Positions 1 to 44,925 of a stretch of 44,925 nt of DNA are shown here, piece by piece. Both the position numbers and the translations under genes were made by a program. The stretch spans positions 1 to 44,925 of IMG/VR virus record IMGVR_UViG_3300005732_000026; one strand, 5' to 3'. Every line of letters begins with the position of its first letter. The stretch's first letter is position 1. Source of the DNA: a virus. A model generated the notes under the pieces. That model did not search any database, was not told the DNA's origin, and was given only the letters and a program-made list of their open reading frames with translations.

Positions 1-68
1 CAAGATCGGCATAGCGCTGCTGGAACGCCGCGCGGTCAATGACGCCCTCGTCCATCTCACGCGCCGCG
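1..68. repeat. Left copy of 68-bp terminal direct repeat (circular overlap)
   Basis: These 68 bases are identical to the last 68 bases of the window. The same reading frame of a very large virion gene is open through both copies and joins perfectly when one copy is removed. That is what the overlap of a circular or circularly permuted assembly looks like. A true short terminal repeat is possible but would lie inside a coding sequence, which is less likely. Confidence 0.95.
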
Positions 69-2998
69 GCCTCATAGGCTTGTGCGTGCCGCTCTGCGAC
101 CTCATTCACGCCCTTGAAGAAATCATCTTGCCACCCCAGGAAGTCCGTCGGAGCCGACAAGACCGTGCCCGTGCCATTGAGAATGCGGCCCAGGGCGCTT
201 TCTTCTGCAACGCCGAAACGCTCGGCTGAGACGCCACGGGATCCGCCATCCTCAAACTTCCGGCCCGAGACGCCCATGTCATCGAAACGCGCCCGGCCGG
301 TGGCTGCAATGGGGTTGTCCTCCCACACCGCCGCAGCGCTGTCCTGAAGCCCCTCACGCAGCGAACGGCGCCCGCCAAGAATATCGTCTACCGCCTGCCC
401 CAAACGCCGCCCCATGCGCTCGTAATCAGCGCTGCGGGCGAAAGAGCGGAACTGCGCACGAAGCCCGGCGCCCAAGCCAGCATATTGAGCAAGGCCGGCG
501 CCGAGCTGACGCTCAAGCGCGGCATCACCCAGAATGCGGCCCTTGATGCCTGCCGTCAGCCGCGGCAGCGTGTCGTAAATGGTTGTGAGCGAGTTGCCCG
601 CCATGTTCATGACGTGCGTATGGGGGCCAGACAGCCACGCAAAGCGCAGAATGTCACCGCCGACCGTGGCGACCGCCTCGCGGGTACTGATATAGCGAGA
701 GCTTCGATCAAGCTCTTCAGCCGACATGGATGCCAAACGGGCAATGTCCGACTGGTTCAGCTGGCCGCCAAACGACTCCATGATTGATTGCATCTCACGC
801 TGGGCTTGTGCGGTCGTGCCGGTGACAACCTGCCAGGCACGCAAAGCGCGACCGGCTGATGCCTTTGCGCCGGCGATTTCCGCCTGGACGGCCCGGTGGA
901 CGGCCATAGCCCGACGCAGCTGGAATTGCGCCATGCCGCTGTCAGCACTTTTTAGTGCCGCTTGGGCTGTGCGCCGGACGTTCTCACCAGAAGCGATGTA
1001 GAGGCGCTGAGCGGCGATGACTTCGCTATCTTGCAGGGCCTGGTTGGCTCCACGAGCCTCAAGTGCGCGCCATGCGCTCCCGATCTCTGATGCCTCCTCG
1101 AACAGAACCTCGTTCCCACGAACAGCACCGCGCGCCGCATCAATATCGCCTTTGAAGGAATCGGCCATCTGGCCAATAATCGAGCGGATGTCATCGCCCG
1201 TGTTCAGCGCATTGAAGTTGATCCGAACATCATTGGCACCAAGACGGGCAGAGTCGGGCATTGCGACACCAGTGCGCGCGCCGGCGGCTTCCATCGCCTC
1301 ATCCAGCGACAGCAGATCTGACTCTGTTCGAGCGGCACCATTCTGCAACGCAGTGTCCGCAGCGACATCTTCCGCAGCCGCACGGCGACCAGCCGGCGAA
1401 CGGTTTTTGAAATCAAGCTCTAGCGCGTCCAGATCATCGACCAGCTCTTGCCGGGCCCGCCAGGTATCAACCGCGGCATAATCTTCCTCAGAAAACGCCC
1501 GAGCATTCATGTCCCCGCCCGCAATCGCTCGGGCATCTTCATCCAGAGCGTCGAGGAAATCGCGAACCGTCGGCCGCGCACCATCTCGGGGCCCCAGGTA
1601 CCCGGCGTCCCACGCCGCCAAAGCAGCGTCATCGAGGGTTTGCCGATCAGCGTTCCGCGTGAAAGCGTTGATCTGACGCTCGATGTTGAGCCCGCTGACA
1701 TCACCTCCTTCATCCAAAAGGCCACCATTTGAGCGCACCCAGTTGGTCAGGCTCACTGGCTCATCAACCTGCGTGCGCGCTTCGTCCATCATGCCGACCA
1801 GGCGCTGCACCACGGCCGGGTCGCCCCGCTGCGCATATTCGGTCACGATGTCATCGATTGATTGAGCGGCATCCGGTTGGATGTGGCGCACCGATGCGGC
1901 CCACCGCTCAGCGGAGTCGACCATCCCAGCGGCTAGCTCCGGAGAGACTTCGCCACTCGTGGCCATCTCCCGCATGTTCTCAAAAACGCTTTCACGCATT
2001 CGCTCCGAACCAGCCGCGGGCGTCAATGCCGGCCCCGACGGATCCCCGCCGACGCGAATAATGTCACGCTCAATCGCTACGGCGGCCGCATCATCCATTT
2101 GAGACTCGATGCCCTGGACATTGATCGCGGCACGTCGCGCACGCCCCATCCGACCCATTGCCCGAATGCCAGCAAAGACCGTATCCGCGGCGATGCCGAG
2201 CGGGCCGCCCTCGATCGCGTTCTTCAAACGGCCTTCGAGCTCATCGTCATCTTCGTCAGCAGCCAGGTATTCAGTCACCGGATTGCGCAGCTCCGGCACC
2301 ATCTCCACCAGATTGGAAAGCCGGGCTTCTTGCCCATCGAACGCGGCAAAATCAGCGATAGCGCCGTTTACGAAGCCGCGGGCATACTGAGCGCCCCTGC
2401 CCGCCCCTTGCAGCAATCCCGCTGAGCGCGTCAGCTTCCCCGCTCCGAGAAAGCCCGTGATGAATTGGGTGATGCCTTCGACGATTTCACCGCCGGCAGA
2501 GTCCGGGCCGTCACCAGCGGGAATCTCCGGAAGGGTTCCAGCCCGGGCGGCCCGATCTTCCCCGAGGTTTTCAGCCATGACCCGGCGAAACGCTTCGACG
2601 TCATCATGCGTCAGGGTGTATCCCAACCGGAAGCCGCCGGTTTCAGGGTCTACGAACGTCAGTCGGGGATCAAAATTGGTGACACGAGCCGCGGCCTCGC
2701 CCACTTCATCGATCAGATCTATCGTCTCATTCACCGCGCCCGCGGCGCCAGACCAGAGAGCGGCCGGCGTGTCCTGGATGGTTCGGGCCCCTTCGACAAC
2801 TGTGCGATTGCCGAGCGAGTTTATCCGATCGCTGACACCAGCCACATCATCGCGCCATGAACGGCGCGTAGGAACGGATTCTTCGCCAGGTGCTGCTTGG
2901 GTTCCGGACGGTGCCTCTTGCTCCCGTGCCGCCTGCTGCGCGGCGCGAATGCGCTCTAGGCGAGCTTCATTGCCGCGACGCTCTTCGTCTGCGGCCAT
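1..2998 (-). CDS. Giant internal virion (ejection) protein, N-terminal 999 codons; continues across the join at 43509-44925
   Basis: My own reading of the minus strand from the ATG at 2998 stays open to base 1 and continues in frame in the right end to a stop at 43509, giving about 1448 aa. An AGGCAGG ribosome binding site precedes the ATG. The N-terminal part is hydrophilic, rich in Ala, Asp and Glu, and probably mostly helical. Around residue 800 is WLSGPHTHVMNMAGNS, a pattern seen in very large phage internal or polyvalent proteins. It follows a 150-aa and a 573-aa protein, the same order as T7 gp14-gp15-gp16, and precedes the tailspike. The inferred role is ejection into the host envelope with the DNA. 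I saw no convincing lytic transglycosylase motif. The role is inferred from size, order and the conserved C-terminal half. Confidence 0.85.
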   Translation of the reverse strand, partial: MAADEERRGNEARLERIRAAQQAAREQEAPSGTQAAPGEESVPTRRSWRDDVAGVSDRINSLGNRTVVEGARTIQDTPAALWSGAAGAVNETIDLIDEVGEAAARVTNFDPRLTFVDPETGGFRLGYTLTHDDVEAFRRVMAENLGEDRAARAGTLPEIPAGDGPDSAGGEIVEGITQFITGFLGAGKLTRSAGLLQGAGRGAQYARGFVNGAIADFAAFDGQEARLSNLVEMVPELRNPVTEYLAADEDDDELEGRLKNAIEGGPLGIAADTVFAGIRAMGRMGRARRAAINVQGIESQMDDAAAVAIERDIIRVGGDPSGPALTPAAGSERMRESVFENMREMATSGEVSPELAAGMVDSAERWAASVRHIQPDAAQSIDDIVTEYAQRGDPAVVQRLVGMMDEARTQVDEPVSLTNWVRSNGGLLDEGGDVSGLNIERQINAFTRNADRQTLDDAALAAWDAGYLGPRDGARPTVRDFLDALDEDARAIAGGDMNARAFSEEDYAAVDTWRARQELVDDLDALELDFKNRSPAGRRAAAEDVAADTALQNGAARTESDLLSLDEAMEAAGARTGVAMPDSARLGANDVRINFNALNTGDDIRSIIGQMADSFKGDIDAARGAVRGNEVLFEEASEIGSAWRALEARGANQALQDSEVIAAQRLYIASGENVRRTAQAALKSADSGMAQFQLRRAMAVHRAVQAEIAGAKASAGRALRAWQVVTGTTAQAQREMQSIMESFGGQLNQSDIARLASMSAEELDRSSRYISTREAVATVGGDILRFAWLSGPHTHVMNMAGNSLTTIYDTLPRLTAGIKGRILGDAALERQLGAGLAQYAGLGAGLRAQFRSFARSADYERMGRRLGQAVDDILGGRRSLREGLQDSAAAVWEDNPIAATGRARFDDMGVSGRKFEDGGSRGVSAERFGVAEESALGRILNGTGTVLSAPTDFLGWQDDFFKGVNEVAERHAQAYEAAAREMDEGVIDRAAFQQRYADL

Positions 2999-3011
2999 GT
3001 CCTGCCTGATG

Positions 3012-4733
3012 TCATTGGTTTGCACTGGTCACTCCATTGCTGGCGTCCTGCTGGATGCGCAGCCAATTCGAATAGGCATCAACCTGATTCAGCATGCGTT
3101 CGAAAAGCGCCTGTTGATCTTCAGGCCATGTCGCAGGGTCCGTTGACGGGAACTGCTGGATAATTGACACCTCGGCATCACGGCTCCACTGCGCCGCGTC
3201 GGTCTGCTGGAACATCCCCGGCCGCGTGACCGATGACGGAAGCGGCGGCTCAGGCGTGTTGCGCCCATATTCCCGCGCGATCTCCCGAGCCCGCGCTTGA
3301 ATTTGCGGACGGCTTGGCGGCGTTTCTTGCGACTCGACCCACTCCTGCAGGTCATTGGATGCTTCGACTTCCTGGGCGGCCTTCGTCCCATCAAAATCGA
3401 ACATGCCTTGTGAGAAGTACCCCTCGATGATTTCAAGTCCGGCACCCAGGCGATCATCCCTGCGAGCGTCAAACCGGCCAATCGCATCATCAGCGACAGA
3501 TCGAGAAACGCTACCCTGGCCAACGGCCGACATAGCCACCTGAAGAAACTCATCGCGAGTGAGATCCGGATCGCGGGCCATTTCCAGAATGCCCAGCTCG
3601 GCAGACGGGTCCGGATCGACGTTGTCGGGGTTGAGCGCCGCGTCAATGATGCCGGTATATTGGCCGTCGGTCATCATATCGAGCTGGCGCAAACGCTGCA
3701 GCTGCTCGATCTCCCCGGGCTCGACCCTCTCTCCACGCAGAATGCGCAACTGCACATCCGACACATACAGCCGCGCTTCACCCTCAAGGGCTTCAACCCG
3801 ACGCTCCTCATCATCCTCCCGCGCTTTTTCCCGCAGGCTGTCTTGATTGGAAAGAAGCTGGATGCGCTGCATGAGGCGCGACCGCATACCGATCCGCTCT
3901 TGCGTGGACATTTCCTGCTGGGTAGCGAGCTCATCGATCCGCTCAAGGGCGGCAAGCTCTCCGCCGGACTCGTATGCTGCAGTGACGTCGGAGACCATCA
4001 CGGACTCCTCGCCCGACCGCATCATGGCGTCCAAGTGCTGCTCGCCCCGCACATCCGACCACCCAAAACGTGGGTTATCTACAAGCGTCGAGACGACCGC
4101 CCGAGCCCGGCCCATCGCATCCTGACCGGCATCGGAGTTCACCCAGCCCGGGCCGCCGGCTTCGATCCCCGTCACCAACTCGCGCTCGACTTGCTCCAGG
4201 CTCAGCTCAAGAGACTGTTGCGCCTCATTGGCCGCCGCTTCTTGCGTGGCTGCCACGATGCCAGAGCGAAGGCGCATCGCCCGCGTCCGGATCCGCGTCT
4301 CGACCTCTTGCCCCATACTCATGGGCATGTCGTCATCCGTGACGGTCTGGCCGATGTACCCCTCGACGGCCGCGTCGAATCCTTCCGCGTCGAACTGATG
4401 ATCGAGCAAGATCCTTTGAAGCTCTGCCTCACCGTCTACTTCGGACTGAGCCAGCAACCCAGCACGCAGCGCGTTATTGTAAATGCGGTCCTCGCGAAGC
4501 ACGCCGCGTCGCTGTTCGCCCGTTCCCTCGGCCACGTCTTCACGCGCCTGATCTTCGGCCTGGTCGTCCCGGCGGCCCTGATAGATATTGTTGATCTCAC
4601 GCGCCTCGTTCGCGACGGCATCAAACGCTGATGCGGCCGCGCCGGCAGCGATCGCCGATCCGGACCTGACATTCGTCCCGCCGACAATTTGGCGCGGGAA
4701 AACACGAGGAAGGCTGTTTAGATTACTGGGCAT
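3012..4733 (-). CDS. Internal virion protein, 573 aa, helical (T7 gp15-like position)
   Basis: The start is the ATG at 4733, two bases past the upstream gene's stop. A longer open frame exists but its first 35 codons read as a shadow of the previous gene. The protein is hydrophilic with long Glu/Arg/Gln-rich stretches (EDDEERRVEALEGEARL) that predict helices or coiled coil, and there are no membrane spans. It sits between a small Ala/Gly-rich protein and the 1448-aa giant, as the middle member of a three-gene internal protein set. In T7-like phages the equivalent protein forms part of the internal core and the DNA ejection channel. Identification rests on position and composition, not on a recognised domain. 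Confidence 0.65.
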   Translation of the reverse strand: MPSNLNSLPRVFPRQIVGGTNVRSGSAIAAGAAASAFDAVANEAREINNIYQGRRDDQAEDQAREDVAEGTGEQRRGVLREDRIYNNALRAGLLAQSEVDGEAELQRILLDHQFDAEGFDAAVEGYIGQTVTDDDMPMSMGQEVETRIRTRAMRLRSGIVAATQEAAANEAQQSLELSLEQVERELVTGIEAGGPGWVNSDAGQDAMGRARAVVSTLVDNPRFGWSDVRGEQHLDAMMRSGEESVMVSDVTAAYESGGELAALERIDELATQQEMSTQERIGMRSRLMQRIQLLSNQDSLREKAREDDEERRVEALEGEARLYVSDVQLRILRGERVEPGEIEQLQRLRQLDMMTDGQYTGIIDAALNPDNVDPDPSAELGILEMARDPDLTRDEFLQVAMSAVGQGSVSRSVADDAIGRFDARRDDRLGAGLEIIEGYFSQGMFDFDGTKAAQEVEASNDLQEWVESQETPPSRPQIQARAREIAREYGRNTPEPPLPSSVTRPGMFQQTDAAQWSRDAEVSIIQQFPSTDPATWPEDQQALFERMLNQVDAYSNWLRIQQDASNGVTSANQ

Positions 4734-4735
4734 TG

Positions 4736-5188
4736 CTATCCCCCGCCGCCGCCTGAACCAGTAAAGGCCCCGGCGATTTTTTCTCCCGCCTTGGTGAAGT
4801 CGCTCAGCCCCTGAATGAAGCCACCTGCCGACGCCCAAGGCGCCCCACGGCGCAGGCCGCTTGCCTGCTCGTTCAGGTCCAACTCTTTGAGCTTGCTGCC
4901 AAGCCTCACGGAGTTTTCATTTTCGGAAGCCGTGTCACGACGACTCTTGCGGATCAGGCGAGCGGATGCGGAATCCATGTCGCCGCCCCGCGCTGCCTGA
5001 AGCGTGTTGATCGCTGCAATCGTCTCATTGAGGTCCGCGCGAACATCAGCGGCACCCTGGATGCCCCGAATGCGCTCGATCTGGGCATTGTATTCGGCCG
5101 CCATTGCCTGCCCTTTCATGTCCTCCTTCCGCTGAAGGCCGGACAGGATCGAGAAACCACCAGCAGCAACATCAGCAACTGCGCCCAT
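4736..5188 (-). CDS. Small internal virion protein, 150 aa (T7 gp14-like position)
   Basis: This is a 150-aa protein with an Ala/Gly-rich amphipathic N terminus, a central charged helical region (AAEYNAQIERIRGIQGAADV; RLGSKLKELDLNEQASGLRR) and a glycine-run tail. Small internal proteins of podoviruses have this build, with an N-terminal membrane-active segment followed by helices. The start codon overlaps the stop of the tail protein gene (TGATG), so translation is probably coupled. It heads the three internal virion genes. It could instead be a minor tail component. Confidence 0.6.
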   Translation of the reverse strand: MGAVADVAAGGFSILSGLQRKEDMKGQAMAAEYNAQIERIRGIQGAADVRADLNETIAAINTLQAARGGDMDSASARLIRKSRRDTASENENSVRLGSKLKELDLNEQASGLRRGAPWASAGGFIQGLSDFTKAGEKIAGAFTGSGGGGG

Positions 5189-7299
5189 CAGACAACCTCC
5201 ATCGAGCAGGCCAAAACATCGAGAAGGGCGCCTTCGCCCTTGGCTTGCTGAATCAACGGCGTCTGGTCAGTAGCCCACCCCAACTTGAACGCCCGGATGG
5301 CCCGACTGGACACCGTGCCGATCGTTTCAAGATCGTCCGATGCGCCGACGGGCCAACTCACCCGGCCATTAACGGTTACCGCCCCGCTGTCCACAACCTC
5401 TAGGGTTGTTCGCGCGATGCGTTGCCGGCGCCAGCCATTTTCAGAAATAGGGGGGGCCGGTCGAAGCGTGACATCAAAGTCGTACCCCAGTGTATAACCC
5501 GCCGCTGCGGCCAGTGATGGCAGCTCGCCCGACGCCACCACGCCTTCAGCCGCGACGACCTTGTTGTACACGGCCGAACATGTGTCGCCATCCCGGCCGG
5601 AAACCGCTGACGAGTAATCGATCTCATCATCGACCAGGGCGTCGAAGTCGAAAACACCGAGTCGATACGTTCCGTCAGTGCTCGAAACGCATGTCAGAGC
5701 GTCGGCCGTGGCGGAAATATCGGCCCATGTGCCCTCACCCCGCTGCCAAGAGCTCCATCCAACCACGTCGGAGCCGCGGCGATAGATCATTACCGCGATC
5801 GTTCCGTCAGAGTTCAGAACATAAACATAGCGCTCCGACCGTCCATCCAGGCCATTCGTCACCGCAATTCGGATCGGGCCCGTCAAAAGGTGATAGGCAT
5901 ACTCGGACAGTTCGATCGGCTGCCAGGATCGCCGCACGTTCCCCGTCGGGACTGCAGCCATGAGGCGGCCCGACTCCGCATCGATATACAAAACCCCTTC
6001 TGACGCGACCACCGGCTCGACATACGAGGCGCCCTCTTGGCCCAGGCGAAGAAAGGCAAGGCTTTCCGGCGTGATGGGACTTTCCCCGCTTTCGGGCACG
6101 TAATAGGCGCCCCGGTCGGTAAAAAGAAGAAGCTGCTCCGTCGAAACCAGATGGCGGATCTCAGCGTTCGGATCGTCCCCAAGCTCCTTGTTGATCGCCG
6201 AGTCATCGTCAGTCCCGACCTCGAAATTATGGAAGTTTCCAACAGATGAGGCCGTTACTACATCGGTCGCTTCAGGGAAGCCCGTCATGAATAGGCGGCC
6301 GCGATGAACAACACCCGTCGCTGGGAATCCTCGCGCATCCGAAATCAACTGCTCATCCCAGATCGAAGTCGTAGCCGGCGTTCCAACAGATGCAACGCCC
6401 GTGACCTCCTCTCGAGATTCAGGCCCAACCAGGCGGTCCTTATCAACCCCGGTTTCCGTGATGACTCTATATTGGTCGTAACCGTCAAGCAGGAGAACAC
6501 GAACAACGGTTCCGCTGACGATCGAGGCAACCACACCCGTCACCTGAGAAATGGACCCCTCGACAACCTGCCCAACCTTGTACCCCGCGCTCGTGGCGAC
6601 CGTGACGTCCAACGTCGGGTAAAGCGTGTCGTTGATTGTGACGGTCGCGCTGGTCGCGCTCGCGACCGCGGTAATTGTCATCTCGCAGGCGCCCAGGTAG
6701 CGAAACCGAGCGCCGACATGAGAGCCGTCCGTCTTCAAGACGTCGCTCGAGAAGGTCATGGTCTTGAGCGTGCCCGAGTACGAATTGACCGACATCGTGA
6801 CATCAATATCAGCGTATTTGTCATAAAAGGGCTGCGTAGGGTTCGAATTAATTCCAGACAGGAAGGAAAAGTCGGCGCGCGTCCAGCTTCCGTCAGACGC
6901 TCGCTCCAAGACTTGCGGGATGAAGTCCTGATGGAAAACGAACACCTTGTTCGCATCAGCGGTGAATACCAGCCGGGATAGCTGCGCCGACGTCCACGGA
7001 ACGCTTGATGTGATCGAGTCCAGCAGCGCGCCTGACTCGCTGTACACATCGAGTCGGCCATTCGTCAGGGCCAAAATTTCTGTGGCGGCGCGGCCCTCGA
7101 ACCGATAGTGCCTGGCTTGCCCCTGAAGATCCGAAAGCCCAGACGTGCCCGGCCGGCGCATGGCCCCGCCTGACGCCTTCAGGATGAGATTCATCGCTGT
7201 CTGGCAGGCCGACTGAAGAATCGTCAGGTCAGCGCGGCGCAGCCAGTCGGGACTGATTTCCCCAGCTTCGAACGTCGAGCGAAAAACCGGCCGGGCCAT
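5188..7299 (-). CDS. Tail tube / nozzle protein (tail tubular protein B-like), 703 aa
   Basis: The start is ATG 7299, which overlaps the upstream stop (TAATG). A longer frame to 7578 is only a shadow of the adaptor gene. The N terminus (FEAGEISPDWLRRADL, then SGGAMRRPGT) is the typical opening of podovirus nozzle proteins, which begin with a statement of the fit to the adaptor ring and an RPGT turn. The rest is beta-rich with repeated aromatic and Gly turns (LLLFTDRGAYYV; VVHRGRLFMTGF), consistent with a beta-propeller-like platform. It follows the adaptor gene and precedes the internal proteins, the canonical order. The function is to form the distal tail tube that carries the tailspikes and DNA. 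Confidence 0.8.
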   Translation of the reverse strand: MARPVFRSTFEAGEISPDWLRRADLTILQSACQTAMNLILKASGGAMRRPGTSGLSDLQGQARHYRFEGRAATEILALTNGRLDVYSESGALLDSITSSVPWTSAQLSRLVFTADANKVFVFHQDFIPQVLERASDGSWTRADFSFLSGINSNPTQPFYDKYADIDVTMSVNSYSGTLKTMTFSSDVLKTDGSHVGARFRYLGACEMTITAVASATSATVTINDTLYPTLDVTVATSAGYKVGQVVEGSISQVTGVVASIVSGTVVRVLLLDGYDQYRVITETGVDKDRLVGPESREEVTGVASVGTPATTSIWDEQLISDARGFPATGVVHRGRLFMTGFPEATDVVTASSVGNFHNFEVGTDDDSAINKELGDDPNAEIRHLVSTEQLLLFTDRGAYYVPESGESPITPESLAFLRLGQEGASYVEPVVASEGVLYIDAESGRLMAAVPTGNVRRSWQPIELSEYAYHLLTGPIRIAVTNGLDGRSERYVYVLNSDGTIAVMIYRRGSDVVGWSSWQRGEGTWADISATADALTCVSSTDGTYRLGVFDFDALVDDEIDYSSAVSGRDGDTCSAVYNKVVAAEGVVASGELPSLAAAAGYTLGYDFDVTLRPAPPISENGWRRQRIARTTLEVVDSGAVTVNGRVSWPVGASDDLETIGTVSSRAIRAFKLGWATDQTPLIQQAKGEGALLDVLACSMEVV

Positions 7300-7895
7300 T
7301 AGGAGGCGTCCCGCGATCGCCACGCACGAATCAGGCTGGAGTTCCGATTGTACTCGACGGGGCCATTTGACCGTCGGTCGCGCACGGATGCGCGCTGAAG
7401 CTGCTGCTCGGCCTTCATGTCCAAGTCTCGGGCAAGTGAAAATCGCTCCAATAACGAGCGCGCCAAGATCGCCGCCATCCGCAAAACGATCCCATGGGCA
7501 AAGTCTGCCGGCCATTCGACCTCGTCTGGCCGGTAGTTGTAGATCAGATCGATGTCCGTACTGTCCTCGACCTCGCAAAGAAGCTTCCCGCCGCGGATCT
7601 CAAAATCGCGCCATTCGGCCAGGCCATTGAGAACTTTGCGAGGAGACAGGACGTCAGCCGGAAGAGCGTAAGCATAGGACGGTTTGTCGCCAGTGACACC
7701 CTGATAGGTCAGCGTCGATCGCTTCACGGCAAAGGACCAAGCGTGACGAGTCAGCTCACTTTCAACTATCCCGCCGTATGTGGAATTGAAGACGTTCGCC
7801 TCTGGCGACTGGTCGTCCAGGGAGTTGATGATCTCGCCACCAATGAGCGGTATGGCGGCGCGTGCAATATCAATTGGGGCGGTATAGCTCGACAT
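7299..7895 (-). CDS. Tail adaptor / tail tubular protein A-like, 198 aa
   Basis: This 198-aa protein opens with IDIARAAIPLIGGEIINSL and continues EANVFNSTYGGIVESELTRH, then AWSFAVKR and YALPADVL. This is the signature of gp11/TTPA-type adaptor proteins, which bind the portal and extend it for tail attachment. C-terminal basic helices follow. It is the first gene after a strong transcription terminator at 7939-7969, so the tail module may be expressed at a different level from the capsid module. The start ATG at 7895 has no obvious purine-rich ribosome binding site. Confidence 0.8.
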   Translation of the reverse strand: MSSYTAPIDIARAAIPLIGGEIINSLDDQSPEANVFNSTYGGIVESELTRHAWSFAVKRSTLTYQGVTGDKPSYAYALPADVLSPRKVLNGLAEWRDFEIRGGKLLCEVEDSTDIDLIYNYRPDEVEWPADFAHGIVLRMAAILARSLLERFSLARDLDMKAEQQLQRASVRDRRSNGPVEYNRNSSLIRAWRSRDAS

Positions 7896-7938
7896 GGCTG
7901 CAATATCCGCGCGCTTTGGCAGCGTCTAAACGCACCCC

Positions 7939-7969
7939 AAAAAAAGACCCGGCGCCGAAGCACCGGGTC
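7939..7969 (-). terminator. Rho-independent terminator after the capsid module
   Basis: On the minus strand, bases 7969-7946 form a 10-bp stem (GACCCGGTGC paired with GCGCCGGGTC through one T-G pair) closed by a TTCG tetraloop. Seven T residues (7945-7939) follow immediately. It lies in the 105-bp gap between the capsid-end gene and the tail adaptor gene, all read leftward. Confidence 0.85.
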
Positions 7970-8000
7970 AGTTGGCCCTGAAGGCACCCGTGAGGCGGGA

Positions 8001-8372
8001 TCAGGTTTCCGAGATGGTCGAAGCGGCCGTGTGAATGCGCTTCTTCCGCTCGGGTTCGTCCAGGTCATTCCACTCTGCGACGCTCTTGCCGTAGTCCTGA
8101 ACGGCCAGCTTCAAAGCGCCCCTGGAGTCGACCGGGTCATGGCCAGGGAGCTGAATGGTCTTGGGCATCAGGCGATAGCCCTTCGGCTTCACTCCACCTT
8201 CGTCGATTGGCTCCGGCTTTGGCTCCGGCGTTGTTTCCGGATCCGCGCTGTCCTCGACGACCACCGCGCCCGTGGGCAGCTGGTCGCGAAATCTGTCGGG
8301 AATATCGTACTCGCCTGGACGAGACCAACGATACCCCTCGACAAACCAGCCTCTTTTCAGCTTGACCTTCAT
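8001..8372 (-). CDS. Unknown 123-aa protein at the end of the capsid module
   Basis: The start ATG 8372 has a strong GGGGGAG ribosome binding site. The N-terminal 35 residues (VKLKRGWFVEGYRW, then GEYDIPDRFRDQLP) look like a small beta-barrel segment. A Pro/Glu linker (TTPEPKPEPIDEGG) and a charged helical tail follow. Short proteins with this build sit between capsid and tail genes in many short-tailed phages and may be head completion or chaperone-like proteins. No specific family was recognised. It is the last gene before the terminator. Confidence 0.6.
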   Translation of the reverse strand: MKVKLKRGWFVEGYRWSRPGEYDIPDRFRDQLPTGAVVVEDSADPETTPEPKPEPIDEGGVKPKGYRLMPKTIQLPGHDPVDSRGALKLAVQDYGKSVAEWNDLDEPERKKRIHTAASTISET

Positions 8373-8380
8373 GACTCCCC

Positions 8381-8830
8381 CTAGTTCACAGCGTCAGGGT
8401 AGGCGACGTGCTTCGGCGGATTGTCGGTCAGGAAGGCGTTGATCGCGCCAGCCGTCACGGCCTCACCCGTCACATTCTGCTGCAGCGCCAGATACCGCTC
8501 ATAGGTGCCATTGGGCAGCGGAATCGCCATCGTGTAACCGGCAGCCAGGGTCGCCTCGGCAATGGTCGCGGAGACGATATGATCCGTGGCGCTGCCATCA
8601 ACCGCGATAGTCGATGTGGCATCCGAACAGAGGATGAATGAGACCGACGCCCCGTCAGCTGACGAGTCAACCGCAGTCGAGACGTTGATGACCAGATAAA
8701 TCGGCGTCCCGTGGCCCAGGTCAGACGAAGCCGCCCCGAGATCCACGATGTCACCAACGTTTGCGATTCCAGTGCCCGCGGTGCTCAGGGCAGTGGCATC
8801 CGCAAATTCAGTGCGTTCATCAATAAGCAT
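8381..8830 (-). CDS. Capsid cement / decoration protein, Bbp16-like, 149 aa
   Basis: The start ATG 8830 is preceded by GGAGGGA. The protein is beta-rich, small and uncharged, opening LIDERTEFADATALS and containing GDIVDLGAASSDLGHGTPIY and LVINVSTAVDSSADGASVSF. This matches what I know of the BPP-1 cement protein Bbp16 family (jellyroll, binds the capsid exterior). It lies immediately after the major capsid gene, the expected position. The function is to stabilise the mature shell. Assignment is from pattern recall and position. Confidence 0.72.
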   Translation of the reverse strand: MLIDERTEFADATALSTAGTGIANVGDIVDLGAASSDLGHGTPIYLVINVSTAVDSSADGASVSFILCSDATSTIAVDGSATDHIVSATIAEATLAAGYTMAIPLPNGTYERYLALQQNVTGEAVTAGAINAFLTDNPPKHVAYPDAVN

Positions 8831-8841
8831 TGCAGTCCCTC

Positions 8842-9840
8842 CTAGACTACGCGGGCTTCGTCGCCTGCGAGAGCATCGCAGCGGCGAACCGGAATGTTGT
8901 CGAACTCGACGACCTTGCGACCGGCGACCTCACCCATGGAAAGCGTCGAGGACGCTACCTTGGATACGATCTGGCGCCGCAAGAACGAACGGATGGTGCG
9001 CGGTACATAGAAAACCGGGCGGACCATGTTGAAGTTTGGGATAAGCTCGCACGCCTGGGTCATCAGGTCGATGATGTCAGCGCCGGAAGCTGCGTTTTTC
9101 GTGAGCGCGGACTTGTCCACGTTCGCGATACGGACGGCGTAGCGCCAATCCTTCAGGCACAGGCCAGCCGACCACTTGAAGTGCTCACGGTAGGCTTCCA
9201 TCCGGCCGTTCGAACCGTCAGCGTTTTCAATCGTGACCTGGCCCTTGTCGGAGCGCTGCAAGCCAGCTTCCATGCCTTTCGGATGGAACATGAAGCAGGT
9301 TTCCGGAGACCAGCCGACCAGCCAGATCGAAGCGTTGTCGGAGCCTGCGCCGGCAGCGTCGATGATGTTGTCGGCATTTTCCGCGCTCATGGAATTGTAA
9401 CGCGGAGCAAGGCCGGTGAACCGCTCGGGATAAACGTCTTCGTCGCCGTAGAAGAGCGTATCGACCATCGTCTGCGACATGCCTTCGATGTGCGCACGCG
9501 CCTCGGAAAGCCGGAAAGCGTCCTTGTTATTGGCAAGGTCGGCGAGATCGACATCGACTTCCGCGTAGGCTTCCAGGTTACCAGCAGTGTCGGTGACCTG
9601 CGTGCGAGTCGACTTGGTCGGCTGAACGCCACCATACAGCTTGCGCCAGGTCGGTTCGGGAAGGCCGGTGCGGATCACAGAGCGGTTGCCCGTGACCAGG
9701 TTGCCCTCGGTGTACGTGATGTCATCGAGGATTTCGTTCGTTTCGTTCAGGAGCTCGACGACCGGAGCCACGGACCCATCAGGATCCAGCGACTTCATGT
9801 AATCGGCGAGCGTCGGGTTGCTTGCAGTGAGCGTAGCCAT
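8842..9840 (-). CDS. Major capsid protein, epsilon15 gp7 / BPP-1-like, 332 aa
   Basis: A 332-aa protein in the capsid position, between the scaffold and cement genes. The N terminus carries VAPVVELLNETNEILDDI followed by an RTGLPEPTWRKLY segment, characteristic of gp7-type HK97-fold capsid proteins. No prohead protease gene or cleaved delta domain is seen, in keeping with the separate scaffold gene upstream. The ribosome binding site is AAAGGGCG ahead of ATG 9840. It is the main shell subunit. Confidence 0.88.
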   Translation of the reverse strand: MATLTASNPTLADYMKSLDPDGSVAPVVELLNETNEILDDITYTEGNLVTGNRSVIRTGLPEPTWRKLYGGVQPTKSTRTQVTDTAGNLEAYAEVDVDLADLANNKDAFRLSEARAHIEGMSQTMVDTLFYGDEDVYPERFTGLAPRYNSMSAENADNIIDAAGAGSDNASIWLVGWSPETCFMFHPKGMEAGLQRSDKGQVTIENADGSNGRMEAYREHFKWSAGLCLKDWRYAVRIANVDKSALTKNAASGADIIDLMTQACELIPNFNMVRPVFYVPRTIRSFLRRQIVSKVASSTLSMGEVAGRKVVEFDNIPVRRCDALAGDEARVV

Positions 9841-9856
9841 TTACGCGCCCTTTTCG

Positions 9857-10585
9857 CTATTGGTTGCCATACATGCGTTCATGGAGGGGACGGTCTGCGC
9901 CCCCCGACGCACCGGGAACGCGGCGAGTTTCGTCACCACCGTTCAGCTTGGAGACCAGCTTTTCGATGGCCTCAAATGAAGCCGCCGAGCCGATCCCATC
10001 CAGCGCCGCAAGCGCCGTCTTCTCGTTGCCGAGAATTTCTGTGAAGGCGGCCCGCAAACCGCCCATCCGTTCATTCGCCTTGGCTTCGCCGCCCAGCTTC
10101 GCGATTTCCGCGTTCCGCGCTTCAGCGTGAGCCTCAAGGTTGGAGTTCTGCATCTGGGCCACGTCTCGTGCGTATGCCGGCAGAATCTCCGAAACGACGG
10201 ATTGCGGCACCTTGGCGGCATGAAGCGCGCTCAGGACCGATTTCAGCTGTTCGTTTTCGGGATCAATGGTGAAGGCAGCGCCGTCAGGCCCTTTAATGTC
10301 ATCGGGCAGCGCCAGGTCATATCCGTCAGGCGCTTCTGGCAGGCCATCAACGGCAGCGTCTGCCGCGGAAACCCGCTCAATCAGCTTTGCGATGTCGGCC
10401 GACCCGTCTTCACTGCGGTACGCTTCAGGCACTTCCGGCGCGTCGGCCGCATCCGGGGCCGATCCTTCCGGCGCTTCGCTGGCGCCGGCATCCACATCAG
10501 CGGTCGAGCTCGCAGATTCGGATGAGCCGGTCGAACCATCCTGGGCCGGCTCGCCTTCCGTCGGTGTCTCTGTTTCGGTCGTCAT
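9857..10585 (-). CDS. Capsid scaffolding protein, 242 aa
   Basis: This is a very acidic, low-complexity protein. The first 60 residues are Glu, Ala, Ser, Pro and Asp. A helical middle follows (ENEQLKSVLSALHAAKVPQS; ILPAYARDVAQMQNSNLEAH), then a basic Arg-containing C terminus that could touch the capsid lattice. This composition and the position directly before the major capsid gene are typical of podovirus scaffolds. It is expected to be lost from the mature particle. Its 5' end overlaps the preceding gene by 89 bp. Confidence 0.8.
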   Translation of the reverse strand: MTTETETPTEGEPAQDGSTGSSESASSTADVDAGASEAPEGSAPDAADAPEVPEAYRSEDGSADIAKLIERVSAADAAVDGLPEAPDGYDLALPDDIKGPDGAAFTIDPENEQLKSVLSALHAAKVPQSVVSEILPAYARDVAQMQNSNLEAHAEARNAEIAKLGGEAKANERMGGLRAAFTEILGNEKTALAALDGIGSAASFEAIEKLVSKLNGGDETRRVPGASGGADRPLHERMYGNQ

Positions 10586-10829
10586 TCAAATCGCCCTGTA
10601 ACAATCGCAAAATTCTGCGTGCAAGCCTTTTCGTCCCGACGTATTCCCTCAACGCACCGTCCGACACACCGGGCTCCGGCGTGTTCAAAACGTAGGCATT
10701 CATCAGAAACCGGGTCAGGAGCTTGCCGTCGTCAGATCGGCCGATACGCGCGATCGCGTCTTGAACTTCGGTCGGAAATTCCTGCGGCGTCGTCGGGCGC
10801 TGCGACCACTTCACATCTTCGAACTTCAT
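10497..10829 (-). CDS. Unknown 110-aa protein between portal and scaffold
   Basis: The start ATG 10829 overlaps the portal stop (ATGA). The conserved-looking core is FPTEVQDAIARIGRSDDG followed by LLTRFLMNAYVLN, with a basic C terminus. Similar small proteins follow the portal in related phages, but no function is known to me. The last 29 codons overlap the start of the scaffold gene in another frame, so either the C-terminal tail is unimportant or the scaffold start lies a little downstream. Confidence 0.65.
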   Translation of the reverse strand: MKFEDVKWSQRPTTPQEFPTEVQDAIARIGRSDDGKLLTRFLMNAYVLNTPEPGVSDGALREYVGTKRLARRILRLLQGDLNDDRNRDTDGRRAGPGWFDRLIRICELDR

Positions 10830-12352
10830 GTAGCGGTCGCCCTGTTTTGCGCGATCGTCGCCATTTTCTGCTCCCACTTCTCATCACTCAAAATGGAAAC
10901 CAGGTCGGCACCCATTTTCTGCTTGACCTCGTTCATCGTGGTCGGCTCATCGACCCGCAAGAGCGCGTTCGGCATGACTGTGCCCATTCCCTGCAAGAAT
11001 TGAATAGCGCGATTCGCCTCTTCCAGGTCGGCAGCGCGCGACATCGGCGACACGGGCTCGATGTTGACGATCTCGCCCTCGATCTTGAGAGGATCCAGGT
11101 CGCCGCGCTTTTGCATGATCCATTCGAAGCGGCGGATCACGGGCAAAACGAACTCTTGGTGCAGCCGGGCCCGAGGGAAAGACATGCGCCGAGCGGCGGC
11201 CGCTTCCTCGGAAGACCACTGCAGGGCCGTGGGTGGCGTGTCGCCGCGCTGATACGGCTTGTCTTGGAACATCGCCCGGCGGATCATCATCCGCAGGTCT
11301 TCCTGCTGGAACCAGACCTCTCGGCCGGTCTGATCGGAAACCAGGGGTTGGACCTTGAAGTTCTCCGACGCCGGCAACCAGGTGCCGTCATCGATTCCGC
11401 CCTCGGGGTTCAGCAACCCATCGTCAAAGAAAACGTATGGCGGGTTCAGATCCCGGCCGTGCTTCTTCAGGAACAGGTAGTTCAGCTCATTGAGCGTTCG
11501 GGCCGGGGCAAGCGCCTTGATAGCCGGGCCCACGCCGTAGGCGGTTGGTGATGAGACAGCCACGCGACCGACGATCAGCGGGCAGGAACCGGCTCCGACA
11601 TACTCGCGACGCCGCAGAACCTTGCCTTTGGCGATCACATGCCACAGCCACGTCTCTTCGGACTTCGACCAATCGCGGAAGCCGCCGGTCAAGACGGTCG
11701 CGGTATCTTTGGACTGAGCCCGCATCTTCGGGTTTGCACCGAACTCCGACCAATCGATGTCCGGCCAGATCGTGTCGAGATGGGAAACCCTGACCAGGCG
11801 CTCACGGTACCGGTCGTCAACGCCGCCGTATGGGCCCGGGCGTATCAGCAGCTCATTGATCGGGACATGTTCGACAGACACGGGCTGGCCGGGCGCCGAA
11901 TAGCCAATCTCCAAAGCGGACGGCGCAATCGCCAGATCGATCCAAAGCTCCTGTGAAGCCTCTTCAAATGAGGATCGGCGGATTTCGTCGTACAGCATCT
12001 TCATCCGCTGCGAGACGTATTTCTCCACCGCTCGGGCCTGCGCCGGCCCCTGCACTGAGGCAGTCGGGACGTGCTTCGTCCAGGGCTTATAGGACGGGGT
12101 GAACTCATCCAGCATGTCCGACGCGAAGTCATCGACCACATCTTGCAGCGTCGTATCAAACAGATCGTTCTGTTCGTCCGTCGCTCGGGGCGTCTTCAGC
12201 CCACCCTTTTCGACACGCCGGCGGTGCGGTCGGGCCAGCTCAAGGAAATCGTTATACGCCGGCGCAAAATGCCAGCGATCAGAGCGAGCCTGTTCGATCC
12301 GAGCTATGATGTCCTTGGATTCTTTTTCGGGAATTGCATAGCGAACAGCCAT
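10826..12352 (-). CDS. Portal protein, head-to-tail connector family, 508 aa
   Basis: A 508-aa protein with the signature N terminus of podovirus head-tail connectors: FAPAYNDFLELARPHRRR, then DTTLQDVVDDFASDMLDEFTP. Later segments include AYGVGPAIKALAPARTLNEL and the inner helix region FEWIMQKRGDLDPLK. It forms the dodecameric ring through which DNA is packaged and ejected. The length is normal for the family. The start overlaps the upstream stop (TGATG) and the gene follows the terminase genes in canonical order. Confidence 0.92.
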   Translation of the reverse strand: MAVRYAIPEKESKDIIARIEQARSDRWHFAPAYNDFLELARPHRRRVEKGGLKTPRATDEQNDLFDTTLQDVVDDFASDMLDEFTPSYKPWTKHVPTASVQGPAQARAVEKYVSQRMKMLYDEIRRSSFEEASQELWIDLAIAPSALEIGYSAPGQPVSVEHVPINELLIRPGPYGGVDDRYRERLVRVSHLDTIWPDIDWSEFGANPKMRAQSKDTATVLTGGFRDWSKSEETWLWHVIAKGKVLRRREYVGAGSCPLIVGRVAVSSPTAYGVGPAIKALAPARTLNELNYLFLKKHGRDLNPPYVFFDDGLLNPEGGIDDGTWLPASENFKVQPLVSDQTGREVWFQQEDLRMMIRRAMFQDKPYQRGDTPPTALQWSSEEAAAARRMSFPRARLHQEFVLPVIRRFEWIMQKRGDLDPLKIEGEIVNIEPVSPMSRAADLEEANRAIQFLQGMGTVMPNALLRVDEPTTMNEVKQKMGADLVSILSDEKWEQKMATIAQNRATAT

Positions 12353-12657
12353 CAGTAAAGCTGAACCCCGCCGCCAAGACCGCCGCCGATCCCACCGCGG
12401 CCACCGCCGCCACCGCGGACGCTTGGCCCGCCACCGGGTCGGCCGATTGGTGACTCAGGTGAGCCGGTACCGAAGTTCCCCAAGCCCATACCGGACATTG
12501 CGAGGCGGCTTCCGAAGCGCCGAAACAGCTCATCCGTTTGGCGTGACGCGCCCTCTTGGGTTTCGCCAAGCTGGCGCTCTCTCGCCAACTGCTCGGCTTG
12601 CTCACGCCGTGCTTTGGTTTCCGGATCCTCCTGAGGAGGTTTCGCTTTCGTGACCAT
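12352..12657 (-). CDS. Small Gly-rich protein between terminase and portal, 101 aa
   Basis: The chosen start is ATG 12657 with GAGGAAC seven bases ahead; it overlaps the preceding gene by 56 bp. The N-terminal half is a charged helix (PETKARREQAEQLARERQLG), then FRRFGSRLAMSG, and the C-terminal third is almost pure glycine with Pro, Ser and Arg. Short proteins of this kind lie just before the portal in many short-tailed phages and are presumed minor head proteins. The function is unknown. Confidence 0.65.
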   Translation of the reverse strand: MVTKAKPPQEDPETKARREQAEQLARERQLGETQEGASRQTDELFRRFGSRLAMSGMGLGNFGTGSPESPIGRPGGGPSVRGGGGGRGGIGGGLGGGVQLY

Positions 12658-13075
12658 AAAGTTCCTCGAAGGCCGGTTGTGCTCCACTGCGCAGAAGATC
12701 GCGATAGAGAGCCATCGGCCTCAACGCACCTGACCGAGAACCAATCAGATGCTTGATCGCGGTGACGCACCAAAGGCCGACCCGCGAGCGCAGATCGCCG
12801 CTTTGCGTCTCCACTTTTAGAACCGCGGTGAAGCGCCCGGAGTTGGCGTCAAACCAGCGATCGAGCCATCGACCATCGACCACCGAAATCCTGGAATGCG
12901 TGTCGGCCACGTCGTAGATCACCCAGGTATCCGTCGTCACCGAGTATCCGAATGCGCAGACATGGCGCCAATCCGGCTCCGTCAGCCAGTCCCACAGGTT
13001 ATTGCGCTCGCCACGCATGAACGCGACATTCCAAACCGCGATCGAGGGAAATTTCGGATAGGTGTAATCGACCAT
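12602..13075 (-). CDS. Unknown conserved protein downstream of large terminase, 157 aa
   Basis: The start ATG 13075 overlaps the terminase stop (ATGA). It is rich in aromatic residues (WNVAFMRGERNNLWDWL; WIYDV-type segments) with WCVTAIKHLIGSRS near the C terminus followed by LYRDLLRSG. The single conserved-looking Cys in WCVTAIKHLIG resembles a motif of papain-like or NlpC-type folds found after terminase genes in some phages. No catalytic His/Asp could be assigned, so enzyme function is not claimed. Translational coupling to the terminase suggests a packaging or head-assembly role. Confidence 0.6.
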   Translation of the reverse strand: MVDYTYPKFPSIAVWNVAFMRGERNNLWDWLTEPDWRHVCAFGYSVTTDTWVIYDVADTHSRISVVDGRWLDRWFDANSGRFTAVLKVETQSGDLRSRVGLWCVTAIKHLIGSRSGALRPMALYRDLLRSGAQPAFEELYGHESETSSGGSGNQSTA

Positions 13076-14628
13076 CAGTGCAATCTCGCAGAGGTTCGGG
13101 ACCAACGTTTGCCGGACGAAAAGGCGGAGGCATTTTTCGGTATCGTCTGGATCGGCGCCCGGCGCGAGCCTTCCGGCCGGGCCAGAATTTCTTTCGCCTC
13201 GCCGGCGCCCCAAAGGAAATACTCGAAGCTCTCGCCGCAGTTTGCATAGAGCGACTTCTTGTCCAGCCCGCCATCGGGTTTCATCTTCATTCCGCCATCC
13301 AGGGCGGAAATCAAATGCCGACAGTTCTGCCCATCGACCATCAGCTTCGGAGATCCACGGACCAGTTGGCGCATGACTTCGCGGCCGGTGGACATCCGCA
13401 GGCTCGGTTGGTCTTTCTGCGCCGGGACGTCATAGGGCAGGCCCTCAGCGGCAAAAATATCTCGGGTGGTCTTCTTCGTGTTCAGCCCGCCCCAGCCGCC
13501 AGCTGGGTCGCCTGTCACGCTTATGCCCACGTCACGGTGAAACGGGAACCGTTCGGCCAGAATCTGCTTGATCCGCCGCGCCAGGTCGAGCGTTTCCGTG
13601 TTCGGCATTTCCTCGGAATTGTAGACGTACAGCCGGCCATCAACGGACTGGCCGATCGTGAAGCCCGGCGATCCGCCCGGGTCAATCCCGATCTGCACAA
13701 CGGCGCCCTCGTATGGCGTCAAGGCGGCTTCCGAGACGTGGGCATCGCGGGAGAAGTCCGGATACCGCGGAATGCCGCTCCGGTCGGCCGTGGCGATGTT
13801 TCGATAGTCCCGATCGATCTGGTCGCGAGCCTTGCCGCCCAGGTTCGAGTACGGGTTGTCGCCCATGTTTTGCAGATTTTCGGCCCGCGGATTGAGCTCA
13901 TATCCGGTCAGGTTGCCGCCCGAGTCTTTCTTCTCGAACACAGCCGGCGGCTGCATGAAGAACTTCCAGTTGACCGGCTTCTTGTACGCCATCGCCTGGT
14001 CCGGCGGCATGTCCGAGGGAATCGGCGTGTCGCCACGCATGTACAGCAACCAGTGATCACGGGTGAACGGCGCGTTGTTATCCAGAACTGCCCATTTGCG
14101 GCGATCATATTCCGGACAATCAGCCCTTTTCGGAAAGCGGCCAGTACGATCGATGATTTCCGTGATCAGACGCAGCGACGAAAATTGGCACTCGTTCACC
14201 CAGGCCCCGGTGAACTGCGTCGATTTCAGCCGCTTCACCGACTTCTCCGACGCATCAGCAAAAGACATCATCCAAATGTCCGCCTCGACATCCAGAAACC
14301 GCATCGTCTGCTTGTAGGGCTCAGTCTCCGACATCTGCCCATAAAGCTCTTGGTCAAACCAATCCACCCAGTCTTTACGAACCGTCGTCTCAAGCTCGGC
14401 ATACGTCGGCCGCACAATCAGCCACCGCGAACGCCGGATCCCGTCCAGGCACCGCGGCATCTCGCAGATCGCTTTGTACAGCGCCCCGATACACCCAACC
14501 GTCTTGCCCGACTCCACCGGACCCTCGACCAGGCGAACGTCCGTCTTGTCCAGCAGCATCTCACGCAATGTTGGAGAACCATGAGGAAACCGATCGTCCC
14601 CGCGAAAATGAATCCGAGGCGCGCTCAC
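13075..14628 (-). CDS. terL: Terminase large subunit, 517 aa
   Basis: The ATPase Walker A is GPVESGKT at residues 36-43. Adenine-binding and coupling regions follow (WLIVRPTYAELETTVRKDW; GAWVNECQFS). The C-terminal RuvC-like nuclease begins at VQIGIDPGGSPG, whose Asp is a metal ligand. It is the motor that packages DNA and cuts the concatemer. The start is GTG 14628, overlapping the previous stop (GTGA); there is no ATG upstream in frame. The C terminus is basic and ends as an ordinary frame, so no frameshift is needed. Confidence 0.93.
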   Translation of the reverse strand: MSAPRIHFRGDDRFPHGSPTLREMLLDKTDVRLVEGPVESGKTVGCIGALYKAICEMPRCLDGIRRSRWLIVRPTYAELETTVRKDWVDWFDQELYGQMSETEPYKQTMRFLDVEADIWMMSFADASEKSVKRLKSTQFTGAWVNECQFSSLRLITEIIDRTGRFPKRADCPEYDRRKWAVLDNNAPFTRDHWLLYMRGDTPIPSDMPPDQAMAYKKPVNWKFFMQPPAVFEKKDSGGNLTGYELNPRAENLQNMGDNPYSNLGGKARDQIDRDYRNIATADRSGIPRYPDFSRDAHVSEAALTPYEGAVVQIGIDPGGSPGFTIGQSVDGRLYVYNSEEMPNTETLDLARRIKQILAERFPFHRDVGISVTGDPAGGWGGLNTKKTTRDIFAAEGLPYDVPAQKDQPSLRMSTGREVMRQLVRGSPKLMVDGQNCRHLISALDGGMKMKPDGGLDKKSLYANCGESFEYFLWGAGEAKEILARPEGSRRAPIQTIPKNASAFSSGKRWSRTSARLH

Positions 14629-15323
14629 ACAATCACCGTGTTCTCAGGAGGAATTACATCAACAACCAAACGCCGCCGCGCCGCTTTAAAATACGTCTTC
14701 ACATCCGACGCATTGAACGTGCCACCCTCAACCGCATTCAACCCACCAGACGAATTCGTCGCCGGCGCCAAGGTCAATCGGGCCCGAACCAATCCGTCAA
14801 CCGGCCAGGAACCAGAAATCGGATCCGGAACCTCAACCGAGTACGAATCCGAAAAAAGCTCGTTCACTTCACCAGACCAATTGCCCGACACATACCCAGC
14901 ATTCGCCGAACACGAAAACGGAAACACATCCGACACCAACGCCTGAATCAACGACGCCCCGTCATAAAGCGCCAGCGTCTGCGTAAACGAAAAGTGCTCA
15001 AACATGTCCTTGATGCCCTGCAACACATACATCGCCGTAACATCAACCACACAACCCGCAATAATCGAAAAATCACCCGTCTCAAGCACCAACGTCTCGT
15101 AATCCGTCGCAACCTTCCCAGGCGTCGCAACCGACGTCTTCACAAAATCCGTCGAACCAGAAAATCCCCGAGCCCAACTACCCTGGAAATCAGAAACCGC
15201 ATCAGACCGATCAACCTGACTCTTGAAAGCCAAGTCCTTCGCATACCGAGGCGCAGACGCAGAACGAACCCCAAACGTCTCAGGCATCCCTTTCGGCGGC
15301 AATTTCGGACGACGCAACGGCAT
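14625..15323 (-). CDS. Unknown 232-aa protein wedged between small and large terminase
   Basis: The start is uncertain: ATG 15323 is chosen (MPLRRPKLPPKG), but GTG/TTG codons up to 15344 and an ATG at residue 13 are possible. The N terminus is basic and Pro-rich. The remainder is hydrophobic/beta-rich (TDYETLVLETGDFSIIAGCV; VTAMYVLQGIKDMFEHFSFT) and ends DVIPPENTVIV. Codon choice differs clearly from its neighbours, with far more T-ending and G/T-rich codons. The stop overlaps the terminase start (GTGA), so it belongs to the packaging operon. No family was recognised. Confidence 0.65.
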   Translation of the reverse strand: MPLRRPKLPPKGMPETFGVRSASAPRYAKDLAFKSQVDRSDAVSDFQGSWARGFSGSTDFVKTSVATPGKVATDYETLVLETGDFSIIAGCVVDVTAMYVLQGIKDMFEHFSFTQTLALYDGASLIQALVSDVFPFSCSANAGYVSGNWSGEVNELFSDSYSVEVPDPISGSWPVDGLVRARLTLAPATNSSGGLNAVEGGTFNASDVKTYFKAARRRLVVDVIPPENTVIV

Positions 15324-15875
15324 CACCAATATCAGCCACACCAATCACCCTACACAGAACGCACCAACTCAAAGGGGCACAAAAAAATTGGGGGGAGACA
15401 TGAAACAGCACAAGCACAAAGGGTCCAAAAAAAATCAGGTGAGGGATACATATCGACTAGGAAGCCGGCGCCATTTTTGCCCCCGCCCCTGCCCTGTAGG
15501 AATAGACCCCCCCCCACCCCGTTCGAGGCTGTGACCATGGGGCCAATGTGCACAGACCGGGTGGATTGGCCTGCTATTGCTGGAGAATTCGAACCAGTGC
15601 GGCAGCCTAGCAAGCTGCAGATGTGCCATTCAGGACATAATGGGCCAGAATCGGGGCCTATTGTTTCCACGCGCGCCAAAGCTGACTGACGAGGCGAAAA
15701 CACATCCCCCATTCCCTTATTCGGTCCTGTTGCGGTTCATTCTTTGGCGTTGTTGTTTTTGTGGATTTCTGGATTGTTTCTCGTATAGCTATATGCCTGC
15801 CCCATCATAGTTAGGTTGGTAGAGCGAGGTATATCCACCTCTCCCCCCTATAGTCCCCCCTCTCCTCCGTTGGGG
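15324..15875. other. 550-bp region without a confident gene; homopolymer tracts and strand-composition switch
   Basis: This gap lies between the small terminase and the 232-aa gene. It holds runs of A (two runs of 7-8), G (6) and C (9), and a plus-strand composition that changes from A/C-rich on its left to T/G-rich on its right. A short plus-strand frame with a good ribosome binding site starts at 15400. Another plus frame at 15537-15689 contains RVDWPAIAGEF, similar to the N terminus of the HNH protein at 17.1 kb. A minus-strand GGTTCGAATTC looked like a tRNA T-loop but does not fold. Packaging or replication sites are possible here; none can be defined by eye. Confidence 0.5.
15400..15534 (+). 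CDS. Possible small basic peptide, 44 aa
   Basis: ATG 15400 follows GGGGGGAGAC, a strong ribosome binding site. The peptide begins MKQHKHKGSKKNQVRDTYR and contains two Cys (FCPRPCPV) before a Pro run. It is the only plus-strand frame in this gap with a good start signal. The frame runs over an A8 and a C9 tract, so a single length error would destroy it. It is opposite in direction to both neighbours. Confidence 0.28.
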   Translation: MKQHKHKGSKKNQVRDTYRLGSRRHFCPRPCPVGIDPPPPRSRL

Positions 15876-16394
15876 TTATGGGGTTGGGTTTAGGGGTTTC
15901 TGGCAGCTTGGGCATTGGGTGATGTTCAGGTCGAGCAGTACGAGCTTGGAGGCGTCGCCGCGGTCTGTTCCTGATTGCCTTAGGGCTTGGCCGCGCATTT
16001 CTCTTGCGACGTTGACGGGAAAGCGGGTGTTATTCGTCTCGAGCGCCTTGCGTTGTTGGGTCTGCCAATATGCCTGCATTGCGGCGTGCGCTTGGCGTGC
16101 GGCGCTTGCCAGGGGTTCATGCTGGCGGACCCATTCGTCCCACTGATCCGCGCTTAAACCGAGCGCTGCTATCCATTCGGATTCTCCCATGCCTTCGTTC
16201 CCCATCAAGACGACGCGCTTGCAGATTGCCGGGGTGTATTTGGTGACGTGATTGGCGGCCTGGTCTGGCGCGTCCGGGTCATCGATCCCGTGCAACGCCA
16301 GCAACTTTCTCAGCCGGATCACTTCCGCCTCTGCAGTGTCTGCCCTTTCGGCCAGCTCATCATATTTCTTTGCCTTTGCCGGGCTTCCAGCCAT
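15876..16394 (-). CDS. terS: Probable terminase small subunit, 172 aa
   Basis: The start ATG 16394 has GGAGCG upstream; a longer frame to 16529 is a shadow of the HTH gene. The N-terminal coiled coil is KAKKYDELAERADTAEAEVI, then a helix-turn-helix-like part (GMGESEWIAALGLSADQWDE), a second helical region (RQAHAAMQAYWQTQQRKALE) and a C-terminal CPSCQ knuckle. A DNA-binding domain plus oligomerising helices is the small terminase build, and it lies just before the packaging genes. It would recognise the packaging site. The unknown 232-aa gene and a 550-bp gap separate it from terL, which is unusual. Confidence 0.68.
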   Translation of the reverse strand: MAGSPAKAKKYDELAERADTAEAEVIRLRKLLALHGIDDPDAPDQAANHVTKYTPAICKRVVLMGNEGMGESEWIAALGLSADQWDEWVRQHEPLASAARQAHAAMQAYWQTQQRKALETNNTRFPVNVAREMRGQALRQSGTDRGDASKLVLLDLNITQCPSCQKPLNPTP

Positions 16395-16396
16395 GT

Positions 16397-16648
16397 CTAA
16401 CGCTCCTGTTTCCAGCCTGCTTGCTCGACTGCTTGGCGCAGCCGGTCCGCGTCCTGTTTTTCCAGCATCAATCGAGCAGCGACGGCCACAACGGGTGAGG
16501 GATTGCGCCCCGTGGCTGCACGGGAGCACATTTTGGAGATATGCGACGGCAGGACATTGAGCCCGGATAAATCGGAGACCCGAGCAGCGAATGCGCCCTG
16601 GCTAATGTCCAACCGCTCTAATGTGTCCCGCAGCTCTTCACGGGTCAT
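16397..16648 (-). CDS. Small HTH DNA-binding protein, 83 aa
   Basis: The start ATG 16648 overlaps the HNH stop (ATGA). The region LRDTLERLDISQGAFAARV followed by SDLSGLNVLPSHISKMCSRA has the spacing of an XRE-type helix-turn-helix (helix 2 GAFAARV, recognition helix LPSHISKM). Lying between the HNH gene and the small terminase, it may regulate the packaging operon. A hyphenated palindrome at 17114-17127 upstream of the operon is a candidate target. It could be part of packaging recognition instead. Confidence 0.65.
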   Translation of the reverse strand: MTREELRDTLERLDISQGAFAARVSDLSGLNVLPSHISKMCSRAATGRNPSPVVAVAARLMLEKQDADRLRQAVEQAGWKQER

Positions 16649-17097
16649 CTTGCATACCATCGCTCGACCGCTCGATTGACAATCTCCCGCCTGTACTGAC
16701 GCGCATCATCAATAGTGTCAAACTCCCCCAAAATGACGCCGATCGGCTGCGGGCCCAATTGCGCTAGGTACTTGCCCTCGAACGTCTGACGCCAAAACAG
16801 CCGATTGACCATGTTCTCACGGTTGGAGCACGCACGAAGATTGGTTGGCCGGTTGTCCTGGCGGTCGCCGTTCCAGTGATCAATCACGCCGAACTGCTCG
16901 CGCCGGTGCCAAAGCGCATACACAACGCGATGCGCCCGCAATATTCCCGCATCCGTCTTGATGGTCCGATACCCGTCAGGCGTCACCCGGTCATCCAATC
17001 GGCGCCCTGTTGTTCTGCAGTACAGATGCCCCGTGGTAGCATCGACGCTGACATACTTAGCGATTGCTGGCCAATCAATGTGGTTTGGCGTTCTCAT
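16645..17097 (-). CDS. HNH endonuclease, 150 aa
   Basis: The start ATG 17097 has AAGGGG ahead of it. The protein has the usual two parts of HNH phage proteins: an N-terminal DWPAIAKYVSVDATTGHLY and an HNH core with RAHRVVYALWH, VIDHWNGDRQDNRPTNLR and ACSNRENMVN. The His of AHRVV, His/Asn in VIDHWNGD and Asn of DNRPTNLR are the likely active residues. A C-terminal AP2-like arm follows (FDTIDDARQYRR). HNH enzymes beside terminase genes often assist DNA cutting at packaging; a homing endonuclease is the alternative. It is the first gene of the leftward late block. Confidence 0.88.
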   Translation of the reverse strand: MRTPNHIDWPAIAKYVSVDATTGHLYCRTTGRRLDDRVTPDGYRTIKTDAGILRAHRVVYALWHRREQFGVIDHWNGDRQDNRPTNLRACSNRENMVNRLFWRQTFEGKYLAQLGPQPIGVILGEFDTIDDARQYRREIVNRAVERWYAR

Positions 17098-17113
17098 CAC
17101 GCACCCCTTAATG

Positions 17114-17127
17114 TGTACGGCAGTACA
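17114..17127. promoter_or_regulatory. Inverted repeat, candidate operator
   Basis: TGTAC-GGCA-GTACA is a perfect 5-bp inverted repeat in the 108-bp gap between two divergent operons, 16 bp behind the HNH start and 9 bp before the -35 of the rightward promoter. A dimeric repressor such as the HTH protein at 16397 could bind it. This is inferred from position and symmetry only. Confidence 0.45.
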
Positions 17128-17135
17128 TTTCCGGG

Positions 17136-17164
17136 TTGACACGATATTGCGCAAGTCATATGGA
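17136..17164 (+). promoter_or_regulatory. Sigma70-type promoter for the DUF3560/methyltransferase operon
   Basis: A -35 TTGACA (17136-17141) and a -10 TATGGA (17159-17164) are 17 bp apart, 42 bp before the first start codon. The -35 is perfect; the -10 matches at four of six positions, which is normal in alphaproteobacteria. Confidence 0.6.
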
Positions 17165-17187
17165 ATTAGAAGTCGCTTTCGACACCA

Positions 17188-17202
17188 CGGACAGGAGATC
17201 CG
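17188..17202 (+). promoter_or_regulatory. Hairpin-boxed ribosome binding site, copy 1
   Basis: CGGA and TCCG can pair around a CAGGAGA loop that contains the Shine-Dalgarno bases. The ATG follows three bases after the box. Three more copies of this arrangement lie in the same operon (19387, 19910, 20404). Confidence 0.6.
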
Positions 17203-17205
17203 AAC

Positions 17206-18699
17206 ATGACCACTGATTTTACTGCGACCTATTCGCCAGAAGACAACAAATTGCGCCTTTATGCGGCGCATCGCCTGGACGAAGAAACGTTCGCCCGGAT
17301 CAAGGGCGCCGGTTTCAAATGGGCGCCGAAACAGGAGCTTTTTGTCGCTCCGAAATGGTCGCCAAAGCGCGAAGATTTGTTGACTGAACTTGCAGGCGGT
17401 ATTGAGCCGGAGTCGATCACGCTCGCCGAACGCGCGGCCATGAAGGCGACGCGCCTTGAAGACATCGCGCACAACAAGGCGGCCAAAGCGAGCGCCTACA
17501 GCCGCGCCGCTTTCGCCATTCTTGACCACATCCCGGCCGGGCAGCCGATTCTTGTCGGGCACCATTCGGAGGCGAAACACCGCCGCGCCGTCGACAAGGC
17601 GGCCCGCGCGCAAGACAAGGCGGCCGAAAACTTCCGCGCTATCGACTATTATCTGTACAAGGCGGAAAGCGTCGAAAGGCACGCTAACTACAAGAATTCG
17701 GACCGGACCCGGGCGAACCGGATCAAGACTCTTTTGTCCGAATTGCGCGACCTGCAGCGCAAGCGGAATCACGCCGCCTTGTGTGTGAATCTCTGGGAAG
17801 CCGTCACCACTCCGGAAAAGATCACGGAATGGGTGAACCGTGGCCAGATCCGGACCGGCCCGCTGACTGATCATAAATCCTATTGGGATCTGTCCAAAGG
17901 CGAGGCGACGCCGGAAGAAATCCGCGAACGCAATCTGAAGCGAGCCCGGGCAACACTGGAATCCTCTTACCTTCGCCGCTGGATCGAACACACGCTGAAT
18001 CGGCTTGCGTATGAGCGCGCGCTTTTGGGTGACATTGCGGCCCATGAAGGCGAGCTGACACCGGTTATCCTGCAGACGTTCGCGCGGACACATGGCGCGG
18101 ACAAGCCAAAGGCAACCAAGGGTGACGGGGATTCATTCATCCTGGAATCACCGCTTCCGCTGCCCGCACACATCGCCGGGCGTGATGACGCGTTGACGAT
18201 GGAGCTGGATTCCGAAGAATGGCGCAACTTGATGCAATCCGCCGGATACGAAGTCCCGGCCAAAAAGCCGCGCCGCGTACACCCTGGCCGCGCTCCGAAG
18301 GTCTCGCTGATCAATCCGACGACTGAAGAGGCAGCCAAGCTTCAGGAGCTCTGGAATCAGGACGCGGAATCCCGCGCGCACGGTATCGGCGGTTGTGTGA
18401 TCACGGAAATGAATCAGGCGACCTATTCACGCAACTCCGGCGGGTCTTATTCCCCGTGCGAGACAATCGAAATCGACGCGCGCGGCCGCCAAGTCCGCAC
18501 CGTTTGGCGCAATATGGCGCAAGTGAGAACGGGTGAAGCGGTAGCGCGTATCCGAGTCGGCCGGAGCACAGTGCAGAGTCAGTATTACGGCGCGCGCTCC
18601 GTCCTGGTCATCACGGACAAGCCGCAACGGGCGCTCCCGGTCGACTGGGAAGCCGCGGCAAAGCCGTTTTCCGATATCCAAGACGACAAGGCGGCCTAG
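17206..18699 (+). CDS. DUF3560 domain protein, 497 aa
   Basis: The start ATG 17206 has AGGAG inside a small hairpin. The N-terminal 60 residues (KIRAYAAHRLDEE-type beta/helix, then GFKWAPKQELFVAPKWSP) resemble a domain that commonly precedes DUF3560. Residues 100-190 carry the DUF3560 pattern PILVGHHSEAKHRRAVDKA and KAESVERHANYKNSDRTR. The C-terminal part has a GGCVITEMNQATYSRNSGG segment. DUF3560 proteins are widespread on plasmids and phages of alphaproteobacteria; the function is unknown. It is followed four bases later by a DNA methyltransferase, so the pair may modify or protect DNA. Confidence 0.8.
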   Translation: MTTDFTATYSPEDNKLRLYAAHRLDEETFARIKGAGFKWAPKQELFVAPKWSPKREDLLTELAGGIEPESITLAERAAMKATRLEDIAHNKAAKASAYSRAAFAILDHIPAGQPILVGHHSEAKHRRAVDKAARAQDKAAENFRAIDYYLYKAESVERHANYKNSDRTRANRIKTLLSELRDLQRKRNHAALCVNLWEAVTTPEKITEWVNRGQIRTGPLTDHKSYWDLSKGEATPEEIRERNLKRARATLESSYLRRWIEHTLNRLAYERALLGDIAAHEGELTPVILQTFARTHGADKPKATKGDGDSFILESPLPLPAHIAGRDDALTMELDSEEWRNLMQSAGYEVPAKKPRRVHPGRAPKVSLINPTTEEAAKLQELWNQDAESRAHGIGGCVITEMNQATYSRNSGGSYSPCETIEIDARGRQVRTVWRNMAQVRTGEAVARIRVGRSTVQSQYYGARSVLVITDKPQRALPVDWEAAAKPFSDIQDDKAA

Positions 18700-18702
18700 A
18701 TC

Positions 18703-19326
18703 ATGCGGCGCGAAGTCTACACCCGCCCCGCCGGAAAGCCATTGCGCCTGCCAGTGATCAAGCGGGAGCGTCCCGACGCGCTCCCGCCGGTTGCGGCGCC
18801 GGTGGCTTCCCCTGTCATTGTCGACAAATTCACGGAATGCCACGTTACACCGCCGGACGTTGCCGCGCGCATGGTTTCCGCGCTTGGTCGGTGCGGTGAC
18901 TGGCTGACTCTCGAACCTTCCGCAGGGACCGGCTCGCTATTGCAGGCGCTACTTGATGCGGGGCAAAATCCATCGGAAATTGTCGCTGTTGAAAGGCATA
19001 TAGGCCTGTATCAGCGACTCCGGTCTGAATTCCCTCTGATAGCAAGCGGCGGAAACTTCTGTTTTCTTGAATACGCGGAACGATGGGCCGGACAAGCGGC
19101 CTTCCCCCGCGTGATCATGAATCCGCCATTCTCGAAAGTTCGGCAACACGTCACGGCCGCCTTGTCGCTTATGGGAAGGTGCGGCCATCCGGAGCCCGCG
19201 CGCCTTGTCGCCCTGGTCCCGGTTACGTTCAAAGACCCGGACGCGGAAACACTGGAAGAGTTACCGCCTGACACGTTCGCAACCGCGCGCGTGTTCACCA
19301 AAATCATTCAAATCGAGCGCGCCTAG
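18703..19326 (+). CDS. DNA methyltransferase, N6-adenine type, 207 aa
   Basis: The AdoMet-binding motif is EPSAGTGSLL (71-80), an acidic residue follows at VAVERHIGLYQ, and the catalytic NPPF is at 140-143. The order motif I then NPPF is that of gamma-like adenine methyltransferases. At 207 aa it is short, with little room for a target-recognition domain, so specificity may be loose or supplied by a partner such as the DUF3560 protein upstream. No restriction enzyme gene is adjacent, which points to an orphan, protective role. It overlaps no neighbour. Confidence 0.85.
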   Translation: MRREVYTRPAGKPLRLPVIKRERPDALPPVAAPVASPVIVDKFTECHVTPPDVAARMVSALGRCGDWLTLEPSAGTGSLLQALLDAGQNPSEIVAVERHIGLYQRLRSEFPLIASGGNFCFLEYAERWAGQAAFPRVIMNPPFSKVRQHVTAALSLMGRCGHPEPARLVALVPVTFKDPDAETLEELPPDTFATARVFTKIIQIERA

Positions 19327-19337
19327 CGCCCCGATTA

Positions 19338-19360
19338 GGTGCCGGCCCCGCGCTGGCACC
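19338..19360 (+). terminator. Hairpin, possible attenuator
   Basis: GGTGCC (19338-19343) pairs with GGCACC (19355-19360) across an 11-base loop, followed by CTTT only. It sits 12 bp after the methyltransferase stop in an 80-bp gap. The weak T tract suggests partial termination or an RNA-processing site rather than a full stop. Confidence 0.35.
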
Positions 19361-19386
19361 CTTTCCGGCCGCTAGGAGCCGACACA

Positions 19387-19401
19387 CGGACAGGAGATCC
19401 G
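19387..19401 (+). promoter_or_regulatory. Hairpin-boxed ribosome binding site, copy 2
   Basis: The same CGGA-CAGGAGA-TCCG box as at 17188; all 15 bases are identical. The ATG at 19407 follows five bases after the box. Confidence 0.6.
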
Positions 19402-19406
19402 ACACA

Positions 19407-19622
19407 ATGACTTACAACCCAATCAAGCGCCTTTGCGCCTATATGGCCCGATGCAAGGCCGACGCGCTTGAGCAGCGCGCGGAGACATATCGCGGAGCGG
19501 CCGACATGGCTTTTCAGCGCGGCGACTTCGATACGGCCCGCGGCCTGACCTATACCGGCTACCGGCTCGCCCGGTTTGCTGGCGTCTATCGCCGCGCCTC
19601 TCGCCGCATGCTGGAGGCTTGA
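19407..19622 (+). CDS. Unknown 71-aa protein
   Basis: A basic helical protein (RLCAYMARCKADALEQRAET; AFQRGDFDTARGLTYTGYRL) with a TPR-like feel to the central helices. The start is set by the hairpin-boxed ribosome binding site. It precedes two more small coupled genes. No function was recognised. Confidence 0.6.
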   Translation: MTYNPIKRLCAYMARCKADALEQRAETYRGAADMAFQRGDFDTARGLTYTGYRLARFAGVYRRASRRMLEA

Positions 19623-19625
19623 GCC

Positions 19626-19826
19626 ATGATGCATATTCCCAACTATGACCACGCCACCGCCGCGTCATGCCTTCGAGTGATGGACGCCCTGGGCCTTGAG
19701 GCTTGGCAGGAAGGCGAAAGCATCTTCGCACTTGAGCCGGTTGGCGAGGGCGTACAGCTGGCATCCTTTGCAGCAGACGGTCACGGATTGCGCGCTTTTC
19801 TGGAGTCGACCCCATGCGCGGCTTGA
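19626..19826 (+). CDS. Unknown 66-aa protein
   Basis: The start ATG 19626 lies 3 bp after the previous stop with GGAGG twelve bases ahead. The sequence has a helix plus beta hairpin (TAASCLRVMDALGLEAWQEG; FALEPVGEGVQLAS), similar in layout to small single-domain phage proteins. No family was recognised. The next gene, a membrane micropeptide, begins inside its last codons. Confidence 0.55.
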   Translation: MMHIPNYDHATAASCLRVMDALGLEAWQEGESIFALEPVGEGVQLASFAADGHGLRAFLESTPCAA

Positions 19827-19900
19827 TCCGTGACGCATCTTGCGCGGCTGGCCTGTTGGGCCTGGTCGCGCTGATGCTGATCATCACGCCGCCTTATTGA
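19814..19900 (+). CDS. Single-span membrane micropeptide, 28 aa
   Basis: ATG 19814 starts a 28-aa peptide whose last 18 residues are hydrophobic (AAGLLGLVALMLIITPPY). It overlaps the end of the preceding gene by 13 bp, so translation would be coupled. The positive N terminus (MRGLIRD) predicts an N-in orientation. Three other phage peptides here have the same plan (20637, 27978, 32388). Confidence 0.5.
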   Translation: MRGLIRDASCAAGLLGLVALMLIITPPY

Positions 19901-19909
19901 GCGGCACAA

Positions 19910-19926
19910 CGGACAATGGAGATCCG
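19910..19926 (+). promoter_or_regulatory. Hairpin-boxed ribosome binding site, copy 3
   Basis: CGGA and TCCG flank CAATGGAGA, a two-base longer loop than copies 1 and 2. GGAG lies in the loop and the ATG at 19930 follows three bases after the box, as in copy 1. Confidence 0.55.
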
Positions 19927-19929
19927 AAC

Positions 19930-20343
19930 ATGTTTACCCAGAAATTTGACACATTCGCTTGTGAAGGCAACTCGATTGAATGCGAGCACGAAGGCTTCAC
20001 CGTTCGGGCTCGAATCGAACCGGACGACTACCACATTGACAACGACGACTGTCACAACACGGACCAGAGCGTTACCGGCTGCGATGACGAGCAGCAGGCC
20101 AATCTATTGGAGGCGCGCCAAGCATGGTTTGATGATGAATGGTTTTATTGCGGCGTTGTGCTTGGCGTCTATTGCGACGACATCCCAGTCAGCGAAAACG
20201 CGGCGGGTCTGTGGGGTATCGAGTGCAACTATCCCGGCGCCGACAATTCCTATCTGCAGACGGTCGCGAATGAGTTGCTTGACGAAGCAATCAAAGACGC
20301 CCAGGCCCAGCGCGCCCGCATCATCGAGAAGTTGAGCGCATGA
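19930..20343 (+). CDS. Unknown acidic 137-aa protein
   Basis: The start is fixed at ATG 19930 by the boxed ribosome binding site. The protein is strongly acidic with several Cys (FACEGNSIECEHEGFTVRAR; DDYHIDNDDCHNTDQS) and contains FYCGVVLGVYCDDI and GLWGIECNYPG. The layout suggests a compact beta domain of the kind found in plasmid and phage proteins near DUF3560. The acidity could hint at DNA mimicry, but there is no motif to support it. The stop overlaps a possible short frame of no clear meaning. Confidence 0.65.
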   Translation: MFTQKFDTFACEGNSIECEHEGFTVRARIEPDDYHIDNDDCHNTDQSVTGCDDEQQANLLEARQAWFDDEWFYCGVVLGVYCDDIPVSENAAGLWGIECNYPGADNSYLQTVANELLDEAIKDAQAQRARIIEKLSA

Positions 20344-20403
20344 CGCCGGCACCAGCACACGCCGGGCAGCGCACGATATACGGCGGCATATGGACCAGCA
20401 CCA

Positions 20404-20418
20404 CGGAAAAGGAATCCG
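20404..20418 (+). promoter_or_regulatory. Hairpin-boxed ribosome binding site, copy 4
   Basis: CGGA-AAAGGAA-TCCG: the stem bases are kept while the loop differs from the other copies, and AGGA stays in the loop. The ATG at 20422 follows three bases after the box. Confidence 0.55.
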
Positions 20419-20421
20419 ACA

Positions 20422-20640
20422 ATGCAAATATCTGACACCCTCAAACCTGGCCAAATATGGCGCCAGTATTCAGACAAAGACTATGGCGACATTATCCGCT
20501 TCAAAGTCACGGCGTCGTCGGCTCGCGCCGCTCACATCGAGAATTGCGCCACCGGCAAGCCCTACGCAGTGACCAACCAGGGCGAACTAGACACCTTCAC
20601 CTTTGACTGCGAATTGATGGAAGCGGAATCTCAAGCATGA
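20422..20640 (+). CDS. Unknown 72-aa protein
   Basis: A small mostly beta protein (DTLKPGQIWRQYSDKDYGDI; AHIENCATGKPYAV) with one Cys in the centre and one near the end. The GQIWRQYSDKDYGDIIRFKV stretch resembles small SH3-like domains. No family is assigned. The stop overlaps the start of a membrane micropeptide (ATGA). Confidence 0.6.
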   Translation: MQISDTLKPGQIWRQYSDKDYGDIIRFKVTASSARAAHIENCATGKPYAVTNQGELDTFTFDCELMEAESQA

Positions 20641-20726
20641 CGCCAGACGAAGCCCGCGCCGTTCCCGCGCTCATCATCGCCGCGTTGCTTCTGATCGGGC
20701 TGATGTGGCCACGGTCGAAAGACTAG
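20637..20726 (+). CDS. Single-span membrane micropeptide, 29 aa
   Basis: ATG 20637 overlaps the previous stop (ATGA). The peptide has one hydrophobic span (VPALIIAALLLIGLMW) followed by PRSKD. Same architecture as the 28-, 34- and 25-aa peptides elsewhere in the rightward operons. It is the last gene before a terminator. Confidence 0.5.
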   Translation: MTPDEARAVPALIIAALLLIGLMWPRSKD

Positions 20727-20754
20727 ACGCGAGCACCCATGACCACCATATAGA

Positions 20755-20783
20755 CCCGGCTGGCATCCGCTGGCCGGGTTTTT
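20755..20783 (+). terminator. Rho-independent terminator of the DUF3560 operon
   Basis: CCCGGC (20755-20760) pairs with GCCGGG (20773-20778), followed at once by five T (20779-20783). It lies 28 bp after the last small gene of the rightward block. Confidence 0.75.
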
Positions 20784-20841
20784 GACGTGACAGCTTTTGT
20801 CACCCCGCGTCAAATCGCCATACAAGCCGCTGGAGAGCCGT

Positions 20842-21111
20842 TTGACCCGTTCCGCATCACAGACACCCCGAAAGGCGCTAGGCGCGCTCCTGGCCCCCAT
20901 GTACGGCCCGCAATGGAGCCTTGAGCTGGCCGGGTTGCTGGAATGGAACCCGCGCACGGTCGAAAGACTGGGAACACCCAAGATGCCGCTTGACGCGAGA
21001 CGCCTGCAATTGATGGCGGACGTTCTCCGGCAAAACGAGACCGGACAAACCGGGCTCCGGATTGCCGAATGGTGCGAAAGCCGGATCCAGCAGGAAACCC
21101 AAACCGATTAA
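20842..21111 (+). CDS. Possible HTH protein, 89 aa
   Basis: The start is uncertain: TTG 20842 has GGAGAG ahead; TTG 20797 and ATG 20899 are alternatives. The central LELAGLLEWNPRTVERL followed by LDARRLQLMADVLRQN looks like a helix-turn-helix with a following helix. It sits alone between a terminator and a convergent operon, whose last stop overlaps its own by four bases (TTAA). It may be a regulator; the function is not known. Confidence 0.5.
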   Translation: MTRSASQTPRKALGALLAPMYGPQWSLELAGLLEWNPRTVERLGTPKMPLDARRLQLMADVLRQNETGQTGLRIAEWCESRIQQETQTD

Positions 21112-21404
21112 GAAACCCAAACGTGTTGCTCGGGTAGCCGCAAAGTTTCGACCGTTTCGGTGTGAACGATGTCGTAATACGGGACTTTATGCGAACCAGA
21201 GCGAGTTTCGATCTCGCACACGAAATAGCCCTGCAGCCAGATCAAGCCGTAACCCTCGATCCGGTGCGGCCATTTGGCAAACCGCCGCTCCCACGAAACC
21301 AGCCGGCGAGAGACGCGATACCGCGGCCTCTCAATGAACTTGCAACCCGTCCGCACATTGAACCGGATCAGCCCGTCATCAGCGGTTAAAGACTGGTCAG
21401 TCAT
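21108..21404 (-). CDS. Unknown 98-aa protein, last gene of the early leftward operon
   Basis: A basic, beta-rich protein (FIERPRYRVSRRLVSWERRF; GYGLIWLQGYFVCEIETRSG) with many Arg, Trp and Tyr. Its start overlaps the stop of the 141-aa gene by 8 bp. No domain was recognised. The stop overlaps that of the convergent plus-strand gene. Confidence 0.6.
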   Translation of the reverse strand: MTDQSLTADDGLIRFNVRTGCKFIERPRYRVSRRLVSWERRFAKWPHRIEGYGLIWLQGYFVCEIETRSGSHKVPYYDIVHTETVETLRLPEQHVWVS

Positions 21405-21822
21405 GGCTCATCAACTCCGCTGCAGCATCAAACCCACGCATCCAGGCCGCTCGCTCATCAGCACTCCTTGCCTGATACGTCCGGCTTGATCCGCACATAG
21501 CCGCCCAAAAGCCCTCATCCTCGATCGCATCGATTGCCGCGGCGCCGTGCAGATCGGATTCATGCATGCCGACGAACTCCAACTGTACCGGCGCCCGCAT
21601 GGATGCCAGCAGCTTTTGCGCCGCCCGCATCTCATCGTGGCTGGCCTTGGGATCGCAGTCCAGCAGATCCAGGGCCCGTTCGACGGCTCGACGCGGGAAA
21701 CCCAAACCGTCCAGCCGATCCTGTGCCCTCTGGCGCATGGCTTCTGCTCGCTGGATGGCCCGGCGAACTTGAGACAATTCCCGGAGTGCCCCAATCAGGT
21801 CCGCTTGTGCTTGACTATCCAT
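21397..21822 (-). CDS. Helical protein with RMF-like C terminus, 141 aa
   Basis: The N-terminal half is a long helix/coiled coil (SQVRRAIQRAEAMRQRAQDR). The C-terminal part, DEGFWAAMCG then SADERAAWMRGFDAAAEL, has the layout of ribosome modulation factor-like domains (a Gly/aromatic helix, a short loop, then a W-x-x-G helix). It overlaps both neighbours. The RMF resemblance is inference from spacing. A second protein in the same operon (25691) shows the pattern more clearly. Confidence 0.55.
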   Translation of the reverse strand: MDSQAQADLIGALRELSQVRRAIQRAEAMRQRAQDRLDGLGFPRRAVERALDLLDCDPKASHDEMRAAQKLLASMRAPVQLEFVGMHESDLHGAAAIDAIEDEGFWAAMCGSSRTYQARSADERAAWMRGFDAAAELMSHD

Positions 21823-22151
21823 GTCTGCCTCGTTGCTTTTCGTGCGACTTTTCCGCCGCGTGGGATTTGCTTGATGTTGCGGGTTGCGGACTGCTCGACC
21901 AACTTGGCCGCGTCTTCTGCCGGCATCGCCACAAGGACCAGGCCCAAAGCTTGCAGAACGTCATTGGCGTTCGCGGTCATGTTGAACGGGCGCTTGCCCC
22001 ATGGCCGATCACCGCCCTCGACCTTGGAGGCATAGGCGTCCTGCCAGCCGACGCGGTGGTCCAGATCGGCATGCGTGATGCCCAACTCCTTGCGGCCGTC
22101 TTCGATCAACAGCATGAAGTCCTCGGTTCGGGTCATTCGACGTGGCTTCAT
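21795..22151 (-). CDS. HTH domain protein, 118 aa
   Basis: The start ATG 22151 overlaps the helicase stop (ATGA); a longer frame is a shadow. The region LGITHADLDHRVGWQDAYAS then KVEGGDRPWGKRP is an XRE-type helix-turn-helix with an Ala-rich following helix (ANDVLQALGLVLVAMPAEDA). The C terminus is very basic. It may be a regulator of the early or late operon, or a replication accessory. Its place inside the replication operon rather than beside the operators argues against it being the main repressor. Confidence 0.7.
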   Translation of the reverse strand: MKPRRMTRTEDFMLLIEDGRKELGITHADLDHRVGWQDAYASKVEGGDRPWGKRPFNMTANANDVLQALGLVLVAMPAEDAAKLVEQSATRNIKQIPRGGKVARKATRQTWIVKHKRT

Positions 22152-23602
22152 GATCGCCGCTCCTGGTCGTAATAATCGCTGTAGCGGCCCGTCTCGTAAT
22201 CCAGCTTGAGAACCGCGCAGCCTGGCTTTCCCATGATCCGGTGACGCTTCACCTTCCACGAAATCACTTTGGCCAGCGCATCGCCGGATTCAGTGATCTC
22301 CCGGTACGCGGTGACGCCCAAATCGACCATGTTGTACCAATGACTCGAGCCGGAGATATCGTATCCGCCTGGCACCTCGTATGAGCCATCGTTTTTCTTC
22401 TGGATTTTTCGCGGATGCGCCACGATCGCCACATGGACGTCGAACTTACGGGCAAAACGCTTCAAGTCATTCAGCACCCGGCCGGTGTAATCGTTCTCGC
22501 TCTCGCTGCGATCGCGGGTGTGATCCAATTTGGACCATGGGTCGATCACGATCATGTCCACACCATGCCGAACGACCGCGGTTTCCATCTTCTCGATCAG
22601 CCAGTCAATCGTCATTCGAGCGTTTGTCTCTTCATCCTCGACGAAGAAGCAAAAATGTTCGTCCAGGCGCTGGTCAGTCAGGGACCAATGATTGCCATCC
22701 AGGGCGGGCTCCGGCCGATTGCCGACATAGCAGGCCATCGCGGTGCGATAATCCTCCTGCACATCATCCTCGAAGCAGCCAATGCCAAATCGCCAGCGGT
22801 GTTGCCGCATCAGCTCCCAGCAAACGGCGTTGATCAGGGTCGATTTGCCGTGATTGGGGACACCCGTCCACACAGAGATATGCTTGCGAAGAATGGCCAC
22901 ATGCTTGTCGAAGTCCGAGTTCTTGCCGCCCAGGCTGACGTGAAACACCTGCGGCTTGGCGACCGGTGGCATGTCCGCGACTTTCACCACACCCGGGATC
23001 GAGATCCACGCAGCATCGGCCACCGCTTTCTGGACCGCCTCCACGCCATGCTTGATCAGCGCGCCATTGGGATCCTTGGTTCCGTCGGGATAACGCAGCC
23101 ACTTGCACCGCGCTTTGCCGAGCCGCTTAGCCAGATAGTTGCGCAGATGTGACCCGTTCTGGTCGCCATCAACGGCAAGAATGATGACCCGCTCACCCTT
23201 CAGGCGCTTCAGCAGGTCAGGCACATACGACCACTTGGCCCCGCCATCATCCTCGACCTCACCGTTTGGCGCCCCGTCCGGCACGGAAATCACTCGCTCG
23301 AATCCACACTGGATCATCGCAAGCGCATCCATCTCGCCCTCGGTAATGATCACCGGGCTATCGCCAGCCTTCAGAGAGTCTTCGTTCCAGCAGGACTTGA
23401 ACGGAGCGTCCGCGTCCTGGCTGAAACCCTTCTCTGGGGCAATGCGTCGATATTTGGTTGTGACGTGCCGGCCATCTCGCTGATACGGGAAAGCCAGCCA
23501 CTCACCACCAGCTCGATCGACGCTGGCTATGTCGTGTGCTTCCGCTATCGCTGGGTCTATTTTGCGACTCCTGAGCCAAGCGGCGGCTTTCTCGTTCAGC
23601 AT
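22148..23602 (-). CDS. Toprim primase-helicase (DnaB/Twinkle type), 484 aa
   Basis: The N-terminal Toprim domain has VIITEGEMDAL (84-94, catalytic Glu) and VDGDQNG (144-150, DxD). The C-terminal RecA-like helicase has Walker A GVPNHGKST (247-255) and Walker B MIVIDPW (350-356), with a later HVAIVAHPRK motif. This is the layout of T7 gp4 without its zinc-binding domain. A perfect AGGAGGT lies at 23607-23613, just before ATG 23602. The missing zinc ribbon is encoded directly upstream in another frame (23502-23795). It unwinds DNA and primes the lagging strand. Confidence 0.92.
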   Translation of the reverse strand: MLNEKAAAWLRSRKIDPAIAEAHDIASVDRAGGEWLAFPYQRDGRHVTTKYRRIAPEKGFSQDADAPFKSCWNEDSLKAGDSPVIITEGEMDALAMIQCGFERVISVPDGAPNGEVEDDGGAKWSYVPDLLKRLKGERVIILAVDGDQNGSHLRNYLAKRLGKARCKWLRYPDGTKDPNGALIKHGVEAVQKAVADAAWISIPGVVKVADMPPVAKPQVFHVSLGGKNSDFDKHVAILRKHISVWTGVPNHGKSTLINAVCWELMRQHRWRFGIGCFEDDVQEDYRTAMACYVGNRPEPALDGNHWSLTDQRLDEHFCFFVEDEETNARMTIDWLIEKMETAVVRHGVDMIVIDPWSKLDHTRDRSESENDYTGRVLNDLKRFARKFDVHVAIVAHPRKIQKKNDGSYEVPGGYDISGSSHWYNMVDLGVTAYREITESGDALAKVISWKVKRHRIMGKPGCAVLKLDYETGRYSDYYDQERRS

Positions 23603-23795
23603 TGTAACCTCCTGCCCATCCGCAATGATGGCAATTGAAGACCGCTTCCGTGGATGACTTGATCGTCACGCTCAGACAGCGATCCTTTTTCTTTTTCCGG
23701 GTGTGAGAGCACTGTGGGCACGTCGTTGTATGATTGCCCGACTGTTGCGAGTTCAGAGCGATGCCCTGGTCGTGAAGCCAGTCCGATAAGGTCAT
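23502..23795 (-). CDS. Primase zinc-ribbon protein, 97 aa, overlapping the helicase out of frame
   Basis: The metal-binding Cys pairs are C26-P-Q-C29 and C55-H-H-C58 (TTTCPQCSHTRKKKKDRC; AVFNCHHCGWAGGYN), the T7 gp4-type primase zinc-binding domain. After residue 65 the sequence is Arg/Ser-rich and runs in a shadow of the helicase, so only the first 65 residues look functional. The start overlaps the DUF1376 stop (ATGA). It overlaps the helicase by 101 bp in a different frame; a +1 shift near 23603-23610 would fuse the two into a full T7-like primase-helicase. Separate translation is the alternative. Confidence 0.8.
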   Translation of the reverse strand: MTLSDWLHDQGIALNSQQSGNHTTTCPQCSHTRKKKKDRCLSVTIKSSTEAVFNCHHCGWAGGYNAERESRRLAQESQNRPSDSGSTRHSQRRSSWW

Positions 23796-24589
23796 ATCGC
23801 AATCCCCATCTGCTGGAGCTCTTCGATGTAGTGACGAGGCTTCCCGTGTTTCGGCTTCACCTGTCTGGCGTACCCCAGGTACTTTTCGTCGTTCAGCCAG
23901 CGGTCCAGCGCCTTGCCGCCGCTCAGCTTGAAGTCGTCATGCTTCAGATACGCCTCGACGCCAGCCATGATCTGGACGATCCCGACTGATGTTCGATGTC
24001 GGCAGAAGATGGGATAAATCTTGGCGGGCGTCTTTGATCGACCGGCACCGTTCGGAGTGGTTTTCCACCGGTCCCAGAGAGCCACGAATTCCTGATCAGA
24101 TTTCCAATCGTCCGCGACAGCGGGCAGAAGTTCTTTTTTGGTACTTTTTTCTTTCTTCTGACTCTGACTCTGGCTGTCGCGCGCACGTGGCATAGCGTCC
24201 GCATTGCTGTCGCATTGCTCCCGCATGTCATCGGGCGTTGATTTTCTTGGGTTTTTCTCCCACCTAGAATTTGCGGCTTGAGAAGCTAATGCTCGACGTT
24301 TTTGGGTGTTAGAAAGCTCTTCTAGCACTCGTTTTTGCGACAGCTTACCGTCGGAAAGAGTGATCTTTTCGTCATCGATCAGCACATCCAGGGCCCTTTT
24401 AAAGGCGCTGTTTGATGTCCCGCACATCCGGGCAAGCCGAGCCACATTCAGCTCAACTTCACCCTCGCGCTCATACATCAGCGCAATCAGCGTGATGTAC
24501 ACGCCGGTCTCTGACGAGCTCATGCCACGCGTGCCGGCCAGCCAATCGCTCGGATAGAATTTGACCCATACGGCCTTTTCTTCGCTCAT
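23792..24589 (-). CDS. DUF1376 replication-type protein, 265 aa
   Basis: The N-terminal 90 residues carry the DUF1376 winged-helix pattern: WVKFYPSDWLAGTRGM, then TGVYITLIALMYEREGEVEL and LARMCGTSNSAFKRALDVL. A Lys/Ser/Gln-rich linker (DSQSQSQKKEKSTKKEL) joins a C-terminal domain with VEAYLKHDDFKLSGGKALDR and WLNDEKYLGY, typical of DnaD/replisome organisers. It probably binds the origin and loads the helicase encoded next. The start overlaps the upstream stop (ATGA). Confidence 0.85.
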   Translation of the reverse strand: MSEEKAVWVKFYPSDWLAGTRGMSSSETGVYITLIALMYEREGEVELNVARLARMCGTSNSAFKRALDVLIDDEKITLSDGKLSQKRVLEELSNTQKRRALASQAANSRWEKNPRKSTPDDMREQCDSNADAMPRARDSQSQSQKKEKSTKKELLPAVADDWKSDQEFVALWDRWKTTPNGAGRSKTPAKIYPIFCRHRTSVGIVQIMAGVEAYLKHDDFKLSGGKALDRWLNDEKYLGYARQVKPKHGKPRHYIEELQQMGIAI

Positions 24590-24891
24590 ATCGCGCTCCC
24601 AATCAGCTCTCCAGCCTCCCCCAGGTCGAGCGCACGCCGAGAAGCGTTGGAAACGGGTGATGAGCGTGGCCTTGATGGCCCACCGATGGGGACCTTGGAA
24701 ATCAATCCCATGCGCCCGGACTTCACCTGAACTGACGCCAAAGATCGCTTCAATCTGTCAGCGACTTCTTGGTGGGTTGAGCCTCCCTGCAACATGCGAG
24801 TTAATGTTTGGAGATCCCCCTCCAACCAAGGCTTTCGCTTCCGTGGCGCGCGATCGAAGATGTGCGAGTCTTTCGACTTTGGATCAGGCAT
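24586..24891 (-). CDS. SANT/GcrA-like small DNA-binding protein, 101 aa
   Basis: RKRKPWLEGDLQTLTRML then THQEVADRLKRSLASVQVKS and GRMGL match the Myb/SANT-type helix-turn-helix, with the W-x6-L spacing and a recognition helix ending in an R-x-x-x-L region as in GcrA-like proteins. The N terminus is basic. It overlaps both neighbours. GcrA-type domains are common in alphaproteobacteria and their phages, which supports the host guess. Target unknown. Confidence 0.65.
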   Translation of the reverse strand: MPDPKSKDSHIFDRAPRKRKPWLEGDLQTLTRMLQGGSTHQEVADRLKRSLASVQVKSGRMGLISKVPIGGPSRPRSSPVSNASRRALDLGEAGELIGSAI

Positions 24892-25264
24892 AGCCGTTCT
24901 TCCTTATGGTTCGTTGCCGGCGCTTGCGTCTGCGCTTCTGGCCCGGGGAGGCAAATTTCTTGGATGGTCCGTCGATGTTGCAGATGCGGTCATTTTTGAT
25001 CCGAATAACGTGGCCACACGGCAGATTGATCCGCGTGGCACCGCATTCGATCGCCATCCGTCGGGAGGGCGTCAAAATAGTGTTGAGAAGATCGACATTG
25101 GTCCGGCGAGTGCGGCGCAGGATCTCGTGCAAGACCGCGCCTTCCAGGACGTTGTTGTCAGTGCCAGGCATCACCCGGGAAAGCCGCTCTCTGATGGCCT
25201 CGACCGGCTCGCCCTCGACACGCTCGAGCCAACGGATCTGTGCATGAAGCGTGACATCAACCAT
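24884..25264 (-). CDS. Unknown 126-aa basic protein
   Basis: The start ATG 25264 is chosen (VDVTLHAQIRWLERVEGEPV); a longer frame adds eight residues. A helical N terminus and a central CGATRINLPCGHVIRIKNDR (possible Cys pair) precede a Lys/Arg-rich tail (GQKRRRKRRQRTIRKNGY). The tail suggests nucleic-acid binding. It lies between RusA and the SANT-like gene. No family was recognised. Confidence 0.6.
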   Translation of the reverse strand: MVDVTLHAQIRWLERVEGEPVEAIRERLSRVMPGTDNNVLEGAVLHEILRRTRRTNVDLLNTILTPSRRMAIECGATRINLPCGHVIRIKNDRICNIDGPSKKFASPGQKRRRKRRQRTIRKNGYA

Positions 25265-25691
25265 GGGAAATCTCCCCGATGGGCCCAACGGTCACTTCAA
25301 CGCGCGTGTGATCTGAATAGAACTTGGTCGAGCCGATCCCGCACACTTGGGCATCATCGTTGAAAGCAATCGTGTTGAGCCCGTCCAGAATGGCTTTGTT
25401 CACGTTGTCCAGGTCAGGCTTTTTGGCAGGCCGCATCTTGCCGTCCCGCATCAACGCCTTTTTGTATTTCGGCGCGCTCTTGGGGATCGGATAGAAAGCG
25501 TTGATGCGAACCCACACAGCGCCCTCATAGGGCGGGCGCCCCGCCATCACGGATTGAGCCGCCGCCTGGACCTGCTTCTCGTAAGTCGCGGTCTTGGCGT
25601 CGGTGTATGCGACCATGTGCCGACCCCGCTTACCAAAGCGAGGCCGGCCCTTGCCGCGCGGATCGCCGTGTATGACGAACGAAACCGGCAT
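25257..25691 (-). CDS. rusA: RusA-type Holliday junction resolvase, 144 aa
   Basis: The family signature KKPDLDNVNKAILDGLN is at residues 90-106, with D93, D95 and K99, and a further acidic pair D112-D113 (NDDAQV). The N terminus has the PRGKGRPRFGKRG turn. The length is usual for RusA. It cuts Holliday junctions and branched packaging intermediates. It works with the exonuclease/RecT pair encoded on the other strand, and sits in the replication operon with its start overlapping the upstream stop. Confidence 0.92.
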   Translation of the reverse strand: MPVSFVIHGDPRGKGRPRFGKRGRHMVAYTDAKTATYEKQVQAAAQSVMAGRPPYEGAVWVRINAFYPIPKSAPKYKKALMRDGKMRPAKKPDLDNVNKAILDGLNTIAFNDDAQVCGIGSTKFYSDHTRVEVTVGPIGEISHG

Positions 25692-26392
25692 CAGGCTTCG
25701 ATGCCCTTCAGCGCCGACTCTTCGTCATCGACCGGATCGGCTTCATCCCGTTCAGCCCGCCAGTCATCGCCATCACCGGCCAGCGGGTCTTCGTCATCCG
25801 CCTCGGTTTCGGCCTCAACAGGAAGATCATCATCAGCCGGCTCGATAGGTTCCGGTTCAGCTTCAGGCTCGGGATCGGCCGGCGTCGATTGCGACATGGA
25901 CATGCCCGCGACGATGCATTTCTGCGCATCGTGCCAACCCTGAAGCCAATGCTTGTATCCATCATCACCTGAGCGATGCGGATTTTGTTCAGAGCCGACA
26001 TTGTTCGACCCAGCCCGGAAGCCGTCGAAGCGCCATTGCTCTTCAAGAGCCGACCTATCCGGTTGTTCGAAGAGATCGAATTGGTGGCTGATCGGGTGGT
26101 TGAATGCCCGCAGGATCGAGCCGATTTCCGCCAGGTCATTGCGAACTTCATCGTCATCCGCAGCCAGCAGAATTTCGCGGGCACGGTCGAAGTTCTTCAG
26201 CTTGATACCATCAGCCTGGATGGTCTTGAGGTATTTCCGCTTCTTGGCGCCCGCCGCTTTGGCGGTTTCCTTGGCCTTGGCTTCGACCTCTTCGAGCTTG
26301 GCCAGCTCGGAATGGTGAAACACCACGAGATTGTCGGGCACATTTTTGAGGGGGGGATTGCCGGACGTATTTCCCCCAGCGTCATTGGACAT
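25691..26392 (-). CDS. 233-aa protein with ribosome modulation factor-like motif
   Basis: The middle (WRFDGFRAG, then NPHRSGDDGYKHWLQGWHDA) closely follows the RMF pattern: Gly-x-x-Ala-Gly helix, Asn/Cys-Pro turn, then W-L-x-G-W helix. The N-terminal half is helical (VEAKAKETAKAAGAKKRKYL) and the C-terminal 70 residues are almost all acidic and Pro. RMF dimerises ribosomes in stationary phase; many phages carry RMF-like domains with no proven role. The third gene from the repressor, so expressed early. RMF assignment is by motif recall. Confidence 0.6.
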   Translation of the reverse strand: MSNDAGGNTSGNPPLKNVPDNLVVFHHSELAKLEEVEAKAKETAKAAGAKKRKYLKTIQADGIKLKNFDRAREILLAADDDEVRNDLAEIGSILRAFNHPISHQFDLFEQPDRSALEEQWRFDGFRAGSNNVGSEQNPHRSGDDGYKHWLQGWHDAQKCIVAGMSMSQSTPADPEPEAEPEPIEPADDDLPVEAETEADDEDPLAGDGDDWRAERDEADPVDDEESALKGIEA

Positions 26393-26400
26393 GGGCGTTC

Positions 26401-26619
26401 CTACTTGGTTGGAGCGGCACTGTTGCCGCTGTCTTGGAGGGAGTGATGCGACACCTGCGCATCCATGAAGTAGCGGGCACGGGTCTCGGTCCTTGCATAA
26501 GGAAGCGACCCGTTCCGCAGGCGCCGCATCAATCCTGGCGTTTTCGCGCCAGCCTCGAACTCGCTTTCCGCCATATCAACACAGGCCAGAAACGACTCGA
26601 TGTCTTGCAAAAGGGTCAA
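26401..26619 (-). CDS. HTH regulator, 72 aa
   Basis: DIESFLACVDMAESEFEAGA then TPGLMRRLRNGSLPYAR fits a compact helix-turn-helix family common in alphaproteobacterial prophages, in which a conserved G-x-x-x-L-M/V-x-x-L-R-x-G follows the first helices. The start overlaps the Cro-like stop (ATGA), so both are expressed from the leftward promoter. It could act as a second switch regulator beside the Cro-like protein. Confidence 0.65.
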   Translation of the reverse strand: MTLLQDIESFLACVDMAESEFEAGAKTPGLMRRLRNGSLPYARTETRARYFMDAQVSHHSLQDSGNSAAPTK

Positions 26620-26843
26620 ACCTTCACCCCCGCCGCTTCGATCATTTCTGACGCCAACAAGCGAAATGCCTCGACGCGATCGACGCCAAATTTCTCAGCG
26701 TTCCGAATGATCGCCACGCGGCGAGAAAGCGGAACATTCCCACTCACCAACCACGAGGCAACGGTGGACTGACCAGCAGCGTCGGCCGCCAGGCCGAGCC
26801 GCTTTTGATTTCCGAAAAGAGAGATCAATGATGCAACATTCAT
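26616..26843 (-). CDS. Cro/repressor-like HTH protein, 75 aa
   Basis: The start ATG 26843 is chosen; a longer frame crosses the operator region. LGLAADAAGQSTVASWLVSG is a helix-turn-helix, with AADAAGQ as helix 2 and STVASWL as the recognition helix, followed by NVPLSRRVAIIRN as in Cro-type proteins. It has no oligomerisation domain beyond 75 aa, so it is Cro-like in size. Three TATC-centred operators lie just upstream. The candidate leftward promoter would place the transcript start at or next to the ATG, so the mRNA may be leaderless. Confidence 0.82.
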   Translation of the reverse strand: MNVASLISLFGNQKRLGLAADAAGQSTVASWLVSGNVPLSRRVAIIRNAEKFGVDRVEAFRLLASEMIEAAGVKV

Positions 26844-26849
26844 GCGGCC

Positions 26850-26877
26850 AAAATATCGGGTTTCTCGATAATTGCAA
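26850..26877 (-). promoter_or_regulatory. Candidate leftward promoter for the early operon
   Basis: On the minus strand a TTGCAA (26877-26872) and a TATTTT (26855-26850) are 16 bp apart. Operator O1 (26854-26870) fills the spacer and touches the -10. Transcription would begin within a few bases of ATG 26843. Confidence 0.42.
26854..26870. promoter_or_regulatory. Operator O1
   Basis: TATCGGGTTTCTCGATA is a near-perfect inverted repeat (TATCG-G-....-C-CGATA). The same 17-base element occurs at 26975 with three differences, and a half-preserved copy at 26950. It lies within the candidate leftward promoter. Confidence 0.65.
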
Positions 26878-26949
26878 CCGCGTAAATCCATGTGCGCGGC
26901 ATGGCTTGCGAGCCTCAATAGGTCGGCGCCCACAAAAAAACGACAGAAA

Positions 26950-26966
26950 TATCAGGTTTTCCGTTG
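26950..26966. promoter_or_regulatory. Operator O2 (degenerate)
   Basis: TATCAGGTTTTCCGTTG keeps the left half of the operator (TATCAGGTT, as in O3) but the right half is changed. It overlaps the first bases of the rightward -35 and is 25 bp from O3, near two helical turns and a half. Confidence 0.5.
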
Positions 26967-26993
26967 ACTTTGGATATCAGGTTAGTCGATAAC
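26964..26993 (+). promoter_or_regulatory. Rightward promoter for the exo/recT/integrase operon
   Basis: A -35 TTGACT (26964-26969) and a -10 GATAAC (26988-26993) are separated by 18 bp. Operator O3 covers the spacer and the -10, and O2 touches the -35, so repressor binding would block RNA polymerase. The first gene starts at 27044 with AGGAG. Confidence 0.65.
26975..26991. promoter_or_regulatory. Operator O3
   Basis: TATCAGGTTAGTCGATA, an inverted repeat with TATC and GATA ends, same design as O1. It overlaps the -10 of the rightward promoter. Confidence 0.65.
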
Positions 26994-27043
26994 TACCTGC
27001 ACGAACCGGCACAGACCGGCATGATTTTGCAGGAGATCACCAC

Positions 27044-27355
27044 ATGACAGGACGATCCGGATACCCTGATGGCGTCACCGAACTGCCGCAGGACGAACCC
27101 GTCACCCTAGACCCAGGTAGCCGATATGTTTTGGGCAATGGCCGGCCTTATACGGGCCTGATCGAGCTGGACCGCGTCGCATTCGATGCGATCGACGCCA
27201 GCACGAAATCCATTTGCGCCATGATCTGGGTTTTGTCAGGAAGCCACAAGAAGGCCAGCGAAATCGGGGAGCAATTGCGCGAGCTGATCGATGGTGAGTT
27301 CGCCGCTCAACGCGACGATTTGACTGAGGCCGAGTCGGTGCTGGCCAATGAATAG
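27044..27355 (+). CDS. Unknown 103-aa protein, first gene of the rightward operon
   Basis: The start ATG 27044 has GCAGGAG ahead. A Pro/Asp-rich N terminus (VTELPQDEPVTLDPGSRYVL) is followed by helices (SHKKASEIGEQLRELIDGEF). It takes the place where a CI-like gene might be expected opposite Cro, but has no helix-turn-helix. No family was recognised. It overlaps the next gene by 8 bp. Confidence 0.65.
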   Translation: MTGRSGYPDGVTELPQDEPVTLDPGSRYVLGNGRPYTGLIELDRVAFDAIDASTKSICAMIWVLSGSHKKASEIGEQLRELIDGEFAAQRDDLTEAESVLANE

Positions 27356-27650
27356 CGCCCGGTCCATCGGCGGCATTGCGCTTAAGGTTCTGGACACCAT
27401 TGAGCGCCCGGCCGGTGTTGTTGACGAGCGGTTGCTATTTCGGCGCCGCTTGATCCGGACTTTCCGCTTCTCCTCTGAGAATGGCGTTCCCGAGCTGCCG
27501 CTTGGCGATCTTCGGGCCATTGTGAACCGGTATGCGACCTACCCGTGGCACCAAGCCGAGTTTGAGCAAATGGTCGATGACGGGAGCCTGGTTCGTTCCG
27601 GTGGCCCGCACGGTGACGAAGAGCTGTATCGCCTGGGACAAGCAGCATGA
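27348..27650 (+). CDS. Unknown 100-aa protein
   Basis: A basic N-terminal helix (ALKVLDTIERPAGVVDERLL; FRRRLIRTFRF) and a helical C terminus (YPWHQAEFEQMVDDGSLVRS). The layout could be a winged-helix-like fold, but no motif is firm. Coupled to both neighbours by overlapping stop/start codons. Confidence 0.6.
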   Translation: MNSARSIGGIALKVLDTIERPAGVVDERLLFRRRLIRTFRFSSENGVPELPLGDLRAIVNRYATYPWHQAEFEQMVDDGSLVRSGGPHGDEELYRLGQAA

Positions 27651-27922
27651 GCGCCCTTCCCGCCAGCCTGACCGGTTTCTGCACCGAAGTCCGCATCCGC
27701 TTCGCCACAGAGTACGAGCGCGAGCCTATCCCATCGAACAGCAACAACGGCACGATCTACGCGGACTTCTCCGGTAGCGACCCGATGGTGGAGATCACGG
27801 CCCCGGAGCGCATCAGCAAAGGGATTGTCACACTGACGATTGAGCAAGCCCGTGAACTGGCTGCGCAGATCATGGAGATCAACCGAATCTGTGCCGACGC
27901 CAAGAAAAAGGGAGCTGCGTGA
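27647..27922 (+). CDS. Unknown 91-aa protein
   Basis: A beta-rich N terminus (CTEVRIRFATEYEREPIPSN; YADFSGSDPMVEIT) and a helical C terminus (IEQARELAAQIMEINRICAD). The start overlaps the previous stop (ATGA). Similar small proteins precede recombination genes in other phages; the function is unknown. Confidence 0.6.
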   Translation: MSALPASLTGFCTEVRIRFATEYEREPIPSNSNNGTIYADFSGSDPMVEITAPERISKGIVTLTIEQARELAAQIMEINRICADAKKKGAA

Positions 27923-27978
27923 TGGCTGATCGTATTTCCACTGGCGCGATATGGAAGCCGATGAAAGGTGAAATCTGA
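27922..27978 (+). CDS. Possible 18-aa leader-like peptide
   Basis: ATG 27922 overlaps the preceding stop (TGATG), with AGGGAG ahead. It encodes MADRISTGAIWKPMKGEI and its stop overlaps the next start (TGATG). The chain of overlaps suggests it is translated as a coupling link between two genes. Confidence 0.35.
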   Translation: MADRISTGAIWKPMKGEI

Positions 27979-28082
27979 TGCGTCCCCTATTTCGTTCATG
28001 GACCCCGCTGAAAATCTTTACTGGCCGCGGAATGCTGGTTGCAGTCGCAATTGGCGCGCTTGTGATTTGGATGGTGAGCTGA
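27978..28082 (+). CDS. Single-span membrane micropeptide, 34 aa
   Basis: MRPLFRSWTPLKIFTGRG is followed by MLVAVAIGALVIWMVS, one hydrophobic span of about 16 residues with a basic N-terminal tail. Its stop overlaps the exonuclease start (TGATG). Third member of the set of membrane micropeptides. Confidence 0.5.
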   Translation: MRPLFRSWTPLKIFTGRGMLVAVAIGALVIWMVS

Positions 28083-29116
28083 TGACCGATCCGATCATCA
28101 CCGAGAACTGCATCCGTGGCGATCTGACGCTGGAAACATACCACCAGCAGATTTGCGCCGGCCCCAGCTTCTCGTCATCCAACCTTCGCGACTGTGAGCT
28201 GCGATCGCCGAGCCACGCTTATGCCGGATGGTCAGGCAATCCGGACCGTGAGCCCGAGAGCACGAAAGCCCTGTCTTTCGGATCGGCCGCGCACGCCCTG
28301 GTGTTGGGTGACGAGGCATTCTCCGTGCGCCACGTCGTCATGCCGTTCAATGACTATGCTCGTATCGAAACGATCGACGGTGTGACGTGGAAGCCAAGGC
28401 CCGCAGCGAAGGACTCCGAGATCGACGTTTCGACCGGCGCTCTTCGATACAAGAGCCTCTGGCGCGACGACATGCTTCGGCAGGGCAAATCGATCGTGAG
28501 CCAGGACGACTTGCGCCACATCAGGAATATGGCCGAGGTGGTCGCCACAGATCCGAGGCTGGATTGCGTCTTTGCCGGTGATGTCGAGCAATCTTGTTTT
28601 TGGAAAGATGAGCAGACCGGCTTGTGGCTGAAGTCCCGCCTGGATGTCCGCCCGCTGGACGACACGCTGGTCGATTTCAAGACCACGCCGAATGCGTCAC
28701 CCCGCAAGTGCGAATATGCGATCACCACCTACGGCTACGACATGCAATTCGCTCTGGGTGCCGAGGGACTTTTGGTCGCGGCCGGCCAGAAGATTTATGC
28801 CCACATGGCGATCTTCCAAGAGAAAGAGCCACCGTACGCGGTGACGCCCGTCGAGATCGGAGCTCAGGCGATTTGGCGATCAGCCCAGCGCAACCGCCGT
28901 GCGCTCGACACTCTTGCCATGTGCTTGGAGCGGAATGAGTGGCCCGGGTACGCGATGCCCGCCCCGTACCAGCAGCCGGAATGGTTGGAGAATCGTCTTC
29001 AGAAGGAAGAGGACGGCGGGTTGCTGACTCCCGCGCCGGCATGGCTGGAAGAATTGAAACAGGACCGGGGCCCCGCGCCGGATGCCGATTACGACATGGA
29101 GATTGATCTGTCATGA
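28082..29116 (+). CDS. PD-(D/E)XK exonuclease (phage recombination exonuclease), 344 aa
   Basis: The start ATG 28082 overlaps the preceding stop; the longer frame is a shadow. The N-terminal SASPISFMD-type residues belong to that shadow and are excluded. The catalytic core is DDTLVDFKTT near residues 191-200 (D...D-x-K), preceded by WLKSRLDVRP and followed by a YGYDMQFALGAEGL helix. It lies just before the annealing gene recT, the standard exo-annealase pair of phage recombination. It digests one strand of double-stranded ends to load RecT. Confidence 0.85.
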   Translation: MTDPIITENCIRGDLTLETYHQQICAGPSFSSSNLRDCELRSPSHAYAGWSGNPDREPESTKALSFGSAAHALVLGDEAFSVRHVVMPFNDYARIETIDGVTWKPRPAAKDSEIDVSTGALRYKSLWRDDMLRQGKSIVSQDDLRHIRNMAEVVATDPRLDCVFAGDVEQSCFWKDEQTGLWLKSRLDVRPLDDTLVDFKTTPNASPRKCEYAITTYGYDMQFALGAEGLLVAAGQKIYAHMAIFQEKEPPYAVTPVEIGAQAIWRSAQRNRRALDTLAMCLERNEWPGYAMPAPYQQPEWLENRLQKEEDGGLLTPAPAWLEELKQDRGPAPDADYDMEIDLS

Positions 29117-29382
29117 CTTCGATTCCGCAAAACCGCTTTTACATCGTCGTGAACGGGCGGCGAGGCCCGGCCCCGAAGCCGGTGACGCATTCGACTTACC
29201 AGGCTGCCAAAAAGGAAGCCGAGCGCATCGCACGCCTTGAGCCTGGCGCTCCTGTTTTCGTTCTGGCCGCGGTCGCCAAGCTCACTCGACGTGATGTCGA
29301 TTTTGAAGCCCTTGAGCCGCACCCCCATGACATCTCGGCGCCAGAAGCCCACCCCGATGATTTCGCCGAACTTCCGTCCTAG
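29113..29382 (+). CDS. Unknown 89-aa protein between exonuclease and RecT
   Basis: The N-terminal FYIVVNGRRGPAPKPVTHST and a helix (YQAAKKEAERIARLEPG) suggest a small beta-alpha domain; the C terminus is Pro/Glu/His-rich. The start overlaps the exonuclease stop (ATGA) and recT follows 8 bp later. It may assist the recombination pair; no family was recognised. Confidence 0.62.
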   Translation: MTSIPQNRFYIVVNGRRGPAPKPVTHSTYQAAKKEAERIARLEPGAPVFVLAAVAKLTRRDVDFEALEPHPHDISAPEAHPDDFAELPS

Positions 29383-29390
29383 GAGACCCC

Positions 29391-30506
29391 ATGAGCACCG
29401 AACTGACAACAAGTGAACAAGCCAAGCCCGTCGCAAAATGGAAGCAGACCCTTGCCAATGCGATGCCGCAACTGGCCGAGTCCCTTCCGCGCCACATCAC
29501 CGCCGACAAATTCCGACAGGTGGCATCGGTTGCGATCAGCCGGAACAAGGACATCATGCGCTGCATGGACCAAGATCCGAAAGCGGTCCTGCTGTCTTTG
29601 GCCGATTGCGCAAAGGATGGGCTGCTGCCGGACGGCAAGGAAGCCGCCCTGGTGCCGTTCAAGGGGTCGCTGACGTACATCCCCATGATCAAGGGCGTCC
29701 TCAAGCAGATGCGCAACAGCGGCGAGATCGCGTCCATCAGCGCGCAAATCGTCCACGAGAACGACACGTTCAGCTTCCGCCAGGGTGACGACGAGCGGCT
29801 TGAGCATGAGCCGAATTGGAAGGGTGAGCGGGGCGAGCCGGTCGCTGCATACGCGATCATCCGCATGAAGTCCGGCGAGATATATCGCGAGGTTATGTCC
29901 AGGGTGCAGATCATGGCCGTGAAGAACGCGAGCCGTGCCAAGGGCGGCCCGTGGTCCGGTCCCTTCGAGCTTGAGATGTGGCGCAAGACAGTGCTGAAGC
30001 GTGCCGCAAAATACTGCCCGCTCTCCGACGAACGCATCCACGACATGCTCGATCGTGACAATGACCTATACGACCTGGGCCGTGCCAATCAGCCCACCCC
30101 CATTGAAAGCCGCTTCGACAAGATCAGGGGCGAGCAGATGCGGCCGCGGTATGACGCGATCGAGCACGACGAAGTGCCGGCGCGTGACGTCCATGACGAA
30201 GTTCCCGAAACCATCGATGCGGATCCCTCCCCGAAAAGTGTCGATGCGGGCGGGGAGGAGATTTCAGGGGAGCCAAACCCTGAAGTGGTCGAGGCCGAAC
30301 AGGCTGACGACACCTCCTCCTCGCAACAATCTGACGGCATGTCTGATGCCCAGCGCTTCTATTACGATGCCCTGGGTCAGATGAAGAAAGCGAAGACCAA
30401 GGCCGCCCGGGAGAAGCTTCTGGCGACGATTTCGGACGACCCGCTCTGGCAGGACGTGCCGGAGTCCAAGCAAGATCAGATCATCAATGCAGCGGGGGCG
30501 GAATGA
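29391..30506 (+). CDS. recT: RecT single-strand annealing protein, 371 aa
   Basis: The RecT family core is clear: AKPVAKWKQTLANAMPQLAE, then SLADCAKDGLLPDGKEAALV and PMIKGVLKQMRNSGEI, then EMWRKTVLKRAAKYCPLS. The C-terminal 110 residues are acidic and low-complexity, a common tail. It binds single-stranded DNA left by the exonuclease and anneals it. AGGAGA precedes ATG 29391. Family length is about 270-370 aa, so this is at the upper end because of the acidic tail. Confidence 0.93.
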   Translation: MSTELTTSEQAKPVAKWKQTLANAMPQLAESLPRHITADKFRQVASVAISRNKDIMRCMDQDPKAVLLSLADCAKDGLLPDGKEAALVPFKGSLTYIPMIKGVLKQMRNSGEIASISAQIVHENDTFSFRQGDDERLEHEPNWKGERGEPVAAYAIIRMKSGEIYREVMSRVQIMAVKNASRAKGGPWSGPFELEMWRKTVLKRAAKYCPLSDERIHDMLDRDNDLYDLGRANQPTPIESRFDKIRGEQMRPRYDAIEHDEVPARDVHDEVPETIDADPSPKSVDAGGEEISGEPNPEVVEAEQADDTSSSQQSDGMSDAQRFYYDALGQMKKAKTKAAREKLLATISDDPLWQDVPESKQDQIINAAGAE

Positions 30507-30697
30507 TGATCTGGATCGCTCTCTGGCTATATGCGTGCGGCTCGGCCGTCACCTGGGACAGTGTTGAAGAGCTGGCAAAGAGGCGAACGGACTTGGGGCC
30601 TAAGCGCGTCGTAGTCCTCACGTTCTCCATCTTCTGGCCGATAATTGTTCCCGCAGTTGCATTGCGCATTGCCTATGCTTTGGTGACTCGCAAATGA
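30503..30697 (+). CDS. Small membrane protein, 64 aa
   Basis: Two hydrophobic segments (MIWIALWLYACGSAVTW and VVVLTFSIFWPIIVPAVAL) flank a charged loop with EELAKRRTD. The start overlaps the recT stop. A membrane protein of unknown role placed between recombination and integration genes. Confidence 0.6.
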   Translation: MMIWIALWLYACGSAVTWDSVEELAKRRTDLGPKRVVVLTFSIFWPIIVPAVALRIAYALVTRK

Positions 30698-30948
30698 TCG
30701 AGCGCACCGTCAGCCATATGCTTGAAAAGCACGGCCCCACGATGCCCCTTGCGGACGTCCTGGGCGAGTTCCATATATCGGAACGGACGGTGCGCAAGTA
30801 TCTCCAAAACGGCACGCTGCCAAAGCCCGCAGTAAAAGGCCGGTATCCGACAGAGATCGTGACCCGGACATTCTGCGGCCAACCTGATGAGGAAGCCGAT
30901 GTCCGCAAAGGTCATCAATCTGGCGACGAAGACGACCCCTTCGCCTGA
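30694..30948 (+). CDS. Excisionase-like HTH protein, 84 aa
   Basis: MPLADVLGEFHISERTVRKYL followed by NGTLPKPAVKGRYPTEIV is a MerR/excisionase-type winged helix: helix 2 ISERTVRKYL, then the wing with a Pro pair. It directly precedes the integrase and overlaps it by 50 bp, the classic xis-int arrangement. It would bend DNA at the attachment site and bias the integrase towards excision. Confidence 0.75.
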   Translation: MIERTVSHMLEKHGPTMPLADVLGEFHISERTVRKYLQNGTLPKPAVKGRYPTEIVTRTFCGQPDEEADVRKGHQSGDEDDPFA

Positions 30949-32215
30949 GTACGCCGGCCAGTATCTCCGGACGATGCCGCGCCCCAACAAGGCGGGTGTT
31001 CGTTTCGAGTTCTGGTTCAAGCCCCCGAAGTCCATCCGACCCGACGAATGGGACAGGCGCTATCGTCCGTCCATCCGTCTGCCACGGGACGGCGGGCTTC
31101 GCACCGGCCGCGATCCCAAGGACGATCCGCGAGAGTACGCCGCTGCATTCAGCGAGGCCGCGGAGCTGTTTGCCGAGATGAACCGGCTTCGCGATGCCCC
31201 GACCAGTGGTGGCGCATGGCCCAGAGGAACACTGCGCTGGCTGATCCAGGAGTGGCAACAATCCGAATGGTTCACCGCCGACCTGGCTGACACCACTCGC
31301 CGCAATTACGAGCAGCAGATCGCCAGCATCATCGAGTGGACCGATCGCAAGGCCGAGCAGAACAACTCGGGCATCCCGATCCAGGCCCACCGTCTGACAT
31401 CCAAGGGCGTGGCCAATTTCCTTCATGAGTTCGACGACCGGTCGACAAAGCGTCGCCATGTCCGGCGCGTTCTCAAGAACCTGTGTTCCTATGCGATTGA
31501 GCTCGGGCTTCGCAATGACAATCCAGTCGATGGGCTTGTCATGCGCCGCACCAAGGGCGCCCAGAAGGCCGCGGCGCTCTGGGACCAAGCCTTTGTCGAT
31601 GCCTGCGCGAAGTGGGCCCGTGAGAACGATCACCTTGAGGCGGCCGCAATGGTTCTGCTGATGTGGGATTGCGGGCGCCGGCCGTCTGACATCTTCCGAC
31701 TGATCGCTATGAACGACATGGACCGGCAGTCGCTGTTGAACGGAACCCTGAACGGATCCACCCGCCCGATCTTATACGACCCACGTAGACGCGCGATCAT
31801 GGGATGGGTGGCCAAGACAGGGAATTACATCGAAATCCCTCTGGATGAGGCCACAATCGAAGCTATCGCGCATGTCTGCCCCGAGCCGACCGAGAACCGG
31901 CGCCATCTGTTCGTCCACCAGCGGACCGGCGAGCCGTACACCCAGGACACCTGGAAGTGGGTTTGGACATCGATGCGAGACTATGCAGCGAAGAAGCCGG
32001 CACGCGCGGCATACCGGACGACCACTTGGCAAAAAGGCCGGGCATCCGCGATCGTGCGCAACAAGCGGGCCGGCCTCGACGACGCCGACATCATCACCCT
32101 GTCCGATCACTCAAATCCGAAGACCGTCTACAAGCATTATTGGACCCCGGATGACACCCAGGCGGCCGAGGCAAAACGCCGGCGCCGGGAAGCGGAAAGT
32201 GAGAACGCCGCATGA
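30899..32215 (+). CDS. int: Tyrosine integrase, 438 aa
   Basis: The start ATG 30899 has GAGGAAG ahead; an ATG four codons earlier has none. The N-terminal arm-binding part is basic. A SAM-like core-binding domain spans WLIQEWQQSEWFTADLADTT onward. The catalytic Arg is in MWDCGRRPSDIFRL (about residue 257), the second Arg in WQKGRASAIV (about 380), then SDHSNPKTVYKHYW with the His and the likely nucleophile Tyr at about 410-413. The box II HxxR is degenerate (Q-K-G-R). It shows the phage is temperate. The attachment site was not located. Confidence 0.9.
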   Translation: MSAKVINLATKTTPSPEYAGQYLRTMPRPNKAGVRFEFWFKPPKSIRPDEWDRRYRPSIRLPRDGGLRTGRDPKDDPREYAAAFSEAAELFAEMNRLRDAPTSGGAWPRGTLRWLIQEWQQSEWFTADLADTTRRNYEQQIASIIEWTDRKAEQNNSGIPIQAHRLTSKGVANFLHEFDDRSTKRRHVRRVLKNLCSYAIELGLRNDNPVDGLVMRRTKGAQKAAALWDQAFVDACAKWARENDHLEAAAMVLLMWDCGRRPSDIFRLIAMNDMDRQSLLNGTLNGSTRPILYDPRRRAIMGWVAKTGNYIEIPLDEATIEAIAHVCPEPTENRRHLFVHQRTGEPYTQDTWKWVWTSMRDYAAKKPARAAYRTTTWQKGRASAIVRNKRAGLDDADIITLSDHSNPKTVYKHYWTPDDTQAAEAKRRRREAESENAA

Positions 32216-32391
32216 CCAAAGGTAACAAGAATATAGGCCAGAGCGCGAGCCTTCATAGCGTGTTGCCAGAAGGGATAACGCCTACGCCGCCTATCACACC
32301 CAAGAAGAGCCGCAAGGCAGCCGCGCAGAAAGCTAGCCTTACAAATCGCGCGAAGACAATTCCGATCACCCTACCGCGTCGGCTCACATGA
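32212..32391 (+). CDS. Unknown basic 59-aa protein
   Basis: ATG 32212 overlaps the integrase stop (ATGA). The protein is unstructured-looking: PEGITPTPPITPKKSRKAAA, rich in Pro, Thr and Lys. Its stop overlaps the next start (ATGA). Too short to assign, but the coupled codons and good fit suggest it is real. Confidence 0.45.
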   Translation: MTKGNKNIGQSASLHSVLPEGITPTPPITPKKSRKAAAQKASLTNRAKTIPITLPRRLT

Positions 32392-32465
32392 CCCGCCGCC
32401 GAGACTTCACCCTATGGGCCGTGCTGGCTCTGTTTGCTGTGGCCGTATTTGGAGGAATGACCTGA
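32388..32465 (+). CDS. Single-span membrane micropeptide, 25 aa
   Basis: MTRRRDFTLWAVLALFAVAV is followed by FGGMT: a charged N terminus and one hydrophobic span. Its stop overlaps the start of the repeat gene (TGATG), and GGAGGA inside its codons serves as that gene's ribosome binding site. Confidence 0.5.
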   Translation: MTRRRDFTLWAVLALFAVAVFGGMT

Positions 32466-33643
32466 TGACTAAAATTGAACGCCTAACACACGAACAAGTT
32501 TCCGCACTTCCAGCCTACCGAGATAAGTGGCTCAAGATCGGCCTTGCTACTGGCCGTGCCGACCGGGGCGCGGCTGAGGCGGCGGTAGACTCTGCCTATC
32601 AAGTCGCAGGAAAAGCGCCGCCGCGCTTCAAAATTTGGCTAACATCGCCACGAGAGGGCGCGATTGCTGCAACGCTTCTTGCCAACAGCAAGCTCGGACC
32701 AAGCGTCGGGGATCAGGTCTGGGATCAGGTCTGGGATCAGGTCGCGGCTCAGGTCGGGGCTCAGGTCGGGGCTCAGGTCGGGGATCAGGTCTGGGATCAG
32801 GTCGCGGCTCAGGTCAGGGATCAGGTCTGGGCTCAGGTCGGGGATCAGGTCGGGGCTCAGGTCGGGGATCAGGTCAGGGCTCAGGTCGGGGATCAGGTCT
32901 GGGCTCAGGTCGGGGATCAGGTCAGGGCTCAGGTCTGGGATCAGGTCAGGGCTCAGGTCAGGGATCAGGTCAGGGCTCAGGTCAGGGATCAGGTCGGGGC
33001 TCAGGTCGGGGCTCAGGTCTACCGCGCCGGATATGGTGCGCACGACGCCAACTGGCTTGGTTTCTACGAGTTTTTCTTAGAGCAATGCGGGTTAGAGTCT
33101 CCACAGCGCTTAAAGCCGCTTATTGAGCTATCCAAAAACTGCGGCTGGTGGTGGCCCTTCGAGGGTGCCGTTGTTTTGACTGAGAGGCCGACCGTCATCA
33201 AGTTTGATGATGCGCGCCGCCTTCATGCAGAGACCGGACCGGCGATTGAATACGCGGACGGCCTAGGGATTTTCTCGTGGCATGGCACGCGCGTTCCCGA
33301 GGAATGGATTGTCAACAAAGATGGGTTGACGGCTCACACCGCCTTGACCTGGGAAAATGTCGAGCAACGGCGCGCGGCCTGCGAAATCATCGGCTGGCAC
33401 AATGTACTTCGCGAATTGAACGCGCGCACGCTGGACAAGGACCAAGACCCGGAAATCGGCGAGCTGGTCGAAGTCGATATTCCAGAAATCGGCCGGGAGC
33501 GTTTCTTGCGCGTTCTCTGCGCAACGGGGCGTGAGTTTGCCCTTCCAGTCCCTCCAGAAATGCAGACCGCACTTGAGGCGCAGTCATGGATTCACGGCGG
33601 GGTGCCGCAGGAGCTTATCCGTCAAATTGAAGTCACAGCATAG
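32465..33643 (+). CDS. DUF6745-type protein with 26 tandem X-(D/A)-Q-V repeats, 392 aa
   Basis: The start ATG 32465 follows GGAGGA; longer frames are shadows. Residues 1-81 are helical ([20 protein letters not shown]). Residues 82-185 are 26 perfect four-residue repeats, X-(D/A)-Q-V with X = G (11), W (6), A (2) or R (7). Residues 186 onward contain [18 protein letters not shown], then the DUF6745 pattern [17 protein letters not shown] and [13 protein letters not shown], then [20 protein letters not shown]. The repeat could form a helical or coiled surface, with W/R/G varying on one face. Function is unknown. The next gene is a usual partner of this family. Confidence 0.8.
32708..33019 (+). 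repeat. Tandem array of 26 twelve-base units with a 24-base higher-order unit
   Basis: Each unit is codon 1 (GGG, TGG, AGG or GCG), codon 2 (GAT or GCT), then an invariant CAGGTC. Codon 2 is GAT in exactly 13 units and GCT in 13, and alternates strictly from unit 10 to unit 25, giving a 24-base period. Unit length is a multiple of three, so copy-number change keeps the frame. At least four of the six frames are open across the array, which creates long low-complexity shadow frames. Confidence 0.95.
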
Positions 33644-33652
33644 GAGATTGAA

Positions 33653-34015
33653 ATGCTGACGTTCGAAAAAGTAGCCCGTCAGGGCGATCTGTTTATCCAC
33701 CGCGTTGCTGCGCTGCCGGAGGGGCTTGTTCCTGCCGTCACGGACAATGGGGCGTTTGTCCTCGCTCACTCTGAAACTGGACACAACCATGTGCTTATGG
33801 AGCGTCCAGGCGTCGAGGTTTTGGAAGACCCGAATGAGCCGCTGCGCGCGTTTCTGGTCATCCGGCAGGAAGCGATCGATGCCGGTGATATCAAGATCGA
33901 ACACAAACGCACCTTTGACACTCACGAGACAATCAGTCCGGTCACGCCGGGCATCTACCAGATCACGCGCCAGCGCGAATACACGCCAGAGGGGTACCGG
34001 CGGGCGCAGGACTGA
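33653..34015 (+). CDS. Partner protein of the DUF6745 gene, 120 aa
   Basis: The start ATG 33653 has AGGAGA ahead. FEKVARQGDLFIHRVAALPE, then FVLAHSETGHNHVLM and PVTPGIYQITRQREYTPEGY are typical of a small beta protein that I recall next to DUF6745 genes in many bacteria and phages. The H-S-x-T-G-H-x-H run could bind a metal. Function unknown. A strong RNA hairpin follows it. Confidence 0.7.
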   Translation: MLTFEKVARQGDLFIHRVAALPEGLVPAVTDNGAFVLAHSETGHNHVLMERPGVEVLEDPNEPLRAFLVIRQEAIDAGDIKIEHKRTFDTHETISPVTPGIYQITRQREYTPEGYRRAQD

Positions 34016-34017
34016 TT

Positions 34018-34049
34018 GGCTGGGGCGGGTTTCGGCCCGCCCCGTAGCC
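34018..34049 (+). promoter_or_regulatory. Strong stem-loop between genes, possible attenuator or RNA-stability element
   Basis: GGGGCGGG (34022-34029) pairs with CCCGCCCC (34036-34043) around a TTTCGG loop, and the stem extends to GGCT/AGCC (34018-34021 with 34046-34049) past a two-base GT bulge. There is no T tract, so full Rho-independent termination is unlikely. It begins 3 bp after a stop codon in a 72-bp gap. Confidence 0.6.
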
Positions 34050-34087
34050 ACAGAGCGCAGCGGAGCCACAACAAGAGGAACAGGACA

Positions 34088-34468
34088 ATGAGTAACTACA
34101 TCGAGCTGCCTGACGGTTCAGGCGTTTCAACAGCGACCCTTCCCCTGCCTAAAGGGCATTGGATTTATCACAACAATCCGTGTGACCCGCCCGCCGCTAT
34201 GCGGACCTATACCGACGACCCCATGCGGAAGGGCATGGAAGAGGCAATCCGCGCCGGTGCGAAGTGGGCAATTCGCGGGGCCACCTGGTTCAACATCGAG
34301 ACGCGCGGCCTTTACTGCAAGCTCGACGCGATGGGCATCAATGAAGCCCCGTTGCCGGGCTGGGGACCTATCTGCGTCCCCGTCGACCGGAAGCCGACGC
34401 TTGAAGAAATGGATCAGATGCGCAGCGACTTCTTTGCTGCGGTTCACGCACGGAAGGCGGCGTCATGA
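34088..34468 (+). CDS. Unknown 126-aa protein
   Basis: The start ATG 34088 has AGGAACAGGACA ahead; the longer frame crosses the hairpin. The sequence is a compact alpha/beta type (GMEEAIRAGAKWAIRGATWF; NIETRGLYCKLDAMGINEAP; VDRKPTLEEMDQMRSDFFAA). Some Gly-Trp-rich parts suggest a defined fold. Stop overlaps the next start (ATGA). No family was recognised. Confidence 0.6.
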   Translation: MSNYIELPDGSGVSTATLPLPKGHWIYHNNPCDPPAAMRTYTDDPMRKGMEEAIRAGAKWAIRGATWFNIETRGLYCKLDAMGINEAPLPGWGPICVPVDRKPTLEEMDQMRSDFFAAVHARKAAS

Positions 34469-35202
34469 GTGAACGTGAAGAACTGGAAGCCGTCGCGCGT
34501 GCGATTTGCCGAAGCAAGGGCCGCGACCCAGATGCCGAGCTGGTTGGCGGGTACGATGGTCCACGTCTTCGCCAGTGGCACGGACACACTGGCGAAGCAC
34601 AGGCCGCCATCCAAGCCCTCACAGCATCAGGTCATGGTGGGTTTGAGGTGGTGCCGCTGGTTTGGAAGGAGAGGTCTGTCGAGGGGAGTGGTTTTTTCGC
34701 AAGCACGCCTTTCGGTACTTATCAGGTCATGGACGATAGTGAAAAGGGAGGGCCATTTTCTGCGCAAGGACCGGGTCCTTTTTATGTCGGCGAACTGCCC
34801 ACCCTCGAAGCCGCCAAGGCCGCCTGTGAAGCAGACAACCGAGAGCGCGTGTCTAAGCTGGTGCGAGGTGTGGCGGCTCCTCGAATGCTGGCCGAAGACG
34901 ATGTTGAGTGGGTAGTCAATGACCTTGCAGAGCTTGGCGTGAAGATCGGGGAGCAGTTCTTCTTTCTCTATAAGGGTGGCAGTTTGGTTTACGACCCGGA
35001 ATCCGGCCATGAAGAGGGTGACATTCGGGTTGGATACGACAAGGGCGACCGGATGAAATGGCGCTACGTCTTTAAGCGCGAGTTCGGCGAGTGCTGCCAC
35101 CCTATCAACCATTCCGATTACAGCAAGATTGGGACGGTCACTTTGACGGTTGGAGACTGGAAAAGCCTCCCACCCCTTCCCCCAGCACCAGAGGTGAAGT
35201 GA
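34465..35202 (+). CDS. Unknown 245-aa protein
   Basis: The N-terminal 50 residues are a helical module with AIQALTASGHGG, often found as a short start in alphaproteobacterial phage proteins. FEVVPLVWKERSVEGSGF with TPFGTYQVMDD is a recurring small beta domain in such phages. The second half (DDVEWVVNDLAELGVKIGEQ; FFFLYKGGSLVYDPESGH) is a separate mixed domain. It may be two fused modules. Function is unknown. Coupled at both ends. Confidence 0.6.
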   Translation: MSEREELEAVARAICRSKGRDPDAELVGGYDGPRLRQWHGHTGEAQAAIQALTASGHGGFEVVPLVWKERSVEGSGFFASTPFGTYQVMDDSEKGGPFSAQGPGPFYVGELPTLEAAKAACEADNRERVSKLVRGVAAPRMLAEDDVEWVVNDLAELGVKIGEQFFFLYKGGSLVYDPESGHEEGDIRVGYDKGDRMKWRYVFKREFGECCHPINHSDYSKIGTVTLTVGDWKSLPPLPPAPEVK

Positions 35203-35855
35203 TGGGAACTCCAATTAGCCCCGTTGACCGTAGCGAGCACGAAACCCTCATGCGTCGTGTCTCGGCCCTTGAAAGCACAGTTCGCCCAGGTTCTTTGCAA
35301 AAAGCGCAAAGAAGTGAGCCGCTGGAACCTGTGCAAAGATTTCACGAGTTCGCGGCCCGGAGCGAGAGCGAGGACACGCAGCGCAGCGAAGCAAGCCAGC
35401 CCGAACAGACGCTAGGTGAACGCTACTGCCCCGACGAATACACCCGGTATCATCCGATGGTGAACAAGGTTGCAGACGCTATCCAGACCGCAGGCGGTGA
35501 CGAGGTGGCAATGGCTCAAGCGGCGATCAGGGTTTGTGCCAGCCAGCCCGTCCTACCGGGTGAACTGGTGGAGGCGGTGCGGCGGTTTGTTTCTAACACC
35601 CGTTCGCTTGGGTTTTCACTGTCGCCAGACGCGCGAGCGCTGGAACGCGCCCTACCCTCCCTCCCCGACCCACTACCTACCGTGGAGAGTGTAGAGCGGG
35701 CGTATCTGGAACGGCTGATAGCACAGTTTAAGCAATCAGCCGACGAGATGTGGGATCAAGTGAGGGCGCCAGACAATCAGAATGAGCTGTATTCAGCTCG
35801 CGCCTATACACACGCCGTTGCCGTCCTCCGCTCTATCCATAAAGGAGAGGTGTGA
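35202..35855 (+). CDS. Unknown 217-aa protein
   Basis: The start ATG 35202 overlaps the previous stop; a longer frame is a shadow. A disordered acidic/Ser-rich N terminus precedes ERYCPDEYTRYHPMVNKVAD and helices (MAQAAIRVCASQPVLPGELV; YLERLIAQFKQSADEMWDQV). The C terminus ARAYTHAVAVLRSIHKG is a helix. No family was recognised. Confidence 0.6.
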   Translation: MGTPISPVDRSEHETLMRRVSALESTVRPGSLQKAQRSEPLEPVQRFHEFAARSESEDTQRSEASQPEQTLGERYCPDEYTRYHPMVNKVADAIQTAGGDEVAMAQAAIRVCASQPVLPGELVEAVRRFVSNTRSLGFSLSPDARALERALPSLPDPLPTVESVERAYLERLIAQFKQSADEMWDQVRAPDNQNELYSARAYTHAVAVLRSIHKGEV

Positions 35856-36169
35856 TGCGGGACGAACGCTATGCTGATCTGACCGTCTCTGCCGAAGGGT
35901 TAATATCCTTCGATGGCGAAAACACCCAAGTCTCAATCATCCTGCGGGATGAGGATGGCATCGTGGCGGAAGGCCTAAACTGGGTGGAGCTGGTCGCCAA
36001 TGTCCGCGCCGCCCTCACCGAAGCCCGCGCACAAGGGGCAGCTGATGAGCGTGAGAGGCTGGCGAAGCTGGCGAGCGAACAGGCGGCAAGCAGCGGCATT
36101 GTGGCGAGCGGGCGCACAGAAATGGACGCCGCTTTTGCGGCGCGGTGGCTGGCCGGGATCTCATCATGA
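35855..36169 (+). CDS. Unknown 104-aa protein
   Basis: The start ATG 35855 follows AAAGGAGAGG and overlaps the preceding stop (TGATG). A beta N terminus (ADLTVSAEGLISFDGENTQV) is followed by an Ala/Glu/Arg helix (RAALTEARAQGAADERERLA). The C-terminal GRTEMDAAFAARWLAGISS may be a further helix. Function unknown; it could be a small DNA- or protein-binding accessory. Confidence 0.58.
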   Translation: MRDERYADLTVSAEGLISFDGENTQVSIILRDEDGIVAEGLNWVELVANVRAALTEARAQGAADERERLAKLASEQAASSGIVASGRTEMDAAFAARWLAGISS

Positions 36170-36348
36170 CACGCCAACCAAAATGGATTCGCGGCCACCC
36201 GCGCGTGAACGCCGACGGTAGTCGTTACCGCACTGATTACCGACCTGTCAGGTGCGCCGTTTGCAGATCGTGCTGGGCGCTAATTGGGGCCGCGTCCTGC
36301 ATGTATGGCTCAACAGGGCTCCGCTCTCAGAAGGGGGAAGGCGCATGA
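36166..36348 (+). CDS. Unknown 60-aa Cys-containing protein
   Basis: ATG 36166 overlaps the preceding stop (ATGA). The basic N-terminal part (QPKWIRGHPRVNADGSRYRT) leads to CAVCRSC and a further Cys (AASCMYG), a possible zinc-binding knuckle. Too short for a family assignment. Confidence 0.5.
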   Translation: MTRQPKWIRGHPRVNADGSRYRTDYRPVRCAVCRSCWALIGAASCMYGSTGLRSQKGEGA

Positions 36349-36662
36349 TGATCTTTCACACCGCCCTCTACGTGGCAGCGGTCTTGGTTTCCGTTGTGCT
36401 GATCCGGATAGCTCTCGGGCTTCTCAAGAATGGGGCGCAACGTATCAGCGATGGGGTGGTCGCAAGGCGGGTGATGAGCGAGCGCGCCCGCATCCAGAAC
36501 ACGCTGCAAAACGTCATTCGTGACAACCTTTACTGCTATCGGTGCAATTCTCGGGTCACCGTCGATAACTGCACAAGTTGGGACGAAGACGGGAACGTCT
36601 GGTGCGATTGCAACGGCAGAGCCCCACTAGCCCCCAAGAAGGACACCACCCATGACCAATGA
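36345..36662 (+). CDS. Membrane-anchored protein with zinc-ribbon-like C terminus, 105 aa
   Basis: The start ATG 36345 overlaps the preceding stop (ATGA). Residues 4-25 form one hydrophobic span (HTALYVAAVLVSVVLIRIAL). The C-terminal half has CYRCNSRVTVDNC and WCDCNG, a CxxC...CxC cluster like a small zinc ribbon. Together this suggests a membrane-tethered domain facing the cytoplasm. Function unknown. Confidence 0.62.
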   Translation: MMIFHTALYVAAVLVSVVLIRIALGLLKNGAQRISDGVVARRVMSERARIQNTLQNVIRDNLYCYRCNSRVTVDNCTSWDEDGNVWCDCNGRAPLAPKKDTTHDQ

Positions 36663-36984
36663 TGACGATGTGGCTCGCGAAGATGCGCGGCTGGTAGAGG
36701 TGCCAAAAGGCCTGACGCTCGCTCAGTGGCAGGCAGAAAACAACGCGCTTGTTGAGACCAAGATACAATTGCGGCACGGGCCGGACTATGACCCTGAATA
36801 CCTGGATTCTTACCTCTATCGCAAAGTGTACTGGGATTTGCGCGGAACCGACACCTTTGACCCGAAGAAGGCCGGGCCAGATAGAGACGGCCTACGGGAG
36901 CGAGCGCGCAGCATCACAGATTCGCTTCTGCGCGATCTAATGCGCGCCTACGCCGCCCGCACCACCCAGGACAAGGCGGACTGA
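36652..36984 (+). CDS. Unknown 110-aa protein, last gene of the rightward block
   Basis: The start ATG 36652 lies inside the end of the previous gene (11-bp overlap). DARLVEVPKGLTLAQWQAEN then DYDPEYLDSYLYRKVYWDLR and helical C terminus. It ends four bases before the stop of the convergent lysis cassette. No family was recognised. An imperfect hairpin at 36986-37005 between the two blocks has no T tract. Confidence 0.6.
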   Translation: MTNDDDVAREDARLVEVPKGLTLAQWQAENNALVETKIQLRHGPDYDPEYLDSYLYRKVYWDLRGTDTFDPKKAGPDRDGLRERARSITDSLLRDLMRAYAARTTQDKAD

Positions 36985-36988
36985 TGGC

Positions 36989-37288
36989 TTAAAGCCCGTT
37001 TAGCCTATCCAGCTCTGAATACTTCTGCACGCGCCGGGCAAGCACTGCGTCGCGCTCCTCACCCTCTGGCAGGCTTTCCAGCATCTTATCGAGCAAGAGA
37101 ATGTCCGCCTCGATCTCGTCGCGCTGCCGATCGATCTCTGACAGGCTGACATGGACATGCTCGACCGTTGCCAGGAGCCAGGCATAGGAGGCGACGGCCG
37201 ACCCGGCGATGCCTGACAAAATGCCGGCGCAAATGCCTGCCATTGCCAGCCAGCCTTGTAAGGTCGTGGGGAGGATCCGGTCAGCCAT
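36989..37288 (-). CDS. Membrane protein with C-terminal coiled coil, 99 aa, lysis cassette
   Basis: One N-terminal hydrophobic segment (GWLAMAGICAGILSGIAGSA, continuing to AWLLATV) is followed by a charged helix (LSEIDRQRDEIEADILLLDK). The start overlaps the Rz1 stop (8 bp). A single span plus cytoplasmic or periplasmic helix fits a holin-associated or pinholin-like protein; not proven. It is the last gene of the leftward late operon. Confidence 0.6.
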   Translation of the reverse strand: MADRILPTTLQGWLAMAGICAGILSGIAGSAVASYAWLLATVEHVHVSLSEIDRQRDEIEADILLLDKMLESLPEGEERDAVLARRVQKYSELDRLNGL

Positions 37289-37568
37289 CGTTCTGCTCGC
37301 TCACTCTGCGCGCAAATGACTGAAGCTTTGCCACACGAACGGCGAGCTGCCCGTACATTTGAGCCAGCCGGGTGTACTCCGCGTCCATGACGTCAGCGGT
37401 TCTTTCGTCCACCGGCGGCAGGCTCGGGATTTCCATCGGGGGAATCATCAGATTGGCCGAGGGCGGCGCGTATTGAGGCGTTGACTGTATCGACGGCCTG
37501 ATCGACGAGCACCCCGCGATCGGGATCATGATAGCACACAGAAGCGCTAGAGAGCCGCGTGAGTTCAT
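37281..37568 (-). CDS. Outer-membrane spanin lipoprotein (Rz1-like), 95 aa
   Basis: The start ATG 37568 has GGAGGG ahead. Residues 1-20 are a lipoprotein signal peptide with lipobox IAGC, Cys20 being the lipid-modified residue. A Pro-rich mature region (SIQSTPQYAPPSANLMIPPM) follows, typical of Rz1. It lies largely inside the Rz-like gene in a different frame, the classic embedded arrangement. With Rz it would link inner and outer membranes in the last step of lysis. Confidence 0.85.
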   Translation of the reverse strand: MNSRGSLALLCAIMIPIAGCSSIRPSIQSTPQYAPPSANLMIPPMEIPSLPPVDERTADVMDAEYTRLAQMYGQLAVRVAKLQSFARRVSEQNDG

Positions 37569-37815
37569 TTTGTATCCCTCCAAGGGTCTGGCCTATCTCG
37601 GCCTCCAAACGCGCCCCCTGCCCCCCTTCTCGCTGATTTGCCGCAAGGTCTGAGAGGAAACGCGCCTGATTTTCCTGCATTGCGGCTAGATCGGCAGACT
37701 GTTGCGCGTCATCGCGCCGGTCCCAGCCCTCCATCCGGCCCGAGACATAGGCGCCCGACGCCAAGGCGACGGCCGCTGCAGCGCCGCCGACAAGAAGCCA
37801 AGGGGAACCAAGCAC
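37393..37815 (-). CDS. Inner-membrane spanin (Rz-like), 140 aa
   Basis: The start is GTG 37815, overlapping the endolysin stop (TAGTG). One N-terminal span (WLLVGGAAAAVALASGAYVS) is followed by a periplasmic helix (RRDDAQQSADLAAMQENQAR) and a long coiled-coil region. The Rz1-like lipoprotein is encoded in another frame from 37568. Together they form the spanin complex required after the endolysin has cut the wall. Confidence 0.82.
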   Translation of the reverse strand: MLGSPWLLVGGAAAAVALASGAYVSGRMEGWDRRDDAQQSADLAAMQENQARFLSDLAANQREGGQGARLEAEIGQTLGGIQNELTRLSSASVCYHDPDRGVLVDQAVDTVNASIRAALGQSDDSPDGNPEPAAGGRKNR

Positions 37816-38249
37816 TACAGCCCCCAGGTCACGGGAGATCCCGCGCCGCCGGCCTGCGTCTTGACCTCACGGCGCAAGCGCGGGTCAAAGCTGATATGCG
37901 TGATGCCACGACTCGGTTCGTGAATGAGCTGGTCGAAGGTCAGCACGCTTTTCTCGATAGCCTTGCAAACCTCAATCGGGTCCATCTCCGGATGCGAGAA
38001 GTCCGCCGCGTGGCCCAGGGCGTGCGCGCTGGTGGGGACTCCACCGACCGCCCGGTTGACCAATGGCGAGCGATAGCCCGACGTGATCGAGATAGGCACA
38101 TCACCAAGCAGGCGTCGCACTTGCTCCATGCCCAGCGCCAGGGCTTGCAGGTTCTGCATGTGCTCCGGCTCTGGAGTATTGCTGAGGCCCCGGCGCTCAG
38201 CGGTTGCCGAGCGGGTGAACTCGATCAGGGAGAAGTGGCGGCTAAGCAT
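37815..38249 (-). CDS. M15-family endolysin, 144 aa
   Basis: The Peptidase_M15_3 signature is present: SGYRSP at 57-62, HALGHAAD with H76 and D83 as zinc ligands, and ITHIS with H118 as the third ligand. The length and order match family endolysins of this kind. It would cut peptide cross-links in peptidoglycan. It follows the holin-like gene and precedes the spanins, so the whole lysis cassette is in one operon. Confidence 0.9.
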   Translation of the reverse strand: MLSRHFSLIEFTRSATAERRGLSNTPEPEHMQNLQALALGMEQVRRLLGDVPISITSGYRSPLVNRAVGGVPTSAHALGHAADFSHPEMDPIEVCKAIEKSVLTFDQLIHEPSRGITHISFDPRLRREVKTQAGGAGSPVTWGL

Positions 38250-38499
38250 CGCTGCGTCCCTTCCAGATCCGAAGCCACTCGGTCAGCTGCCCCTTATCCA
38301 CGATCCCCCGGAAGAAATAGAGAAGCAGGCCAGCCAGCAGCAAGTAGCCAAAGGCGACGAGCCTGCTTTCTGGCGGCATGGTCACGATCAGCCAATTCAG
38401 GCCAACGATGGTCGAGCCGTAGAAGACCGGCCGCATAAAGCGATTCATGAAGTTGGATGCTGTCGGTTCTGGCGTGGCCATGGCGTTCTCTCTCGTCAT
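38242..38499 (-). CDS. Holin-like membrane protein, 85 aa
   Basis: Two hydrophobic segments (RPVFYGSTIVGLNWLIVTMP and VAFGYLLLAGLLLYFFRGIV) separated by a short turn, with a basic C terminus. Size and position immediately before the endolysin fit a class II-type holin. The start overlaps the preceding stop (ATGA). Which of the membrane proteins here is the holin cannot be decided from sequence. Confidence 0.68.
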   Translation of the reverse strand: MTRENAMATPEPTASNFMNRFMRPVFYGSTIVGLNWLIVTMPPESRLVAFGYLLLAGLLLYFFRGIVDKGQLTEWLRIWKGRSDA

Positions 38500-38864
38500 T
38501 CGGATCGTGTCTGCTCGCGCAGGTCTTGGCGCAGATTGTCGAAGTTGCGGTTCATCAGGTCGAGCTCGCGCTGGATCGTGCCAAGCAGCAAGTTCGCATC
38601 CGCTTCGGTGAAGGCATCCGCCTCACGCTGCCGAAGGCGCCCGTCAATGTCCGAGATCGTTTCCATCAGCTCGGCGCGATCGGTGAGTCGCGAGACTTCC
38701 AGCGCGTTCACTCGGCTTTCCATGCCGGCGGCCCAGGTGACCGCGGCCCAAGACAGCGCACCAATCGCTGGGATCCCGCCAATGGCCACCCACCGACTGA
38801 CAAGCTTGAGCATTGGGTCATCGGCCCAGCGATCTACGCGATCAGCGTTCGTCTTCTGTGTCAT
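38496..38864 (-). CDS. Single-span protein with coiled coil, 122 aa
   Basis: One span (VAIGGIPAIGALSWAAVTWA) near the N terminus, followed by a long helix (MESRVNALEVSRLTDRAELM; LLLGTIQRELDLMNRNFDNL). It has the same design as the 99-aa protein at 36989. It sits between the 165-aa membrane protein and the holin-like gene. It may be an antiholin or a holin partner. Confidence 0.6.
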   Translation of the reverse strand: MTQKTNADRVDRWADDPMLKLVSRWVAIGGIPAIGALSWAAVTWAAGMESRVNALEVSRLTDRAELMETISDIDGRLRQREADAFTEADANLLLGTIQRELDLMNRNFDNLRQDLREQTRSE

Positions 38865-39358
38865 TTTTCTTCTGCCTGTCCGGCGTCATTATGCTGTGGA
38901 TTAACACCCCCAGGAAAAGGGCGCCCAATGTGAATCCAACCTCGAACATTTTCCATCGCCGTCCCGATCAATGCCCAAAGTGGCTTCCCGCCGATTATCA
39001 ACATTGCGCAATAGCCCAAACCCGCAAGTTGCGTGAGGTAAGTAAAACTATCCAACGTTCCGCCAGAGGTGTACATGACATGGCAGAAAAGCATCGCGAC
39101 GTGCAAACCGGCGACTAGCCACGGCCAAGGCCGGCCGAACCGGCTGATCAGGCAAAATCCCCAGACCATGAAAACATCAATGACGGCCATCACCACCGGA
39201 GCCGCCAGCTGGTCCAGCGTGGCCTGGACGACCATTGTCGCGAGCCATGCAGATCCCATGATCCCAGCGCCCCACATTCGCGCCGGATCGCGCGACCAGA
39301 CAGCCAGGCCAAGCGTAACGTGAAGTGCTATCAGGTATGCTAGGGCGTAGCCGTCCAT
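38861..39358 (-). CDS. Polytopic membrane protein, 165 aa
   Basis: About five hydrophobic segments (ALAYLIALHVTLGLAVW; AGIMGSAWLATMVVQATL; VVMAVIDVFMVWGFCLI; WLVAGLHVAMLFCHVMY; LAGLGYCAMLIIG) with short loops, ending in a hydrophilic tail. Overlaps its neighbours (TAATG, ATGA). Placed at the head of the lysis cassette. It could be a superinfection-exclusion or host-membrane protein; no motif decides. Confidence 0.6.
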   Translation of the reverse strand: MDGYALAYLIALHVTLGLAVWSRDPARMWGAGIMGSAWLATMVVQATLDQLAAPVVMAVIDVFMVWGFCLISRFGRPWPWLVAGLHVAMLFCHVMYTSGGTLDSFTYLTQLAGLGYCAMLIIGGKPLWALIGTAMENVRGWIHIGRPFPGGVNPQHNDAGQAEEK

Positions 39359-39588
39359 TACGGATCCTCGGGGTCGGTCTTGTTGCCGCCGCCTGAGAGG
39401 GTTGTGACCCCGCCATCAAGCAGGTCATCACCAATGATTTCGGCCATCACATGGAACGTCGCCAGCGCAGCGCGACACGCGCGAACCCGGCGGCCCCTGA
39501 GCCCATGGGCTGCAATGAATGCGTCGCACTTGGCTTCCAGCGCAACAGTCATGTCCTGGATTTCTTGGGCGTCTTCTTGAATGCTCAT
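39358..39588 (-). CDS. Unknown 76-aa protein after the tailspike
   Basis: A helical protein (QEIQDMTVALEAKCDAFIAA; RAALATFHVMAEIIGDDL) with a Gly/Thr-rich tail. It lies 49 bp after the tailspike stop and starts the chain of overlapping lysis genes. The function is unknown. Confidence 0.55.
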   Translation of the reverse strand: MSIQEDAQEIQDMTVALEAKCDAFIAAHGLRGRRVRACRAALATFHVMAEIIGDDLLDGGVTTLSGGGNKTDPEDP

Positions 39589-39637
39589 GGTTAAACTTTC
39601 TGGCTGTAAAGGTGCACGAAACCTAGTTTTCCTTCCG

Positions 39638-42600
39638 TCACGTCAAGTCGATCCCGTGACCAAATACGTTGCGGTTGGAGCCGACGGTTTCTGTGCCATC
39701 GTCGGCGGCGTTTCGAACACTGGTTTGACCCACGTCGAGGAAGTCCACCTTGTCCGGGTTGACCTTGATGACGCACTGCGCGGCACCGACCTGGTCGCCT
39801 TTGTAAGAAGCGGAGCGGTTGCCCGTGATCGTGACCGCTGCCAACTTGTCGATTTTGCCGTCTTGACCGCCAGCGGAACCGGCGTCGGGCAACAGGTAAA
39901 TATCGTAGCGACCCGCGACAGAGACCTCCATGCGGAAGTCCACGTCATTGATTGAAATCTGTTCGGTCGATCCGGCGTCCGGCGTGTCGTAGGTCGTCTC
40001 GATCGAGCGGTGATCCCGCCCCTCGAACGCGGTTGTATTCCAGTAAAAGATGCCTTGGCCGCCACCGGCACGTGACATGGTGTTTTTGCCGCCACGAATG
40101 GTCGTTGACAGCGTGTTGAAGATAATGATGTTCGAGCACTCGTTCACACCGGCTGACCCGCTGTCTCTCACGGACACGTTTTCGAGCTCGATTTCATTGG
40201 TGTGGTACAGCCCGATTCCGGCAGAGCTACCCGTTTGAGCACAGTCTTTGACAAGCCCGCCCTTGATACGGATTTCGTCATTGTAGTGCGAGAGGAAACC
40301 CGTCTTCGCGCCGCTGTCATCGCGGAACACATTGACTTCGATGCCGGCGCCGCCGCAATTTTTGGCAACAAAATCGTTAACCGTCACGTCCTCTGAATGC
40401 TTGATCAGCAACCCGCGATAGTCGCCGCCTTCCGCTGTGGAAGCGTTCAAAACAATGTCTTTGAGCGGCGCGGTAGCGGACTCGTAGCCGACCAGCCCGA
40501 AATTATCATCACCGTTTGCGCGAGCGTGAAGGTCTGACGCGCGCAATCTTTCCAAGTGACCGAAGTGATAACCGTCGCCGACATTCTCGTAAGAACGGCC
40601 GCCAAGCATTGTTACGTTGTTCGTCAGGTTCGATTCGTCCTGGCCGACAAAGATACCGAAATCGGCGGCGCCAAAGCTGGACAAGCTTCGAATCTCAGAG
40701 TCAGAGGCGTCGAACCGGCAGTTTACTCCAGAGAAACGACCATTTACCCGGTCGCGCGTTGCGGCAAGACCGCCAAGCGTCACACCGTCTATGCCGACCT
40801 CGCTGCACGACGCCTGGACATGCAGCAGCGTCTGCGCCTCCGCGCTACCCATCAGCAAAACCCTGCCACGACTCATAATCTCAAGCGCGCGCTTGTTCGC
40901 AAAGCTGAGCGGCGGCGTGTGATACGCCTGCCCCTTGAAGATGAGCCTGCCACCATGTGTCGGGATGTCCGCAACTGCCGCGGTGATCGCAGTCGTGTTA
41001 TCCGTCATGAAGGCGATGCGTTCGGCGCTCACGGACGCACCGGCACCCGACGCGAGGGTGATCTGTGACGCGCTATCGCGACTAGCAACTGTGGTGTAGT
41101 GGCTCGTCTTGTCGGAGGACCCGGGCGCGGCTGACGCGGTGCCAGCATTGCGGATGACGACTACCGTACCAGCCGTCACCCACGAGGGCACCGACACACC
41201 GCCGCCCATGGTGACGATGGCCGCATTCGACCCGATGTCGATAGTCGCCGCGCCGTCATACCACTCGAGATCGGAAACTGCGCCGTATGCGTCCGGGTCG
41301 ATTTCGCGACTGTCGCTGATGACCGTAGGCGAATAGATGGCGCGCGCCGGGAGGCCCGCCGGGAATGACGTAGACTCGTCACCGGTAAAGCGACCTGATG
41401 GGTCAATGGCAAACCAGTCATTGCCGACCGAGACGCCACCTTTACCCGTCGAAAAGATGATGGTCTGCGAGTTGTAAATAGCATTGTCGGGATCATCGTG
41501 GTTGACGACGCGCACACCGTTGACGTTGCCGCCATCAGTGACGCCAATACCAATTGAGCCATGGTTGGCGTTGGAGTGTGCCGCCGCGTTCCCGCTTTGG
41601 TATAGCCAGCGAACAGCCCCTTCAGTCACCTGAAGGTTATTGGTGAACTCCCACGAACCCGTGACGGTTTCATTGGCAGCTTTGAGGACATCTCCGCCCC
41701 CGGCAGGCGTGGCGAAGGAAAGGGTGCCGGCACCGTTTGTGGTGAGGAATTGCCCTGCGGTGCCGTCAGATGTGGGGTATGTGAGTCCGGAAGAAACTAG
41801 GCCCCCAGTAATAGTCAGCGCCCCACTCGTAGACAAAGCCATCTCAGGCGCACCTGTCCACCCCCCTGAGACAAAGCGAAGATCTGATGTTCCGAGACCC
41901 GTTCCAGAAGAGACAACATTCCACACATTGTCTACACTCGACTGCCTACCTGTGATACGCATTATTGCAGACTGGACTGTCCCAGTACTTTTGACATCAA
42001 CAAATGCGTCGTTACCCGTAGAGGCAGTCACCCCTGAGAAAGTAGGAGCATCAGTTACCGCAACAGCTTGGCCGATGACGATCTCTGGGTTAGCAGCGAC
42101 ACCGTCACCGTCATTAACTGTGACACCTGTGCCGCCCGTAATAGAGCGATTGGTGTATGCGCCTGCAGCAGTCCGCACAGCAAAGCCATTGGTGGAGAAG
42201 TCTCCATCCATGACTGCACCAGCAGCAGCTACATTAGTGAAGTCTGTCACATCAGCCGAGGCTTCAATGCCATCAAGCTTAGTGTGGTCAGCATCCGTAA
42301 ATGCATTGGTATCAGCTTCAGCCTCATAGAGGGCTTTAATCTCAGCGCCAGTCTGGTCCGCAGTAGCGCCAGACTCAATGCCGTCAAGCTTGGTTCCGTC
42401 TGCAGCAACATCCCGGCCATCAATAAGGGCCGTTGTCGTGAGGTTCCCCGTGAGTGAGGCCCCGGCAAATGTCGGCGAGTCTGTGGTGCGAACTGTTTGG
42501 TCCGCGTCAGCAAACACGGTGATGCTATCAGAAACCCGAGCAACCAGAGCGTACGCCCCGCCGTTCAGGGACAGTGCACCATCATACCGATGCCGCGCGT

Positions 42601-43468
42601 AATTGCCGGCCGAGCTTCCAACCTGGGCATAGCCTGCGGTCGAGCCCAATACGGGAGCGCCGGTTACGCTCAGCCCTGCGAAGGCCGGCGATGCCGTCGA
42701 GCGAATATCCTGAGCTGTGTCGATTGCAATGTTGCCGGCGGCCCCAGTACCATTGGCCACGGTGATCGATCCAGATCCAGCGACAACACTGCGAAGAGAT
42801 ACAGCCCCCGCTCCGGTGATAGCCGGAATACCTGGCGAGCCTGCGCCTACAAGCGCCGCGGCCGAGCCAATCGTGTCGGAGCCGCTGAGATCCGCGGCAA
42901 CGGTCCCGATATTGTCATCGCCGGCAAGGTCGGCCGCAACGAGAATCACATCACCAATACTCGCGGCAATAGTTGCGACCCCACTGGATGAGATCAGCTG
43001 AACGTCGCCACTCGAGTCAAAGGTCAGTGTCTTCGAGGCGCGATCGGTCGCGCTGGGAAGTTGGCAGCTATCGACGTCCTCATCCGGAGGAATCCGGAGC
43101 GCCCGTTCCGCATCACGCTGCCGATCTTGCGCGTGCATCGTCTGCTTGTTCAGCGCCGCATTCAATGCGGTTCCGGTCAAGCCGCCAGAGGACAGATTCG
43201 AGGACCGCTCAGCAATCACATTGCGAATGATAGAGACTTTGGAGTTCGCAACAGCTGTGACCAGCGTCACGGAACCCCCATCATACCCGGCCGTCGCGCT
43301 CCCACTTCCGTTCGAAAGCGTAAAATCAGCCTGCCCAAGCTGGGCTTCATCCACCCAGACTTCCAAGTCCGTCTTTGCGAAATACGGAAAGTCGAACGCG
43401 AACGGACCCGTCGATGAGGACGTGACCGAGAAAACCGCATAGGTGTTTTCAGAGGGAACCGTAACCAT
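39638..43468 (-). CDS. Tailspike / tail fibre with T7-type anchor and beta-helix, 1276 aa
   Basis: Residues 1-140 form the T7-type tail-fibre anchor (FSVTSSSTGPFAFDFPYF; DLEVWVDEAQLGQADFTLSN). The linker around residues 370-430 carries GATADQTGAEIKALYEAEAD and two HTKLDGIE-type copies, a motif widely shared among phage fibre proteins. From about residue 720 a right-handed beta-helix of the pectate-lyase type runs to about 1190 (DPDAYGAV opening; THGGRLIFKGQAY; many short hydrophobic turns such as GVNECSNIIIFNTLSTTIRG). The C-terminal 80 residues are a separate cap. It binds and probably cuts a host polysaccharide. No active site could be assigned. Confidence 0.88.
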   Translation of the reverse strand: MVTVPSENTYAVFSVTSSSTGPFAFDFPYFAKTDLEVWVDEAQLGQADFTLSNGSGSATAGYDGGSVTLVTAVANSKVSIIRNVIAERSSNLSSGGLTGTALNAALNKQTMHAQDRQRDAERALRIPPDEDVDSCQLPSATDRASKTLTFDSSGDVQLISSSGVATIAASIGDVILVAADLAGDDNIGTVAADLSGSDTIGSAAALVGAGSPGIPAITGAGAVSLRSVVAGSGSITVANGTGAAGNIAIDTAQDIRSTASPAFAGLSVTGAPVLGSTAGYAQVGSSAGNYARHRYDGALSLNGGAYALVARVSDSITVFADADQTVRTTDSPTFAGASLTGNLTTTALIDGRDVAADGTKLDGIESGATADQTGAEIKALYEAEADTNAFTDADHTKLDGIEASADVTDFTNVAAAGAVMDGDFSTNGFAVRTAAGAYTNRSITGGTGVTVNDGDGVAANPEIVIGQAVAVTDAPTFSGVTASTGNDAFVDVKSTGTVQSAIMRITGRQSSVDNVWNVVSSGTGLGTSDLRFVSGGWTGAPEMALSTSGALTITGGLVSSGLTYPTSDGTAGQFLTTNGAGTLSFATPAGGGDVLKAANETVTGSWEFTNNLQVTEGAVRWLYQSGNAAAHSNANHGSIGIGVTDGGNVNGVRVVNHDDPDNAIYNSQTIIFSTGKGGVSVGNDWFAIDPSGRFTGDESTSFPAGLPARAIYSPTVISDSREIDPDAYGAVSDLEWYDGAATIDIGSNAAIVTMGGGVSVPSWVTAGTVVVIRNAGTASAAPGSSDKTSHYTTVASRDSASQITLASGAGASVSAERIAFMTDNTTAITAAVADIPTHGGRLIFKGQAYHTPPLSFANKRALEIMSRGRVLLMGSAEAQTLLHVQASCSEVGIDGVTLGGLAATRDRVNGRFSGVNCRFDASDSEIRSLSSFGAADFGIFVGQDESNLTNNVTMLGGRSYENVGDGYHFGHLERLRASDLHARANGDDNFGLVGYESATAPLKDIVLNASTAEGGDYRGLLIKHSEDVTVNDFVAKNCGGAGIEVNVFRDDSGAKTGFLSHYNDEIRIKGGLVKDCAQTGSSAGIGLYHTNEIELENVSVRDSGSAGVNECSNIIIFNTLSTTIRGGKNTMSRAGGGQGIFYWNTTAFEGRDHRSIETTYDTPDAGSTEQISINDVDFRMEVSVAGRYDIYLLPDAGSAGGQDGKIDKLAAVTITGNRSASYKGDQVGAAQCVIKVNPDKVDFLDVGQTSVRNAADDGTETVGSNRNVFGHGIDLT

Positions 43469-43508
43469 GCTGCAGAATGTCTTCGCGCATCATTGGATCA
43501 AAAACGCA

Positions 43509-44925
43509 CTACTGACCCACGTCAATCAGGCCGTCGCCACCCTGGCGGCTGCCAAACGCGCGAGATTGGGCCAACACTTCGTTGCGAGCGAGGTCTTGAA
43601 GCTCCGCACCAAACTCCGAATACAGCGTTTGGCGAGCGACCCTTCGATACTGATCCAGGACGCGGTTTATGAAGTCCGCCTTGCTCTGCCCCGACGCAGG
43701 ACTGTCCGGCAGACCATGATACACCCGCGACTCCGGAACCCGCCCCTCGACCAGCGCGTTCATGTAGTCCCGCGCACCAAGGCCTTGAGCCCCCGGGGCG
43801 TCGTTGCCGGCCAACTGGACGTAACGCTCATAGATTTCCGGCGAGTTGCCAAGGTCAACCGACACATTTTGCCCGTTGAACGGGACGGAGATCCGGGGCG
43901 CCGGCCGCCGTGGATAGTGACCAATGCGGTAGAGTTCTTGATCGATCGGCTCTGGGTCCATCGTGCGAACCGTGAACGGGCTCAGAGCGTCATACGTCCG
44001 GCTGACGCCAGATTGCGCCACGCGAGGCCGGCCCCACAGATCGTAAGATTGCGGCAGCTCGTCCGAGTAACCCGGCACCCGGGCCAGCGCCGCAGTCACA
44101 AAGTCATGGGAAGCCCGCATTTCCGGGTCGATGATTCTCTCGACCTGGGAAAGGGCGGCCGGCACCGTCACGGACGACACAAAGCGCTCTAGGTAGCTCG
44201 CGCCATATCGTTGCGGGTCTTCCGCGAATTGGATGAATTCGGACATGGACGTCAGATATGTCTTGTTCGTCACGGTCTGGATCGCCGCGCCCAGGGCCGG
44301 TCCCAGCACTTCTGGCAAATCAGAGTTGCCGCTGTCATCCATCGCGGTGTTATGAGAGATGGCCGACAGATCAGCGCCGATTGCCAGCATCGTGGAAACT
44401 GGCTCCATCCGGCGATACGACACCCATTTGTCGCCCACTCGAATCGAATACTCCTGCACCCCCATGCGCTGCCATTGCTCACGGGACCCTGGATCTTTTG
44501 GCGCCGCTCCGGTGATCTGCCCGTTCGCAGCCATGTCCATGCCGATGTAGAGCAAGCCGGTGCCGGCCGCGATCCGCGACTGAGCCATCGCACGCCGGGC
44601 CCCACCGGCCGCCAGCTCAGCCTGGACCTCACGGAACAAGAAGCCGAAAGGCGAAGACTGGAAGGCGAATTTCAGAATGTTCGAAGGCGTGACCACGAAC
44701 GGCAGCAATACGTGGCCGATCGGCAGCCCCGTGACCGAGTTCATGGATCGGCGAATGCCCATGATGTTTCGGGTCGCCTCCCCGACCGGCTCGGTGAACG
44801 TCCGGCGCTGAGCCGCTGCACGCGCGCCCTCTCGAATCTGCGGCGTCGGGCTCTCGACAAGATCGGCATAGCGCTGCTGGAACGCCGCGCGGTCAATGAC
44901 GCCCTCGTCCATCTCACGCGCCGCG
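43509..44925 (-). CDS. Giant internal virion protein, C-terminal part (continues from 1-2998 across the join)
   Basis: The same frame as 1-2998 is open from the right edge to a stop at 43509. The last 68 bases duplicate 1-68, so the new coding part is 43509-44857, giving residues about 1000-1448. It contains SMNSVTGLPIGHVLLPFVVT, then GTGLLYIGMDMAANGQITG, PKDPGSREQWQRMG and VSYRRMEPVSTMLAIGADLS. I recall this conserved block at the C-terminal end of giant internal and polyvalent phage proteins. The hydrophobic patches could help it cross the host envelope on ejection. The tailspike gene follows after 40 bp. Confidence 0.85.
   Translation of the reverse strand, partial: AAREMDEGVIDRAAFQQRYADLVESPTPQIREGARAAAQRRTFTEPVGEATRNIMGIRRSMNSVTGLPIGHVLLPFVVTPSNILKFAFQSSPFGFLFREVQAELAAGGARRAMAQSRIAAGTGLLYIGMDMAANGQITGAAPKDPGSREQWQRMGVQEYSIRVGDKWVSYRRMEPVSTMLAIGADLSAISHNTAMDDSGNSDLPEVLGPALGAAIQTVTNKTYLTSMSEFIQFAEDPQRYGASYLERFVSSVTVPAALSQVERIIDPEMRASHDFVTAALARVPGYSDELPQSYDLWGRPRVAQSGVSRTYDALSPFTVRTMDPEPIDQELYRIGHYPRRPAPRISVPFNGQNVSVDLGNSPEIYERYVQLAGNDAPGAQGLGARDYMNALVEGRVPESRVYHGLPDSPASGQSKADFINRVLDQYRRVARQTLYSEFGAELQDLARNEVLAQSRAFGSRQGGDGLIDVGQ
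44858..44925. repeat. Right copy of 68-bp terminal direct repeat
   Basis: Identical to bases 1-68, as described for the left copy. After removing one copy the contig closes to about 44,857 bp. Confidence 0.95.

Follow-up and report, generated by a model that had tools for sequence, protein, structure and literature searches.

The closest described relative of the genes studied here is gene 4 of phage T7, whose products, gp4A (63 kDa) and gp4B (56 kDa), join an RNA-polymerase/Toprim domain to a DnaB-like helicase domain. Both forms share a reading frame, and in T7 a zinc domain never occurs apart from a helicase subunit. The natural 56-kDa form is initiated separately at codon 64, immediately past the zinc domain, and keeps helicase activity but cannot prime (PMC9198812). 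The fused primase-helicases of PHROG 239 (as in vB_RanS_PJN03, Cellulophaga phi10:1 and 173 loci of the first set described below) consist of one open reading frame, with a linker of at least 21 amino acids from the fourth cysteine of the zinc ribbon to the polymerase domain. For DnaG primases, Corn et al. reportedly found in 2005 that a subunit's zinc domain can work on the polymerase domain of a different subunit, although this zinc domain is covalently attached and DnaG has no helicase domain. Finally, the programmed +1 frameshift of prfB involves a Shine-Dalgarno sequence that lies within the coding sequence.

The locus described here shares features with all of these. Its large protein shares the domains of T7 gp4 and, like gp4B, is a ribbon-less form with its own start codon; fused PHROG 239 genes hold homologues of both of its parts; DnaG provides a precedent for a zinc domain working in trans; and its junction, like that of prfB, combines an internal Shine-Dalgarno sequence with a +1 frame relation. 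Unlike in T7, the zinc domain is encoded as a free protein, in another frame and with an added tail, so that a full-length protein could arise only through frameshifting.

Gene order and products of the locus

The window, by which we mean the whole 44,925-nt stretch of viral DNA that was analysed, is a temperate phage record, as judged from its exonuclease VIII, RecT and integrase genes. Its replication cluster lies on the minus strand and runs from a DUF1376 gene through a zinc-ribbon gene to a Toprim-helicase gene:

23792..24589, minus strand: upstream DUF1376 primosomal-type replication gene, its stop overlapping the ribbon ATG
23502..23795, minus strand: zinc-ribbon gene, 97 amino acids, Cys4 ribbon plus C-terminal tail in the overlap
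23604..23795, minus strand: folded zinc-ribbon domain, residues 1-64, motif CPQC...CHHCGWAGG, from invariant cysteines and AlphaFold2
23607..23613, minus strand: AGGAGGT, putative Shine-Dalgarno sequence of the helicase gene, spelled by ribbon Ala-Gly-Gly codons
23502..23602, minus strand: 101-nt out-of-frame overlap of the ribbon tail and the first helicase codons
22148..23602, minus strand: ribbon-less primase-helicase, 484 amino acids, RNA-polymerase/Toprim plus DnaB-like helicase, predicted T7 gp4B equivalent
23060..23350, minus strand: Toprim domain; family-wide invariant TEGE and DGD motifs (E88, D145, D147)
22838..22864, minus strand: helicase Walker A, GVPNHGKST, residues 247-255, from alignment, with G252 and K253 invariant

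The ribbon ATG and the DUF1376 stop share the ATGA at 23792-23795, and the helicase start is offset from the ribbon start by 193 nt, which places it in the +1 frame. A preliminary description of this DNA had a four-cysteine ribbon frame entering the Toprim-helicase gene by 101 nt in another frame, with AGGAGGT directly before the helicase ATG, and the coordinates bear out both statements; the heptamer, which lies in the minus-strand sequence AGGAGGTTACAATG, is separated from the ATG by a 4-nt spacer. By itself this heptamer is not above chance in the GC-rich window (five copies, 3.4 expected), so the case for the helicase start rests on homologues. The arrangement AGGAGG-N5-ATG occurs once, at the helicase start, with 0.32 expected. 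The above-chance support for AGGAGGT as a ribosome-binding site is comparative and comes from the frame offset, the near-fixed start distance and the Shine-Dalgarno sequences of the homologues considered below.

The large protein matches Pfam Toprim_2 and AAA_25 as well as PHROG 239 (DNA primase/helicase), and a profile of 27 split homologues aligns to residues 78-542 of T7 gp4 (E 1e-30). Its AlphaFold2 model has a mean pLDDT of 90.6 and is folded from residue 4 onward (pLDDT 95), leaving no loose linker at the N-terminus, and its top Foldseek match is T7 gp4 (5ikn, E 8e-25). As in gp4, Toprim E and DxD motifs are joined to a DnaB-like helicase domain, and the Toprim catalytic residues of the large protein do not vary across the split family. 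Together, these comparisons identify the large protein as a gp4B-like protein, predicted to correspond to T7 gp4 minus the zinc domain.

In the small protein, C26, C29, C55 and C58 are invariant among 30 split homologues, and a CPxCS and a CLS motif are invariant or nearly so across 30 to 47% identity. AlphaFold2 gives pLDDT values of 93-96 for residues 1-60 and about 53 for residues 71-97. The isolated ribbon had no significant match to a named primase family in Pfam, a PDB sequence profile search or Foldseek. We assign it as a primase ribbon because its profile also detects the N-terminal ribbon of the 173 fused primase-helicases. The ribbon gene is present in all intact split loci.

Conservation and origin of the split

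Used alone as a query, the window helicase gave no matches in viral or genome contigs, and homologue detection needed alignment-based searches. A first set of 240 loci contained 173 fused and 60 non-fused loci, 58 of the latter in the +1 frame. After dereplication, 45 +1-split loci formed one clade (SH-aLRT 95) apart from 111 fused relatives, with one very long, partial archaeal row, L155, nested inside the clade; three changes of the split or fused label suffice on the tree of 158. The comparison with closely related phages, which could have revealed a fused gene at this point, favoured the split: all 45 of these split loci share the +1 offset. Two further scans yielded 125 non-fused loci, every one in the +1 frame; several of these were re-fetched contigs, and dereplication gave 122 split loci in all. 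The zinc domain and the helicase are encoded by separate open reading frames across these 122 loci.

The nearest relatives of the window are both split: L160, at 48% identity, and Bradyrhizobium phage BDU-MI-1, whose ribbon and helicase frames stand in the same +1 relation at a helicase identity of 34%. BDU-MI-1 and the window share the same 12 nt at the junction, AATGCTGAACGA. In GenBank the helicase of BDU-MI-1 is annotated and its ribbon gene is not; we place the latter as follows:

KY940711.1 17539-17871 (= L002:1161-1493): unannotated BDU-MI-1 ribbon gene

From the tree, the split appears to have a single origin, and the comparisons together point to a split that is old and widespread in a large phage group and is neither a sequencing error nor a one-off. 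The preliminary description had proposed, as one option, two polypeptides and a natural split of a T7-type primase, a view that the comparative data support well. We found no earlier description of this split in the open literature.

Two candidates, L107 and L114, were rejected as members of the split family, since both lie among fused genes and represent isolated breaks. L114 is non-fused in a +2 relation. L107 carries an in-frame TAG at 2860-2862, inside the second cysteine pair (CH*C, where its relative L071 has CHYC), which may be an isolated nonsense change or an error.

The helicase start and the overlapping tail

The helicase has its own ATG, GTG or TTG start in about 111 of the 122 loci, mostly 22-25 nt after the fourth cysteine and as a rule preceded by a Shine-Dalgarno sequence. 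Canonical starts were scored automatically in 105 loci and by eye in six more, for a tally of about 91 ATG, 17 GTG and 3 TTG, the GTG of L284 being doubtful; in 102 of the 122 loci the start lies 19-28 nt after the fourth cysteine or was located there by hand. Seven of the new loci carry CxxxC or CxxxxC as the second cysteine pair, six of them with normal starts. Of the 45 loci in the first set, 40 had ATG, GTG or TTG 16-37 nt past the fourth cysteine codon, and in 26 this was an ATG at +22. The start position varies among ATG, GTG and TTG, and other valine codons never occur there, which is the behaviour expected of an initiation codon.

A GG at -10/-9 of the helicase start was found in 37 of 40 first-set homologues. 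This GG belongs to the codon of a conserved ribbon glycine, which means that the core of the Shine-Dalgarno sequence comes from the ribbon motif CGWxG. The mean energy of the Shine-Dalgarno duplex in the first set was -7.3 kcal/mol, as compared with -3.2 kcal/mol at control positions, and the average in the wider set of loci was -7.7 kcal/mol. Fused relatives showed no enrichment of internal starts with a Shine-Dalgarno sequence in the linker (11/111 vs 15% in controls), and we therefore rejected a T7-style internal start in these relatives as the source of the split.

In a minority of loci the start position holds a near-cognate codon, ATT in L090, L250, L337 and L338 and CTG in L094 and L340, and five loci (L019, L022, L049, L320 and L383) have no recognised helicase start at the expected place, L049 and L320 carrying ACG there. 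The near-cognate positions often have a good Shine-Dalgarno sequence, that of the CTG in L340 reaching -10.3 kcal/mol. These codons may be real weak starts, or the loci may use another route to the helicase. The L022 sequence recurs as L023 in a second sample, and both lack a recognised helicase start near the junction; because identical sequences came from two samples, this is unlikely to reflect an assembly error.

Downstream of the helicase start, the ribbon frame remains open for at least 25 codons in every locus, against 45% expected (39 clusters), where the expectation comes from synonymous recoding of the helicase with each locus's own codons. In the first set, 25 of 25 clusters were open over this distance (42% expected). 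Because the 25-codon threshold was chosen after seeing the first set, the fair test is provided by 14 new clusters without a first-set relative, and all of these were open (50% expected; product 1.5e-5, mean percentile 0.74). Fused controls gave 31% (28% expected); for the third frame the value was 7% (18% expected).

Synonymous differences were reduced within the overlap in two sub-clades, to 0.378 vs 0.484 in the L043 clade (fewer in 25 of 28 disjoint pairs) and to 0.144 vs 0.333 in the BDU clade (fewer in 5 of 5). For the remaining loci, the window among them, the reduction was not significant (14 of 25 pairs). In fused controls, synonymous differences were mildly lower across the first 100 codons (30 of 45, p 0.036) and not across 37, which makes the L043-clade signal partly regional. 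Between deep lineages, tail identity was not above expectation (z -0.1), and BLOSUM similarity of the tails was (z 4.9). Selection for basic charge in the tail was weak (mean percentile 0.61). These data suggest that the tail is a retained coding extension in the family, with openness as the one sign of it in the window's own group. The preliminary description had called the frame beyond residue 65 a shadow; the region is indeed the overlap tail, but that label undersold a frame that is kept open throughout the family and shows synonymous constraint in two sub-clades.

The overlap is far longer in the L042/L043 clade (57 dereplicated loci, e.g. L043:2847-3242) than in the window, at about 80 to over 110 codons, and tail motifs recur there.

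Proposed expression and function of the separated zinc domain

We consider it likely that in this locus a T7 gp4-type primase-helicase gene underwent fission long ago and that the split has been conserved since, the zinc domain being produced on its own and probably working in trans. Translation from the upstream ATG would give a small zinc-binding protein, whose new C-terminal tail is encoded by the +1 frame across the first helicase codons, and the gp4B-like remainder of the enzyme would be translated independently from its own start codon, under a Shine-Dalgarno sequence written in the ribbon's own glycine codons. Both proteins would thus be made. The helicase protein would form a gp4B-like hexamer, and the free zinc domain would most likely associate with the helicase-primase and read the priming site in trans; the tail may replace the lost linker, the ribbon docking perhaps through it. 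Tight coupling of the two genes, as raised in the preliminary description, is unlikely to occur by termination and reinitiation, since ribosomes reading the ribbon frame would pass the helicase start by at least 75 nt before they reach the stop.

For a fuller version of this scheme we have only a slight preference. Here the free zinc protein is a trans-acting subunit with an overprinted, de novo tail, and the two overlapping ribosome-binding sites would set the ratio of priming-competent to helicase-only hexamers. A minority of helicases would come from ATT, CTG or ACG starts or from a rare +1 frameshift.

The first alternative is that AGGAGGT pauses the ribosome and a fraction of ribosomes slips +1, producing a full-length T7-like primase-helicase beside the short forms. 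Shine-Dalgarno sequences in coding regions can stimulate +1 shifts, as in E. coli prfB, a normal helicase start is missing from a handful of loci, and every clade member has the +1 relation, 0 and +2 being absent. A single origin, together with a tail frame that was kept open, does however explain the invariable +1 relation. The helicase also keeps a start codon at its position 0 (17 GTG, 3 TTG and zero other valine codons), so that the downstream frame has its own initiation site in about 111 of 122 loci, and unlike in prfB there is no conserved slip or stop codon at the shift point. Between the fourth cysteine and 30 nt past the helicase start, all five tested +1 slip codons are missing in 57 of 113 loci, including the window, and 11 loci have a helicase-frame stop between the fourth cysteine and the start. 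A frameshift fusion would leave a linker of about 10 amino acids from the fourth cysteine to the RNA-polymerase domain, as compared with at least 21 (median 33) in the 111 natural fusions, and frameshifting leaves the downstream openness of the ribbon frame unexplained. The frameshift promoted by the Shine-Dalgarno sequence, as suggested in the preliminary description, is accordingly not supported, given the conserved start, the unshared slip sites, the upstream stops and the short linker. We regard routine +1 frameshifting as unlikely, with a rare frameshift product possible, and give the alternative as a whole a small chance.

A slightly smaller chance goes to the ribbon frame being a decaying remnant, kept by proximity, with the gp4B-like helicase sufficing and host DnaG priming. 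The zinc domain of T7 is dispensable for the helicase activity of gp4B (PMC9198812), and Twinkle has lost priming in animals (PMC9860392). Decay is hard to reconcile with ribbon cysteines and CPxCS and CLS motifs that stay invariant or nearly so over such divergence, with the presence of the ribbon gene in all intact split loci beside invariant Toprim catalytic residues, or with retention of the tail frame.

An assembly or sequencing error, the third option of the preliminary description, could in principle break one gene in the window record, as a one-base change could join the frames in a single genome, but it is excluded for practical purposes by an offset that 122 dereplicated loci, drawn from many samples, share with a GenBank phage, and by linker lengths that differ from those of fused genes, so that more than one base separates the split from the fused state.

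Returning to the gene fission, the split family appears to be of the T7 gp4 kind and, judged by its sequences, would work like a primase-helicase with one defining feature missing, the covalent zinc domain. It would offer a natural experiment on zinc-domain function in T7-type primases, in which a free zinc protein makes the cis-versus-trans question directly testable. Should the ribbon function on its own, the polymerase, the helicase and the recognition of the template could be combined at will. The family also provides an overprinted coding tail that stays open over deep divergence. The ribbon gene is easily missed by annotation, as in BDU-MI-1, and such phages then seem to be without a primase zinc domain.

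Elsewhere in the window, a 622-aa frame at 13078-14946 (plus strand) runs antisense to a 517-aa frame at 13075-14628 (minus strand), whose product had no PHROG match; the pair is probably a GC-rich frame artefact. A tRNA-Ala (TGC), the sole tRNA in the window, is predicted at 20382-20461 (minus strand). Beside the RusA gene, the end of the protein encoded at 25691-26392 (minus strand) resembles ribosome modulation factor (Pfam RMF at E 3.5e-4, which misses the curated cut-off).

Follow-up and report, generated by a model that had tools for sequence, protein, structure and literature searches.

A variable repeat of tetrapeptide units, real and unusual, is widespread in phage contigs and distant bacterial genomes; its variation lies mostly in two side chains per unit (X and Y, mainly {G,W,R} x {D,A}). 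We tentatively read this array as a recombination-scrambled variable interaction arm, possibly helical, of an intracellular phage module comprising a DUF6745 protein and its partner, a reading that in our judgement falls just short of an even chance. It builds on the anatomy of the array, the pattern of amino-acid-changing and silent differences, the differences between arrays with near-identical flanks, the separability of the array and its linkage to a partner gene, each documented below at the level of sequence. The window, by which we mean the whole stretch of DNA that was analysed, is a single IMG/VR virus record of 44,925 bases.

The array gene of the window (32465..33643, + strand; ATG at 32465, stop at 33643) encodes a 392-aa protein with a match to PF20530. 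The match covers residues 187-378 (E 8.4e-33) and scores 113.8 bits, above the Pfam gathering cut-off of 27, in agreement with the original prediction of a DUF6745-type gene; the domain (33023..33598, +) is also well modelled by AlphaFold2. An N-terminal domain (residues 1-81; 32465..32707, +), recognised by alignment, blastp and AlphaFold2, is kept among relatives and occurs too in array-free DUF6745 proteins. Between these two domains lies the array (32708..33019, +; residues 82-185), and a recount agrees with the predicted 26 contiguous 12-base units, of the form [G/W/R/A]-[D/A]-Q-V. The first codon is GGG in 11 units, AGG in seven, TGG in six and GCG in two; GAT and GCT fill the second codon 13 times each and CAGGTC is present in 26/26 units, both as had been claimed. 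The unit GGGGATCAGGTC, with one mismatch or fewer, occurs 18 times in the window, always inside the array (0.27 expected from shuffles). Outside it, Tandem Repeats Finder reported a degenerate tandem repeat with a 45-base period (2.1 copies, 25684-25780).

Tandem Repeats Finder described the array itself both with a period of 12 (26.2 copies, 87% matches) and with a period of 24 (13.1 copies, 91% matches). The strict alternation of GAT and GCT that had been noticed over units 10-25 is real (P ~3e-4, 200,000 shuffles), and this D/A alternation fits the 24-base period. The predicted higher-order period thus stands for codon 2 over those 16 units; codon 1 departs from it, and whole units in the window array recur in runs of at most 2, compared with 2.42 in shuffles. 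As a general feature the 24-base period did not hold, being local to the window: across 74 related arrays of at least 16 units, the lag-2 excess was at most 1.6 standard errors. For all tested values of k between 37 and 77, positions 32501-33200 contained no repeated k-mer, which makes assembly collapse or artefact an unlikely source of the window array; in 88/88 arrays of the family, array k-mers were unique at a k of 121 or less.

The original prediction had proposed looking for the same tetrapeptide period in other DUF6745 proteins, and such searches found it in many phage contigs and distant bacterial genomes. An IMG/VR scan with the window protein gave 122 related stretches, 80 of which were kept; 78 of the 80 hold a run of at least eight xxQ[VIL] units (L023 has 4, L045 has 7), a proportion biased towards arrays because two of the six scan patterns were array peptides. 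In a scan of GTDB contigs, 13 of 16 loci contained a run of at least eight such units, and the loci include Rhizobium, Methylopila, Ruegeria, Amycolatopsis, Singulisphaera and Dojkabacteria names; shorter runs were found in Calothrix, one Chromatiales and one Flavobacteriaceae locus. The arrays of Methylopila jiangsuensis VKM B-2555 (L197) and Ruegeria sp. EL01 (L201) have 31 and 9 units, respectively. A Mycobacterium abscessus prophage carries 46 units ending in Q-L, and Nocardia farcinica is among the named records with an array. DUF6745 itself is sparse across the three phyla surveyed by profile: 6/198 genomes in the phylum of the Amycolatopsis locus, 10/117 in that of Calothrix and 3/299 in that of Methylopila (the centre genome counted in each). 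The cyanobacterial DUF6745 members printed are without a perfect array, and some have short degenerate xxQL runs; degenerate tetrads in chromosomal members were noted in five ORFs with runs of at least four (L235, L237, L242, L246 and L249), which were chosen, from among 44 loci resolved in part, with a pattern that admitted more than Q as the third residue.

Several side observations accompany this survey. The genome of Calothrix parasitica NIES-267 has 13 DUF6745 matches, four with an in-frame stop, and is host to an expanding and decaying DUF6745 family. On the minus strand of L211 the array is also open in reverse, as 37 tetrads of S/I-P-D-L, which is a hazard for automatic annotation. The pairs L009/L067 and L042/L068 are each single contigs with both ends inside an array; contigs can therefore break or be cut in the array, and array-bearing phages may be under-counted. 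An unannotated 12-base tandem repeat (CGCAGGTACGTA-like; L085:60-330) on the Blattabacterium plasmid pMADAR_001 reads RTQV in one frame; it has another sequence, and we rejected it as a relative, since it is probably a chance resemblance and perhaps represents origin repeats.

Constraint at the protein level was assessed in two sets of arrays. The first comprises 60 arrays (1,667 units) from protein-based searches, named records and the window; it omits loci found with a DNA pattern, because that pattern fixes codons. The second includes them and comprises 88 non-redundant fused arrays in ORFs of at least 230 codons with at least 10 units (2,225 interior units). Arrays with fewer than eight units or not fitting (xxQ[VIL])n were dropped before counting, arrays contained in longer identical ones were merged (268 to 185), and the first and last units were left out for arrays of more than 10 units. 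Among the 60 arrays, minimal changes at X were 138 changing and 4 silent and those at Y 73 changing and 2 silent, or 211 amino-acid-changing against 6 silent at both positions combined, where random single changes in a unit would give about 27 changing to 8 silent. At Q there were 0 changing and 4 silent changes and at V 0 and 5; the search pattern itself admits no replacement of Q and only I or L in place of V, and the silent counts are free of this constraint. Minority silent codons at X, Y, Q and V were found in just 7, 21, 6 and 13 of the 2,225 interior units of the 88 arrays. The predicted confinement of variation to one or two side chains per unit thus largely extends across the family.

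Inside one array, Q and V are each nearly always written with one codon, and the codons differ between arrays: Q is CAG or CAA, the fourth residue GTC, GTG, GTT, GTA or CTC, R is AGG or CGG, and Y is GAT/GCT or GAC/GGC. Y is D or A (D/G or D/N in some dialects), mostly as GAT or GCT in the main dialect. The 60 arrays contain 18 codon-set strings, or 15 after removal of three mixed-R strings. A small protein alphabet shared by many codon sets is as expected from selection on the protein, which would be our explanation for the pattern of changing and silent sites; recurrence in at least 15 codon sets also makes it unlikely that the array is junk, as had been argued from the window alone. The uniformity of codons within each array would fit recent growth from a few units, and it is conceivable, if improbable, that a short founder was expanded by neutral slippage and that the variation is a functionless founder effect. 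Such growth would be in keeping with a one-unit duplication between relatives (described below) and with repeated runs of units that are slightly longer than in shuffles (mean longest run 4.46 v 3.23), from which we conclude that there has been some block copying. It would leave unexplained the recurrence of the same alphabet in so many codon sets, the near-absence of silent polymorphism beside changing differences, the absence of a local duplication signal at lag 1, and the persistence of arrays as open stretches of long ORFs beside a conserved partner.

The concentration of non-consensus letters at base 1 (1,135) and base 5 (827) of the 2,225 interior units, with 130 at base 2 and at most 55 elsewhere, is what targeted hypermutation would produce if, for example, a diversity-generating retroelement wrote the two variable codons. 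Diversity-generating retroelements act by random substitution of template adenines. They diversify a few codons of a phage or bacterial gene (PMC6199706; PMC10907252), and the array resembles their targets in that few codons of one gene are diversified. Unlike such systems, the window is without a reverse transcriptase (0 matches to PF00078 in the 44,925-base record, which is possibly incomplete), and the array draws on a limited, constant repertoire of letters and changes by entire units. In the main dialect most second codons are GAT or GCT rather than a free choice of letters, and AGG and CGG are found together for R, with both A and C at the first base, in just 2/60 arrays, so that first-base point mutation is not the main shuffler. 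We therefore regard hypermutation as very improbable.

Some relatives rewrite the array far faster than the surrounding DNA. The contigs L089 and L181 come from two metagenomes; their alignment of 9,928 columns contains no substitution and one 12-base gap, which lies in the array (29 v 30 units). The difference is explained by a single out-of-phase 12-base tandem duplication at offset 1-4 in the unit, which generates a novel R-A unit by pairing one unit's Y with the X of its successor; whole units can thus be gained or lost without a frameshift, as predicted. L293 and L362 (30 v 35 units) are identical over the 5' 150 and the 3' 299 bases, and beyond the first two units their arrays share nothing but some short blocks; longer aligned pieces around them show 96.0-98.0% identity. 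The array of Nocardia farcinica NCTC11134 (L086) has 38 units and differs from that of L046, with 15 units, whose source, IMG record 637000198, we take to be another N. farcinica. Their 5' flanks have 0 mismatches (252 columns, 24 gap columns) and their 3' flanks 4/600, and outside the gene the two form a mosaic, with patches of 90-97%, so the array could have been imported there. Assembly errors may affect the metagenome pairs. As a separate matter, the N. farcinica NCTC11134 records 'plasmid 3' and the end of 'plasmid 2' (L084/L086) share a repeat: 6.9 kb of the other record recurs in the 15-kb one at 99.8%, differing by 11 gap openings and without any mismatch, and the array frame is interrupted in one copy. 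Rather than a plasmid, the 15-kb record may be an assembly piece that was duplicated and carries indel errors.

In 79 distinct combinations of array and flanks, the 3' flank is at least 80% identical in 9 pairs, and each of these differs in its arrays (two involve L084, whose array is cut by the frame break, leaving seven); duplicates that matched in both array and flanks had been merged first, so that constancy could not show in this comparison. The original prediction had named constant unit number and order across isolates as evidence against it; fused arrays with near-identical flanks differ in the three contig pairs described, and two groups of stand-alone arrays are constant. The latter are L032/33/34, whose contigs are mismatched at 6 of 2,509 and 13 of 5,069 bases, and L311/313/314, with 11 mismatches in 5,340 and 7 in 3,714. 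Five further pairs (L018/L076, L058/L059, L005/L197, L041/L201 and L303/L304) have no mismatch in the aligned stretch and are uninformative.

The order of units within arrays is near random, with a largest |z| of 2.0 in 42 lag tests on arrays of at least 16 units; on the same figure we rejected an order tied to a solenoid or coil period. Composition was assessed in the 47 arrays of at least 20 units. X and Y are independent (observed/expected 0.97-1.03), neighbouring units are nearly so (0.93-1.09), and the content of W shows no more spread than random draws would give (chi2/df 1.19, P 0.18). These properties also fit a polymer-like part in which order is irrelevant: a helical or flexible multivalent scaffold that serves as a spacer, where length and the proportions of W, R, G, D and A matter and order drifts. 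This alternative, which we consider possible but doubtful, accords with W composition like draws from one fixed frequency, with lengths that range widely, from 9 units (L041) to 58 (L080), and with the existence of stand-alone forms. By itself it does not explain why silent sites are nearly unvaried beside highly varied X and Y, nor the over-dispersion of D (chi2/df 2.76); R and G+S are over-dispersed as well (1.79 and 1.97). Every one of the 47 arrays contains W, R and at least one of G and S.

The undecayed diversity of units also weighs against a mere spacer. In a crude simulation of neutral slippage, the lag-1 excess rose to 0.015, 0.041, 0.133 and 0.211 after 5, 10, 40 and 160 events, compared with an observed value of -0.022 +/- 0.013; this simple simulation loses diversity, gains lag-1 similarity and fails to reproduce the arrays. 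Either few slippage events have occurred since the order was last mixed, or something keeps the arrays diverse. Selection is the simplest answer for maintained diversity, and its object we can only infer.

The genes around the array gene bear on where its product would act. On the + strand it follows an exonuclease VIII-type gene (27968-29116; PHROG E 3.5e-64), a RecT gene (29391-30506; Pfam and PHROG) and an integrase gene (30887-32215; PHROG E 5.1e-12; Pfam 23.3 bits, under the cut-off of 27.1), and the - strand carries PHROG matches for tail protein, head-tail adaptor, tail fibre, internal virion protein, primase/helicase and HNH genes. Matches to the window exonuclease, RecT and integrase were detected with phmmer at 5, 5 and 2 loci, respectively, which indicates no general linkage at that sensitivity. 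The original prediction placed the array on a phase-variable surface carried by the phage, and fast in-frame variation does resemble that of variable surface proteins. A surface or host-range protein of the virion is nevertheless improbable, as the array gene sits with recombination and integration genes and away from head and tail genes, and no hydrophobic leader is seen by eye at the N-terminus of the window protein. Likewise, the array gene is accompanied by recT, exonuclease and integrase genes in the 15-kb Nocardia record, and follows ERF and RepA-like genes in the M. abscessus prophage. The phase-variable part of the claim also lacks support, since changes by 12-base units keep the frame and give no on/off switching as in a contingency locus.

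The partner gene (33653..34015, +; 120 aa), downstream of the array gene, carries the HSETGHNH motif that had been predicted for a usual neighbour. That it is usual was borne out among distinct fused-array genes with at least 900 bases known on both sides: it adjoins 56/63 (downstream of 29 and upstream of 27), on the same strand and no more than 400 bases away, and the remaining seven have no match at E <= 1e-3 to a partner profile built from 17 partners, some of them from loci later counted. Invariant or nearly invariant in the 17 aligned partners are M1, Q10, G11, P22, H39, S40, E41, G43, H44, H46, H91, G100, R108, E109, R116 and D120, which suggests a metal site; the partner would then carry a putative metal centre. 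No known family with a function was matched: the best Pfam E was 0.02, in 1/17 members, and the best NCBIfam E 0.1; the single PDB match has E 0.19, and the sole library match is phrog_27831 (unknown function). In the cyanobacterial genome at L245, a partner-like ORF (partner profile E 2.3e-19) stands beside a DUF6745 match.

The array is a separable module, to judge from the layout of related loci. In seven of the eight loci examined gene by gene (L022, L025, L030, L035, L039, L044 and L063; L083 is the exception), the DUF6745 protein is without an array (286-317 residues), and the locus also holds mini-genes of xxQV repeats, 2-13 per locus, which overlap end to start in L025, L030 and L063. 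A filter for proteins of 45-125 residues with half or more in xxQV-type runs yielded 63 distinct mini-proteins in 20 loci, including 13 in L030 and 9 in L063; some of these loci represent a single phage population seen more than once, and a few mini-genes may be fragments. Of the 63, 16 start with MKSV and 13 with MKLK. Between L025, L028 and L029, mini-genes have been gained, lost and fused, and the adjoining 5,928 bases differ by 0 or 1. Array-only mini-gene operons were seen in L030:4911-13584, L063:3938-10122, L113 and L039, many of whose genes overlap by a few bases with changes of frame; standard gene callers may miss or merge such overlapping genes. The fusion in the window joins parts that are encoded apart elsewhere, which suggests joint action. 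In L213 and L247, two loci of the cyanobacterial phylum, DUF6745 is fused to leucine-rich repeats, so that the domain also combines with other repeat modules.

The helix of the array is predicted. In the AlphaFold2 model of the window protein, pLDDT by blocks of ten is 71-96 over residues 1-80 and by blocks 86-95 over residues 201-350; the array (residues 82-185), for which the original prediction had proposed structure prediction, is modelled as helical at a pLDDT of 36-61 by blocks, which is unreliable and does not establish a helix there. The mini-array protein L030:7086-7322 was modelled as one helix of 77 residues (mean pLDDT 93, pTM 0.45). AlphaFold2 readily assigns helices to low-complexity sequence. 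Were a helix formed, a four-residue period would make X and Y wind slowly round the rod.

Searches with these models and sequences gave little indication of function. Foldseek of the window model against the PDB returned nothing with E <= 0.001; the best VIA-align result had Z 4.1 and rmsd 5.9 over 89 residues, with rows mostly in residues 310-384. In BFVD, three matches had E <= 0.001, one of them to a DUF6745 protein from a Microcystis phage and the other two to uncharacterised proteins of phages. PHROG matches of the array gene, like the better ones of the array and of mini-proteins or array stretches, are to families of unknown function. Matches of the array to PDB chain sequences (HeliScrew4, P230, eL29) look like low-complexity matches, and Pfam matches of the array and of four mini-proteins or array stretches were all under curated cut-offs; we rejected both. 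Against PADLOC-DB 2.0.0 the best E of the array gene was 0.19, and three partners and one array-free DUF6745 protein gave none at E <= 1, although a missing match in one library is no disproof of a defence role. In the literature searched, nothing was found on DUF6745 function or on the array peptides.

Under the interpretation that we favour, a variable interaction arm, the array would be inserted between two conserved domains of a DUF6745 protein that works with its histidine-rich neighbour inside the host cell. Q-V would be a fixed scaffold, and X (mostly G, W and R) and Y the variable side chains, possibly displayed round a long alpha helix. Recombination or slippage between near-identical units would change their number and order, and, with breaks at any phase, a duplication could join the X and Y of different units and so spell a new one. 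Selection at the protein level would keep both variable positions diverse and the remainder fixed, and the likely benefit would be the ability to recognise or evade a partner, in the host or a rival phage, that itself keeps changing. The intracellular site, the binding and the reason for the diversity are what we infer here.

A bolder version is unlikely: a minimal modular recognition code, in which a helix of four-residue units with about six side-chain pairs recognises or evades diverse host or phage molecules. Units in random order would then resemble a natural peptide library, rewritten by phase-free duplication and exchange, and temperate phages would use the array, without a retroelement, either fused to DUF6745 or as interchangeable mini-gene operons. 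To our knowledge, few proteins have repeats that vary at two residues and hardly elsewhere. TAL effector repeats, of about 34 residues with two hypervariable residues and near-identical DNA repeats, proved to be a readable recognition code. The array is like them in its near-identical DNA repeats, its variation at two residues per repeat and an order that differs between relatives; unlike them, it has a unit of four residues, is phage-borne and has a putative ligand only, and we claim no sequence relation. Single alpha-helix proteins have a charged composition, unlike the array with its fixed Q-V every fourth residue, its richness in G in the window and its fast rewriting. They (PMC12203971) resemble it in the long uninterrupted helix predicted for the stand-alone array.

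The array looks like a natural scrambling device. If it only scaffolds, something would still have to keep the silent sites fixed and the variable sites mixed; should it bind, modular recognition would rest on a unit of unusually small size, and the array would also be a generator of diversity that works without a retroelement.
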